The position numbers were made by a program, and so were the translations under genes. Below are positions 1 through 44,756 of a stretch of DNA of 44,756 nucleotides, one piece after another (the first letter of the stretch is position 1; the number at the start of each line of letters is the position of its first letter). Under the pieces are notes generated by a model. That model was not told where the DNA came from. It saw only the letters and a list, made by a program, of their open reading frames with translations, and ran no database searches. The stretch is from a virus: the IMG/VR virus record IMGVR_UViG_3300021233_000060, positions 1-44,756 of that record. One strand, given 5' to 3'.

Positions 1-18
1 CGTGTGATCTTCCGATCT
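1..18. other. Illumina adapter remnant at contig edge
   Basis: The first 18 bases match the 3' end of the TruSeq read-2 adapter (CGTGTGCTCTTCCGATCT) at 17 of 18 positions; base 7 is A instead of C. They are not phage DNA. The reading frame of the leftward gene at 19-330 runs open through them, so automated translation would append false residues. The contig therefore ends artificially on this side. Confidence 0.93.
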
Positions 19-330
19 AGCCTTGACAAGCCCCAAGCATGGCTCATTCAGCATTGTCAGCATAGCACCCACAGCGTCACCCTTGTCAAGGTGCATCAGC
101 ATATCGGCATGAAGATGTTGCAGATTAGCCACAGCATACTTGTAGCCATCACGCTTAGCGCCCCACAAAGCTACGGCATCAGCACCATTAGCACGAATGT
201 CTTGCATTTGATCAAGGCAACGCTTTAGTGGCGTCTGAATGGTGCAGAAAGTGAAAGCCATAACGTCAAGCAAACCTTGGGCATGGCTTTGAGCGTGGTT
301 GCTGATAGCGATACAGTCGCGTTGATACAT
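19..330 (-). CDS. Hypothetical protein, 3' end missing
   Basis: A leftward frame starts at the ATG complementary to 328-330, behind a good ribosome site (AAGGA about 8 bases upstream), and stays open for 104 codons until the adapter at the contig edge. The product begins MYQRDCIAISNHAQ and looks soluble and mostly helical, with several His and Met residues (HLHADMLMHL). I do not recognise the family. The stop codon lies outside the window. It follows the 419-751 gene in the same direction across an 88-base gap with a hairpin, so the two are probably co-transcribed. No function can be assigned. Confidence 0.75.
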
Positions 331-358
331 GATCGTAGTTCCTTAGTTAGCTTATGAA

Positions 359-386
359 GTAGCACCTTATGTTTAGCAGGTGCTAC
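359..386. other. Intergenic hairpin
   Basis: GTAGCACCT (359-367) and AGGTGCTAC (378-386) form a perfect 9-bp stem with a 10-base loop, between the two leftward genes. There is no following T-run on either strand, so it is more likely an RNA-processing or partial attenuation element than a classical terminator. A second, weaker inverted pair (AACAGCTAG / CTAGCAACTGTT) lies just beside it near 399-420. Confidence 0.5.
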
Positions 387-418
387 CGCTAAGTCAACAG
401 CTAGTTACCTAGCAACTG

Positions 419-751
419 TTATTCCAAGACGTAACTTTCCACAAATTCAACTTGACCGTCAAGACACATATAGATGCACTCTTGCTGCATGATTGCACAA
501 GCATAGCTAGAGATTTGACGCAAGGCTATAGCGTTATCAGGCAAAGGCCACTCCGCTGCAATGGTATAGGTCAGGCATTCGTCACGATACACCTTGCCCG
601 TCTTGTCGTCACGCCATGCGCCCCTTGATGCAGCGACATTGTATCCGCCAAACTGTTGCAGAATTGCATCCTCGACATGTGCAATCTGTTGTGACAAATC
701 TTTGCCGTCATTGTCAAACTTGGGAAGGATCAGCTTGGATTCAGTGATCAT
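419..751 (-). CDS. Conserved phage hypothetical protein
   Basis: The product has 110 residues. ATG at 751 is preceded by GGAG at suitable spacing. The sequence contains LILPKFDNDGKDL, a central FGGY segment, and WRDDKTGKVYRDE. From memory this pattern (LILP..DN.G..L ... FGGYT ... W.D..GKVY.DE) occurs in early-region hypothetical proteins of many phages, with no function I know of. No signal peptide or membrane segment is seen. It is the first gene of the leftward pair that reads away from the gene-free region, and a candidate promoter lies upstream at 780-808. Confidence 0.85.
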   Translation of the reverse strand: MITESKLILPKFDNDGKDLSQQIAHVEDAILQQFGGYNVAASRGAWRDDKTGKVYRDECLTYTIAAEWPLPDNAIALRQISSYACAIMQQECIYMCLDGQVEFVESYVLE

Positions 752-779
752 AGCATTTACTCCATTGTGTGCTATTCAT

Positions 780-808
780 TGATAAAGCGCAATCGCTTCA
801 CTTGTCAA
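780..808 (-). promoter_or_regulatory. Candidate leftward sigma70 promoter
   Basis: On the minus strand, a perfect TTGACA (complement of 803-808) is followed after 17 bases by TTATCA (complement of 780-785). The -35 and spacing are ideal; the -10 is weak and lacks the TATAACTA form of the four better promoters in this window. It lies just upstream of the 419-751 gene and would drive it. A second minus-strand TTGACA at 1110-1115 has only a poor -10. Confidence 0.45.
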
Positions 809-1349
809 TAGCACAGCTATTTATCAATAGCCCTATTTTCTGCGCCTATGGTTTTAAGCCTTTTATTTAGTCGGCGCAGTCCTTACGCCCTAGTTTCCTT
901 GTCTATTGCGGGCTACGCTACGCACCATTATCGCATCCACTCTTTCGAGTATCAACTAGGCCAAGCCGCAAGTCATTGACTTAACATCATGTAAAAGAGC
1001 ACAGGCACAGCTAGCAAGCTAGCATTTGTTGTCGCAGGTGCCTTACTTCCTGCTTAGGCTTAGTGTCGTTTTGTCTTGTGTTCCAACCTTAGAACCGAAC
1101 CGCTTACCGTGTCAACATCTATTTTCGTCTTGTCGTTAGCGCCATTGGATTGCCAGCGCCTAGCCCTTATCGCTTCCACCTAGTCAGTCCGTCTTACCGT
1201 AGCGTCTGGTTTTCTTGGGTGGTAGCGTCTTTCGATGGATTACTTAAAGCCGATAACTAAACGATACACAAGCTATCCGAAAGTATAGGTCAGAAGAAAA
1301 GTTATATGCAAAGAAATGAATGTGACTATTCCCGTGAAAACATAAGATA

Positions 1350-1387
1350 ACGCGCGTGTAGTATATACTTATGCGCGCATACGTATG
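1350..1387. repeat. Cluster of four perfect palindromes
   Basis: Within 38 bases lie ACGCGCGT (1350-1357), GTATATAC (1361-1368), TATGCGCGCATA (1370-1381) and CATACGTATG (1378-1387), all perfectly self-complementary; the last two overlap. The stretch alternates purine and pyrimidine over long runs, a composition that favours cruciform or Z-type structure. It sits in the middle of the gene-free region. Confidence 0.8.
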
Positions 1388-1657
1388 GGTAGGGTATAGA
1401 TTCAGCTTTATGGATGTGTAGTAGCTGTTGTGCATGATTGCACAGAAGTCTTGGCCTAGTCCGAAACACTATGCAAAAACACACACAAATGCTATCCAGC
1501 GCATTCCTAGTGCTATGGAAAAGCTAATGCTTCCAGTGGTTTAGCTAGTGCAATGTCTATGCAATGGCCTAACATGATGCAGGAAGGCAATGCGGGTATG
1601 CCGGGCATGGGGCATGGCACCCTGTGGCGTTAACGTATACACACAGTTACACAGAAG

Positions 1658-1790
1658 TGAAAAATTCAAGCCTTTACTACTAAGCTGTTGATATCATTAT
1701 ACTTTATAGTAGTACCTCCACACACTAAATGATCACGTAATTCCATTAATGTTGTAACACTTTGTAACATTTTGTGAGCAGGGGTGTAAT
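1658..1790. repeat. Diverged direct duplication, copy 1
   Basis: Copy 1 carries, in order, AAAATTCAAGCCTTTA (1661-1676), AAGCT (1682-1686), TGATCAC (1730-1736), AATGTTGTAACA (1748-1759), a second TTGTAACA (1762-1769) and GTGTAAT (1784-1790). The same words recur in the same order in copy 2 at offsets of 303-335 bases, which indicates an old tandem duplication with small indels. Confidence 0.6.
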
Positions 1791-1961
1791 ATTTATGCTG
1801 TTTTCTGACACTTTACACCTTGCACTACACAAAAGTGCTATGTTATGGCAGTAGTAGAGCACTAACATACTAGATAACTAGCAATAAAAAGGCTACACCC
1901 CCCGTACCCACTGGACCAGTAGCACTTTTCTGACACTTTCTAGGCTGATTCTGCAACGAAA

Positions 1962-2117
1962 TGGAAAATTCAAGCCTTTATGTGAAGCTATTTTGTGGTG
2001 TTATAGGCGCTGAAACTAAAGAAAAGCTAAATGTCAAGTGTTATTTTCATTACTTTGATCACAAAATGTTACAGTTTATTGCAATGTTGTAACATTCAGT
2101 AACACAAATAGTGTAAT
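1962..2117. repeat. Diverged direct duplication, copy 2
   Basis: Copy 2 carries AAAATTCAAGCCTTTA (1965-1980), AAGCT (1985-1989), TGATCAC (2056-2062), AATGTTGTAACA (2083-2094) and GTGTAAT (2111-2117). It also has an inverted partner AATGTTAC (2065-2072) facing GTAACATT (2089-2096), so the TGTAACA word appears in both orientations here. Confidence 0.6.
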
Positions 2118-2174
2118 GAAATCAACGTCAAGTACTTTCTATGATCAACTTTTATTTCAATGCTCATTTTGTTG

Positions 2175-2202
2175 TTGACTTGGAAGCGAAAATCGTTAAT
2201 AC
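2175..2202 (+). promoter_or_regulatory. Candidate rightward promoter for the lysis/late arm
   Basis: TTGACT (2175-2180), a 16-base spacer and TAATAC (2197-2202) lie about 155 bases upstream of the first rightward gene. A TATACG six bases later is an alternative -10. The elements are weaker than the four TATAACTA promoters. Position at the start of the long rightward arm is the main support. Confidence 0.35.
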
Positions 2203-2359
2203 TATACGCGAGGGGTGAAAACTCTGGTCCTTGAGAGGGGATCAGGGGTGAGATACTTCCATGTTGAGCTTAAGCGAAACATACTAGCTAAAACTTTAAG
2301 TAACACTTCTCCTAGTTAGACTTAAAGATAGCTTAACTAAGAAAAGTGACACTAACACA

Positions 2360-2668
2360 ATGGCTAAACATAACACTACTCGTAGAGAAACATACACAAG
2401 TGACCGTGTACTAGAGAACTTCTACGCTGACCTCATTAAAGCTTACAACTCACGTAATCCTGAGACTATACTGAGACGCATTCACTTACCTCATAGTGAT
2501 GTGTTCTACACTCGTACTGCTCTCAATGCTCACTTCGGTGAAGAGTACACTTTGCAATACGTAGAGTGGTGCATGATGAAGGAAGGCTTACTTAGTGTAG
2601 ATGATTGCTTTGAAGGCAAGGAACGCATTAAGTGGAACGAATACAAAGGTGAGAAGCTATGCAAGTAA
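2360..2668 (+). CDS. Hypothetical protein
   Basis: The product has 102 residues and is the first gene of the rightward arm. It is soluble, charged and mostly helical, with no transmembrane segment or recognised motif (NFYADLIKAYNSRNPE near the N-terminus, EEYTLQYVEWCMMKEGLL in the middle). The 3' end overlaps the endolysin start by 10 bases, so the two are translationally coupled and the product may act with the lysis genes. No clear Shine-Dalgarno is seen before the ATG. The size, predicted helices and the YVEWCMMKEGLLS segment are loosely reminiscent of small DNA-binding proteins, but I cannot support that further. Confidence 0.75.
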   Translation: MAKHNTTRRETYTSDRVLENFYADLIKAYNSRNPETILRRIHLPHSDVFYTRTALNAHFGEEYTLQYVEWCMMKEGLLSVDDCFEGKERIKWNEYKGEKLCK

Positions 2669-3108
2669 TGCGTATCAGTAAAGCTGGTATTGACCACATT
2701 AAGTCCTATGAGAAGCTTAAGCTACAAGCTTACATGCCTACTAAGCATGATGTTCCTACTATTGGATATGGTCACACTAAGGGTGTCAAGCTAGGTACCA
2801 CAATTAGTGAAGCACAAGCTGAGGCCTTCCTTCGTGAAGACTTGCAGTGGGTTGAGACTTGTGTTAACAAATCTGTAACTGTTCCAATGACTCAATCACA
2901 ATATGATGGCTTGTGTGGCTTTGTGTTTAACTTGGGTGAAGGTAACTTCCGTAGTTCCACCATGCTTAAGCATATCAATAAGGGTAATTGGGAAGCTGCA
3001 GCTAAATCTATGCTACAGTGGAACAAACAACGTACAGATAAAGGTTTAGTCGTACTTAATGGCTTAACTAAACGTAGAGCCAAAGAAGCTAAAATGCTGC
3101 TTGCATAA
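2659..3108 (+). CDS. Endolysin, T4-lysozyme-like muramidase (GH24)
   Basis: This enzyme should cut the peptidoglycan glycan strand at the end of infection. Its 149 residues match the usual size of single-domain phage lysozymes. The family signature is visible: catalytic Glu18 (SYEKLKLQAY), then PTIGYGHTKG with Thr34. The middle acid of the usual Glu-Asp-Thr triad is not at its standard spacing; Asp31 is the nearest candidate, as in relatives that read DVPTIGYGHT. There is no N-terminal signal, so export depends on the holin at 3281. The start at 2659 is chosen because AGGTGAG sits about 6 bases upstream; an in-frame ATG at 2668 is the alternative. Confidence 0.93.
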   Translation: MQVMRISKAGIDHIKSYEKLKLQAYMPTKHDVPTIGYGHTKGVKLGTTISEAQAEAFLREDLQWVETCVNKSVTVPMTQSQYDGLCGFVFNLGEGNFRSSTMLKHINKGNWEAAAKSMLQWNKQRTDKGLVVLNGLTKRRAKEAKMLLA

Positions 3109-3124
3109 GTTCCTGCTCAGTAAC

Positions 3125-3144
3125 ATGTATCATACGTGATACAT
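3125..3144. other. Inverted repeat between endolysin and holin
   Basis: ATGTATCA (3125-3132) and TGATACAT (3137-3144) form a perfect 8-bp inverted repeat with a TACG centre, 17 bases after the endolysin stop. No T-run follows. It could be an operator or a weak hairpin that separates endolysin from holin transcription. Confidence 0.5.
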
Positions 3145-3241
3145 TAAATGAGTATATGTGCCTTATATGGAACATAAGCAGATCATTTGTATCCCTATAA
3201 TATGGCATCTGTAAATAGTTTGCAATGCTGTAACTTAGCAC

Positions 3242-3269
3242 TTGACATTTCGTACACTATACGTATAAC
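3242..3269 (+). promoter_or_regulatory. sigma70-type promoter upstream of holin
   Basis: Perfect TTGACA (3242-3247), a 16-base spacer and TATAAC (3264-3269), followed by TA. The first transcribed base would fall just before the holin ATG at 3281, giving a very short leader. The -10 word TATAACTA is shared with the promoters at 16852, 33971 and 42007. A TGTAACT word lies just upstream of the -35. Confidence 0.75.
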
Positions 3270-3280
3270 TAGGCATAATT

Positions 3281-3499
3281 ATGACACAGACACCTAAACG
3301 CAATAAATCGTGGTCACGAGAAGTAGCAGGAGTAATGCTCTTGGTGCTTCTTGCTCTCATTTGTACATTCCTCTACACCAACGCTGAGCCTTTCTTTCGT
3401 GTTGTAGAGTATATCACACCTTTTGTGTTCATCTTTGCTGGTGGTGCATTTGGTGTCAAAGCTGTGTTGCAGCAATCTGTAGATGGGCAAGGTAAGTAA
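3281..3499 (+). CDS. Holin
   Basis: The product has 72 residues and two predicted transmembrane segments: about residues 16-34 (VAGVMLLVLLALICTFLYT) and about 43-63 (VEYITPFVFIFAGGAFGVKAV). It starts with a basic N-terminus and ends in a short hydrophilic tail. Two membrane spans with a charged start fit a class II holin, which opens the inner membrane and releases the endolysin. The assignment rests on topology and on position between endolysin and spanins, not on a conserved sequence motif. A strong promoter immediately upstream suggests it can be expressed independently of the endolysin. Confidence 0.8.
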   Translation: MTQTPKRNKSWSREVAGVMLLVLLALICTFLYTNAEPFFRVVEYITPFVFIFAGGAFGVKAVLQQSVDGQGK

Positions 3500-3500
3500 T

Positions 3501-3755
3501 ATGATCAAACGAATTCTGAGTGGAATTACATTGGCGCTGGGCCTACTGCTTGGTGTCTTAGCTTACGGTAAAGCTAAACAAGTACAAGGTAAAGCTGCAG
3601 CCAAAGAAGAGCTTCACTTTGATGATATGAAGAATGCCTTGAGTATTCGTAAAGACGCAGAGGTTAAGCGTAATGAAATTGAAGACACTGTTTCTCGTCT
3701 GCCTATTGAGTCTGTCCATGATGGCTTGCGCTCCAAAGGTAAACTACGGGATTGA
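3501..3755 (+). CDS. i-spanin (Rz-like)
   Basis: The product has 84 residues: a basic start (MIKR), a single transmembrane helix (ILSGITLALGLLLGVLAYG), then a charged, helical periplasmic domain rich in Lys, Glu and Asp. This is the layout of Rz-type inner-membrane spanins, which join an outer-membrane lipoprotein to fuse the two membranes in the last step of lysis. ATG at 3501 is preferred to an upstream in-frame ATG at 3483 because AAGGT lies 8 bases before it and the longer form would overlap the holin. The partner o-spanin starts inside this gene in another frame. Confidence 0.82.
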   Translation: MIKRILSGITLALGLLLGVLAYGKAKQVQGKAAAKEELHFDDMKNALSIRKDAEVKRNEIEDTVSRLPIESVHDGLRSKGKLRD

Positions 3756-3888
3756 ATCTGTAACTGCTAAGTGTGATGCTCTTCGTGAAGCTCTGCCTAG
3801 CTATTCCATTCGTGACACAGATCAAACTAAGCGTGAGGGACTTGTGTTCCTAGACGTATTTGAATCTCAGTGCGGGAGTGCAACATGA
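3673..3888 (+). CDS. o-spanin (Rz1-like lipoprotein)
   Basis: The product has 71 residues: KLK start, hydrophobic segment (TLFLVCLLSLSMM) and a lipobox ending in Ala-Cys at residue 19, so it is probably lipid-anchored to the outer membrane. The reading frame begins inside the Rz-like gene, 83 bases before its end, and continues past it; this overlap is typical of Rz/Rz1 pairs. The mature part has two more cysteines and is not proline-rich as in lambda Rz1. GAGG upstream of the ATG is a plausible ribosome site. Confidence 0.8.
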   Translation: MKLKTLFLVCLLSLSMMACAPKVNYGIESVTAKCDALREALPSYSIRDTDQTKREGLVFLDVFESQCGSAT

Positions 3889-4163
3889 AAGATACACGTC
3901 TCGTTAAAGCTGGTGTAGCAGGATACAATAAACCTAAGCGTACGCCAGATCATCCAAAGAAGTCTCATGTAGTTGTAGCTAAAGATGGCGACAAAGTTAA
4001 GACTATCCGTTTTGGTCAGCAAGGTGTAAGTGGTTCTCCTGAGAAGAAAGGTGAGTCTGCTGCATACAAGAAGCGTAGGGAAGCCTTTAAAGCTAGACAC
4101 GCAAGCAACATTGCCAAGGGCAAGCTTAGTGCTGCTTATTGGGCTGATAAGGTGAAGTGGTAA
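3885..4163 (+). CDS. Small basic phage protein, probably virion-associated
   Basis: The product has 92 residues and is strongly basic. ATG at 3885 has GGAG 7 bases upstream; a GTG at 3870 gives a longer, less likely form. The segment FGQQGVSGSPEKKG, then KKRREAFKARHASNI, then AAYWADKVKW resembles a family of small basic proteins in T4-like and T7-like phages of aquatic bacteria, in which an R..F.ARH word and a final YW..K.W are conserved (recalled, not searched). Function is not established; structural or DNA-binding roles are both possible. It overlaps the next start by one base. Confidence 0.75.
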   Translation: MKDTRLVKAGVAGYNKPKRTPDHPKKSHVVVAKDGDKVKTIRFGQQGVSGSPEKKGESAAYKKRREAFKARHASNIAKGKLSAAYWADKVKW

Positions 4164-4423
4164 TGGCTCCACGTAATTATCAACTCGAATATAAAAATTA
4201 TCATTCACGTCCTGAGAACATCAAGAAACGCGCTGAACGTAACACTGCTCGTGCTAAGATGGCTAAAGCTGGACTTGTACGTAAAGGCGACGGAAAAGAC
4301 GTTGATCACAAAAATGGTTCCACAAAAGATGGCAGCATGAAGAATCTCCGTGCTGTACCTGCAAGTGTAAATAGGTCGTATAAGCGTACCAAGACTGCAC
4401 GTAAAGTTAACCCTAAAGATTGA
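4163..4423 (+). CDS. Small HNH-type protein
   Basis: The product has 86 residues and is basic. The C-terminal half contains KDVDHKNGSTKDGSMKNLR followed by NRS, the pattern of an HNH nuclease fold (Asp-His, then Asn, then Asn), although the zinc-binding cysteines of larger HNH enzymes are absent. The start at 4163 overlaps the previous stop (TAATG); an in-frame GTG at 4157 is less likely. In other phages such small HNH proteins can be homing enzymes or packaging-associated nucleases. Here it sits between a small basic protein and the spike module, far from the terminase, so the role is open. Confidence 0.7.
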   Translation: MAPRNYQLEYKNYHSRPENIKKRAERNTARAKMAKAGLVRKGDGKDVDHKNGSTKDGSMKNLRAVPASVNRSYKRTKTARKVNPKD

Positions 4424-4442
4424 AATATAAGGAATACACTAA

Positions 4443-4724
4443 ATGCCTAGCAACCCTTTCGCTAAAGCTCTTCAACAAAATCCCACTGGCCTTGTGCGTA
4501 ACTGGGTAGCTGTAACTCCATCTGACTCTGCTGATAATGTAGGCACTGGTAATGTAGCTATTGGTCTGTACGTCACTGGCGCAGGTGCAGTTTCGTGGAT
4601 TGATGTAGATGGCAACACCATCACTGCTTCTGTCCCTGCTAACTTCTACATTAACTCGTCTGTGTCTCGCGTTAAAGCTACAGGTACCACTTCTACTGGC
4701 ATCTTTGCACTAGTGTCGGCCTAA
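4443..4724 (+). CDS. Head-spike base-like protein
   Basis: The product has 93 residues, is Gly/Thr/Val-rich and looks all beta. The words VAVTPSDSADN, GLYVTGAGAVSWI and VSRVKATGTTSTGIFAL match what I remember of the spike-base family first seen in the Rhodobacter gene transfer agent head spike (PSDSAD, then YVGGAG, then RV.ATGTTAT.I.AL). In that system the protein sits on the capsid surface and carries a fibre. The fibre-like gene follows one base later, which supports the pairing. It has ordinary codon use for this phage, unlike the gene behind it. AAGGA lies 13 bases before the ATG, a little far. Confidence 0.6.
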   Translation: MPSNPFAKALQQNPTGLVRNWVAVTPSDSADNVGTGNVAIGLYVTGAGAVSWIDVDGNTITASVPANFYINSSVSRVKATGTTSTGIFALVSA

Positions 4725-4725
4725 T

Positions 4726-6468
4726 ATGTCTAGTATCTCGCTAACACTAGGGCTTAGAGGTAGGCTCTTGAGTGGTACTCAAGTTACACTTCAAGGCACC
4801 TTGTTTGGTAATAATGAACCCGGCTTCACGTTTGAGCCTTGGGATATCACAACGCTGTATCAGGACCGCGCTGGCACTACGCCTGTAACTGCGGCGGGGC
4901 AGAGTGTGGGGCTGCGGCTTGATAAGTCTAAGGGGTTGGCGCTTGGGCCGGAAGTAAACCCTGATCCGGGATTCAACAATCCTGCGGCATGGAGCTTTGG
5001 CGGGGCAACTCCGGGCTGGGCGGTAACTGGCGGCAAGGCGGAATGTACCGCAACAGCTAGTGCCAATAGGTGGGTTTTGATCCCAAACCTACTCACCGTT
5101 GGTGCGACATATCTGATTACCGCTGACGTAATTGTAACTGCTGGCAGTTGCGCGCCTGATGTTTCTGCCGTGGCCGCACCTGATGCTACAACGAGCGGAA
5201 CGAAAAAATGGATCGTTACCGCAAGCACGCCAACGCTACAGTTTATTGGGCGGTCAAACTTCATCGGCTCGATTGACAATGTGTCGTTCAAAACTATTGC
5301 AGGCAATCACCAAGTCGCCGTAAGCGATGCCAAGCGCGGCGTATATGGCTGGATGCCGAAGGGCGGGCGGCGGAACCTGCTGACGTATACGGAGCAGTTT
5401 TCCGATAGCGCGTGGGCATTGGGCGGATCAACACTATCACCGAATGACGCAGTTGCACCAGATGGCACGACAACTGCTGACAAGATTTCCGAGGATAGCA
5501 CTACTGGTGTTCACAGGCTCCTAAACAATGCCAGTATTACTGTATCGGCTGGCATCACATGCACATGGTCTGTGTATGTTAAATCGTCTGAACGGTCTGT
5601 CGTTAGATTTGTCAATAATAACCTAGTTGGCGCGACTTTTGACCTAGCCAATGGTGCGGCTTCCTCAAATATTTCCGCAGGAATAACCCCTGCGGCGGTA
5701 TCTGTTGGTAATGGGTGGTATCGCATTTCAATTTCTGGCCTAACCGCTACGACAGCCGAGCGTATAGTGGTTCAAATGGTTGTTGGTGGCACAACGTCAT
5801 ACACTGGGGTAACAGGGAGCGGGATTTTTGTTTGGGGCGCACAACTCGAACTAGGCTCCACCGCCACCGCCTATCAGCGCGTCGCCTCGCAATACGATAT
5901 CACCGAAGCTGGCGTTCCTACCTGCTACTACGTTCAGGCTGACGGCGTGGATGATGCCTATGTGACCCCGACGATTACACCGAACACGGATAAGGTTCAG
6001 GTGTTTGCTGGCGTGCGGAAGCTGAGCGATGCGGCATCCGGGATTTTCATTGAACATAGTGCCAGCCTAGGCGCTAATAATGGGGCATTTGCAGTAACTG
6101 CACCGCTAAACGCAGCAGGATCAACATTTGGTTTTGGCAGCAAGGGGAATGCATTTGCTGCGTGGTCGGTATCTGGCGCAAGCTTCAATGCACCTGTTTC
6201 TACCGTTTTGACTGGCATTGGCGACATTAGCGCAGATACCCAGATTTTGCGGTTGAATGGGGCTCAAATACAAAACCTATCGAATGACCAAGGCGCAGGC
6301 AACTTCCTCGCATATCCCGCCTACATCTACGGTCGCGGCGGAACCACGCTACCTTTCAACGGCTATGACTTCGGCCACGCCGTCCGCTTCGGCCCGAACC
6401 TTGACGCTGCCACCATCTCACGGGTGGAAGCCCTGATAGCGCGCAACACGCCGGAGGTTTACCTATGA
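4726..6468 (+). CDS. Spike or fibre protein with sugar-binding-type domains
   Basis: The product has 580 residues. The first 35-40 residues use the AT-rich codons of the neighbouring phage genes. From about base 4850 the composition changes to GC-rich third positions (many GCG, CGG, GGG), and long antisense frames appear. The middle holds RRNLLTYTEQFSDSAW, a word common in prophage tail and fibre proteins before a jelly-roll domain, and two such domains seem present (residues about 80-160 and 210-385). The C-terminus resembles a lectin-like sandwich. It probably binds host surface sugar, attached through the spike-base protein at 4443. The sharp codon shift inside the frame suggests a new receptor-binding part was grafted onto a resident N-terminus. 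Confidence 0.75.
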   Translation: MSSISLTLGLRGRLLSGTQVTLQGTLFGNNEPGFTFEPWDITTLYQDRAGTTPVTAAGQSVGLRLDKSKGLALGPEVNPDPGFNNPAAWSFGGATPGWAVTGGKAECTATASANRWVLIPNLLTVGATYLITADVIVTAGSCAPDVSAVAAPDATTSGTKKWIVTASTPTLQFIGRSNFIGSIDNVSFKTIAGNHQVAVSDAKRGVYGWMPKGGRRNLLTYTEQFSDSAWALGGSTLSPNDAVAPDGTTTADKISEDSTTGVHRLLNNASITVSAGITCTWSVYVKSSERSVVRFVNNNLVGATFDLANGAASSNISAGITPAAVSVGNGWYRISISGLTATTAERIVVQMVVGGTTSYTGVTGSGIFVWGAQLELGSTATAYQRVASQYDITEAGVPTCYYVQADGVDDAYVTPTITPNTDKVQVFAGVRKLSDAASGIFIEHSASLGANNGAFAVTAPLNAAGSTFGFGSKGNAFAAWSVSGASFNAPVSTVLTGIGDISADTQILRLNGAQIQNLSNDQGAGNFLAYPAYIYGRGGTTLPFNGYDFGHAVRFGPNLDAATISRVEALIARNTPEVYL

Positions 6469-6782
6469 CAAGCGCCGTTTTGATCCTCCCCGCCGCCTAC
6501 CGTGACGCTGGCAATGCCTTTGGAGTGGCGCAAGGATGGGGCGAAGGCAACTTCTCCGTGCCACTGTCCGCCACTGGTCTAGAGCCTGCGACGCACTACG
6601 GGTGCCGCGCTGATGTGACAGATGGCTTCCTTGCCATGATGGCCAATCCGCCCGCCGAAGCCATGCCGCTGCTTGCCGTGATGGTGTCCAGCTTTGACGA
6701 TAACGTGCAGCCCTACTATCACTGGATTGCAACGCTTGAACTTAATGGACTAAAAAGGGTCACTCAAAATGAAGAAGTCTAA
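6465..6782 (+). CDS. Small protein of the imported spike module
   Basis: The product has 105 residues and starts within the ATGA overlap at the end of the 580-residue gene, so translation is coupled. Codon use is GC-rich like that gene up to about base 6740, then reverts. It begins SAVLILPAAYRDAGNAFGVAQGW and ends in a charged tail. I recall similar short proteins after prophage tail genes but know no function; chaperone or accessory adhesion roles are guesses. It overlaps the next start by 14 bases. Confidence 0.7.
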   Translation: MTSAVLILPAAYRDAGNAFGVAQGWGEGNFSVPLSATGLEPATHYGCRADVTDGFLAMMANPPAEAMPLLAVMVSSFDDNVQPYYHWIATLELNGLKRVTQNEEV

Positions 6783-6957
6783 AGCTAACACAAAAGTATC
6801 TGCTGTGATGAAAGAGTTCAAAGCAGGTAAGCTACACGCAGGTAAAGACCCTGATGGAAAGGGGCCACGTAAAGCTCCTACTGTAAAGAATCCCAAGCAA
6901 GCTATTGCCATTGCGCTTAGCCAAGCGGGTAAAGCCAAGAAGCAAAAAGGAAAGTAA
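6769..6957 (+). CDS. Small Lys-rich protein, DUF6496-like
   Basis: The product has 62 residues, about a quarter of them lysine. The pattern VMKEFKAGKLHAGKDPDGKG then VKNPKQAIAIALSQAGKAKK matches what I remember of DUF6496, a short family in bacteria and phages with KQAIAIALSEA near the C-terminus. Function unknown; the charge suggests nucleic-acid binding or packaging with DNA in the head. It is the first of four consecutive genes whose products end in a lysine-rich tail of the form K(K/Q)KGK. Confidence 0.75.
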   Translation: MKKSKANTKVSAVMKEFKAGKLHAGKDPDGKGPRKAPTVKNPKQAIAIALSQAGKAKKQKGK

Positions 6958-6959
6958 TC

Positions 6960-7241
6960 ATGGCCGATAAATTTGTAACTAAATATTCTGGACGTTCAGG
7001 CTCTAGTGCCGCTTTGGTTAGCCCAAAAGCAAAACGAAAAATCACACAGAAGGGCGGCGTTGAGTTTGGTACTGGACGAGAAATTTCTGCTGCAGGTAAA
7101 AAATATGGCACTACAGATGAAAAACTAGGCACGGAATATACGACAGTGCGTTCTGGTAGCAAGTCTGCAAAGACGTATGCTAAAAAAGGTAAGTTTGCTG
7201 CTTCTTCCAAGCCCATTGCACCAAACAAAAAAGGTAAATAA
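6960..7241 (+). CDS. Small Lys/Ser/Gly-rich basic protein
   Basis: The product has 93 residues, basic and low in hydrophobic residues, probably disordered. It begins MADKFVTKYSGRSGSS and ends SKPIAPNKKGK. The gene starts 2 bases after the previous stop and is followed after 2 bases by the next, so the four small genes at 6769-8088 form one translational block. I do not recognise the family. The tail and composition suggest a relation to its neighbours, perhaps as a DNA-associated virion protein. Confidence 0.7.
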   Translation: MADKFVTKYSGRSGSSAALVSPKAKRKITQKGGVEFGTGREISAAGKKYGTTDEKLGTEYTTVRSGSKSAKTYAKKGKFAASSKPIAPNKKGK

Positions 7242-7243
7242 AT

Positions 7244-7465
7244 ATGGCTATCAAAGAATCTAAAACTGGTGAGAAGTACAAAACTAAAGCTGCAATGATG
7301 AAGCATGAAAAAGGTGAAGGGCCGAAAGAACGTAAACGCGAATACGGCTCCACTAAAGGTGCTGAGTGTCCCAAGTGTGGCAAGGTTATGAAGATGGCTA
7401 AAGGTGGTGCTGTTAAGAAGCCTACGTGTATGGCCTGCGGTGGTATGGCTAAGAAGGGTAAATAA
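7244..7465 (+). CDS. Small Lys-rich protein with a zinc-ribbon-like pattern
   Basis: The product has 73 residues. CPKC at residues 43-46 and CMAC at 63-66 could hold one zinc ion. Between them lies KMAKGGAVKK, an AKGG word also found in the products of 7468, 14419 and, as ATGG, 24178. The C-terminus is GGMAKKGK. The N-terminal half is charged and helical (KYKTKAAMMKHEKGEG). Role unknown; a nucleic-acid-binding virion component is the simplest guess. Confidence 0.7.
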   Translation: MAIKESKTGEKYKTKAAMMKHEKGEGPKERKREYGSTKGAECPKCGKVMKMAKGGAVKKPTCMACGGMAKKGK

Positions 7466-7467
7466 TC

Positions 7468-8088
7468 ATGGCTGAACCCAAAGAGGGTGTAGACTTCGAG
7501 TTTCGTACTGTAAAGACTAAAGACGGTAAAACTGCGTACAAGAATCGTCACTTCTTTTCTGCTGCTGAGAAAGCTGCACGTAACGCCCCTAAAGCTGCTC
7601 CTGTGAAAGCTAAGGAACCTACCCCTACCAAAGCTACCAAAGCGGCTCCTAAGCCTACTCAGGATGCTATGAAAGGCTATCGCAAGGGTGATGTTACCAC
7701 TGCTCCTATTGGCGGCACTGGTGGTCGTACTGCGCCTAAGTCTACAGCTTCTGTGGTTGCTACAGCAAAGCAGGGTATTGATAAGGCCACTAAGAAGCCT
7801 CAACCTCGTCACCCTGATTCGTCGCCACGTTTGTCCGGACCATTTACTGTTGCTAATACTATTGCTCTAGGAGGCTACACTAAGGAAGAATACGATGCAA
7901 TGACTCCTGCTGAACGTGTAGCTAAAGGTCTGCCTCGTGGACTTGGGCGTTACGCTATTCGAGAAGAAACTTTTAAGCCTAGTAATGCAGTAGCTCCTAC
8001 TAAGAAAGCTACTCCTACTATTGCACAAGCAGGAAAAGCGGGTCGCTATGCTAAAGGCGGCATGGTTAAGAAAAAAGGTAAGTGCTAA
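7468..8088 (+). CDS. Ala/Lys/Pro-rich basic protein with AKGG tail
   Basis: The product has 206 residues with a low-complexity middle rich in Ala, Lys, Pro and Thr (KAAPVKAKEPTPTKATKAAP), resembling histone-tail-like DNA-binding sequence. A more ordered segment follows (YTKEEYDAMTPAERVAKGLP). The end, RYAKGGMVKKKGKC, combines the AKGG word with the lysine-rich tail of this gene block and adds a terminal cysteine. It may condense DNA or act as an internal head protein. No family recognised. Confidence 0.7.
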   Translation: MAEPKEGVDFEFRTVKTKDGKTAYKNRHFFSAAEKAARNAPKAAPVKAKEPTPTKATKAAPKPTQDAMKGYRKGDVTTAPIGGTGGRTAPKSTASVVATAKQGIDKATKKPQPRHPDSSPRLSGPFTVANTIALGGYTKEEYDAMTPAERVAKGLPRGLGRYAIREETFKPSNAVAPTKKATPTIAQAGKAGRYAKGGMVKKKGKC

Positions 8089-8463
8089 ATGGCAGGACTA
8101 CAAGGTACACTACTAGCCAAGACAACACGGTTCATTTCGTATAACGTGTCTGCAAACGTCTCAGGTACGCAGTATACCTTGTACGAATGTCCAGCTAACT
8201 GTAACGCTTACATGCACTTGCTATTTGCCGCTAATGCGGACGGCAACACTACTCTATCTATTAGCTGGTATAGAACGCGATATAGTGACACTTTTGCTAT
8301 TCTTGGTGGCAAAAACATGGTATCGGGTGAGTATGTTCAGCTTAGTAATGGCTTTATTGTTATGGAGCCGGGAGATAAGATTCTAGTAACAGTTACTGCA
8401 ACAGGTACTCCTAATATGGATGTTTTGTGTACAGTAGAAGAAGTATTTAGGCCGATTGGATAA
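8089..8463 (+). CDS. Small beta-rich structural protein
   Basis: The product has 124 residues, probably an all-beta sandwich: alternating hydrophobic strands (SGTQYTLYECPANCNAYMHLL, NTTLSISWYRTRY) and a late FIVMEPGDKILVTVTATG. The phrase GGKNMVSGEYVQLSNGFIVME recalls small virion proteins seen near the terminase genes in podoviruses of aquatic bacteria, but the exact role (decoration, head completion or tail) is not known to me. It directly precedes the small terminase and starts on the base after the previous stop. Confidence 0.7.
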   Translation: MAGLQGTLLAKTTRFISYNVSANVSGTQYTLYECPANCNAYMHLLFAANADGNTTLSISWYRTRYSDTFAILGGKNMVSGEYVQLSNGFIVMEPGDKILVTVTATGTPNMDVLCTVEEVFRPIG

Positions 8464-8466
8464 ACT

Positions 8467-8841
8467 ATGGCACGTAATCTAACAGAACAACAACAGCTTT
8501 TCCTTGAGGTGCTATTTGATGGTGCTAATGGCGATGTAGTTGTAGCTAAACAAATGGCAGGGTACAGTGATTCAACGAGTACCTCATACATTGTGAATAC
8601 GCTTAAAGATGAGATTGCTGAGGCTACACGTAGCTACTTGGCACGTATTGCTCCCAAAGCTGCTATTTCTATGTCAGGGGCTTTAGATGACCCTACTACT
8701 CTTGGTCTTCGTGATAAGATGATTGCTGCTCGTGACATTCTTGATCGCACTGGCTTTGCTAAAACTGAGAAAGTTGATCTTGGTAGTTCCGCCATCTTCA
8801 TTCTGCCACCTAAGAATGCTGCAGACGATGAAGAGGATTGA
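8467..8841 (+). CDS. terS: Terminase small subunit
   Basis: The product has 124 residues. The N-terminal part (LTEQQQLFLEVLFDGANGD, VVVAKQMAGYSDSTSTSY) has the layout of the helix-turn-helix DNA-binding domain of small terminases; the middle (LGLRDKMIAARDILDRTG) matches the helical oligomerisation part, and the end is acidic. It recognises the packaging site and hands DNA to the large subunit. Position just before the large subunit supports this. The stop overlaps the start of the next gene. Confidence 0.8.
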   Translation: MARNLTEQQQLFLEVLFDGANGDVVVAKQMAGYSDSTSTSYIVNTLKDEIAEATRSYLARIAPKAAISMSGALDDPTTLGLRDKMIAARDILDRTGFAKTEKVDLGSSAIFILPPKNAADDEED

Positions 8842-9268
8842 GCGGTTAGAACGTGAAGACTTGGGCTTTTGGCAGCTACCGTTGCCAGAAGACCCTACTG
8901 CTAAGTATCGCTCAGAGTGGGAGAGCATTCCTAACTTAACATACAACAACCACATTCCATTTGGTTATGAAGTTGATGCTAATGATACGGAGTGGCTTAT
9001 ACCAATTAGTAAAGAGCTAGAGCTTTTAGAGCTTGCAAAAGATCACGTAAAGAGGTATAGTTATCGTGATGTAGCTGCTTGGTTATCAGCGCAAAGCGGT
9101 AGAACGATATCGCATACTGGATTGAAACGAAGGATTGAAGTTGAGCGAAAACGTAAAACAGTCGCTACCCTTAAACGCTATTACGCCAAAAAGCTTCAAA
9201 GGATCATCGAACAAATCGAAACCCTTGAGCACAGGCGTACAGGGGCGAAAAAGGGGTCGACCAACTAA
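8828..9268 (+). CDS. Hypothetical protein between terminase subunits
   Basis: The product has 146 residues when started at ATG 8828 (MKRIERLEREDLG), which overlaps the small terminase end by 14 bases; an in-frame start at 8723 would overlap far more. The C-terminal half is basic and helical (VAAWLSAQSGRTISHTGLKR, then RYYAKKLQRIIEQIE) and reads like a resolvase-type or terminase-type helix-turn-helix DNA-binding region followed by a coiled coil. Its last 128 bases overlap the proposed start of the large terminase. Possibly a packaging helper or second DNA-recognition protein; function unproven. Confidence 0.7.
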   Translation: MKRIERLEREDLGFWQLPLPEDPTAKYRSEWESIPNLTYNNHIPFGYEVDANDTEWLIPISKELELLELAKDHVKRYSYRDVAAWLSAQSGRTISHTGLKRRIEVERKRKTVATLKRYYAKKLQRIIEQIETLEHRRTGAKKGSTN

Positions 9269-9470
9269 GCAAGAAGTTGAAGAGCGTAAGAAAGCTGCTG
9301 AAAAAGAGGCTAAACTACGCTTTAACGTGACTGTTCCTGCTACTCCTGTGGCAGCTAAGTTTGATCTATATGACGCACAGAACGTTGTGTTTAAGCCAAA
9401 CGAAGGGCCACAAACTGAATTTCTGAGTGCTTCCGAGAGACAAGTTCTTTTCGGTGGTGCTGCTGGTGGT
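9141..9470 (+). CDS. terL: Terminase large subunit, exon 1
   Basis: This exon encodes the N-terminal 110 residues of the packaging ATPase. It ends inside the Walker A motif: FGGAAGG here, joined to GKSYAML in exon 2. A TTG start at 9141 is preferred because AAGGA lies 6 bases upstream; TTG 9225 is a shorter alternative and no ATG is available. The N-terminal extension contains GRKRGRPTK, an AT-hook-like DNA-binding word. Without splicing the frame hits a stop at 9503. The last six exon bases, GGTGGT, pair with GCCACC at 9488-9493 in the intron, which fixes the 5' splice site after 9470. Confidence 0.85.
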
Positions 9471-10316
9471 AAAGCAGATTCCTCCTATCGCCACCTTTTC
9501 TGAGTAATCAGATCAAAATAAACTTCGTGAACTGCTGGAAACTCTTTATTCTACTGTGCGCTACAACATAACTGGAAACGGTAAGTGTGAATGCTTGAAA
9601 AGCACAGAAGTTAGACAATCAGCATCCAAGCGCCGTATAGGTGAAGGTTCAGAGGCCATCCCGAAAGGGAGTAGGGGTAACACCCGAAGCGCGAAGCCCC
9701 AGCAATGGGTGAAGATATGGTCCAAGGTAAAGTAAAGGCCAGCGAAAGCTGAAGTACCAAGGGTAGAAATATGTATACACTATACAAGGCCACGTCACCT
9801 TCTGGAAAGACGTACATAGGAATAACTAATAACGTAAAGCGACGAATGAAGGAGCACAATAGTAGCCCTTACTCATTTGGAAATGCCTTACGCAAATACG
9901 GAAAAGATGCTTTTACATTTGAGTATGAGCGTTTTAATACTGTAGAAGAGGCGCTAAAAAGAGAAGCTGAGTTAGTTTCACTTGACACATTAGCCTCTGG
10001 TATGCTATACAACGAATCTGTTGGAGGCACGTTCAGTAACGTATTAAGGGACAATAATCCTATGCACAATCCAGAAGTACTTAGTAAGCATCCTAATCTT
10101 TTTAGCACAGACAATAATCCAATGAATAATCCTGAGATTAGAGCTAAAGCTAGTGAGTATCAAGATGCTACGAAGAAACGTATCAGTATTGAAGGTGTAG
10201 AGTATTTTGGAGTTAGAGAAGCTGCTAGAAAGTTAAACACGTATAGGCAACTAATCGTGTATAGGCTTAAGTCAAAACAGTTTCCTGATTGGTACTATGT
10301 CTAACACTTTACCTTG
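9471..10316 (+). ncRNA. Group I intron in terminase large subunit
   Basis: This 846-base intron splits the ATPase Walker A codons. Exon ends in T and the intron in G, as group I introns require. P1: exon GGUGGU with GCCACC (9488-9493), with the expected U-G wobble at the cut. P10: exon 2 GGUA with UAUC just 5' of that guide. Core elements match the known pattern: P-like GAACTGCTGGAAA (9527-9539), Q-like AATCAGCATCCAAGC (9617-9631), R-like GGTTCAGAGG (9646-9655) and S-like GAAGATATGGTCC (9711-9723). The homing gene lies after S, in the P9 region. It carries its own ribosome-site region upstream of 9771. Confidence 0.92.
9771..10304 (+). CDS. GIY-YIG homing endonuclease (intron-encoded)
   Basis: The product has 177 residues. 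The N-terminal GIY-YIG nuclease domain shows YTLYKATSPSG, TYIGITNN, then RRMKEH with the conserved Arg, FGNALRKYG, and a Glu in KREAELVSL. The C-terminal half has two NNPM.NPE words (NUMOD3-like) and a final IEGVEYFGVREAARKL segment of NUMOD1 type, which bind DNA. It would cut intronless terminase genes and drive intron spread. It lies wholly inside the intron, after the catalytic core, and ends 12 bases before the 3' splice site. Confidence 0.93.
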   Translation: MYTLYKATSPSGKTYIGITNNVKRRMKEHNSSPYSFGNALRKYGKDAFTFEYERFNTVEEALKREAELVSLDTLASGMLYNESVGGTFSNVLRDNNPMHNPEVLSKHPNLFSTDNNPMNNPEIRAKASEYQDATKKRISIEGVEYFGVREAARKLNTYRQLIVYRLKSKQFPDWYYV

Positions 10317-11612
10317 GGTAAGAGCTATGCTATGCTTGCTGACCCTCTGCGGGATATGAATAACCCTAACTTCTCTGGGTTGCTTGTTCGTCACACCACA
10401 GAGGAACTGCGAGAGCTTATCACTAAGTCTCAGGATTTGTACCCTAAAGCTATTCCGGGAATTGTTTGGAGTGAGCGAAAGCAACAGTGGACTACACCTC
10501 GTGGAGCACGTTTGTGGATGAGCTTTCTGGACAGAGAGACTGACGTTATGCGTTACCAAGGGCAGGCGTTTAACTGGATTGGCTTCGATGAATTGACGCA
10601 ATGGGCTACACCTTACGCATTCAACTATATGGGATCACGTCTTCGTACATCTGATCCAGCATTGCGTTTGTATATGCGTTGTACGTCAAACCCCGGTGGT
10701 CCCGGTCACGGCTGGGTTAAGAAGGGCTTCATTGATCCTGCACCGTACAATACTTCCTTCGCTGCCACTGACTTTGAAACGGGTGAAGAACTACGTTTCC
10801 CTAAAGGTCACACCAAAGAAGGTAAGGCTTTGTATAAGCGTAGGTTCATTCCTGCAACGCTATTTGATAACCCTTATCTGGCTTCTGATGGTGAGTATGA
10901 ATCTATGCTGCTGTCACTTCCCGAAGCCCAGCGCAGACAACTTCTGTACGGGGATTGGGATATTAGCGATGGTGCAGCGTTCACTGAGTTTAACAGGAAG
11001 ATACACGTAATTGAGCCTTTTGACATACCTCGTGATTGGATTCGCTTTAGGGCTGCTGACTATGGCTATGGTAGTAAAACTGCTGTTCTTTGGTTTGCTA
11101 TTGCGCCAGATGAGCAACTCATAGTTTATCGGGAACTTTACACGTCTAAAGTAACTGCTGTTGACTTGGCAGATATGATTAACGAAATTGAACGTAACGA
11201 ATCCATGCGCTACGGTGTGCTCGACTCTTCGTTGTGGCATAAACGGGGTGACACTGGACCATCACTAGCTGAGCAGATGATTATGAAGGGTTGCCGCTGG
11301 CGTCCGTCAGATCGAAGCAAAGGCTCTCGTGTAGCAGGTAAGAACGAGATTCACCGCCGCTTGCAGGTTGATCAGTACACAGGTGAACCTCGCTTGGTGT
11401 TCTTCAACACTTGTGTTAACATTATCTCTGAATTGCCTATTCTACCACTATCTCGCAACAATCCAGAAGACGTTGACACTAATGCTAACGACCACGGCTA
11501 CGATGCTCTTCGTTATGGCTGCATGAGTAGACCTCGCAGTGGCTTGTGGGACTATGATCCTACCACTTCAAGTAGCGGCTTTCAAGCTAGCGATTCCCTC
11601 TTTGGTTACTAA
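10317..11612 (+). CDS. terL: Terminase large subunit, exon 2
   Basis: This exon supplies residues 111-541 of the packaging motor. It opens with GKSYAMLADP, completing Walker A. Walker B is WIGFDELTQW (Asp201, Glu202 of the spliced protein). The C-terminal RNase H-like nuclease shows RAADYGYGSKTAV with its Asp, GVLDSSLWHKRG, and a final NDHGYDALRYG acid. The spliced length of about 541 residues is usual for podovirus terminases. The protein pumps DNA into the prohead through the portal encoded just downstream. A frame from TTG 10314 exists but would lack the P-loop and make no active enzyme alone. Confidence 0.95.
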   Translation, partial: GKSYAMLADPLRDMNNPNFSGLLVRHTTEELRELITKSQDLYPKAIPGIVWSERKQQWTTPRGARLWMSFLDRETDVMRYQGQAFNWIGFDELTQWATPYAFNYMGSRLRTSDPALRLYMRCTSNPGGPGHGWVKKGFIDPAPYNTSFAATDFETGEELRFPKGHTKEGKALYKRRFIPATLFDNPYLASDGEYESMLLSLPEAQRRQLLYGDWDISDGAAFTEFNRKIHVIEPFDIPRDWIRFRAADYGYGSKTAVLWFAIAPDEQLIVYRELYTSKVTAVDLADMINEIERNESMRYGVLDSSLWHKRGDTGPSLAEQMIMKGCRWRPSDRSKGSRVAGKNEIHRRLQVDQYTGEPRLVFFNTCVNIISELPILPLSRNNPEDVDTNANDHGYDALRYGCMSRPRSGLWDYDPTTSSSGFQASDSLFGY

Positions 11613-11621
11613 GGAAAAAGT

Positions 11622-13706
11622 ATGAACGATCCACAAAATAGCTTTGACACTGACGAGTCTGCTGCACTCGAAGATACAAAGAAGAATGATCTGGTAGACG
11701 TTAAAAGTGGCACCATTGTCTCTTACGTCATGGATCAGTTTAACTCAAGCGAAACTGCACGATATAATGATGAACAGAGGTGGCTTGAAGCCTATCGTAA
11801 CTATCGTGGTATCTACGGCCCCGATGTACAATTCACAGAAACGGAAAAGTCTCGTGTTTTCATTAAAGTCACTAAAAGCAAAGTGCAAGCAGCTTACGGA
11901 CAGATTTGTGACGTACTGTTTGGATCAGCTTCTTTTCCTCTATCTGTTAATCCTACTGTACTGCCTGATGGCGTCGCTGAAGATGTTAGCTTTGACGTTT
12001 CTCCGCAAGCAGAACAAGGCGCTGCAGAACTTAAAGCTGCGTTTAGCAAAGAGGACATGAAGCTTAAGAAGGGTGAAACTATTCAGCAACTGCAGGAACG
12101 CCTCGGCGCTATGCAGAAGAAGCTGGCACCCGTCTCTGACCGTCTTGTCGAAGGTCCGGGAACTACTCCTACGTCTGTAACTTTCTCCCCTGCCATGGTT
12201 GCAGCTAAGAAGATGGAAAAGAAGATTAAGGATCAACTTGACGAATCTGGTGCTTCTAAGCAACTTCGTATGTTTGCATTTGAACAGACTGTATTTGGTA
12301 CTGGTATCTTGAAGGGTCCGCTTGCAGTTAACAAAGAGTATCCCAATTGGACTGATACAGGTGAATATGAACCTTTGATCAAAACTGTTCCTACTACTGC
12401 ACACGTTTCAATCTGGAACTTCTATCCTGACCCTGATGCAGCTAACATGGAAGAGTGTGAGTACACTATTGAACGTCACAAGCTTTCTCGTTCTCAGATG
12501 CGTAAGCTTAAGCAGCGCCCCTTCTTCCGTAACAACTCCATTGATACAGCTATCAAGCTTGGTGAGAACTACACTAAGAAGTATTGGGAAAGCATCATGG
12601 AAGACGATGCTGTACGCGACAAGGCTGAACGCTACGAAGTCTTCGAGTATTGGGGTTTTGTTGACACTGAGTTGCTCAAAAAGCATGGTCTAGTAGTTCC
12701 TGCTGACATGGCTAAGCAAGACCAGCTAAGTGTCAATATTTGGGTGTGTAATAATCAGGTTCTGCGTCTTGTTATGAACCCGTTTAAGCCTATGCTGCTG
12801 CCTTACTTCGCTGCCCCTTACGAAATCAATCCATACAGCTTCTTCGGTATCGGCTTGGCAGAGAACATGGCTGACACTCAAATGCTTATGAATGGCTTCA
12901 TGCGTATGGCTGTCGATAACGCTGTGCTGAGTGGTAACTTGGTGTTTGAAGTGGATGAAACTAACCTCGTTCCGGGTCAAGACTTGAAAGTGTATCCGGG
13001 CAAGGTGTTTAGGCGTCAAGGTGGTGCTCCGGGTCAAGCTATCTTCGGTACTAAATTCCCCAACGTAGCAAACGAAAATCTTCAACTATTTGATAAAGCA
13101 CGGGTACTAGCAGATGAATCTACAGGCTTCCCCTCTTTCGCTCATGGACAAACTGGTGTTAGTGGCGTGGGGCGTACAGCCTCTGGTATTTCCATGCTTA
13201 TGTCTGCTGCTAATGGTAGCATCCGCACTGTTGTAAAGAACATTGATGACTATCTGTTGGCACCTCTAGGTAAGGCTTTCTTTAGCTTCAACATGCAGTT
13301 TGACCACGATCCTGAGATTAAGGGTGACTTGGAGATTAAGGCAGAAGGCACAGAGTCGCTTATGGCTAACGAGATTCGTTCTCAGCGTCTTATGCAATTC
13401 CTGCAAACAGCACAGAACCCTGCGCTTATGCCCTTCGTTAAAGCTGACTATATCCTTCGTGAGATTGCTAAGTCGCTTGATCTTGATCCTGACAAAGTTA
13501 CGAACAGCCTTGGTGATGCAGCTATTCAAGCTGAAATCTTCAAGAAGTTTGCACCTCCTGCTGGCGCTATGCCTCAAGAGGGACAGGGTGCTCCTGCTGT
13601 AAGTGATCCTACTGGTGCTGGTGGTGGAAACATCGGCACTGGCATGGTTCCAAATCCGGGGGAACAAGGTTTTGCTGCTAACACTGGTGGGGGGATGCCG
13701 CAATGA
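11622..13706 (+). CDS. Portal protein
   Basis: The product has 694 residues, close in size to P22-type portals and larger than T7's. Visible features: an N-terminal DQFNSSETARYNDEQRWLEAYRNYRG helix region, an EMxKxIKDQLDESGASKQLR-like clip region around residues 195-215, NIWVCNNQVLRL and NPYSFFGIGLAENMADTQ in the core, and a C-terminal GQTGVSGVGRTASGISMLM segment typical of podovirus portals. The tail is Gly/Pro-rich (GAGGGNIGTGMVPNPGEQG). It forms the dodecameric ring through which DNA enters and leaves. AAGGA precedes the start, and the gene follows the terminase by 9 bases. Confidence 0.92.
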   Translation: MNDPQNSFDTDESAALEDTKKNDLVDVKSGTIVSYVMDQFNSSETARYNDEQRWLEAYRNYRGIYGPDVQFTETEKSRVFIKVTKSKVQAAYGQICDVLFGSASFPLSVNPTVLPDGVAEDVSFDVSPQAEQGAAELKAAFSKEDMKLKKGETIQQLQERLGAMQKKLAPVSDRLVEGPGTTPTSVTFSPAMVAAKKMEKKIKDQLDESGASKQLRMFAFEQTVFGTGILKGPLAVNKEYPNWTDTGEYEPLIKTVPTTAHVSIWNFYPDPDAANMEECEYTIERHKLSRSQMRKLKQRPFFRNNSIDTAIKLGENYTKKYWESIMEDDAVRDKAERYEVFEYWGFVDTELLKKHGLVVPADMAKQDQLSVNIWVCNNQVLRLVMNPFKPMLLPYFAAPYEINPYSFFGIGLAENMADTQMLMNGFMRMAVDNAVLSGNLVFEVDETNLVPGQDLKVYPGKVFRRQGGAPGQAIFGTKFPNVANENLQLFDKARVLADESTGFPSFAHGQTGVSGVGRTASGISMLMSAANGSIRTVVKNIDDYLLAPLGKAFFSFNMQFDHDPEIKGDLEIKAEGTESLMANEIRSQRLMQFLQTAQNPALMPFVKADYILREIAKSLDLDPDKVTNSLGDAAIQAEIFKKFAPPAGAMPQEGQGAPAVSDPTGAGGGNIGTGMVPNPGEQGFAANTGGGMPQ

Positions 13707-13903
13707 GTAGCGGCACCCTCAAACGATTCGTAAATGATCCTGAGTTTTGGAAAGCCTTTGTGATTGAGCTTGATGAAGCCATCGCTATGCAACATAAAAA
13801 TCTGGAACAGAGTGTTGATCCTGTTGATGTATATCGTTGCCAAGGTCAAATCTTTGCTTTGAAGAAACTTAAGCAAATGCGAGATAAGTATAATGGACAA
13901 TGA
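13703..13903 (+). CDS. Small helical protein after portal
   Basis: The product has 66 residues, starts within the portal stop (ATGA overlap) and is almost entirely helical (FWKAFVIELDEAIAMQHKNL, then RCQGQIFALKKLKQMRDKYN). Short helical proteins of this kind commonly follow the portal in podoviruses, but I know no proven role. Coupling suggests it is needed in similar amounts to the portal, perhaps for prohead assembly. The HNH gene starts 11 bases before its end. Confidence 0.75.
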   Translation: MSSGTLKRFVNDPEFWKAFVIELDEAIAMQHKNLEQSVDPVDVYRCQGQIFALKKLKQMRDKYNGQ

Positions 13904-14417
13904 AACTAAAGTGTGTAATAGGTGTCTAGTTAATAAACCTTTAGCACACTTTAGTCCAAATAAAACTAAGCCGCAGGGAGTTAAGTATTCGTGTAAACCT
14001 TGCTCTGCCAAAGAAGCAAAACTGCGAAGAAAAGAAATACCACTTACAAAAGAACAAAAAGAAGCAGCAAAAGCCAGAAGTTCTGCGTGGAGAGAGCTTA
14101 ACCCTACTAGAGCAAAGCAGATCAAAGCTATAAGTGTAGCAAAGAAGCCTTACGTTAAGAGGGCTGCTGCAGCTAGATATAGAGCCTCAAAGAACGGAGC
14201 TACCCCTAGCTGGCTTACAGAAGAGCAGAAGCAAGAGATACAGAACTTCTACAGACTTAAAGATGATGTTATTTTAATAAGCGGAGAGTTATATCACGTA
14301 GATCATATTGTGCCACTTAAGGGTGATACCGTATGTGGACTACACGTTCCGTGGAATCTTCAATTACTTCCATCTGACCTTAACTGTAGAAAATCTAACA
14401 CATACAATGGATGGTAA
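13893..14417 (+). CDS. Free-standing HNH homing endonuclease
   Basis: The product has 174 residues: an N-terminal zinc-ribbon (CNRC, then CKPC; residues about 8-37), a basic helical middle, and a C-terminal HNH core, YHVDHIVPLKG then HVPWNLQLLP then NCRKSN, with the His-Asn-His-type residues in place. No intron hallmarks are seen around it, so it is a free-standing homing gene inserted between the portal-linked gene and the next virion gene. It overlaps the previous gene by 11 bases and its stop touches the next start, so it hitchhikes on virion translation. Confidence 0.92.
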   Translation: MDNETKVCNRCLVNKPLAHFSPNKTKPQGVKYSCKPCSAKEAKLRRKEIPLTKEQKEAAKARSSAWRELNPTRAKQIKAISVAKKPYVKRAAAARYRASKNGATPSWLTEEQKQEIQNFYRLKDDVILISGELYHVDHIVPLKGDTVCGLHVPWNLQLLPSDLNCRKSNTYNGW

Positions 14418-14418
14418 T

Positions 14419-15828
14419 ATGCCTAATATAACAGATGAAACCCTTATGGCAAAAGGTGGACTAAAGACAACCTCTGAATCAGTTGACCCTGTTAGCGGTA
14501 ATGAGATTCCTGTAGGTTCTACTGCAGAAGAAGTACGTGACGATATTCCTGCTAAGCTCAGTGAGTCAGAGTATGTTGTACCTGCTGATGTTGTGAAATT
14601 CTTCGGTGTACACTTCTTCGAGAAGCTTCGTGAGAAAGCTAAGCAAGGTCTAGCTGACATGGAAACTGATGGTCGCATCGGTGGTGATGATGGCACAGAA
14701 GATGATGAGGAGCTTCCTTTTAGCGTAGATGAACTGCAAACAGAAGACGACAGCATGGATGCACAAATGCAAGATGCTGGTTTTGCTAAAGGTGGCGCTG
14801 TAACGGGTAACCCAACTCCTGCAGACATTGAAGCTAACAAGTCTACATTTAATGCTGCAGCTTATCCTATTGGCTTTAGTGTCTTCGGAAATCAGGCTGC
14901 TGCTCCTGTAGCACAAACTCCTGCTGCCACTACTACTAAAGTCTATGTGAACAAGCAGGGACAAACTGTTATCATTCCTTTTGACGCTAATGGCAATCCT
15001 ACTATTCCGATTCCTGCTGGCTACACACTTCAAACTGCAGCTACTAGTGGCGGCGGTGGCTCCGGTAGTGGCGCTGGACAAAGTGATACTCCTGCAGAAT
15101 CAAATACGAGCGGAACAACAAGTGGAACAACTAGCGGCGCTGGGCGTATTAAGCTAGAAGACTTTGCTTCCGAGGATGCACTTATTGCTTCTGGCATGAA
15201 AGATATTGAGCAACTTAATGCCTCTAAAAAGATAGGTGGAGTAGCGGGTAGTTTGCTTGGTGGCGGTGTTGTAGGCGGGCTTGTTGGTAGCCTTGCAGGT
15301 ACAGGATATCAGCTATCAGAACTTCGTGCAAAGATTCAACTTGCAGATAAGTATGGTATGACTAAAGCTGCTGAAACACTTCGTGCTGCAGAAGCAGAAG
15401 CTACCAAAGGGCTGTCAGGAAAGTGGGTGCTGGACAAGCTAGCAACAGGTAACATGTTGGCGGAATCCTTCTACAAGAAAAACCCAACACTCCCTACTAC
15501 TGCAGTTAAGCCGGACGGTACCGTTGGTCCTGTTGCTGGCACTGGTACAAGCAGTGGCGGTGGAGGTGGTGGAACTGCACCTAAGCCTACAACTCCAATT
15601 AAAGCTACTGGAACAGCTACCACAAAAGGCGGAACTAGTACAGTAACTAAACCTAAAGTTGGAGTAGCTACTAAAGCAGGAACAGGAACGATTACACCTA
15701 AGTCTGGTGGTCCTATTTCTGTCAAAGGAAGTATCACTACAGGCACTAAGCCCTCCACTACTACGTCTAGCCCAAAGAATACCAAAGGTAAAGCTACTGG
15801 TGGACTTATGCAGAAAAGTAAGAAATAA
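14419..15828 (+). CDS. Virion-associated protein with Gly-zipper segment
   Basis: The product has 469 residues from ATG 14419 (MPNITDETLMAKGG); ATG 14407 in frame is an alternative. Residues about 40-75 contain DDIPAKLSESEYVVPADVV and FFGVHFFEKLREKAKQGL, a word found in many phage genomes next to portal or scaffold genes (recalled); role not established. It carries two AKGG words. A glycine-zipper stretch near residue 275 (VAGSLLGGGVVGGLVGSLAG) could cross a membrane. The C-terminus is Thr/Lys/Gly-rich and disordered, ending ATGGLMQKSKK. A structural or ejected protein is likely. Confidence 0.75.
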   Translation: MPNITDETLMAKGGLKTTSESVDPVSGNEIPVGSTAEEVRDDIPAKLSESEYVVPADVVKFFGVHFFEKLREKAKQGLADMETDGRIGGDDGTEDDEELPFSVDELQTEDDSMDAQMQDAGFAKGGAVTGNPTPADIEANKSTFNAAAYPIGFSVFGNQAAAPVAQTPAATTTKVYVNKQGQTVIIPFDANGNPTIPIPAGYTLQTAATSGGGGSGSGAGQSDTPAESNTSGTTSGTTSGAGRIKLEDFASEDALIASGMKDIEQLNASKKIGGVAGSLLGGGVVGGLVGSLAGTGYQLSELRAKIQLADKYGMTKAAETLRAAEAEATKGLSGKWVLDKLATGNMLAESFYKKNPTLPTTAVKPDGTVGPVAGTGTSSGGGGGGTAPKPTTPIKATGTATTKGGTSTVTKPKVGVATKAGTGTITPKSGGPISVKGSITTGTKPSTTTSSPKNTKGKATGGLMQKSKK

Positions 15829-15871
15829 TACTTGACTATTTGTGGCACTTATGTCACACTAACATGGCGAC

Positions 15872-15912
15872 CTTCTAAGCACAACAGAGCAATAATGCTA
15901 AGTGCTTAGAAG
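15872..15912. other. Long perfect inverted repeat before scaffold gene
   Basis: CTTCTAAGCAC (15872-15882) and GTGCTTAGAAG (15902-15912) form an 11-bp perfect stem; inside the 19-base loop AGCA-ATAA-TGCT can form a nested hairpin. No T-run follows. It lies 20 bases before the scaffold start and 44 after the preceding stop. It could be a processing site or a translation control element for the scaffold gene. Confidence 0.65.
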
Positions 15913-15931
15913 CCCCACAATGGAGAATTAC

Positions 15932-16825
15932 ATGGCCGCTATCGGCACTATTGAACAGCAAAAAACTGCTGGCTACGTTAATATGGGAGCACCTACGGCT
16001 CTTAGCAAACGCATTGAACGCGATGAAGAAGAACTGCGAAAGCTGGAAGCACTAGCTCGTGGCGAAGAGGAAGTTGCACAAGAAGACAACACGCCTCCGC
16101 CTAAGCAAGTTGAAGCTCCTGTAGAAGAGCAAGAAGAAACTCTTAGTGCAGAAGAAAAGACCTACAAGAAGCGGTATGGTGATCTTCGTGTGCATCTTAA
16201 CACCCTGACGGAAAAGATTAAGCAGCTTGAGGCTCAGAGCGAATCTACCTCAACTTCTATGGTTCCTCCGAAAAGTGAAGAAGATGTTATTGCTTGGATG
16301 CAGAAGTATCCTGATGTAGCTGCTATTGTAGAAGCTATTGCTGATAAAAAGGCTGCTGAGCGTTTTGCTGGTGCCGAAGAGCGTCTTAGTCGCATTGACG
16401 AAATGACTGCAGAAGTTGAACGTAAGAAGCTGGAAGCCGCTATTCGTAAAGAGCATCCAGACTTTGAAGAGATTCGTGAAACTGATGAATTCCATGAATG
16501 GGTAGCTAAACAGTCAAAACGAACACAAGCTGCAATTTACGAGAACGAAGATGATGCACAAGCTGTCATTGAAGTCCTCGACTTGTACAAAGTTAAGAAT
16601 GGCCTCGATGCTAAAGGCATGAAGCAGAAAGCTAAAGAAGCTGCTGCGGCTATTATGCCTAAGCGTGGTCGTGTCGATGTTGATGTTGACGGCAGTGGTC
16701 CAAAGATTCGTGAAAGCGATGTTAACAAAATGTCGATGAAGCAATATGAAGCGAAAGCAGATGAAATCATGGAAGCTATCCGCACGGGTAACTTTGTGTA
16801 TGATCTTTCTGGTGGAGCACGATAA
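15932..16825 (+). CDS. Capsid scaffolding protein
   Basis: The product has 297 residues, very acidic and mostly helical with coiled-coil character (LSKRIERDEEELRKLEALARGEEE near the N-terminus; RLSRIDEMTAEVERKKLEAAI in the middle), and a basic-mixed C-terminal helix that would touch the coat protein. This composition and its position directly before the coat gene fit a scaffold, which shapes the prohead and then leaves. ATG 15932 is chosen because GGAG lies 6 bases upstream; ATG 15920 is in frame. No protease domain is seen. Confidence 0.87.
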   Translation: MAAIGTIEQQKTAGYVNMGAPTALSKRIERDEEELRKLEALARGEEEVAQEDNTPPPKQVEAPVEEQEETLSAEEKTYKKRYGDLRVHLNTLTEKIKQLEAQSESTSTSMVPPKSEEDVIAWMQKYPDVAAIVEAIADKKAAERFAGAEERLSRIDEMTAEVERKKLEAAIRKEHPDFEEIRETDEFHEWVAKQSKRTQAAIYENEDDAQAVIEVLDLYKVKNGLDAKGMKQKAKEAAAAIMPKRGRVDVDVDGSGPKIRESDVNKMSMKQYEAKADEIMEAIRTGNFVYDLSGGAR

Positions 16826-16851
16826 AAATTACACTTAAGCTAAAATAATGC

Positions 16852-16879
16852 TTGACATTAAGATTTAGATAAGTATAAC
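16852..16879 (+). promoter_or_regulatory. sigma70-type promoter for the major capsid gene
   Basis: Perfect TTGACA (16852-16857), 16-base spacer, TATAAC (16874-16879) followed by TA. This is the same architecture as the holin promoter at 3242. Transcription would begin near 16886 and give a 235-base leader. It adds extra expression to the coat gene in the middle of the structural operon. Confidence 0.75.
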
Positions 16880-17120
16880 TACACGCACAACAACAAGTAA
16901 CTATTGAGCCGCGAAAGCCAACCTTAGTAGTTACTACTTTTCAACGAATGACGTATGTGAGACTACCCAATACTGTTGGCCTCAAATAGACTGATCCTCT
17001 AAGCGACACCCATAACGTAACGGCCTCTTAACTGATGTGATATTCGTTTATTGCTACAAAGAGTGCTATGAGAGCACCGTGGCAACATGACAAATACAGC
17101 CATCTATAGGAGTTTATACA
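16880..17120 (+). promoter_or_regulatory. Structured 5' leader of the major capsid gene
   Basis: About 240 bases with no convincing reading frame lie between the promoter and the coat ATG. AGTAACTA (16896-16903) and TAGTTACT (16928-16935) form an 8-bp stem close to the predicted 5' end, a form that often protects mRNA. The rest has short complementary stretches but no riboswitch I recognise. AGGAG lies 8 bases before the ATG at 17121. Confidence 0.5.
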
Positions 17121-18194
17121 ATGGCATTTCAAGCTGCACCCGGTTGGGGCAATCTTCCGAATGGTAATTTCAGTTCGGTAATTTACTCGAAAAAAGTTCA
17201 ACTCGCCTTCCGTAAAAAGACTGTCGCACAAGCTGTGACTAACTCGGATTACTTCGGTGAAATCTCGGCCCAAGGCGATACTGTTCGCATCATCAAAGAG
17301 CCGGAAATCTCGGTGTCGGCGTATGGCCGTGGCACTCAGATTCAAGCACAAGACCTGAACGATGAAGACTTCTCGCTGGTCATTGACAAGTCGAACTACT
17401 TCGCATTCAAAGTTGACGACATTGAAGAAGCACACTCGCATGTGAACTTCATGGACCTCGCCACGAATCGCGCTGCCTATCGCCTTGCTGACCAGTACGA
17501 CCAAGAAGTTCTCGGCTACCTGTCGGGCTACAAGCAATCGGCTCTGCATGTCAATGCTGACGCTGTTAACGACATTACTAACGGCACCAAAGCTGTGTCC
17601 TCGGCTGGCACTGACGAACTTCTGACTCAGATGAAACTGAAAAAGGGTTCGTTTGGTAACATCACTACCGCTTCGGCTGGTGAGCATTCCATTCCTGTTG
17701 CTGCTCGTCTTCCGGGCGCTACGTCGATGCCGACCGAATATGTGTCGCCTGCTATGCTGGTTTCGCGTATGGCTCGTCTGCTCGACCAACAGAACGTTGA
17801 CTCGGCTGGCCGCTGGCTGATTATCGACCCCGTTATGATGGAAGTCCTGCGTGACGAAGATTCGCGCTTCCTGAATGCTGACTTCGGTGATTCGGGCGCT
17901 CTGCGTAACGGTCTGGTGCTGAATAACTTCCACGGCTTCCGCGTCTATATCTCGAACAACCTGCCGAAAGTTGGTACTGGTCCGGGTACGACTGGTGTTG
18001 CTAACCAAAACGCTAACTACGGTGTTATCGTTGCTGGTCACGACTCGGCTGTTGCAACTGCAGAACAGATCAACAAAACTGAAAAGTATCGTGATCCCGA
18101 CTCGTTTGCTGACATTGTTCGTGGTATGCACCTGTACGGCAGAAAAATCCTTCGGAGCGAGGCAATCACCACAGCAAAGTACAACCTTGCTTGA
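17121..18194 (+). CDS. Major capsid protein
   Basis: The product has 357 residues. It begins MAFQAAPGWGNLPNGNFSS and holds SDYFGEISAQGDTVRIIKEPEISV, FAFKVDDIEEAHSHVNFM and RLADQYDQEVLGYL, the N-arm, E-loop and spine-helix order of HK97-fold coat proteins of the podovirus type. No cleaved pro-domain or protease gene is apparent. Codon use differs from nearly all neighbours: serine is mostly TCG, with CTG and AAC frequent, as expected for translation tuned to a highly expressed product. It has its own promoter, long leader and a downstream hairpin terminator. Confidence 0.93.
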   Translation: MAFQAAPGWGNLPNGNFSSVIYSKKVQLAFRKKTVAQAVTNSDYFGEISAQGDTVRIIKEPEISVSAYGRGTQIQAQDLNDEDFSLVIDKSNYFAFKVDDIEEAHSHVNFMDLATNRAAYRLADQYDQEVLGYLSGYKQSALHVNADAVNDITNGTKAVSSAGTDELLTQMKLKKGSFGNITTASAGEHSIPVAARLPGATSMPTEYVSPAMLVSRMARLLDQQNVDSAGRWLIIDPVMMEVLRDEDSRFLNADFGDSGALRNGLVLNNFHGFRVYISNNLPKVGTGPGTTGVANQNANYGVIVAGHDSAVATAEQINKTEKYRDPDSFADIVRGMHLYGRKILRSEAITTAKYNLA

Positions 18195-18209
18195 TAAGTA
18201 ACTGATAAC

Positions 18210-18252
18210 AATGGATAAAGTAGAAACATAAGAACCTACTTTATCCATTTTG
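18210..18252 (+). terminator. Hairpin terminator after major capsid gene
   Basis: AATGGATAAAGTAG (18210-18223) pairs perfectly with CTACTTTATCCATT (18236-18249), a 14-bp AT-rich stem with a 12-base loop, followed by TT before G. The T-run is short, so it may be partial and allow some read-through into the genes behind. It lies 16 bases after the coat stop. Confidence 0.75.
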
Positions 18253-18264
18253 CTAAGGAATAGC

Positions 18265-18714
18265 ATGAGTAAACTAGAGTTGCCACCAGATCACAAGTAT
18301 GCAAAGGGTCGCGTTTGTACAGTATGTAAAGAGCACAAAACACAAGAGCATTATGCAAAAGAAAGAGATTCTCGTTGTATAGGCGGAGTGTCTATGCGCT
18401 CTAAGTGCAAAACTTGTGACGAACCGCGTAAGCGTAAAGCTGATCTTAAACGGCACTATGGTATTACCATAGAGCAGTACGAAGAGCTTAACACAAAGCA
18501 GAGCGGCAAGTGCGCTATTTGTGGCTCTACGGACTCTAATAACTCAAGAGTAAGCTCTCGTTTGTTTGTTGATCACTGTCACACCACTGGTGCTATTCGT
18601 GGTCTTCTTTGTAGTAGCTGTAATCATGCTCTTGGGTTGTTAAAAGACAACACTACTCTCCTTGCTAACGCTATCACTTATCTAAACTATTCTAATGACA
18701 TAAAGGAAAATTAA
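18265..18714 (+). CDS. Endonuclease VII-like homing/recombination nuclease
   Basis: The product has 149 residues from ATG 18265, with AAGGA 6 bases upstream; a longer in-frame start at 18250 lies in the hairpin and is rejected. Two cysteine pairs (CTVC, CKTC) precede the core. The C-terminal two-thirds is an endonuclease VII domain: YGITIEQYEELNTKQSGKC, CAIC, LFVDHCHTTGAIRGLLCSSC, NHALGLLKDN, with the zinc cysteines and Asp-His active site. It is inserted between the coat gene and the 18715 gene, just past the terminator. It could be homing, or could resolve branched DNA before packaging. Confidence 0.92.
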   Translation: MSKLELPPDHKYAKGRVCTVCKEHKTQEHYAKERDSRCIGGVSMRSKCKTCDEPRKRKADLKRHYGITIEQYEELNTKQSGKCAICGSTDSNNSRVSSRLFVDHCHTTGAIRGLLCSSCNHALGLLKDNTTLLANAITYLNYSNDIKEN

Positions 18715-19122
18715 ATGTCTATCTCCCAATCCCTTCGCAATAGCGCAGTGGTCGTTGAAAAGTATGTCACATTGGCTGCTACTTCGGGTACTGCTGTTGG
18801 TCCTGCTGTTCCGGCTGGCACTATCGTTCTGGCCGCTGGCTTTGAAAACCTGCAAGCTGTTCCTGACGTTACTACGTACACGGTAGCTGTGAGCGATGGT
18901 ACTACAACCTTCATGGCTGCTACCTCGTTTGACGCTGCTGCTGTTAACACTGTGAAAGCTGGCGTTACTCCGGGCTTTATTGCTGCTGCTGACACTATTG
19001 ATGCTACGACCTCCATCACAGGCTCTCCGGGTACTATCGCTGGTCGCATTTGGGCTGTTATCGTTGACGTTAATGGTTCGGTTGCACAAGCTGCCTCGGT
19101 TGACCGCAACCTGCTCGACTAA
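18715..19122 (+). CDS. Beta-rich capsid-associated protein (decoration candidate)
   Basis: The product has 135 residues, rich in Ala, Val and Thr, all-beta in character (VVEKYVTLAATSGTAVGPAV, TYTVAVSDGTTTFMAATSF). It shares the coat gene's host-optimised codons, unlike the nuclease between them, so it is probably made in large amounts. Position after the coat and size suggest a capsid decoration or head protein. The start is on the base after the nuclease stop, with AAGGA upstream. A terminator follows at 19141. Confidence 0.72.
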   Translation: MSISQSLRNSAVVVEKYVTLAATSGTAVGPAVPAGTIVLAAGFENLQAVPDVTTYTVAVSDGTTTFMAATSFDAAAVNTVKAGVTPGFIAAADTIDATTSITGSPGTIAGRIWAVIVDVNGSVAQAASVDRNLLD

Positions 19123-19140
19123 TATCGCTAATACTAATTG

Positions 19141-19174
19141 AGGGGTTGCTATTGTATGATAGCGGCCCCTTTCT
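19141..19174 (+). terminator. Hairpin terminator after capsid-associated gene
   Basis: AGGGGTTGCTAT (19141-19152) pairs with ATAGCGGCCCCT (19159-19170), 12 bp including two G-U pairs, with a 6-base loop, followed by TTCTC. The stem is GC-rich at its base; the T-run is weak. It closes the highly expressed coat block before the adaptor gene. Confidence 0.75.
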
Positions 19175-19194
19175 CACTTTAAGGACACTTCAAC

Positions 19195-19920
19195 ATGAGC
19201 AGCTACGATTTTCTTGGCCTAGTTAATGATGTTAACGCACGTCTAAATGAGGTGCCACTATCGTCTGCTAACTTTGCTACAGCTACAGGCTTTTACACTA
19301 CCGCTAAGGAAGCTGTAAACAGCGCCATTCGTCAGATTAACTTTGAACAGTTTGAGTGGCCCTTTAATCACCACACACTTGAAGAGACGCTAACTGCTTC
19401 TACTACACGTTACGCTTTTCCTGCTACAACTAAAACAGTAGACATGGATACCTTCCGTATTAAAGCTAGCACTGCACTGAATAGCGAAACCTCGCGCCTT
19501 TCCATTATTTCGTATGAAGAATACCTTGACAAACATATTGATCAGGAGTATAACTCTGTAAGCTCTAACGTCGGGCTACCTCGTTACGTATTCCGTACAC
19601 CTGACCTTAAGTACGGTCTTGTTCCTGCTCCTGATAAGGCTTACACAGTAGTATATGAGTATTACTCTCTTCCTGTGGACCTTGATGCAGCTACAGACGT
19701 TCCTACTATTCCTGAGCAGTTTCGTGCAGTAATCACGGATGGTGCAATGTACTACGCATATCTGTTCCGTGGCAACACACAAGATGCAACTCTTACTCTG
19801 GACAAGTTTAAGAAAGGCATTGAGCAGATGCGTACCATCTACATCAACCGCACTGACTATGTACGTACAACAGCGATTGAACGCCGTGGAAACTATGGCA
19901 ACTATTTGAGAGTGAGCTAA
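19195..19920 (+). CDS. Head-tail adaptor (tail tubular protein A type)
   Basis: The product has 241 residues. Helical N-terminus (YDFLGLVNDVNARLNEVPLS, AKEAVNSAIRQINFEQFEWP), a beta insert in the middle, then DVPTIPEQFRAVITDGAMYY and a final helix, the layout of P22 gp4 / T7 gp11 adaptors that bind under the portal. Its size fits. AAGGA precedes the ATG. The stop overlaps the start of the nozzle gene by one base, and the two proteins should form the stubby tail. Confidence 0.87.
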   Translation: MSSYDFLGLVNDVNARLNEVPLSSANFATATGFYTTAKEAVNSAIRQINFEQFEWPFNHHTLEETLTASTTRYAFPATTKTVDMDTFRIKASTALNSETSRLSIISYEEYLDKHIDQEYNSVSSNVGLPRYVFRTPDLKYGLVPAPDKAYTVVYEYYSLPVDLDAATDVPTIPEQFRAVITDGAMYYAYLFRGNTQDATLTLDKFKKGIEQMRTIYINRTDYVRTTAIERRGNYGNYLRVS

Positions 19921-21458
19921 TGCCTACAACGTGGCAGACATTTCCTATTGAGTTTCGTGGTGGCTTGGTTAGTAACCTGAGTCCACTGCAACAAGGTATT
20001 AACAAAGTAGGCTCTGCTACAATTCTGCAGAACTATGAGCCTGCACGAGAAGGTGGATATCGTAAGCTTCTTGGCTACACTAAGTTTAGCTCCACTGCTG
20101 TAACAGGCTCTGGGGCTATTCTTGGTGTTAAGCTACTTAATGCTGGTGAAATTATCGCAGCACGTAGCAACGGTACAGTTACACAATACTACATTGGCAC
20201 AGGCACAACTTGGACTTCTCTTGGTACTGCTGCAAGCCTCGGCGGAAAGATTAGCCACGAAGAGTTTAACTTTGGTAATATTCACAAGGTAGCTTTTGTA
20301 GATGGCGTCAACTATCCTGCTGTGTTTAACGACACCACTAACACCTTGACATTCTTGACTGGTGCTCCTGCAGAAGTACAAGGTGCAAAATACATCAAAG
20401 CTTTCAAGAACCACGTCTTCTACGCTAAAGGTACTATGCTATCTTTTAGTGCTCCTTACAATGAAGCTAACTTCACTCCTGCTGCTGGTGCTGGTGTAGT
20501 TGACATTGGACACACTATTACAGGTCTTGCTGTATTCCGCGACATTCTGGTTGTGTTTGCTCGTAACAAGATTCTGCAGCTTGTAGGTAACACCATTGCA
20601 GACTTCAACTTGCAACCCATCACGGAAGACATTGGCTGTGTAAGTGGTGACACTATCCAAGAAGTTGGTGGTGACATTATGTATCTTGCACCTGATGGGC
20701 TTCGGCTTCTTAGTGCTACTGATCGCAACGACGACTTCGCACTTGAGATTGCTTCTGCTCCCATTGAGAAAGATGCACGGGTAGTTATTGACTCAACTAC
20801 TACGTATAGCAGCATCGTCATTCGTGGTAAAGCTCAATATCGGCTATTCGCTTACATTAGCTCTGATAGCTCTGCTAACCATCGTGGCTTGCTGGCTACA
20901 AAGTTTAGTGACCAAGGCTCGTCTCGCATTGAGTGGGCAACTATTCGTGGAATCAAAGCATATTCAGTGGACAGCAAATATAGCGAATCTGGTGAATCTG
21001 TGTACTTTGGCAACGACGATGGCTACGTGTACACAATGGAAAACGGTAGCAGCTTTGACGGAGCTAAAATTGAAGCTATCTATGAATCTCCTTACATGCC
21101 AATTACTGACCCACAGCTACGTAAAACTCTGTACCGCATGACGCTGTATGTTACACCAACGGGTAACTTCAACATTCAGTGTGGCATTAAATATGACTTC
21201 AATAGGATCAACAATAAGCCTGTAATTCAGCCTCCTGTGTTTAGCATTGTCAGTACAGGTGGTGGTGTTCCTATTTGGGGTGATCCGGGACTGATTTGGG
21301 GTAGCTTTACATACGGTGGTGAACTAGATCGTGTCTACTCAAATCACCTAATTGGTTCAGGTAAAACTTTTGCTGTCCGCTTTGACGACAACACTACAAA
21401 TCCTTCGCATACTCTTGATGCCGCAATCATTGAGTTTATGCCACTAGATAGACAATAA
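19920..21458 (+). CDS. Tail nozzle (tail tubular protein B / P22 gp10 type)
   Basis: The product has 512 residues, almost all beta. Start FPIEFRGGLVSNLSPLQQGIN and NYEPAREGGYRKLLGYTKF are words typical of podovirus nozzle proteins. Repeated blades follow, fitting the beta-propeller of this family, then VSGDTIQEVGGDIMYLAPDG in the middle. It makes the tip of the short tail and gates DNA exit. Its length is below the T7 protein (about 790) and close to the P22 one (472). Confidence 0.88.
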   Translation: MPTTWQTFPIEFRGGLVSNLSPLQQGINKVGSATILQNYEPAREGGYRKLLGYTKFSSTAVTGSGAILGVKLLNAGEIIAARSNGTVTQYYIGTGTTWTSLGTAASLGGKISHEEFNFGNIHKVAFVDGVNYPAVFNDTTNTLTFLTGAPAEVQGAKYIKAFKNHVFYAKGTMLSFSAPYNEANFTPAAGAGVVDIGHTITGLAVFRDILVVFARNKILQLVGNTIADFNLQPITEDIGCVSGDTIQEVGGDIMYLAPDGLRLLSATDRNDDFALEIASAPIEKDARVVIDSTTTYSSIVIRGKAQYRLFAYISSDSSANHRGLLATKFSDQGSSRIEWATIRGIKAYSVDSKYSESGESVYFGNDDGYVYTMENGSSFDGAKIEAIYESPYMPITDPQLRKTLYRMTLYVTPTGNFNIQCGIKYDFNRINNKPVIQPPVFSIVSTGGGVPIWGDPGLIWGSFTYGGELDRVYSNHLIGSGKTFAVRFDDNTTNPSHTLDAAIIEFMPLDRQ

Positions 21459-21469
21459 GGTAAACAACA

Positions 21470-23296
21470 ATGACAGGTTACACTCGCGCTGATACAGCGG
21501 ATAACATTGCTAATGGCAAAGCTGCTAGTGCAGACGATCTTGATGCAGAATTTAACGCTATTCAAACAGCGTTTAACGCAAGCACAGGCCACACTCACGA
21601 TGGCACAAGCGGTAGCGGCGCACCTGTAACTAAGGTTGGTCCTACTCAAGATGTTGTCATTTCTGCTACAACTGTATTGCCAAAAACAGATAACACTGTT
21701 GACTTGGGTAGCACTACATTTGAGTTTAAGGATTTGTGGATCGACGGTACGGCTAACATTGACTCTCTTGTTGCTGATACTGCTGACATTAACGCTGGTA
21801 CAATTGATAACACTATAATCGGGGCGACTACTGCTGCTGCTGGTAGTTTCACTACTGTTGCTGCTTCTGGTGGCGTGACTGCTAATGTAACTGGTAACAT
21901 CACCTCGGCTGGCACTTCTACCTTCGCTACTGTTGACATTAATGGTGGTGCCATTGATGCTACCACGATTGGTGCTACAACTGCTGCTGCAGCTACATTC
22001 ACAACGGTTAATGCTACTTCTGTTACTGCAGCATTGACTTCTAGCTCTGTGACATTCACTGGTGGTACAATCAATGGTACCTCTATTGGCGCTACTACTC
22101 CTTCAACTGGTAGTTTCACTACTCTCGCTGCTTCTGGTGGCATTACTGGCAACCTAACTGGTAACGTAACTGGTGCTCTAACAGGTAATGCTGCTACTGC
22201 CACTAAGCTTGCTACCGCTCGTACTATTGCACTAAGTGGTGATGTTGTAGGCTCTGTGAGCTTCGACGGTTCCGTTAATGCTACTATCACAACAGCCATT
22301 CAAGCTAACTCTGTGGCACTTGGTACAGATACTACGGGCGACTATGTTGCTGGTATTGGTGGCACAACTAACCAAATCACTGTGACTTCTAGCGGTGGTG
22401 AAGGCTCTACTCCTACGCTTAGCCTGCCCAGCGCAGTTGTGCTTCCGGGTTCGCTGCAAACTACATCTGATCTTATCGTTGGCGGCAACTTGACTGTAAA
22501 CGGTACCACTACCACTGTCAACAGCAACACAGTTAACATTGGTGACAACACCATCGTTCTGAATGCTGATGAAACTGGTACACCTTCGCAGGATGCTGGC
22601 ATCGAGATTGAACGTGGCACCTCTGCTAATGTGTCGTGGCTGTGGGATGAAACCAATGACCGCTGGTCTTCTGGTACTCAAAGCATCTACGCTGGTGGTG
22701 GCTTCACGGGTAACTTGACGGGCAACGTAACTGGTGCTGTTACAGGAAACGTGACAGGTGATGTTACTGGAAACGTAAGTGGTAACGCTGGTACAGCTAC
22801 AAAGCTTGCTACAGCACGTACTATTTCACTTAGTGGTGATGCTACGGGTTCCGTGTCGTTTGATGGTTCTGCTAACGCTACTATTACTGTTGCTGTAGCT
22901 GACAACAGCCATGCCCACATCATTGGTGACGTTACAGGTCTACAGACAGCACTTGATGCTAAAGTTGCACTTGCTGGCTCCGACTTGACGGGCGGCTTCA
23001 CTTCATCTTCGGATAACGATGGTACTGCAAGTGGCACCTACACACCTACACCTTCTGGTGGTAACTTCAAAACACTGACCAACAACGCTGCATTTACCTT
23101 TGCTGCTCCTACTGCAACAGGTAGCTACAGCCTCGTAGTTGAGATTACGAATGGTGCTACTGCTGGCGCTGTTACTTTCACAGGATTCGCTAAAGTATTT
23201 GGGGATTTGCTGACAACTACAAATGGACACAAATTCCAGATCATCATCACTAAAACTGCAGGTGGTGTTACAGCAAGTAGGATTGCAATGCAATGA
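21470..23296 (+). CDS. Tail fibre or tailspike-like repeat protein
   Basis: The product has 608 residues. The N-terminus (SADDLDAEFNAIQTAFNAST) resembles attachment domains of podovirus fibres. Three copies of an IGATT...SFTTVAASGG repeat occupy about residues 115-225. Two copies of a longer unit (GNLTGNVTG..., ATKLATARTI.LSGD, GSVSFDGS.NATIT) sit around 225-270 and 415-475, separated by a VTVNSNTVNIGDNTIVL-like strand region. Such units are common in fibres of environmental phages. The C-terminal 100 residues may bind the receptor. It starts 11 bases after the nozzle gene, with AAGGT upstream. Confidence 0.83.
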   Translation: MTGYTRADTADNIANGKAASADDLDAEFNAIQTAFNASTGHTHDGTSGSGAPVTKVGPTQDVVISATTVLPKTDNTVDLGSTTFEFKDLWIDGTANIDSLVADTADINAGTIDNTIIGATTAAAGSFTTVAASGGVTANVTGNITSAGTSTFATVDINGGAIDATTIGATTAAAATFTTVNATSVTAALTSSSVTFTGGTINGTSIGATTPSTGSFTTLAASGGITGNLTGNVTGALTGNAATATKLATARTIALSGDVVGSVSFDGSVNATITTAIQANSVALGTDTTGDYVAGIGGTTNQITVTSSGGEGSTPTLSLPSAVVLPGSLQTTSDLIVGGNLTVNGTTTTVNSNTVNIGDNTIVLNADETGTPSQDAGIEIERGTSANVSWLWDETNDRWSSGTQSIYAGGGFTGNLTGNVTGAVTGNVTGDVTGNVSGNAGTATKLATARTISLSGDATGSVSFDGSANATITVAVADNSHAHIIGDVTGLQTALDAKVALAGSDLTGGFTSSSDNDGTASGTYTPTPSGGNFKTLTNNAAFTFAAPTATGSYSLVVEITNGATAGAVTFTGFAKVFGDLLTTTNGHKFQIIITKTAGGVTASRIAMQ

Positions 23297-23931
23297 GCTT
23301 CCCCCTAATGCCTACGTCTGGCACAAACTATAGCCTACCAAGCCTGCAATTTGTGACTTCTGTTACTACAAGTGCCAACAATACAACTTACACGTTCTCC
23401 GCTGTTAATATTGGTACAGCAGCAAGTGACAGATTCGTTGTGGCTACTGTTCACGGGCATCATGCTTCCAGTATTGTTATGACTAGTGCTACGATTGGTG
23501 GTGTAGCTGCCACCATTCTAGCTCAAAACTATGCTACCACAATAATTATGGCGTATGTTCCAACGGGTACAACTGCAGATGTTGTTGTGACTTTCTCTGG
23601 ACTTGAAGGGCGTTGTTCTATTTCTATTTATAGCCTAACAGGAAGATCACTAGACTATGTGGTAGATGCTAAAACCTCTCAATTCACTACAGCAGCAGGT
23701 TCCGTAACCATCGTACCTACTCACACAGACTGTGTTGTTGTGGCTGCGTCTACATTTGAGTCTTCCTCCTCAGTAACATGGACTAACGCTACAGAAGCGT
23801 TTGATGCTCTATCTGAATCTGGCACTGTTCACTCTTCTGCTTATGTAAGCACTGCAGTAAGCAGTAACTTGACTGTTACATGTACAGGTTCAGCAAACCT
23901 TGCTACAATAGTAGCTGTAGCTTTTAGTTAG
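23293..23931 (+). CDS. Beta-sandwich protein, fibre-associated
   Basis: The product has 212 residues, rich in Thr, Ser, Val and Ala, and reads as a beta sandwich (TTYTFSAVNIGTAASDRFVV, VATVHGHHASSIVMTSATIG, VTFSGLEGRCSISIYSLTG). It overlaps the fibre gene stop by 4 bases, so it is made with it. Likely a fibre tip, adhesin or capping protein; no family recognised with confidence. Confidence 0.72.
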   Translation: MSFPLMPTSGTNYSLPSLQFVTSVTTSANNTTYTFSAVNIGTAASDRFVVATVHGHHASSIVMTSATIGGVAATILAQNYATTIIMAYVPTGTTADVVVTFSGLEGRCSISIYSLTGRSLDYVVDAKTSQFTTAAGSVTIVPTHTDCVVVAASTFESSSSVTWTNATEAFDALSESGTVHSSAYVSTAVSSNLTVTCTGSANLATIVAVAFS

Positions 23932-23938
23932 GTGAAAC

Positions 23939-24163
23939 ATGGAACTTCTTGATCTTGCACTAAAATGGGTTGTTGCCCCTATTGCAGCTTTCGTACTTAT
24001 GATGTATAATAGGCAACAAGATCATCACACTACCATTGCTGTTCTGCAGAGTCAGTTTGAAGCTAGTAAAGCTACTCACGAAAAAGAATACACAGAGACT
24101 CGTGACTCTCTAAAGTACATTGCGGGTAAGCTAGACAACATTGAAACGGCACTCCGTAAATAA
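23939..24163 (+). CDS. Single-span membrane protein with coiled coil
   Basis: The product has 74 residues: one hydrophobic segment at about 7-23 (ALKWVVAPIAAFVLMMY), then a charged helix to the end (TTIAVLQSQFEASKATHEKE, then DSLKYIAGKLDNIETALRK). The layout resembles i-spanins or phage membrane accessory proteins, but a spanin pair is already present at 3501-3888. Its place between the fibre-associated gene and the internal virion proteins is unusual for a lysis gene. Function unknown. Confidence 0.7.
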   Translation: MELLDLALKWVVAPIAAFVLMMYNRQQDHHTTIAVLQSQFEASKATHEKEYTETRDSLKYIAGKLDNIETALRK

Positions 24164-24177
24164 AGGATTACACTATA

Positions 24178-26190
24178 ATGGCTACTAAATTTAGCGGCTT
24201 CACTCCTACACAGACTGCTACACTTATGCAGAAGCTGGGCTACACAGGCCCAGCGGATGCTAAGCAGATGGATCAGTTTCTTGCAGCTAATCCTGCCGCT
24301 GCAGCTAAGATGGGTAAATATGCTCAAACAGCCCAGCGCATGATTGCAGGTAAGCCAGCAGCTACAACTATGCCTCCTGCTACTCAAGGTATGGCTATGG
24401 CTACGGGTGGCGCTGTTGATGGTGGACGCGGTACTGTTGTAGAAGACATTACTCCAACAAACACTACTATTACACCACTTCCGACGCCACCTACACCTGT
24501 ACTGACTCCTGCTGAGCAAGCACAAGCTGATGCCCTTAAAGCGGGTACTCAGACTATGCTTACTAATGCTTATACCAATCCTACTGCACTTGTAACTCCT
24601 ACACAAGCTGCTACTGTAGCTGAGTCTCCCGATCAAACGGTTGCTACAAATGCAGGACAATTGCAGAATGCTTCCCCTGTAGTTACACCTCAAAACATAG
24701 GACAGATTGCTACTGCACAAGCTCCTGCTACACAGGCTGCATCTACTGTTGATACTGCTACCACTCAAGATAAGGCTGCTGATGTAGTTAATGCTACTCA
24801 GGCTGCACAAGGTACCGTTTCTGCTGGTGCCACTACTCAAGCTGCTACCATGAACGCTGCTAATCTTGCACAGCTTAATGTGGATGCTGCACAGATTGCA
24901 CAAGCTCAAACTGTTCAAGCTCCTGCTGCTCGTGCTCTGCAAGCAGGTGAAGCTATCTCTGGTTCTGCAGTTGATATGGCTAAAGTCAATGAAGCTACAC
25001 AAGTTGTGGCTGCACAAGCTTTGCCTTCTAAACAAGCAACTGTTGCAGGTCAGCTTGAAGGTCTGATGGCAGACTTTGACAACGGTGCAACTCCTGCTTG
25101 GGCTGCTGGTGCAATGCGGGCAGCTAACGCTATGCTGGTTCAGCGTGGTCTTGGTGCTAGCTCTATCGCAGGTCAAGCTGTAATTCAAGCTGCTATGGAA
25201 GCTGCAATGCCTATCGCACAGGCAGATGCTACTACTCGTGCAAGCTTTGAATCGCAGAACCTGAGCAATCGTCAACAGGCTGCTATGCTTGGTGCTCAGA
25301 TGCGCGCGGACTTCTTGAAGCAAGACTTTGACCAAGCTTTCCAAACTCGTGTTGCTAATGCTGCTAAGATCAGCGATATTGCTAACCTTAACTTTACTGC
25401 TGAACAACAGATTGCACTTGAGAATGCTCAGCTTGCACAGACTGTAGACCTGACTAACCTCAGTGCTAAGAACGCTAAGATTATGGCTGATGTTGCCTCT
25501 ATGGCTCAGCTTGATATGACGAATCTTAACAACCGTCAACAGGCTGCTGTACAGAATGCTCAAGCGTTCCTGCAAACAGATTTGACTAACTTGAACAATG
25601 CACAACAAACTGCTTTGTTTAAGTCTCAATCTATGCTACAATCGCTGTTCACTGATGCTGCTGCAGAGAATGCTTCCAAGCAATTCAACGCCTCTTCGGA
25701 GAACCAAGTTAAGCAATTCTATGATGGGTTGTCTTCGCAGGTTCAGCAATTTAACGCAACACAAACCAATGCCATGAAGCAATTTGATACGGATCAGATT
25801 AACACCATCAACAAGTTTAATGCTGATGTGCAGAATCAACGTGATCAGTTTGAGGCCACTAACACTCTTGTGATTTCTCAAGCTAATGCTCAGTGGCGTC
25901 AACAGATTGCTACGACTAACACTGCTGCCAAGCAACAGGCTAACATGCAAGACGCATTGGCTGCAACAAATATCAGTACACAAGCACTAGCTAACATTTG
26001 GCAGCGAGAACGTGACATCATGGCTTTCGCTTTCCAAGGATCAGAGAATGCTGCAGAACGTGCCGCTAACGTGGCAATGGCTAAGCTTACTGCTGCTCAA
26101 GAGTCTAAACTTCAAAAGGATACAGCTATGGGTGCCTTTGCTGCTCAGATTATCTTTGGTGGCTCTGGTGGTGGCGGTCTATTCGGCTAA
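24178..26190 (+). CDS. Large Ala/Gln-rich internal virion protein
   Basis: The product has 670 residues. An N-terminal helical domain (FTPTQTATLMQKLGYTGPAD) and an ATGGAV word at about residue 74 precede an Ala/Thr/Gln-rich stretch to about 290. The rest is a long helix array: RAANAMLVQRGLGASSIAGQ and repeated NLNNRQQAAV.NAQ and NAQQTALFKSQ words spaced about 30 residues apart, ending in a Gly-rich tail (FGGSGGGGLFG). This is the style of proteins packaged in the capsid core of T7-like phages and ejected before DNA. The sequence family is one I recall from aquatic podoviruses. Confidence 0.75.
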   Translation: MATKFSGFTPTQTATLMQKLGYTGPADAKQMDQFLAANPAAAAKMGKYAQTAQRMIAGKPAATTMPPATQGMAMATGGAVDGGRGTVVEDITPTNTTITPLPTPPTPVLTPAEQAQADALKAGTQTMLTNAYTNPTALVTPTQAATVAESPDQTVATNAGQLQNASPVVTPQNIGQIATAQAPATQAASTVDTATTQDKAADVVNATQAAQGTVSAGATTQAATMNAANLAQLNVDAAQIAQAQTVQAPAARALQAGEAISGSAVDMAKVNEATQVVAAQALPSKQATVAGQLEGLMADFDNGATPAWAAGAMRAANAMLVQRGLGASSIAGQAVIQAAMEAAMPIAQADATTRASFESQNLSNRQQAAMLGAQMRADFLKQDFDQAFQTRVANAAKISDIANLNFTAEQQIALENAQLAQTVDLTNLSAKNAKIMADVASMAQLDMTNLNNRQQAAVQNAQAFLQTDLTNLNNAQQTALFKSQSMLQSLFTDAAAENASKQFNASSENQVKQFYDGLSSQVQQFNATQTNAMKQFDTDQINTINKFNADVQNQRDQFEATNTLVISQANAQWRQQIATTNTAAKQQANMQDALAATNISTQALANIWQRERDIMAFAFQGSENAAERAANVAMAKLTAAQESKLQKDTAMGAFAAQIIFGGSGGGGLFG

Positions 26191-26209
26191 TGAAGGACTA
26201 ACAAAAGCT

Positions 26210-27007
26210 ATGACGTATGAGAATTACTACCAATCAGCATCGACTGTAGCTGACACTATTCTAGCTGGCGCTGGTCCTAGCCCTGAAACTGCGGGTACAT
26301 ATCGCAGGGGGCTAGGCTCTCGCTCCACAGACGAACAGAAGTCTCGACTTAAAGCTGCTGCAGAGCAGGGAATTCAGATGGCATCAGCAGGAGATTTGTC
26401 TCAGGATACTGTAGCTGTTCGTATGCTTACTGCTATGCGTGAGGCGCGTAATCCTGAGCAACTTGACATTCAAGAAAACCTATCAGAAACTGTATCTCTT
26501 ATTCCGGGGGCAACTGCTCCACGTTCTCGTAAGGAAGGCTTTCCAACTAAAGATGCAGGCAAACGTCTGATGCGTGATCTGATGCGTGACTTTGATCTGA
26601 CTAAAGAGCAAGCTGCTGGCGTTGTTGGTAACTTGGATTACGAAACAGGTGGCTTCAAGTTTATGCAAGAGATTGATCCTATTGTTCCCGGATCAAAGGG
26701 TGGCTACGGCTTTGCTCAATGGACTGGTCCTCGTCGTGTAGCTTTTGAAGAGTATGCTGCCGCTAATAAACTTGATCCTTCTAGCTATGAAGCTAACTAT
26801 GGTTTCTTGAAGCATGAGCTTGCAAACACAAGTGAGGGTGATATTATGGCCGATCTACGTAGTACAGATACTGCAGATGCTGCAGCTATATTGTTCTCTA
26901 AAGAGTTTCTACGTCCTAAAGCAGAAACAGCTAACCTACAAGGTAGATCGCTGAGAGCTATGCGTTACGTTGAAGACTACCTTCCTAATTCACTAAAGGG
27001 TAAATAA
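26210..27007 (+). CDS. Virion protein with phage tail lysozyme domain
   Basis: The product has 265 residues, starting at ATG 26210; a much longer upstream frame would overlap the previous gene. The C-terminal half holds LTKEQAAGVVGNLDYETGGF, then GGYGFAQWTGPRR and LKHELANTSEGD, the pattern of the phage tail lysozyme family, with Glu in YETGG as the likely catalytic acid. It probably locally opens the peptidoglycan during DNA entry, separate from the lysis endolysin at 2659. The N-terminal half is helical and may anchor it in the core. Its stop overlaps the next start. Confidence 0.85.
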   Translation: MTYENYYQSASTVADTILAGAGPSPETAGTYRRGLGSRSTDEQKSRLKAAAEQGIQMASAGDLSQDTVAVRMLTAMREARNPEQLDIQENLSETVSLIPGATAPRSRKEGFPTKDAGKRLMRDLMRDFDLTKEQAAGVVGNLDYETGGFKFMQEIDPIVPGSKGGYGFAQWTGPRRVAFEEYAAANKLDPSSYEANYGFLKHELANTSEGDIMADLRSTDTADAAAILFSKEFLRPKAETANLQGRSLRAMRYVEDYLPNSLKGK

Positions 27008-27564
27008 TGAACTTTACAGCACCTATCCCCGGCCAATCGCTAACCATTGAACCGGGAAACGCCCCGTGGGAGCAACCCCCTCAAATTGAAGACCCCGAAG
27101 AAGCTATCAAGTATCAAACTAAGCGTCTAACTAAACCTGACGTTATGGATGATATGCTGTTTGCACTTGAGTCTGGCTTCCCTGTAAAAGCTATGGTAGA
27201 GACACTTAACACTGTAGCTACCATGAATGGCGTGTACTCTGTTGACGTTGGACTCATTGTGGCACCTGTGCTTCACGAGTTCATCATCACTGCAGCTAAG
27301 AAAGCTAAAGTGCAATATGAAGAAGGCTTCGGCAACAAAGTTAAAGACGCTGAGAAAGAGAAAGCTAAAGTAAGCTACATGATTAGTAAACGTCTAGAAA
27401 CGCTTAAAGCTGGTGACGAAGGCGCTGGGCTGCTCACAGAAATGACTGATAGCTTGACAGAAGCTACACCAGATGCTACTATGCCAAGTGAAGCTACCGC
27501 TGCTACTGTTGAGGCTGCACCTGTAGCTAAAACTGGTTTGATGGCACGTAAAGGAACAATGTAA
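27007..27564 (+). CDS. Conserved virion-region protein
   Basis: The product has 185 residues. The N-terminus (GQSLTIEPGNAPWEQPPQIE, then DPEEAIKYQTKRL, GFPVKAMVETLNTVATMNGV and VDVGLIVAPVLHEFI) matches a hypothetical family that I recall lying among structural genes of cyanophages and other aquatic phages. The second half is charged and disordered. The function is unknown to me. Overlapping start and stop codons on both sides place it in the internal-virion operon. Confidence 0.75.
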   Translation: MNFTAPIPGQSLTIEPGNAPWEQPPQIEDPEEAIKYQTKRLTKPDVMDDMLFALESGFPVKAMVETLNTVATMNGVYSVDVGLIVAPVLHEFIITAAKKAKVQYEEGFGNKVKDAEKEKAKVSYMISKRLETLKAGDEGAGLLTEMTDSLTEATPDATMPSEATAATVEAAPVAKTGLMARKGTM

Positions 27565-28571
27565 TGGCTGGTGCAGGTTTTGCTGCTGGCTTCTTCGGTG
27601 AAGCTACTAACATCATGCGAGAGCGTGGTAAACAGAAACGTGAAGACGAACTCATTGCAGAAGAGCGCAAGCAGAAAGATGCAGATTGGGCTAGGCAGAC
27701 TGAGCATGAATTGAACATGGTCACTGCACGGTATGACATGGAAACTAAGGCTGCACGATCCAAGAAAGTCGAAGAGGCTACTGCTGCACTTAAACTGTAC
27801 GCACAGGCTGGTGGTACTGTGTCTCCTGCTCTTGAGAAAGCTATTGCAGAAGACCCTGATAATGCTGTCATTCAAATCAACATGATGTTGAAAGCTCGTG
27901 AAGAACTAGGCTTTAAGTCACCTGAATTTGGGTCATGGACTGCTACCGTGGGTCTTGAGGGTGCTACTCCTGAAAGTGCCGCTTCTTTCAAAACAGAAGT
28001 GTCTGGTAGTATGGATGGTGGCTTCAATGCGTTTGGTGCTCTTGATTCTATTGCTCCTGCTCCTATGAAACCTGAGACAGTAAAGTTGATTCGTGAAGAC
28101 ATTGCTATCAGTGCTGCTAACGTAGCTAATCGTCGTGTTCGAATTCTTGAAGGTGAAGACGTTAATCTTAGTGGTACTGATCTTCATGCTAATGTTACTC
28201 GCATGTACAATGCTGCAGCAGAAGGTAACACTGTAACTGCTATGGGTGAAGTAGGCGTCAAAGCTCTATTTGATACTATTGTGGCTAATGCTGAATCTGG
28301 TGTGAACATCTTGCAGCACCCTGATATTAAGCGTGATCCTGCTCTATACGAAAAGCTTAACACCATTATCAACACAACTAAATTTGGTAATATTGATATC
28401 GACTCTCCATATGATGCAGCTAACATTATTGCAGATAACTATAGTAAAGGGCTATTTCCTTCTAAAGAGAATTATGTCAAAACTCTAGATCAGTTTGTTA
28501 AAACATTCACTGTAGACTTTTTGCAAGATCAACAGATGAAAGACTACTACTTAAACTTTCCACCTAAGTAA
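27564..28571 (+). CDS. Internal virion protein candidate
   Basis: The product has 335 residues. A Gly/Ala-rich start (AGAGFAAGFFGEATNIM) is followed by a strongly charged coiled coil (RERGKQKREDELIAEERKQK) and a mostly helical remainder. The position between the lysozyme-containing gene and the 1247-residue ejection-type gene, and the helical make-up, fit a core or ejection protein. No sequence family recognised. Start overlaps the previous stop (TAATG). Confidence 0.7.
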   Translation: MAGAGFAAGFFGEATNIMRERGKQKREDELIAEERKQKDADWARQTEHELNMVTARYDMETKAARSKKVEEATAALKLYAQAGGTVSPALEKAIAEDPDNAVIQINMMLKAREELGFKSPEFGSWTATVGLEGATPESAASFKTEVSGSMDGGFNAFGALDSIAPAPMKPETVKLIREDIAISAANVANRRVRILEGEDVNLSGTDLHANVTRMYNAAAEGNTVTAMGEVGVKALFDTIVANAESGVNILQHPDIKRDPALYEKLNTIINTTKFGNIDIDSPYDAANIIADNYSKGLFPSKENYVKTLDQFVKTFTVDFLQDQQMKDYYLNFPPK

Positions 28572-28588
28572 CAACAAGGAAAAACGAA

Positions 28589-31500
28589 ATGGCTGACACT
28601 GAAACTTCTATCTTTGATAAGTTGCGCTCCAAGCCGCCTATCTCTAGGACTGGACAACACGCAGCGCCTATCAAGGACAAGGAAGAGCGTGTACTTGATT
28701 TTTCTATGTTTGATACGCCTCAACAAGAAGTTGCAACCACTGCACCAATAGGCGAGCGTGTACTTGACTTTTCCATGTTCGAGGGTACCTCAGCACCAGC
28801 AACAGAAGGGGCGGCACCTGTTGCTACCCCTACTGCACTTCCTTCGGCCACAACAGAACCCTATGTTCCCTCTGAGCCTCTAACAGTGTCGAAGCTGTAT
28901 GAGGACGAAAGGGCGCAGAAGGTTATGCGTAACTACTTCGTTACTACTCTTGGTGAATCTGTAGAAGGACTCAGCAACGAAGAAGTAGCTGATATGTACG
29001 TTAATCGTATGCGTATGTGGAATGCTGGTAACTCAATGACTGTTGTTGGTGAGTTGTATAATCTAACCACTGGTACACAGCAAGAGAAAGACGCAGCACT
29101 CGCCGCTTACGACTTGTGGGATAACACTGCAAGTATGTTTAGTAGTGAAGCTACTTGGGGTGACACGTTTGATGGTGTGTATGACTATGCTTGGGCTACC
29201 ATTGCTGACCCTACTAACATCGCAGCTATAGTTGGCGGTGCAGGCATTGCTACACGTTTTGGTACCAAGGGTGCAGCTATGACTGCTAAGGTGGCTGCTA
29301 AGGCTGCTGCTAAGCTTGCTACGGAACAAGCTATTACTAAGGGTGCCAAGTCTGCTGCTGCTCGTGTTATAGGTGAACAAGCCTATGATGCAGCCCTACG
29401 TACAGCTATGAAGACAGTGGCGTACAAAGAAGGTATTAAGAAGACGGCACGTACTGCAGCTATTGCAGAGTTTGGCGTTGATGCGGCACTTACCCTTGGT
29501 GTTGACTATGCGTATCAGCAAGGTTTGATTATCTCTGGTAAGCAAGAAGATTACAGCGCATTCCAAGGTGGCCTTACTGCTTTGGGGGTACTCGGTGGTA
29601 ACATGCTTTCTTTGGGTCTTAAAGGCGGCTCTAAGCTTGCTACTAAAGCCTTCAACAAGGAAGAAGTTGCTACGGTTGCAGCTAATGGTGTAAAGACAGT
29701 CACAAAATCTAGCTTCTCTGCACCTGATATTGGTGAAGCTATTCGTGCGTCCAAAGCTTCTGCAGTGTCTACACCAAAGGCTGCTGCTAAGGTAGCTGCT
29801 GAGAAGATAAGTGTTAACCTTGACTTTGCATTGCGTACTATCCTTGAAAAGCCATTGCGTAAAACGGAAACATGGTCAAATAAGGTAGCTAAAGGTAAAA
29901 CTAAGCTTGCACTTGATCAAACAGTTGATATGGGTACAGATGATGAATTCTTTGAGTACCTAATTCTGGGAAGTGAAGAGCTTGGTGTAACTGGTATCCT
30001 TGAGTCTCTGCTGTCTTCTGGTGTAACTATTCCTGGAAAGAAGGCTCCAGATGAAGGCATTACAGACTTCTTGACTGATGTGTTTCTGAATCTCCCAGAT
30101 GAATACGCAGAGAAGATGGCTAAATCTTTCCGTGACACTCTCGGTAAGAAGTCTCCTGACTACAATATCAAGACTAAAGAAGACCTGTCTAACTTCTTGG
30201 CTACAAAAATGAGTTCTGCTGGGCGTAATCTTAACGTCATGGCTAGGGCGCGTAAACTTGCTAATACTTGGAGTGAGTCTCTTGACATTGAAACTCAGGC
30301 TAAGAATATGGGAATTGCGGAACCTACTATTATGGACACGGCTAAGGGTAAGCTTAGCTTTCTGCACAACCTATTCCTTCGTACTGTTACTGCTCACCCA
30401 TCCACTACTATTCTGAACATGAAGGGTCAGCTTGCAGTGTTTGCTTTGGACGATATGTCTGATGTGGTACGTACCGCTATTCACTACGGTGCGGGCTTTG
30501 TGTTTAAGTCGCAGAAAGAACAAGCTGCAGCTATTGCTAAGAATCTAAAGTTTAGGTATTCTTCATATATTGATCCTCGCACTACGATTGAGACGTTTAA
30601 CAGCTTCTTGTCTGAACACGCTGACATTCAGGATAAGATGTATCGCTTTATGGTTAGTGGTGCTGACGTTGCGGGTACAGAAGCAGCATTTAAGAAGCAG
30701 TTCGGCTTCGATATGAAGGACGCTCCTGTGCTTGGTATGCTTGATAAATACGCTAATGCTGCACAGGTTGTGTATGGTGCTAAGGCTGTAGACAATGTGA
30801 CCAAGGCTATGGCGTTCATCCCTAACTTGGATAAGCAGTTACGTCTTAAGTTTGGCTCTGATATGGGTCTTATGGAGTTCTACTCTCAAGACGGCATTGA
30901 GCTTTTCAAGAAGATGCGTACATCAGACTATCAGGAGATTCTAGCATCTGCATTTGAGGATACTGGGCGTCAGACGCTATCCCTTCCTGCTAAAAGCTGG
31001 CGTGAGTCTAAAGGTATCATTGACAAGGCTGCGTACCTAATTGAGAATGTAAGTAAGATTCCTGTCATTGGTACTGTGCTTCCATTTGGTCGATTCTTCA
31101 ACGGCACCATTCGTGTTATGGCAGACTTCTCTGGCGTAAATGCTGCAAGTCGTGTTATCCTGTCCACTATGAATGCTGCAAGCAAGGTTGCAGGAGGTGA
31201 TAAGTTCTTCAATAAGTCTACACGTAGCACAGAAGAGTTGATTGCTCGTGGTGTTGTTGGTTGGACTGCTGCTGCACTTATGGCACAACAATACGGTCAT
31301 GACCTAAAGCTGGGGCTTTCCTATGGTGAGAACGTAGATAGTGAAGGAAACCTTGTAAGCAGGGCTTTGGAGTATCCTGAAAACTTCTTCCGCTATGCAG
31401 CCGCATTATTGTACTACGCTGTTTCAGATGAAGAAATGCCAGAAGAGTTAGCTTATTATAAAGAGGGCTGGAAGACGTTCGGTCTTGGTCAGGTTACACG

Positions 31501-32332
31501 AAACCTTAGTGAAGAAGGACAAGGCATTGCAGCGTTTTTCTATAGCTTGACTAGTGCTTTGTCTGGTGAAGAGGGTGCTGATCCTATTTTTAAGTCCGCA
31601 GTTAAGCTAGCCTATGAGGGTGCTTTCGTTAATTATGTCACTGCCCTGACACGTCCGCTTGATCCTATCAACCACATTGCGGCTATGTCTCGTGGTGATG
31701 ATTATGCTGCACCAGATCGTAAACAAGGCCATGCGTGGCTTAATGAGACGATGCGGTACACGGATCAAATCTTTGCTGTGCTTACTGAGGCTACAACAGG
31801 TACTGCTAGCGTGTCTCCTGCTAAAGAGGTACTGACACGTAAAGACATTCCTCTGTCTCCGCTGAGCATTCTATCTGAACGCATTGCACCACCTCGCTCT
31901 GTAACAGAAAAGATGTTCAATAAGATTGGTAGGGCGCTGTACGACACCAACGTGAAGTCTTACATTCCAGAGGCTAACAACGCTGTGAATGAAGCAATCC
32001 AGCCTTACATTGAAGCACGAATGAAGGTGCTAGATACGCCTGCCTTTGATAAGCTAGAGCTTAAGATGAAGCAGAACCGTATCGCTAATGCACTGACACT
32101 TGCTAAGAAGGATGCGCTCAATGCACTCCGAGGCACGATGGTTGTGGAAGATGCGCGAATGGCATTGCTATTTGATATGTCTAATAAGTATACTGAGAAG
32201 GAGCTTAAGAAGGGTCTTGCGATCTTCCGTGAAGCTATCGGTGAAGGCGACTTATATGACCTCAACACAGCACAACTAAACATCTTGTCTGATCGACTTG
32301 AGCTTGAGAAAGAGCGAGTAGCAGCACCGTAA
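28589..32332 (+). CDS. Very large internal virion (ejection) protein
   Basis: The product has 1247 residues, similar in size to T7 gp16-class proteins, and is the last gene of the rightward arm. The N-terminus repeats a short word twice (EERVLDFSMFD and GERVLDFSMFE, about 25 residues apart), perhaps a docking motif. An Ala/Lys-rich helical stretch around 215-265 (AAMTAKVAAKAAAKLATEQ) and several hydrophobic helices further on suggest it can line or cross the inner membrane during DNA entry. No lytic transglycosylase motif is seen; the cell-wall-cutting activity may instead be in the 26210 gene. AAGGA precedes the start. Confidence 0.82.
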   Translation: MADTETSIFDKLRSKPPISRTGQHAAPIKDKEERVLDFSMFDTPQQEVATTAPIGERVLDFSMFEGTSAPATEGAAPVATPTALPSATTEPYVPSEPLTVSKLYEDERAQKVMRNYFVTTLGESVEGLSNEEVADMYVNRMRMWNAGNSMTVVGELYNLTTGTQQEKDAALAAYDLWDNTASMFSSEATWGDTFDGVYDYAWATIADPTNIAAIVGGAGIATRFGTKGAAMTAKVAAKAAAKLATEQAITKGAKSAAARVIGEQAYDAALRTAMKTVAYKEGIKKTARTAAIAEFGVDAALTLGVDYAYQQGLIISGKQEDYSAFQGGLTALGVLGGNMLSLGLKGGSKLATKAFNKEEVATVAANGVKTVTKSSFSAPDIGEAIRASKASAVSTPKAAAKVAAEKISVNLDFALRTILEKPLRKTETWSNKVAKGKTKLALDQTVDMGTDDEFFEYLILGSEELGVTGILESLLSSGVTIPGKKAPDEGITDFLTDVFLNLPDEYAEKMAKSFRDTLGKKSPDYNIKTKEDLSNFLATKMSSAGRNLNVMARARKLANTWSESLDIETQAKNMGIAEPTIMDTAKGKLSFLHNLFLRTVTAHPSTTILNMKGQLAVFALDDMSDVVRTAIHYGAGFVFKSQKEQAAAIAKNLKFRYSSYIDPRTTIETFNSFLSEHADIQDKMYRFMVSGADVAGTEAAFKKQFGFDMKDAPVLGMLDKYANAAQVVYGAKAVDNVTKAMAFIPNLDKQLRLKFGSDMGLMEFYSQDGIELFKKMRTSDYQEILASAFEDTGRQTLSLPAKSWRESKGIIDKAAYLIENVSKIPVIGTVLPFGRFFNGTIRVMADFSGVNAASRVILSTMNAASKVAGGDKFFNKSTRSTEELIARGVVGWTAAALMAQQYGHDLKLGLSYGENVDSEGNLVSRALEYPENFFRYAAALLYYAVSDEEMPEELAYYKEGWKTFGLGQVTRNLSEEGQGIAAFFYSLTSALSGEEGADPIFKSAVKLAYEGAFVNYVTALTRPLDPINHIAAMSRGDDYAAPDRKQGHAWLNETMRYTDQIFAVLTEATTGTASVSPAKEVLTRKDIPLSPLSILSERIAPPRSVTEKMFNKIGRALYDTNVKSYIPEANNAVNEAIQPYIEARMKVLDTPAFDKLELKMKQNRIANALTLAKKDALNALRGTMVVEDARMALLFDMSNKYTEKELKKGLAIFREAIGEGDLYDLNTAQLNILSDRLELEKERVAAP

Positions 32333-32340
32333 CAATGCAG

Positions 32341-32380
32341 AAACCCGGCGTAGCACTCAAGCTACAGCCGGGTTTACTTT
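32341..32380. terminator. Strong hairpin between convergent arms
   Basis: AAACCCGGCGTAGC (32341-32354) pairs with GCTACAGCCGGGTTT (32361-32375), leaving one bulged A and a 6-base loop; ACTTTTATTT follows on the plus strand. It lies 8 bases after the stop of the last rightward gene and next to the last leftward stop. It should terminate rightward transcripts; the minus-strand side has only a short T-run. Confidence 0.9.
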
Positions 32381-32559
32381 TATTTAATGCCGTGTGCGTT
32401 AACTGCTTCACCTAGCCAAAACTGAAACTCTGAAAACCTAGTCTCAGCATTAGTAAGCTCTTGTGATGCATGTAGGTTATCATCAAGATACTCAATTAGT
32501 GGTAGCATATAATCAGCTAGTCCAGCGAAGAATTGCTTAGCTTTTGCTTGATCATCCAT
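32380..32559 (-). CDS. Small helical hypothetical protein
   Basis: The product has 59 residues, acidic and helical (QAKAKQFFAGLADYMLPLIE, YLDDNLHASQELTNAETRF). The ATG at 32559 overlaps the end of the 32552-32761 gene by 8 bases, so it is translationally coupled. It is the last gene of the leftward arm and its stop lies just inside the central terminator region. No family recognised. Confidence 0.65.
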   Translation of the reverse strand: MDDQAKAKQFFAGLADYMLPLIEYLDDNLHASQELTNAETRFSEFQFWLGEAVNAHGIK

Positions 32560-32761
32560 TTTTGTTCAACTTCTCTTTGTTGTAGAAGTATGCAGCATTG
32601 AAGCCACGCTCCCACTCACGATAAGCTTGCGTGTCAGCTTTGTTTGGGTTACTAATAACAGATTTAGCTGCAATCCACGCTTTGTGATCAGCAGTACCAT
32701 AGCGATGCGGATTGCGGTGTGTCTTAGTAAAGCCTTGATAGCCTGCTTCATACGGTGTCAT
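32552..32761 (-). CDS. Small hypothetical protein
   Basis: The product has 69 residues, rich in Tyr, Asn, His and Lys (YEAGYQGFTKTHRNPHRYGT, EWERGFNAAYFYNKEKLN). The spaced G(Y/F) and W.RGFNAA words resemble the small phage ribosome-modulation-factor-like proteins (AY..G..A......PY......W..GF), which I recall from other phage early regions; this is a tentative likeness. AGAGGGA precedes the start. Confidence 0.7.
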   Translation of the reverse strand: MTPYEAGYQGFTKTHRNPHRYGTADHKAWIAAKSVISNPNKADTQAYREWERGFNAAYFYNKEKLNKNG

Positions 32762-32811
32762 TTGCGTTTTCCCTCTTTAGTAGTAATGTAGTACATCAAC
32801 ATATTAATCAT
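32758..32811 (-). CDS. Possible 17-residue bridging peptide
   Basis: A tiny frame (MINMLMYYITTKEGKRK) starts on an ATG that overlaps the phoH stop (ATATGA) and stops on a TGA that overlaps the next gene's ATG. Both overlaps are of the kind that couple translation. It may be a real micro-protein or only a bridge that keeps ribosomes moving. GAAGG lies just upstream. Confidence 0.3.
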   Translation of the reverse strand: MINMLMYYITTKEGKRK

Positions 32812-33497
32812 ATACCTTCTCCATAGAATGCTGTTAGCCACTGTTTGCAGATATCAGAACGTACAACATCATCAAGGGTAAACTCAATTACCGCTGCATC
32901 AATGTGGTACTTCTTAGCTAGATCAATCGCTTTAGCTAGCCCACTTTGACCACGAATGTCTGACTGTTTGATATCACCATTCATTACAACTTTACAGTCT
33001 TGCCCAACACGAGTAATGAACATCTTAAACTCTTCAACAGAGGTGTTTTGTACTTCATCGCAAATAATAAAGGCATTATCAAATGAGCGTCCTCGCATAA
33101 ACGCAAGAGGTGCCATTTCAATGTTGCCATTCTTTAGTGCTGTTTCTACCACTGCTTTACCTAGATGCTTCTCTAGTGTATCAAGAATTGGAGCTAGCCA
33201 CGGAGAATACTTTTCTTCTAGCGTTCCCGGCAAGTGACCCAACTCTTTACCGACAGCTACATTTGGCCGCGTAATGATGATCTTGTGAATCTTCTTCTGT
33301 AGATACAAGTTAGCCGCATATGTAGCTGCAATGTATGATTTACCTGTACCAGAAGGTCCAAGCACAATAAGCTGATCGTGGTTAGCTAGAGCATCAATGT
33401 AATCTTGTTGCTTTTCATTCATAGCAACAAGCTTTACGTATTTAGCTGCAGCTTCACTATCTGCATTCTTATACTTTGTAGTTCGCTTTAGTGCCAT
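32808..33497 (-). CDS. phoH: PhoH-like ATPase
   Basis: The product has 229 residues. Walker A is GPSGTGKS, after KQQDYIDALANHDQLIVLG; Walker B is AFIICDEVQNTS; MNGDIKQSD follows as sensor region. This order and size match PhoH-type P-loop ATPases, very common in phages of aquatic bacteria. Cellular role in infection is not settled; RNA-linked functions have been proposed for the family. ATG 33497 is chosen over an upstream in-frame ATG at 33545, which would overlap the 33535 gene. Confidence 0.93.
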   Translation of the reverse strand: MALKRTTKYKNADSEAAAKYVKLVAMNEKQQDYIDALANHDQLIVLGPSGTGKSYIAATYAANLYLQKKIHKIIITRPNVAVGKELGHLPGTLEEKYSPWLAPILDTLEKHLGKAVVETALKNGNIEMAPLAFMRGRSFDNAFIICDEVQNTSVEEFKMFITRVGQDCKVVMNGDIKQSDIRGQSGLAKAIDLAKKYHIDAAVIEFTLDDVVRSDICKQWLTAFYGEGI

Positions 33498-33534
33498 TTG
33501 GTATTCACTCTTATTGAGGGTTTCTGTTATGAAG

Positions 33535-33738
33535 TTAGAACACAAGCATAAATGGTCTAATGCTTTGTGTCTGTGGTAGTGTAGTCTCTTCTTTTTGTGC
33601 TTTAGGAGTTAAGTCAAACCCCATCTTGTAGCGTTTAGTTACTACATAAGGATTGCCGTTAGAGTCAAGCACCCAACTCTCTAAGCCGTTCTCTACATAA
33701 ACTGTAGGATTTACAACTGATCCGTCCCAACTTGACAT
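33535..33738 (-). CDS. Small hypothetical protein
   Basis: The product has 67 residues with beta character (DGSVVNPTVYVENGLESWVL, then SNGNPYVVTKRYKMGFDLTP). It lies between the tRNA pair and phoH in the leftward arm. AGGAG lies before its ATG. No family recognised; the compact size and position suggest an early accessory protein. Confidence 0.7.
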   Translation of the reverse strand: MSSWDGSVVNPTVYVENGLESWVLDSNGNPYVVTKRYKMGFDLTPKAQKEETTLPQTQSIRPFMLVF

Positions 33739-33757
33739 ATAAACTCCTAGTGATATT

Positions 33758-33831
33758 TGGCGAAGGAACTTGGAATCGAACCAAGGACTGCAGTTTTGGA
33801 GACTGCCGTGTTACCACTACACTAAACCAAC
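33758..33831 (-). tRNA. tRNA-Trp (CCA), acceptor stem abnormal
   Basis: On the minus strand the D arm (GTGT/ACAC), anticodon arm (GCAGT-CTCCAAA-ACTGC, anticodon CCA), T arm (CTTGG-TTCGATT-CCAAG) and 3' G-CCA are all well formed. The acceptor stem is not: 5' GTTGGTT faces 3' TTCCTTC, giving three G-C pairs and four T-T mismatches. It follows the tRNA-Thr by one base. It may be decayed, edited, or used differently. Confidence 0.75.
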
Positions 33832-33832
33832 G

Positions 33833-33907
33833 TGGTGCTCCTACTTAGAGTTGAACTAAGTTCTACGGGTTACAAATCCGTTGCATCACCACCAATGCTT
33901 TAGGAGC
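33833..33907 (-). tRNA. tRNA-Thr (TGT)
   Basis: On the minus strand the acceptor GCTCCTA pairs fully with TAGGAGC, followed by A and an encoded CCA. D arm GCAT/ATGC; anticodon loop TTTGTAA gives anticodon TGT, reading ACA; T arm CTTAG-TTCAACT-CTAAG is perfect. One A-C mismatch closes the anticodon loop. It is transcribed from the promoter at 33971-33999. ACA is a common codon in this AT-rich phage. Confidence 0.92.
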
Positions 33908-33970
33908 GTGTTCGTGTTACAAAAGCTAGGATAGTACGTATTTCTGTCTGATGTATTGTAACACTAACTA

Positions 33971-33999
33971 GTTATAGCATAAAGCTACAACAATGTCAA
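33971..33999 (-). promoter_or_regulatory. Leftward sigma70-type promoter for tRNAs and phoH
   Basis: On the minus strand: TTGACA (complement of 33994-33999), 17-base spacer, TATAAC (complement of 33971-33976) followed by TA. The word TTGTAACAC (33956-33964, plus strand) lies at the expected start site and its inverted copy GTGTTACAA at 33914-33922. The same 9-base word occurs in the gene-free region at 1752-1760, so a shared regulator is possible. Confidence 0.78.
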
Positions 34000-34000
34000 C

Positions 34001-34087
34001 TTAATACTTTCGTACTTTGAAAGCAATGAAAGCAGTAAGTGCTAGCAGAAGCTCAGGGATGCTGTTGCTAATCATTTGCAGAATCAT
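34001..34087 (-). CDS. 28-residue membrane micro-protein
   Basis: A short frame starts at 34087 behind a perfect AAGGAGGT placed 6 bases upstream, the best ribosome site I saw in the window. The product (MILQMISNSIPELLLALTAF then IAFKVRKY) has one hydrophobic helix and a basic end, so it should sit in the inner membrane with the tail in the cytoplasm. It lies between glutaredoxin and the tRNA promoter. Too short for most gene finders. Function unknown; superinfection exclusion or membrane toxin-like roles are only guesses. Confidence 0.7.
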   Translation of the reverse strand: MILQMISNSIPELLLALTAFIAFKVRKY

Positions 34088-34089
34088 TG

Positions 34090-34320
34090 TTATACCTCCT
34101 TCCAAGCGTTTAGATATTCAACTAGATCATTGTAGCCACCAATGTAGGTGTCATTGTGCCAAATCTGTGGTACTGTATCAAGGCTAGCTCGTCGCATCAG
34201 CTTCTTAAACATAGGGTGCTCCGTGTATAAATAAGGCTCAAAGCTGTGACCTTTAGTTTTAAGTAATCCCTTAGCTCTGTCGCAGTAACCACAGTCTTCA
34301 CGTGTAATGATGTAATACAT
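34090..34320 (-). CDS. Glutaredoxin
   Basis: The product has 76 residues from ATG 34320. It holds YYIITREDCGYCDRAKGLL with the CxxC active site (Cys10, Cys13), TVPQIW with the conserved cis-Pro, and IGGYNDLVEYL near the C-terminus, the full glutaredoxin order. It probably supplies electrons to the ribonucleotide reductase encoded just upstream in the same direction. A longer in-frame start would overlap the 34322 gene and is rejected. Confidence 0.93.
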   Translation of the reverse strand: MYYIITREDCGYCDRAKGLLKTKGHSFEPYLYTEHPMFKKLMRRASLDTVPQIWHNDTYIGGYNDLVEYLNAWKEV

Positions 34321-34321
34321 G

Positions 34322-34579
34322 CTACTTAGGTACCCCCTTAGTTGCAGCTTTAACAGCCCACATAGCTGCCAACTCAATCTCAGTCATGGCTTCTGCTTTG
34401 AGCCTTCCCTTTTCTTGTACCTGTGTCCACATTGCCGTATCCGTATCTGCAGTAGGCATCTTCACTTCAATGGAATCCACCAAGTCGATGAAGTCTGCTG
34501 CGAGACGCTTAATGCGCCCCACAACATCATCTTGGCTAGGATTGAAGTCAATGCCTACTTTGTATTCACCTTTAGTCAT
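34322..34579 (-). CDS. Small two-helix protein; Acb2/Tad1-like candidate
   Basis: The product has 85 residues. After a short VGIDFNPSQDD lead, helix 1 is VVGRIKRLAADFIDLVDSIE and helix 2 GRLKAEAMTEIELAAMWAVK, ending AATKGVPK. A helical hairpin with a final AAMWAVKA word fits, as far as I remember, phage proteins grouped with Acb2 and Tad1, which bind cyclic-nucleotide or cyclic-ADP-ribose signals and so block CBASS or Thoeris defence. The likeness is from memory and could be wrong; the alternative is an unrelated early hypothetical. It sits between the reductase and glutaredoxin genes, a common accessory position. AAGGAG lies upstream of the ATG. Confidence 0.5.
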   Translation of the reverse strand: MTKGEYKVGIDFNPSQDDVVGRIKRLAADFIDLVDSIEVKMPTADTDTAMWTQVQEKGRLKAEAMTEIELAAMWAVKAATKGVPK

Positions 34580-34591
34580 ACTTTACACTCC

Positions 34592-35515
34592 TTATCGAAT
34601 GGGGCAAGCACCAGTGGCACAGCTTTCTTGATCCAATTCTTCAAGCGTATTAGCTTTGTCAAGGTCAAGGGGCAGCAGCGTCTTGGTGTATGCTTTGAAT
34701 GTTTCCTTGGTCACAACTTCTTGCGGAAGATATGTGTAACCAAGATCAGTAGCAGTCTTAGTCGGATCATTACGATAGATGAAGCTAACACCCACATACG
34801 TATCCCAATTATGTAGAAGCCAATCAACGATAGCTGGCACTTCACTCGGATCATAGCTAATAGTCACCGAACAGTTGTGATCCACATAGTTATCCATCAG
34901 AAGCTTGTAGCGATCAAGCTGTGCAATAGCAGACTCAAGGTTAACCTCAACACCATCCACAACATCAAATGCTACGTCTTCATATGACACAGGAAGTCGG
35001 ACCATAACAGCATCCGTGATACCTTCAACTTCAAAGACGTGGTAGTTTGCAGCTTTAAGCAGAGGCACAAGAGGATCATGCTTGCCAAACTTGACGTTGT
35101 TGAAGATATATTTGCCAAGCGGTTTGTGAACACCCTCTGTGGTATCCATAATCTTACCCAGCGTACCAGAAGGCTTAACAGTGGTCACAAGCTTAGCACG
35201 GGGTAGGCCAAGCTCGTCAGCCATGCTATCAGCACCCTGCTTAGCATAGACACGAATAGCTGCATAAGCTACAGCATTGTTGACGTGTTCCCATCGTACA
35301 ATGCCAGTGATACCAACACCACACAGACGCAGAAACTCATTCAACTCATGCCAAGAACGCTGCAGAACACCATCATCAAGGTTGACACAAGTTTGTCGGT
35401 AGTTAGCACGTGCAGCTACTTCCATAGCACGATACAGACCCTCAATATCACCGTTAAACTTACCGAGGTCTACCTCAACAAGGTTACAAAAAGACTTATT
35501 TCCTAGAAGGATTTC
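34592..35515 (-). CDS. Class II ribonucleotide reductase, exon 2
   Basis: This exon encodes residues 352-658 of the spliced enzyme, opening with EILLGNKSFCNL: Glu352 and Cys361 match Glu410 and Cys419 of the Lactobacillus leichmannii adenosylcobalamin-dependent enzyme, with the same 9-residue spacing. The C-terminus is CATGACPIR, the Cys-x4-Cys pair that passes electrons to the active site. In between, TTVKPSGTLGKI is a conserved reductase word. The protein makes deoxynucleotides from ribonucleoside triphosphates using B12. Without splicing no active enzyme forms. Confidence 0.95.
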   Translation of the reverse strand, partial: EILLGNKSFCNLVEVDLGKFNGDIEGLYRAMEVAARANYRQTCVNLDDGVLQRSWHELNEFLRLCGVGITGIVRWEHVNNAVAYAAIRVYAKQGADSMADELGLPRAKLVTTVKPSGTLGKIMDTTEGVHKPLGKYIFNNVKFGKHDPLVPLLKAANYHVFEVEGITDAVMVRLPVSYEDVAFDVVDGVEVNLESAIAQLDRYKLLMDNYVDHNCSVTISYDPSEVPAIVDWLLHNWDTYVGVSFIYRNDPTKTATDLGYTYLPQEVVTKETFKAYTKTLLPLDLDKANTLEELDQESCATGACPIR

Positions 35516-36681
35516 CTTAGTACGGAAGCTAACCCCCATTACTACAGACTATATCTTCACCTCAGTTTTATATTGCATACATAGAGGGATTATTGAGAGA
35601 TATGGTTCGATAAAGTTTTTGTAAAAGCGAATAGAGTGCTCTCCTCCACAAGCCGTTACTATGTACGCATTAGCATTACTACACTTATTTACTCTGCATT
35701 TAATGCCATACGTCAGAAGCTCTTGCTGCATGGCTACAGCTACATCTTCTTTATTGTTTACTATATGAATGTCTTGTCCATAACATCCATCATCAAAGTA
35801 CAGTAAAAGCCATCCTAGAGGAGTAAGAAGTTTTACTGCATCACACATACTTTCTGGAAAGTCTACGTTACCCAGCTTACCAGAGTACCAAGATACATAT
35901 TCATGTCCTTGTTTATGTAGGTGTTGCGTAATTTTAGTAGAAATCTCATTATACCCATCATGTAGCAGTCCTACCTTCCATTTAAGATATTCTGCCTGTT
36001 TCATTCCGTGTACAACTCGCAGGGCGTGACGCTTCTTGTCGTAGGAACCATCTCCTAGGTATTGAGACATAAGCAGTGCTACGTTATCTTCTCTGAATGG
36101 GTGATTTCTTACTGTAATAGGGGCTTCCATCAACAACTTTTCTTTTGTTGATTTATACGTAGAACACCCAAAGTGCTTATCAAAAATACCAGTAATCATT
36201 TTTTGAGGTAGATTAAGTATATCTTTAAGCTCTGTTACATTTTCTGTAGTTAGCACTAGGGATGCCAGATACTCGGAGCTAGGTTCAATTAGGGAAGAGA
36301 TATGCTCCCTTGCACTTACCCCATATATACTAGCGAATCTATTATACACAGTTTTTACTGATACACCATATTTAGAAGCAATGGACTTTGCTTCCGTTGC
36401 AAAATAGTTAATGTCCTTTGCGTGGACAGCCATTTGTATACCTTTATCGAAGTCTTCTTTCATTATTCCCATCCTATTTGTATGCCCGAGGGCTATGCAC
36501 ATTTAGTCGTTGAGCCTTCCCCATGTTAAAAGGGCTTGGTTGCTGATTACCCAACGCTGTGTGTTTTTAGCAATTCGCGCCCATCTTTTCAGATCACGCT
36601 GTAGCCACACAGCTTTAACAGACTTCCAGCAGTTCGCATAGTTTTATTTAACGATTACTCGCTAAAGTGCCAAAATTACTT
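35516..36681 (-). ncRNA. Group I intron in ribonucleotide reductase
   Basis: This 1166-base minus-strand intron lies between the codons for Ala351 and Glu352, in the NPCAE active-site motif. Exon 1 ends GTGCT and pairs with GGCAC a few bases into the intron (P1, U-G at the cut). Exon 2 GAAAT pairs with AUUUU just before it (P10). The intron ends in G. Core elements: P-like GAACTGCTGGAA (36624-36635), Q-like AATCAGCAACCAAGC (36534-36548), R-like GGCTCAACGACTAAATG (36500-36516), S-like GAAGATATAGTC (35547-35558). The homing gene lies between R and S, unlike the terminase intron. Confidence 0.93.
35549..36463 (-). CDS. LAGLIDADG homing endonuclease (intron-encoded)
   Basis: The product has 304 residues from ATG 36463, which has AGGA 9 bases upstream; the longer start at 36502 overlaps the intron R element. 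An N-terminal helix-turn-helix-like stretch (YGVSVKTVYNRFASIYGVS) precedes two LAGLIDADG-type motifs, LLMSQYLGDGSYDKK and LGWLLLYFDDGC, each with the catalytic Asp. Two motifs mean it can cut as a monomer. It should cleave intronless reductase genes. The last codons and TAG stop lie inside the intron S element, so one sequence serves both protein and ribozyme. Confidence 0.9.
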   Translation of the reverse strand: MKEDFDKGIQMAVHAKDINYFATEAKSIASKYGVSVKTVYNRFASIYGVSAREHISSLIEPSSEYLASLVLTTENVTELKDILNLPQKMITGIFDKHFGCSTYKSTKEKLLMEAPITVRNHPFREDNVALLMSQYLGDGSYDKKRHALRVVHGMKQAEYLKWKVGLLHDGYNEISTKITQHLHKQGHEYVSWYSGKLGNVDFPESMCDAVKLLTPLGWLLLYFDDGCYGQDIHIVNNKEDVAVAMQQELLTYGIKCRVNKCSNANAYIVTACGGEHSIRFYKNFIEPYLSIIPLCMQYKTEVKI

Positions 36682-37734
36682 AGCACAAGGATTGACGCCT
36701 TTGAACCAAGGCGCACGTTTAGTTGCAGCTTCTGCGTTGATGAACCCCGGCTCAGAACCACCCGCTTCTTGAATCTTTTGGAAGATGTGCAGAAGCTCCC
36801 ACTTAGATGGTTTGTGATGAAACAGAATTGAGTTGTTGCTTTGAGTGCGGTGGTAATTGTTGTGCAGCCAATAATCCTTCTTAGCCACAATGAAGTCGTC
36901 AATCTCTACACTTTCAACGTCCATCACTGCAATCTCTGCAGAACGCCGAGACGACAAAATGGTACCAAGCCAATTCATAATGTCGAGGATATCCATTTCA
37001 CGCAACAGTTTACCTGCACGTTTACTCAGGATTTCACAGATAGCTTTGAATGCTACATGAATTTGATCATCACCAGAGCTAATCCATCCGTAACCCTTCA
37101 AGCGTTCACCAGCAGGGCGAATCTCTTGGTAGTTAAGCACAATAACGTCAACAGGTTCCTTCATAGCTAGAAGCTTACCTGCAGCCTTAGCCCATGCTTC
37201 TGCACTGTCACCGATGCGAAGCTCCCACACCTTCAAGCCATCACGAATGTAGAAGTAGTTTGTGTTGTGCTCAAAGCCACGGTTAGTGCGAGTGGAGCGA
37301 ATAGTCTCAACAGTAGTAGGACGAGTGAAGCCATTGAGAGTGCCAACGACAGGCTTAAACCCTACACCACAACCTTGCAGCAGAAGCCACAGAGCGTCAA
37401 CTACATCGTGTACAGTCTCAATCTCACCGAAGCTACAGTTGAACATTGAGCTTTCACGAGTCTGTGCAACAGAGGTGCCGCCAAGCCACAGAGTACGTCC
37501 AGACGTGGAGATTTTACGATCAAGCATAAGCTTACGCAACTCTTGAAGCTCTGCATAGTTTTCACTAGTCAATTCACCTTTAGCAGCACGTTTCCACAAC
37601 CACTCTTGGTGTCCAATAACACGATCAACAGTCTGTGTCCATGTTTCAAATACGTTACCTGCTTCATCAAGAGGTCTATTGTATGTCCTGCGCGTTAGGA
37701 TTTCTGCTCGTGCGGATACTTTATGTTTAGCCAT
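36682..37734 (-). CDS. Class II ribonucleotide reductase, exon 1
   Basis: This exon encodes residues 1-351 of the B12-dependent ribonucleoside-triphosphate reductase. SSMFNCSF carries Cys100, the counterpart of Cys119 that forms the substrate-side disulfide. The exon ends GVNPCA, with Cys350 the thiyl-radical residue. The spliced length of 658 residues is shorter than the 739 of the Lactobacillus enzyme but complete in motifs. No separate small subunit gene is needed or seen. Unspliced translation adds Lys and stops. The gene follows a small ORF by one base in the leftward arm. Confidence 0.95.
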
Positions 37735-37735
37735 T

Positions 37736-37903
37736 TTAGTCCTTCAATTTCGTTACAACAATGTCAGAGATTTCTGCATCGTCTAGGTCATGTAGCAGAT
37801 TAGCAACAGCATCCGCTACGTCTTGTTCATGGTTCTTGGTGTAGGTGGAGAGAACATTGCTGCCCTCGTCCACTTCAATCTCTACAGCGATACTGAAACG
37901 CAT
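37736..37903 (-). CDS. Small acidic hypothetical protein
   Basis: The product has 55 residues: one beta strand (RFSIAVEIEVDEGSNVLSTY) followed by an acidic helix (EQDVADAVANLLHDLDDAEI) and a final strand. It lies between the MazG-like and reductase genes, one base from each, so all three are co-translated. No family recognised. Confidence 0.7.
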   Translation of the reverse strand: MRFSIAVEIEVDEGSNVLSTYTKNHEQDVADAVANLLHDLDDAEISDIVVTKLKD

Positions 37904-37904
37904 A

Positions 37905-38360
37905 TTACACCAATGTACTCAGATCGGGAGCCTTGTAGTTTGGCCCTTTGAGAATCTTTCCATCGTCACGACGAATAGGTTTACCATCATCACCAAGCTT
38001 CGACATATTGCTTGCGTGTACCAGCTTCACAGCTTTCTCAATGGTTTCTTCACCAAACATACCGATGGCAACTTCCAGCTTATTGTCTGCACGTTCAACA
38101 AGCTTCTGCAGCTTTAGCATACGCTCTTGTGACACAAGGCCAATATCACCGAGTGCTTCCACAATACCAATCAACGGAGTCACAACGTAGATAACGTCAG
38201 CCGCTTCTTTTAGCACATTTTCACGATTGATGGTGTCAGCAGTAAGCTCTACATGAAGCTCCATAACCTCCTCTTCAATGAGGCGTTCCCACAGAGCAAT
38301 GTCCGTGGAAGCGTCAAAGACACGGATGAACTCAGAGACTTCTTGGGTAGCGTTAATCAT
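37905..38360 (-). CDS. MazG-like nucleotide pyrophosphohydrolase
   Basis: The product has 151 residues. LIEEEVMELHVELT supplies the EExxE metal-binding word, and KEAADVIYVVTPLIG the ExxD pair, in the order of the all-alpha MazG / PRA-PH fold. The C-terminal SKLGDDGKPIRRDDGKILKG is frequent in phage members. Such enzymes hydrolyse (d)NTPs or alarmone-like nucleotides and may tune nucleotide pools together with the reductase next door. The start overlaps the previous gene's stop by 4 bases. Confidence 0.85.
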   Translation of the reverse strand: MINATQEVSEFIRVFDASTDIALWERLIEEEVMELHVELTADTINRENVLKEAADVIYVVTPLIGIVEALGDIGLVSQERMLKLQKLVERADNKLEVAIGMFGEETIEKAVKLVHASNMSKLGDDGKPIRRDDGKILKGPNYKAPDLSTLV

Positions 38361-38683
38361 TTGGCTTCTCCTTTGATTTGGAATTGTTTGTCGTCGAGTA
38401 GAGATTGCAGTGTGGTACGCAAAGCTTCAACGCCAGCGTATAGCATTAGCAGTCGTGCTCCGTAGTAGATGATTTTACGTGCATCATAGGCTTTGGTAGT
38501 GCCTTCTTTCTCACCCCAGCGCCACGCAGCTTTGAAGATATCCTTGAGGTGTAGTGCATCACCGTGCCAACGATTAGCAGCAAGGTCTTCCATTACATCG
38601 TTTAGTGTGGTAGCACCAGCAGGAAAGTCGTAATAGCTGCTAGCACTGCCGTCAGATTTTGTGGTCTTTTTAGCTTCACTCAT
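38357..38683 (-). CDS. Hypothetical protein, DUF3310-like helical core
   Basis: The product has 108 residues. After a disordered start it holds SSYYDFPAGATTLNDVMEDL then GDALHLKDIFKAAWRWGEKE and YDARKIIYYGARLLM. The order recalls DUF3310 and related small phage proteins near nucleotide-metabolism genes, but the match is loose. Overlapping starts on both sides tie it to the MazG-like gene. Function unknown. Confidence 0.7.
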   Translation of the reverse strand: MSEAKKTTKSDGSASSYYDFPAGATTLNDVMEDLAANRWHGDALHLKDIFKAAWRWGEKEGTTKAYDARKIIYYGARLLMLYAGVEALRTTLQSLLDDKQFQIKGEAK

Positions 38684-39021
38684 TTGTTCCCCTTAAAGCT
38701 AGGCTTCACAACTTTCTTTTCTTCATCCAGATATTGCTTAGGTTTAACTTTATTCTTTTCCATGTCTTGCTTAAAGTCTTCCAGCATACCTTTGGACTTC
38801 TTGATAAGCTTTGCAGTAAACTTTTCATCTTCTTGTGTCAGCTTGAAAGCTGTAGCTAGAAGGGTAAGCATACTGACCATCTGAACATGAAGCGCATCAT
38901 CTTCATCTTCTGCAAAAGGAAAGGCCATACCTACTTTGACATTGAGACTACCGCTATCTTCGTAGTATGGCACAAGCATCAGCGAGTAGATAGCGTTGCC
39001 ATCATCATCTTCGTACTCCAT
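38680..39021 (-). CDS. Hypothetical protein
   Basis: The product has 113 residues: a beta-rich acidic N-terminal half (YSLMLVPYYEDSGSLNVKVG, then FPFAEDEDDALHVQMVSML) and a Lys-rich helical C-terminal half (KLIKKSKGMLEDFKQDMEKN). No family recognised. It belongs to the run of overlapping small genes between endonuclease I and the MazG-like gene. Confidence 0.7.
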   Translation of the reverse strand: MEYEDDDGNAIYSLMLVPYYEDSGSLNVKVGMAFPFAEDEDDALHVQMVSMLTLLATAFKLTQEDEKFTAKLIKKSKGMLEDFKQDMEKNKVKPKQYLDEEKKVVKPSFKGNK

Positions 39022-39023
39022 GC

Positions 39024-39167
39024 TTATTCACCAGCTACTTTGTACTTACGGCTCTTGCTACTATCACGCACAAACTCTTTGCCGCCCTTAGCTAGCTTAA
39101 GCGGAATGCTGTGCGCTTTAGTCAGCTTCTTGAGTCCCTTGGTTTTGGTGTTGGTAGCTTCACTCAT
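39024..39167 (-). CDS. Small basic hypothetical protein
   Basis: The product has 47 residues, basic (TKTKGLKKLTKAHSIPLKLA, then KGGKEFVRDSSKSRKYKVAG). It starts at 39167, overlapping the last base of the endonuclease I stop, with AAGGA upstream. Its charge suggests nucleic-acid contact, but no motif is visible. It is below the usual size limit of gene finders. Confidence 0.65.
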   Translation of the reverse strand: MSEATNTKTKGLKKLTKAHSIPLKLAKGGKEFVRDSSKSRKYKVAGE

Positions 39168-39616
39168 TAAGTATCCTTCCGTGATGTTTTAAGTTTGATC
39201 TTTGTTTCTGTGATTGGTGTACCGTGTTCCTGTAGCCACGTAAGCGGTATAACTCTGTGCGCCCACTGGAAACCGTGTTGCTCACACCATTGGCTATAGC
39301 ACGTCTTTGAACCTTTGTAAAGCTTTCCTTTAGCGTTACTAAACACAAAGCGAATGTCTAACTCAGGGTGTTGCTTTTTTATCTCAAGATGTTTACGCCT
39401 ATCGTCAGCATCAAACATTCCCTTAGTTTCAATGATGATGCCGTTGTCTAAAATGAAGTCAGCGGTGTATGTTCTGTAGCTTAGGTCTTCCCACTCAATC
39501 TTAACCTCTTCATAGCGAAACGGTACATTGTGTTTAGACAAAAAAGCAGCAGCCTCTTTTTCAAGGCCACTGCGGTAAGTTCTAGGATTATGTTTTCTTT
39601 GTGTATTAGGTTTCAT
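39167..39616 (-). CDS. Endonuclease I, Holliday-junction resolvase (T7 gp3 type)
   Basis: The product has 149 residues, the same size as the T7 enzyme. The active-site residues line up: Glu19 (SGLEKEAAAF), Asp53 (YTADFIL), Glu63 and Lys65 (IIETKGMF), matching T7 Glu20, Asp55, Glu65 and Lys67. It resolves branched DNA and helps break down host DNA, working with the exonuclease and SSB-like protein encoded upstream. Its 3' end overlaps the next gene by one base. Confidence 0.94.
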   Translation of the reverse strand: MKPNTQRKHNPRTYRSGLEKEAAAFLSKHNVPFRYEEVKIEWEDLSYRTYTADFILDNGIIIETKGMFDADDRRKHLEIKKQHPELDIRFVFSNAKGKLYKGSKTCYSQWCEQHGFQWAHRVIPLTWLQEHGTPITETKIKLKTSRKDT

Positions 39617-39857
39617 CTACAACTACTAGCTTTACTTTTACAACTACATAGCCTAGTTCATGTGCATCCACAGACCACTTAGGACGTTTCCAGAACGCTG
39701 CTTCCGTAAGAGGATACACATCACGATAACGTGTGTTAGCAGTCCATGAATTCTTAGCTGCACCTACAGAACCAAAGGTACTTCCTTGTTTCCAAAACTT
39801 GTTGGTCTTTACATTGTACACAGCATACTTGATTGGGTTATCTTCTTCATTACTCAT
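39606..39857 (-). CDS. Hypothetical protein
   Basis: The product has 83 residues, rich in Lys, Trp, Val and Tyr (IKYAVYNVKTNKFWKQGSTF, then AAKNSWTANTRY). Similar short proteins with a YAVYN...F...G.....AKN.W order occur in phage early regions from memory, without known function. It overlaps genes on both sides. Confidence 0.7.
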   Translation of the reverse strand: MSNEEDNPIKYAVYNVKTNKFWKQGSTFGSVGAAKNSWTANTRYRDVYPLTEAAFWKRPKWSVDAHELGYVVVKVKLVVVDET

Positions 39858-40125
39858 TATTTTGCTCCCTTAGTTGGACCATTTGTGCAGCTTTCTCAGC
39901 CACAATCTCAATTACATTACGGATAACTTCACCACTCTTCCAATCCGCAAATAGTGGTTCGCCCTGCACATTGATTTTAACACGAGTGATGCGTCCCTGT
40001 TCCTTATGTTGAAACTCTCTGACAACAACAACGTTAAGTCCCTTTAGCGCAAATGCTTCCTTGACTTCATCCTCATAGCGTTTGTACACACCAACTTCGT
40101 AGTAGCCTATTTCTTCATTGCTCAT
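39850..40125 (-). CDS. Hypothetical protein
   Basis: The product has 91 residues from ATG 40125 (MSNEEIGYYEVGVYKR). An alternating beta/helix layout (ALKGLNVVVVREFQHKEQGR, ITRVKINVQGE) is seen. An earlier in-frame start would overlap the exonuclease gene further. No family recognised. Part of the replication-gene operon. Confidence 0.7.
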   Translation of the reverse strand: MSNEEIGYYEVGVYKRYEDEVKEAFALKGLNVVVVREFQHKEQGRITRVKINVQGEPLFADWKSGEVIRNVIEIVAEKAAQMVQLREQNNE

Positions 40126-41002
40126 ACTTCTGCGCCTTCTCTTCGTGTTCTGGTGCAACATACACATAGTCAGTCATGGCACCCTCTTTGGTGGAAGCTT
40201 TAGTCACAAGCTTAGGCAGAGTGCGAACATTGGTCCAGCACGACGATCTGTAGTTACAAAAGTGACACGCTTCCGGCACAACCAAGTTACCCGTAAGCTT
40301 ACCGTAGAACGTTTCTGCTTCTGCTTCAAAGCTACGCTTAAACGGTTCATCATTGTTGATGTAGCTGACAGTGGCTTCGATCTGCTTAAGCACCTTGTCT
40401 ACATCAGGTGTAGCTTTGAGGTACTTGAATTCACCGTTAGACTTGTTAATTACCCACCAGCCGCCAACGTCTACGCCAGCAGCAGTAGCATAAGCTACAA
40501 GCTGTGCAACATAGCCAAAGCTGTCACCTTCTTCAAGCGTTTCGTAGTTGTCAAACTTGTTCTTGAAGCTCCAAGGTGATGCAGACTTAACATCATCAAT
40601 GGCACCGTTAAGCTTCAAGTCGTAGCTACCACGAATCTCTGTGTCACCAACTTTTAGGAATACAGTTTCAGATTCACCAAACTCAACACCCGCTGCACGA
40701 AGCAAACCCTTGAACACTGCTTCTGTAACGTCACCGATAAGCATCTGCATAAGGAAGAACGGTTGCATTGGAGTTGCAAGCTCTGGCTTATTCTTATCAA
40801 ACCAAAGCTGACACGTAGGACGACCTAGGTTAGACATTCGTAGTGAGAAGTTTTCCTTACGTGAAGGACCACTGAGTTGTTTCTTTAGAGAAGCTTTCAC
40901 GTCTGCAGCCACTTGGTCGAGGATATCATCGCTGACACTCCCCGACCCTGCAGCTACAGCTTGAAGCAACATATGAAGTGCTACTTCTGCTGGATGGTTC
41001 AT
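40115..41002 (-). CDS. Cas4/RecB-like exonuclease with Fe-S cluster
   Basis: The product has 295 residues. The PD-(D/E)xK nuclease core shows Glu94, GSYDLKLNGAIDDVKS with Asp128 and Asp137-x-Lys139, and a Tyr/Gln helix after it. One cysteine (Cys64, GRPTCQLWF) and a C-terminal trio (CHFCNYRSSC, residues 246-255) form the four-cysteine Fe-S clamp of Cas4 and AddB. No CRISPR genes are near. In a phage it likely replaces the T7 exonuclease in recombination and host DNA breakdown; the SSB-like gene adjoins it. Confidence 0.88.
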   Translation of the reverse strand: MNHPAEVALHMLLQAVAAGSGSVSDDILDQVAADVKASLKKQLSGPSRKENFSLRMSNLGRPTCQLWFDKNKPELATPMQPFFLMQMLIGDVTEAVFKGLLRAAGVEFGESETVFLKVGDTEIRGSYDLKLNGAIDDVKSASPWSFKNKFDNYETLEEGDSFGYVAQLVAYATAAGVDVGGWWVINKSNGEFKYLKATPDVDKVLKQIEATVSYINNDEPFKRSFEAEAETFYGKLTGNLVVPEACHFCNYRSSCWTNVRTLPKLVTKASTKEGAMTDYVYVAPEHEEKAQKYEQ

Positions 41003-41014
41003 ATACGCTACTCC

Positions 41015-41953
41015 TTAGAACGGGATTTCATCGTCGTTGTAGTCTACAGTAGCAGTGTCATTGCTAATATCAATCATGGATTGCAGCAACTCTTTCTGCT
41101 CTTCCGTAATATCATCTTCATGCACCGCAGCCCACAGCTTCAAGATCATGCTGTTGTTGAATTCAACCCAAGCCAAGAAGTCTTTCACTGCTTGCTGATC
41201 TTCTGCGGTAAGCTCCACAGGTGCGATAGGCTCAGCTACAACGAAGTGGTTAAGCTCACCGTTAGGCAGAGGCACAGAGTCACTGGTGAAGCGCACATTA
41301 TACTGAATGGGCAGACGGTTAAGCTTAGCCAAAGCTTTGGCAACACCTTCCACGTTCTTATAGCTCTTGCTGTTCTTGATACGCATGAAGAAGGGCGTAG
41401 GACCAGCAAACTCTACAGTGTTACCGTTCTCGTCAACAGGGTTATCCAGAGTGACGTAGCCGAAGACAAGCAGCACACGCTTGGTGTTCTTCACAATGTC
41501 ACGCAAAGGTCCAGCCAAGGTATCATAGTCTTTGATGTAACCACCGGGACGACCACAGTTGAAGCCACCGTAGTTATCCTTCAAGTCGCCACTGTTGAGG
41601 CTAAGTGCCATCACTGAACGGAACATCTTACCGTCTTTACCTTCAACAGGTGCAGCATACTTCTCAAAACGTTGATACTGATAGCGTTGCATGAAGATAC
41701 GAACAGTAACAGTGTCAGAGTAGATCGTTTTACCGTCAGCAGTGGTCAGCGAGTAGTTGCCACCAGCGACAGTTTCAACCGTCATTTTCTTGCCCTTATG
41801 CTCCATTTCACCTTTGACAGCTTTGTAGAGTTGCTTGAGTTCTGCAAGAGTGCTGGCTTGTTCGTTACCTCCGCCAGTGGAGAAGCCCAACATCTTAGCG
41901 AGGTCAGTGCCAGCGTCGAAGGTGTCGTTCAGGAGTGCGATATCATTGCTCAT
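41015..41953 (-). CDS. Single-stranded DNA-binding protein candidate
   Basis: The product has 312 residues, with a long beta-rich body (NYSLTTADGKTIYSDTVTVR and onwards) and a C-terminal acidic tail ending DYNDDEIPF, almost the DDDIPF tip by which bacterial SSB recruits partner proteins. Larger than E. coli SSB (178). Position between polymerase and exonuclease supports a replication role. The start has AAGGA upstream, and the promoter at 42007 stands before it. Confidence 0.78.
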   Translation of the reverse strand: MSNDIALLNDTFDAGTDLAKMLGFSTGGGNEQASTLAELKQLYKAVKGEMEHKGKKMTVETVAGGNYSLTTADGKTIYSDTVTVRIFMQRYQYQRFEKYAAPVEGKDGKMFRSVMALSLNSGDLKDNYGGFNCGRPGGYIKDYDTLAGPLRDIVKNTKRVLLVFGYVTLDNPVDENGNTVEFAGPTPFFMRIKNSKSYKNVEGVAKALAKLNRLPIQYNVRFTSDSVPLPNGELNHFVVAEPIAPVELTAEDQQAVKDFLAWVEFNNSMILKLWAAVHEDDITEEQKELLQSMIDISNDTATVDYNDDEIPF

Positions 41954-42006
41954 TTTGGTTCCTTTTGTTGTTAACTTTCCGCTTTGTTTCGTTTGGCGGA
42001 GAAGTA

Positions 42007-42035
42007 GTTATACTCATTTTAGGTATCTGTGTCAA
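42007..42035 (-). promoter_or_regulatory. Leftward sigma70-type promoter for the SSB-like gene
   Basis: On the minus strand: TTGACA (complement of 42030-42035), 17-base spacer, TATAAC (complement of 42007-42012) followed by TA. It sits in a 100-base gap after the polymerase gene and would drive the SSB-like protein, exonuclease, endonuclease I and perhaps the genes beyond. Confidence 0.78.
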
Positions 42036-42053
42036 GCTTTTTGTTTAGCCTAG

Positions 42054-44117
42054 TCACAGTTTCTTCACGTCTTTCTGGTTCAGCCAATTGTCACCAATCT
42101 TTGCTTCTAGCAGAAGAGGCACGTTCATGTCAATACCAAAAGCGTTCTTGATAATGTCATGCAGATCAGCGTTCATGCCATCAATAAGAGCAATCATGCG
42201 GTCAATCTCGTCGGGGTGTACATCGAACACAATGGAGTCATGCACAGTGTTGACAAGCAGAGACTTGAAGTTACCCTCTCGTAGCCGCCGATCAATCTCA
42301 ATAAGCACAACTGGAACAATGTCACCTGTAGCGAAACCTTGCACCGGATAATTCTTGATCCTAGTGAAGTTGGTTACGCTGCCATTCTTACGCCGTACAG
42401 TGTTGGGGAAAGCATATTGCCTGCCACTTGGAATGGTGATCTTTTCAAACCTAACAGCTTCATCACCAAGCTTCTTATGCCAAGCAGCAATGCCAACATA
42501 CTTCTCAATGAAGTGGTGGTAGTAAGCAGCTTGAGCAACCGTTCTACCGTGTCCCGTAGCGCCATACAGAGGTGCGAACGTGTGGGCTTTGGCATTCTGT
42601 CGTGTGGTTTCCTCTCCTGCATCTGTAATAACCTTTGCTGTGTAACTGTGAACGTCGAAGCCTGTACGCACTTCTTCCATAGCCAATTCGTCTTGTGCCA
42701 AGTAAGCAGCAACACGAAACTCTAGCTGTGCGAAGTCAGCTTCCATAACCTTGCCGCCTTTGAAGCGTGACACGAAAGCTTTCTTAACAGGGAATGTACC
42801 GCCCCGTGGCATGTTCTGCATATTAGGGTTACGGCCACTAAAGCGACCCGTTGCAGTGATATGTTGTGTCAGACCTACGTGTAGCAGCCCATCGGCTTTA
42901 GTGTAAGCTTCAATGCCACCAACGAAACTAGAGAGGTAGCTAGACACAGCACTCATGCGTTGTAGATCAAGCAGAAACTGTTCCGCTTCATCCATCTTGT
43001 TTTGCTTAGCCACAACGATTAGCGTAGACAGATTGTCTTTAGCTGTAGAGAAACCATTAGCTGAAACCCAATCTTTACTTGGTGCTGAGAAGCGAAGACC
43101 AGCTAATTCTTTTGTGTTACGAAGTAGGAAGCCATTTGCATCACACTCTTTACACTTGTTAGCTTTAGCGTATGGTTGCCCATTGGCTTTGGTCTTGTGT
43201 ACGTACTTCCTGCCTTCACACACAGGACACTGATACGCTACAGTCTTGAACAGAGGCTTTGTGTTAGCTTTAACTGCAGCCTTGAATTCAGCATCTGTCT
43301 TAGTGTGTTCAAATAGTTGCACCCACTCTTTCTTATTATTCAATGCACAGCTAAACACAACTTGAGACATTTGCTCAGGGCTATTGAGGTTAACAGGAGT
43401 ATCACCCATAAGTATCCGCACTTGCTTATACAGACGTTCTTCAATCTGTGCTAGCTCAGTCTCAAACTCAAGCTTAACTTCTGCCAATGCGTCACTATCA
43501 ACTGCAAATCCGTTACAATACATTCGTGTCAACACGACACATGTTTGCATAGTTGTGTTACGCACAGGAATAAGTGACTTGGAGTATTCTCTGTTGTAGT
43601 CTTTTAGCTGCGCTAGGTATAGCTCTCTAGTGGTACCAAGGTCAAAGCTAAGGTACTCTGTAAGCTCTGTTAGTGGCATGTTTCTAGTGGTACCACCAGC
43701 ATTGAAGTGAGCCTTAAGTGTATCCTGTTTCTGCACGGGTAGCTTACGACGAATAGCACAAGCTTCCAGTGACAGTGGTTCGTCGAGGCCACGTAGTAGC
43801 AGATATTCTCCAAGCATTGTGTCGTACACAGGGCCGTCATACTTGAAGCCACTTTCCCACAGCCACATCAAGTCATGGTTTAGGTTGTGACCAATGAGCA
43901 GCGTACACTTATCCAGTGCAGCTTGGATACGCTTGTGGTTAGCTCCTGTGGTATCTTGTGCCTCTTCGTGGTCAAATGGAAGCATCAACTTCCTAGCATC
44001 ATCTACACGTTGCATACCAACCATAGTCAGAGTGTTAGCTGCTTCAAATGGATCAAGGTGCAGCTTGTCGTGGTGTGTAGTGGTACTATTCTCAACGTCT
44101 AGGATGTATTCGGTCAT
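42054..44117 (-). CDS. DNA polymerase, family A with proofreading domain
   Basis: The product has 687 residues, near the T7 length of 704. Exonuclease motif I is Asp7-x-Glu9 (LDVEN). Polymerase motif A is ADFAQLEFRVAAYL (Asp461), motif B RQNAKAHTFAPLYG (506-519), motif C VHDSIVFDVH. Where T7 polymerase has its thioredoxin-binding loop, this protein has a zinc-ribbon-like insert (Cys297, 300, 322, 325). ATG 44117 has AAGGAG 5 bases upstream; a longer frame to 44141 is less likely. Confidence 0.95.
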   Translation of the reverse strand: MTEYILDVENSTTTHHDKLHLDPFEAANTLTMVGMQRVDDARKLMLPFDHEEAQDTTGANHKRIQAALDKCTLLIGHNLNHDLMWLWESGFKYDGPVYDTMLGEYLLLRGLDEPLSLEACAIRRKLPVQKQDTLKAHFNAGGTTRNMPLTELTEYLSFDLGTTRELYLAQLKDYNREYSKSLIPVRNTTMQTCVVLTRMYCNGFAVDSDALAEVKLEFETELAQIEERLYKQVRILMGDTPVNLNSPEQMSQVVFSCALNNKKEWVQLFEHTKTDAEFKAAVKANTKPLFKTVAYQCPVCEGRKYVHKTKANGQPYAKANKCKECDANGFLLRNTKELAGLRFSAPSKDWVSANGFSTAKDNLSTLIVVAKQNKMDEAEQFLLDLQRMSAVSSYLSSFVGGIEAYTKADGLLHVGLTQHITATGRFSGRNPNMQNMPRGGTFPVKKAFVSRFKGGKVMEADFAQLEFRVAAYLAQDELAMEEVRTGFDVHSYTAKVITDAGEETTRQNAKAHTFAPLYGATGHGRTVAQAAYYHHFIEKYVGIAAWHKKLGDEAVRFEKITIPSGRQYAFPNTVRRKNGSVTNFTRIKNYPVQGFATGDIVPVVLIEIDRRLREGNFKSLLVNTVHDSIVFDVHPDEIDRMIALIDGMNADLHDIIKNAFGIDMNVPLLLEAKIGDNWLNQKDVKKL

Positions 44118-44119
44118 TG

Positions 44120-44293
44120 CTACTCCTTTATTTCTCCGCACATAAGAGATGCTTGATTAGGACGCCTAGCTAAAGATGTACCTGTTTTACCACATTTACT
44201 GCATGTAAGTTTATACAAATCATCTTCACGCCACACTCTACTCTCTAGCTCTTCTAACTCAATATGTTCTTCGTCGCCTTTACACCACTTCAT
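44120..44293 (-). CDS. Small zinc-ribbon-like protein
   Basis: The product has 57 residues. An acidic helix (DEEHIELEELESRVWREDDL) is followed by KLTCSKCGKTGTSLARRP with a CxxC pair; two more cysteines (Cys4 and one in LMCGEIKE) could complete a zinc site. It ends two bases before the polymerase start, with that gene's ribosome site inside its last codons. Function unknown; perhaps a replication accessory. Confidence 0.68.
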   Translation of the reverse strand: MKWCKGDEEHIELEELESRVWREDDLYKLTCSKCGKTGTSLARRPNQASLMCGEIKE

Positions 44294-44295
44294 TG

Positions 44296-44436
44296 TTACT
44301 CCTTTACTTGTAGCAATCCATCCCGTGCTGCACGGAGAATAGTGTATCCGTATAGCCCTGTAGCTGTATCATACTTCTGCAATGCTTCTTCGATTAGCTC
44401 TTTACGTATAGCTAGAAGCTGTTCCTCATGACTCAT
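44296..44436 (-). CDS. Small helical hypothetical protein
   Basis: The product has 46 residues from ATG 44436 (MSHEEQLLAIRKELIEEALQ), then YDTATGLYGYTILRAARDGL. It is short, helical and charged. Longer in-frame starts would overlap the 44426 gene fully. Overlap with the end of that gene couples their translation. No family recognised. Confidence 0.62.
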   Translation of the reverse strand: MSHEEQLLAIRKELIEEALQKYDTATGLYGYTILRAARDGLLQVKE

Positions 44437-44650
44437 AAGTTTCATCCTCATCCTTATATTCGTATTCAATCTCAACATCATCACCGTAGTGCTTCTCAAT
44501 GAAGTCACGAAGCACACCCTCTTCGCCACCCGCCTCAATGTTGTACGTGAATGCACCAACAGTGACTGTAGCATCTACACCCCAACTTGTGCAGCAGCCA
44601 TCACCACAGTGATATTCCCACGGCTTATATGTAATGTTAACAGTAGTCAT
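44426..44650 (-). CDS. Small acidic hypothetical protein
   Basis: The product has 74 residues. HCGDGCCTSWGVDATVTVG in the N-terminal part has three cysteines and one histidine close together, which could bind a metal; the C-terminal half is very acidic (FIEKHYGDDVEIEYEYKDED). AAGGAG precedes the ATG. It lies between the helicase and polymerase genes. I recall similar CGDGCC proteins in phage early regions, with no known role. Confidence 0.7.
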   Translation of the reverse strand: MTTVNITYKPWEYHCGDGCCTSWGVDATVTVGAFTYNIEAGGEEGVLRDFIEKHYGDDVEIEYEYKDEDETYES

Positions 44651-44662
44651 TAGTTGTTCTCC

Positions 44663-44756
44663 TTATGCTTGATAAATTGCTCGTGCTCCGTCAAGCTCAC
44701 AATGTACAATACCATGCCAGCCGCTGAGCTTGTTCTTGGCAATCTTGATGTGACGC
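44663..44756 (-). CDS. Replicative helicase C-terminus (partial)
   Basis: The last 30 codons of a leftward gene enter from the right edge: RHIKIAKNKLSGWHGIVHCE, then LDGARAIYQA and a stop. The KIAKNKLSG word is the end of the RecA-like motor domain of DnaB/T7 gp4-type helicases, where the conserved form is (V/I)AKNR.G. The start and all catalytic motifs are outside the window, so the assignment rests on this tail and on position ahead of the polymerase. Confidence 0.7.
   Translation of the reverse strand, partial: RHIKIAKNKLSGWHGIVHCELDGARAIYQA

Follow-up and report, generated by a model that had tools for sequence, protein, structure and literature searches.

The Walker A motif, or P-loop, of a phage terminase large subunit (TerL) is interrupted between GGAAGG and GKS by an 846-nt group IA intron that contains an ORF for an I-TevI-like GIY-YIG endonuclease (Table 1). 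The gene lies in IMG/VR record IMGVR_UViG_3300021233_000060, positions 1 to 44,756 of which are called the window here. We consider this element, with a probability of about 0.93, to be a mobile group IA intron with a homing endonuclease gene (HEG) inserted in the TerL P-loop, and we establish its anatomy, its covariation-based splice sites, the recurrence of its site and its patchy spread. An initial annotation of this DNA had proposed that a group I intron splits the TerL Walker A motif, which is supported by both comparative structure and intron-free relatives; it did not mention an upstream copy of GGTGGT, the endonuclease ORF or the long covarying helix listed as extended P9.0 in Table 1.

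Anatomy of the interrupted terL gene

Joining position 9470 to 10317 yields a single open frame, VLFGGAAGGGKSYAML, which reads VLFGGAAGG/GKSYAML across the junction. The join restores one open frame with GGAAGGGKS, and the junctions first assigned to 9470/9471 and 10316/10317 are correct. The spliced product has a Walker A motif and matches the terminase large subunit. Because an in-frame stop lies 10 codons inside the intron, it follows from the anatomy that inexact intron loss would be expected to kill packaging and that a failure to splice would block virion production. An intein was rejected since the unspliced frame ends after these 10 codons. The window is one metagenome contig, as would be expected of an assembly artefact, but it is next to impossible that an artefact, a broken terL or an intein accounts for this arrangement, given that 32 further contigs share it, as do two cultured phages, that both TerL exons are open, and that the unspliced frame terminates so early.

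Table 1. Coordinates of the TerL exons, the intron and its elements in the window, and of the intron of contig L153
Feature	Position	Strand	Remarks
TerL 5' exon	9126..9470	+	Open frame ending in FGGAAGG; aligns to N-terminal part of intron-free TerLs
TerL 5' exon start			Start codon uncertain: ATG absent, TTG first seen at 9135
Upstream GGTGGT	9453..9458	+	Second in-frame copy; may act as a cryptic 5' splice site, giving FGG-GKS
P1 exon strand GGTGGT	9465..9470	+	U9470 in U.G pair at 5' splice site
Group IA intron	9471..10316	+	846 nt; final base G10316
Proposed P10 strand UAUC	9486..9489	+	Pairs with exon GGUA 10317-10320; weak family support
Internal guide sequence GCCACC (P1)	9490..9495	+	Covaries with exon wobble base, three states
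P2 hairpin, GUAA loop	9499..9512	+	Both-side changes in 5/5 pairs
P3 5' strand	9523..9529	+	Partner 9690-9696; both-side changes in 5/7 pairs
P4 5' strand	9533..9537	+	Partner 9620-9624; 98.3% of cells paired
P7 5' strand GGCCA	9654..9658	+	Guanosine-binding helix; partner 9718-9722; 100% paired
P7.1 and P7.2 hairpins	9659..9685	+	Subgroup IA type
Extended P9.0 helix, 5' strand	9724..9732	+	Directly after P7
GIY-YIG HEG	9771..10304	+	177 aa; I-TevI-like DNA-binding domain
Extended P9.0 helix, 3' strand	10307..10315	+	Adjoins terminal G10316
TerL 3' exon	10317..11612	+	Starts GKSYAML; PHROG terminase large subunit 4.2e-45
L153 P-loop intron	2064-3529		1,466 nt, two endonuclease ORFs
L153 intron ORF, LAGLIDADG	2194-2931
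L153 intron ORF, GIY-YIG	3001-3519

The intron contains the conserved P3, P4, P6, P7 and P8 helices with the P3/P7 pseudoknot, and is assigned to subgroup IA because P7.1 and P7.2 are present. In an alignment of 23 introns covering 44 pairs in P1-P8, 97.2% of cells are paired and 155 both-side changes are counted versus 43.5 after shuffling (none of 500 shuffles as good); sliding the partners by 1-3 columns lowers the pairing to 34-46%. In 10 of the 23 introns a C-G pair of P7 is replaced by U-A, while P7.1 and P7.2, located between P7 and P3', are 96.7% and 94.2% paired, both with both-side changes. The covariance-model search recommended in the initial annotation returned a match of Rfam RF00028 at 9449-9732 (39.3 bits, E 3.5e-8). 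This is less than the gathering score of 50, and a default scan therefore misses the intron of the window. Introns of its relatives score 51.7-67.2 bits.

Splice sites

Over 26 introns, 155 of 156 P1 pairs are kept, and none of 10,000 shuffles is as good. The guide sequence and the exon covary, GGT occurring with GCCACC or GCTACC, GGA with GCCTCC, GGG with GCCCCC or GCTCCC, and GGAAGT with GCTTCC. The final exon codon is GGT in all introns but that of L153 (AGT), the U.G pair at the 5' splice site is found in 23/23 aligned introns, and the terminal G in 28/28. The GGTGGT/GCCACC pairing first proposed does exist, but its guide is at 9490-9495, two bases above the 9488-9493 given for it. On the 3' side, the P9.0 helix (9-11 bp) forms 256 of 275 pairs in 25 introns versus a shuffled mean of 175, a value equalled in 0 of 10,000 shuffles. 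This helix spans the loop containing the endonuclease ORF, covaries strongly, ends just before the terminal G and fixes the 3' splice site. The P10 pairing of GGTA with TATC, also part of the earlier proposal, is present in the window as four pairs, one of them G.U, but across the family it is only slightly better than with shuffled partners (103 vs 92.4; 343 of 10,000 shuffles as good).

Choosing the 5' site required comparison with relatives, which is the only reason why the downstream GGTGGT was retained. The upstream copy, 12 nt away, can pair with the guide sequence just as perfectly, and it is the copy selected by Rfam and by the lowest-energy fold; single-sequence folding mis-chooses P1 in the window. 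Were position 9458 the true or a frequent 5' site, the product would be FGG-GKS, a TerL minus four P-loop residues, perhaps a poison or a regulatory form. This reading is in line with the perfect pairing of GCCACC with both copies, with the choice made by Rfam and the energy fold, and with a Rhizobium phage intron truly located at the upstream position, but we regard it as very improbable: in most relatives perfect pairing occurs only at the downstream copy, and the four residues are present in every intron-free relative sampled.

Recurrence and patchy spread of the intron

DNA patterns of the ribozyme core combined with an HEG profile revealed the family to which the intron belongs. Among the 32 further IMG/VR contigs carrying a TerL P-loop intron, one is nearly identical to the window, and the intron sits at the exact same boundary in 31 and 3 nt upstream in the remaining one (L154). 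The motif is struck in HMO-2011-type TerLs, in those of Rhizobium phages and in two far TerLs (L153 and L154), which are only remotely like that of the window and are confirmed as TerL by Pfam. The group of the window's phage, which is marine-type, comprises Puniceispirillum phage HMO-2011 and Roseobacter CRP phages. The TerL 3' exon finds 100% coverage in these phages, and the TerLs of the nearest cultured members are ~70-75% identical to that of the window; CRP-2, the member examined in detail, is intron-free, unlike the window.

The P-loop motif is uninterrupted in 157 of 160 sampled TerL relatives, with an intron in two and one unresolved. Alignment of the spliced TerL to intron-free relatives, another check set by the initial annotation, bore out the junction: the 80 loci nearest to the window, retrieved with the 3' exon alone and hence blind to introns, all read GG[A/S]AGGGKS without interruption, and 59 of the 80 intron-free relatives have GGT as the codon corresponding to the last one of the 5' exon. 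In a second TerL clade, 77 of 80 P-loops are uninterrupted, two contain the intron (one being the query itself) and one is unresolved. The intron is accordingly rare, at ~1-2% of the sampled relatives (0/80 and 2/80). This low frequency, together with near-identical phages that lack the intron, makes it very unlikely that the element has been domesticated as a switch to delay or tune packaging through control of TerL splicing. In favour of such a switch, TerL is a late, essential protein, and the stop codon of the endonuclease ORF lies right next to the 3' strand of P9.0, so that translation could affect splicing.

When mapped on the TerL tree, presence of the intron requires 8 changes, at least 7 of which are forced by well-supported branches, and HEG and TerL identities are nearly uncorrelated (r=0.14). 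The presence/absence polymorphism at a single site is that of a mobile intron. Several copies are reduced in size (443 nt in L101, 410 nt in L113, 523 nt in L199); HEG remnants are seen in L101 and L113, and such shortened or HEG-less copies are an expected stage of decay. A single contig (L200 and L148; IMGVR_3300020045_001482) combines an intron-bearing TerL with an opposite-strand TerL copy; this second copy is 94% identical over 1,245 nt, possibly through chimeric assembly.

Introns of cultured Rhizobium phages

The cultured carriers are RHph_N3_13 (MN988507.1; L083) and RHph_I3_11 (MN988510.1; L290). In both GenBank records the intron is unannotated, the 5' exon is listed as a hypothetical protein of its own, and TerL is annotated as an ORF beginning downstream of the P-loop. 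A practical consequence of this annotation fault is that at least two phage genomes in GenBank give TerL, which is a standard marker for phages, with the ATP-binding loop missing. The RHph_N3_13 intron is 222 nt long, lacks an endonuclease and lies at the upstream position, GG/SAGGGKT, as revealed by the near-identical, intron-free phage RHph_N3_19, whose 3' exon is 98% identical to that of the carrier. Judging from such sequences, exact losses or never-invaded alleles exist, RHph_N3_19 being an example. The closest full-length ribozyme core to this intron, at 88%, is that of L150 (a higher 10-base match there is spurious), which belongs to a sister TerL and occupies the downstream position. 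The intron has therefore occupied two places in the P-loop, 12 nt apart.

Endonuclease and proposed mechanism of mobility

The HEG product of the window matches PF01541 (2.4e-10) and PF20987 (3e-7), both above cut-off, and the HEG family profile matches PDB 1i3j (1.3e-8); an AlphaFold model of the endonuclease was poor (pLDDT 64.5) and was set aside. Most intron copies have an intact HEG whose product combines a GIY-YIG domain with the DNA-binding domain of I-TevI. Full-length relatives of the HEG with at least 44% identity number 25, and every one of them is located at the TerL P-loop site, two in very distant TerLs. Since a search of 84,980 bacterial and archaeal species genomes gave one weak partial match only, no cellular reservoir was found among them.

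From these features we infer splicing in infected cells, DNA cutting and homing as follows. The intron RNA would fold around P3-P8, its guide GCCACC pairing with the exon codons GGT GGT, and splicing between U9470 and G10317, with G10316 as the terminal G, would restore GGAAGGGKS. The long P9.0 helix would close the loop that carries the endonuclease ORF. Cleavage of terL alleles without the intron, at the codons of the P-loop, is the most likely action of the GIY-YIG protein, and repair of the cut gene would then copy the intron in. Maintenance and spread mainly by reverse splicing through the 6-nt guide, the endonuclease being incidental, would explain why the guide sequence matches the exon in every case, why HEG-less copies persist (L083, L101, L113, L199) and why the intron of L083 lies 12 nt away, at the other GGTGGT, and that of L154 is displaced by 3 nt. 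We nevertheless find this route improbable, as most copies retain an intact HEG, no full-length version of which was found at any other site, and HEG lineages do not travel together with TerL.

A related intron in a helicase gene

Positions 8527-9506 of a 131-kb viral contig (L204) contain a ribozyme of the family consensus with a NUMOD4 ORF. This ribozyme splits the Walker A motif of a Dda/RecD-like helicase (GAAGC/GKS) at the same codon boundary as in TerL. The exon GGATGT pairs with the guide GCATCC, 20 of 24 flanking bases match the joined exons of the window, and the spliced protein aligns in one piece to phage helicases over 97-99% of its length. In a ribozyme-core tree of only 64 columns with no well-supported branch, its nearest cores are TerL P-loop introns; it was found with a TerL-derived pattern, and the tree is therefore not decisive on origin. 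That an intron lineage specialised on P-loop-coding DNA jumps between non-homologous NTPase genes is a tentative idea, which we think is probably incorrect.

Relation to known systems

The intron resembles the T4 td intron and its endonuclease I-TevI in having P7.1/P7.2, U.G at the 5' site, a terminal G, and a GIY-YIG protein with an I-TevI-type DNA-binding domain. It differs from the T4 td intron, whose ORF is located in P6, in that its own ORF is placed at the 3' end, within the loop of P9.0, and in its target, the TerL P-loop instead of thymidylate synthase. Group I introns are known in terL of Lactobacillus LL-H, Vequintavirus RudolfGeigy and Av-05, Kayvirus (I-MsaI) and Bastillevirinae SIOphi, and splicing of SIOphi TerL has been demonstrated (PMC5618024, PMC11878797). 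Unlike in the window, the P-loop is uninterrupted in the LL-H and RudolfGeigy genes that we read, where introns lie downstream; the RudolfGeigy TerL annotation consists of three joined pieces. Group I introns in TerL that lie outside the P-loop were also observed in L109, L115 and L131, apparently near Walker B in the first two. Mycobacteriophage TerL inteins are found near ATPase motifs and cluster in the ATPase domain (PMC5050341); like the window intron, they are selfish elements with an endonuclease aimed at that domain, and they act by protein splicing, whereas RNA splicing is predicted here.

The freely accessible literature searched contained no description of a TerL P-loop interrupted by a group I intron, and the lineage is apparently an undescribed, well-supported one of a known kind. 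That homing into active-site codons guarantees a target in relatives, as initially argued, fits our data, but is established theory and not a new principle; reviews already describe a preference of homing endonucleases for codons that specify critical residues (PMC3984707, PMC3943268). The lineage is a clear example from nature of a probable homing intron that occupies those codons of a phage motor which tolerate the least change. Target choice, site sliding and loss become testable through its many parallel insertions, the near twins that lack an intron, the copies at shifted positions and the HEG remnants.

Elsewhere in the window, a family A DNA polymerase gene (42054-44141, minus strand) contains a weak DnaJ CXXCXGXG match; an unusual domain structure has been reported for HMO-2011-type polymerases (PMC10580990). 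A second tRNA (33761-33831, minus strand), detected by Rfam (49 bits) and not by ARAGORN, adjoins tRNA-Thr at 33833-33907.
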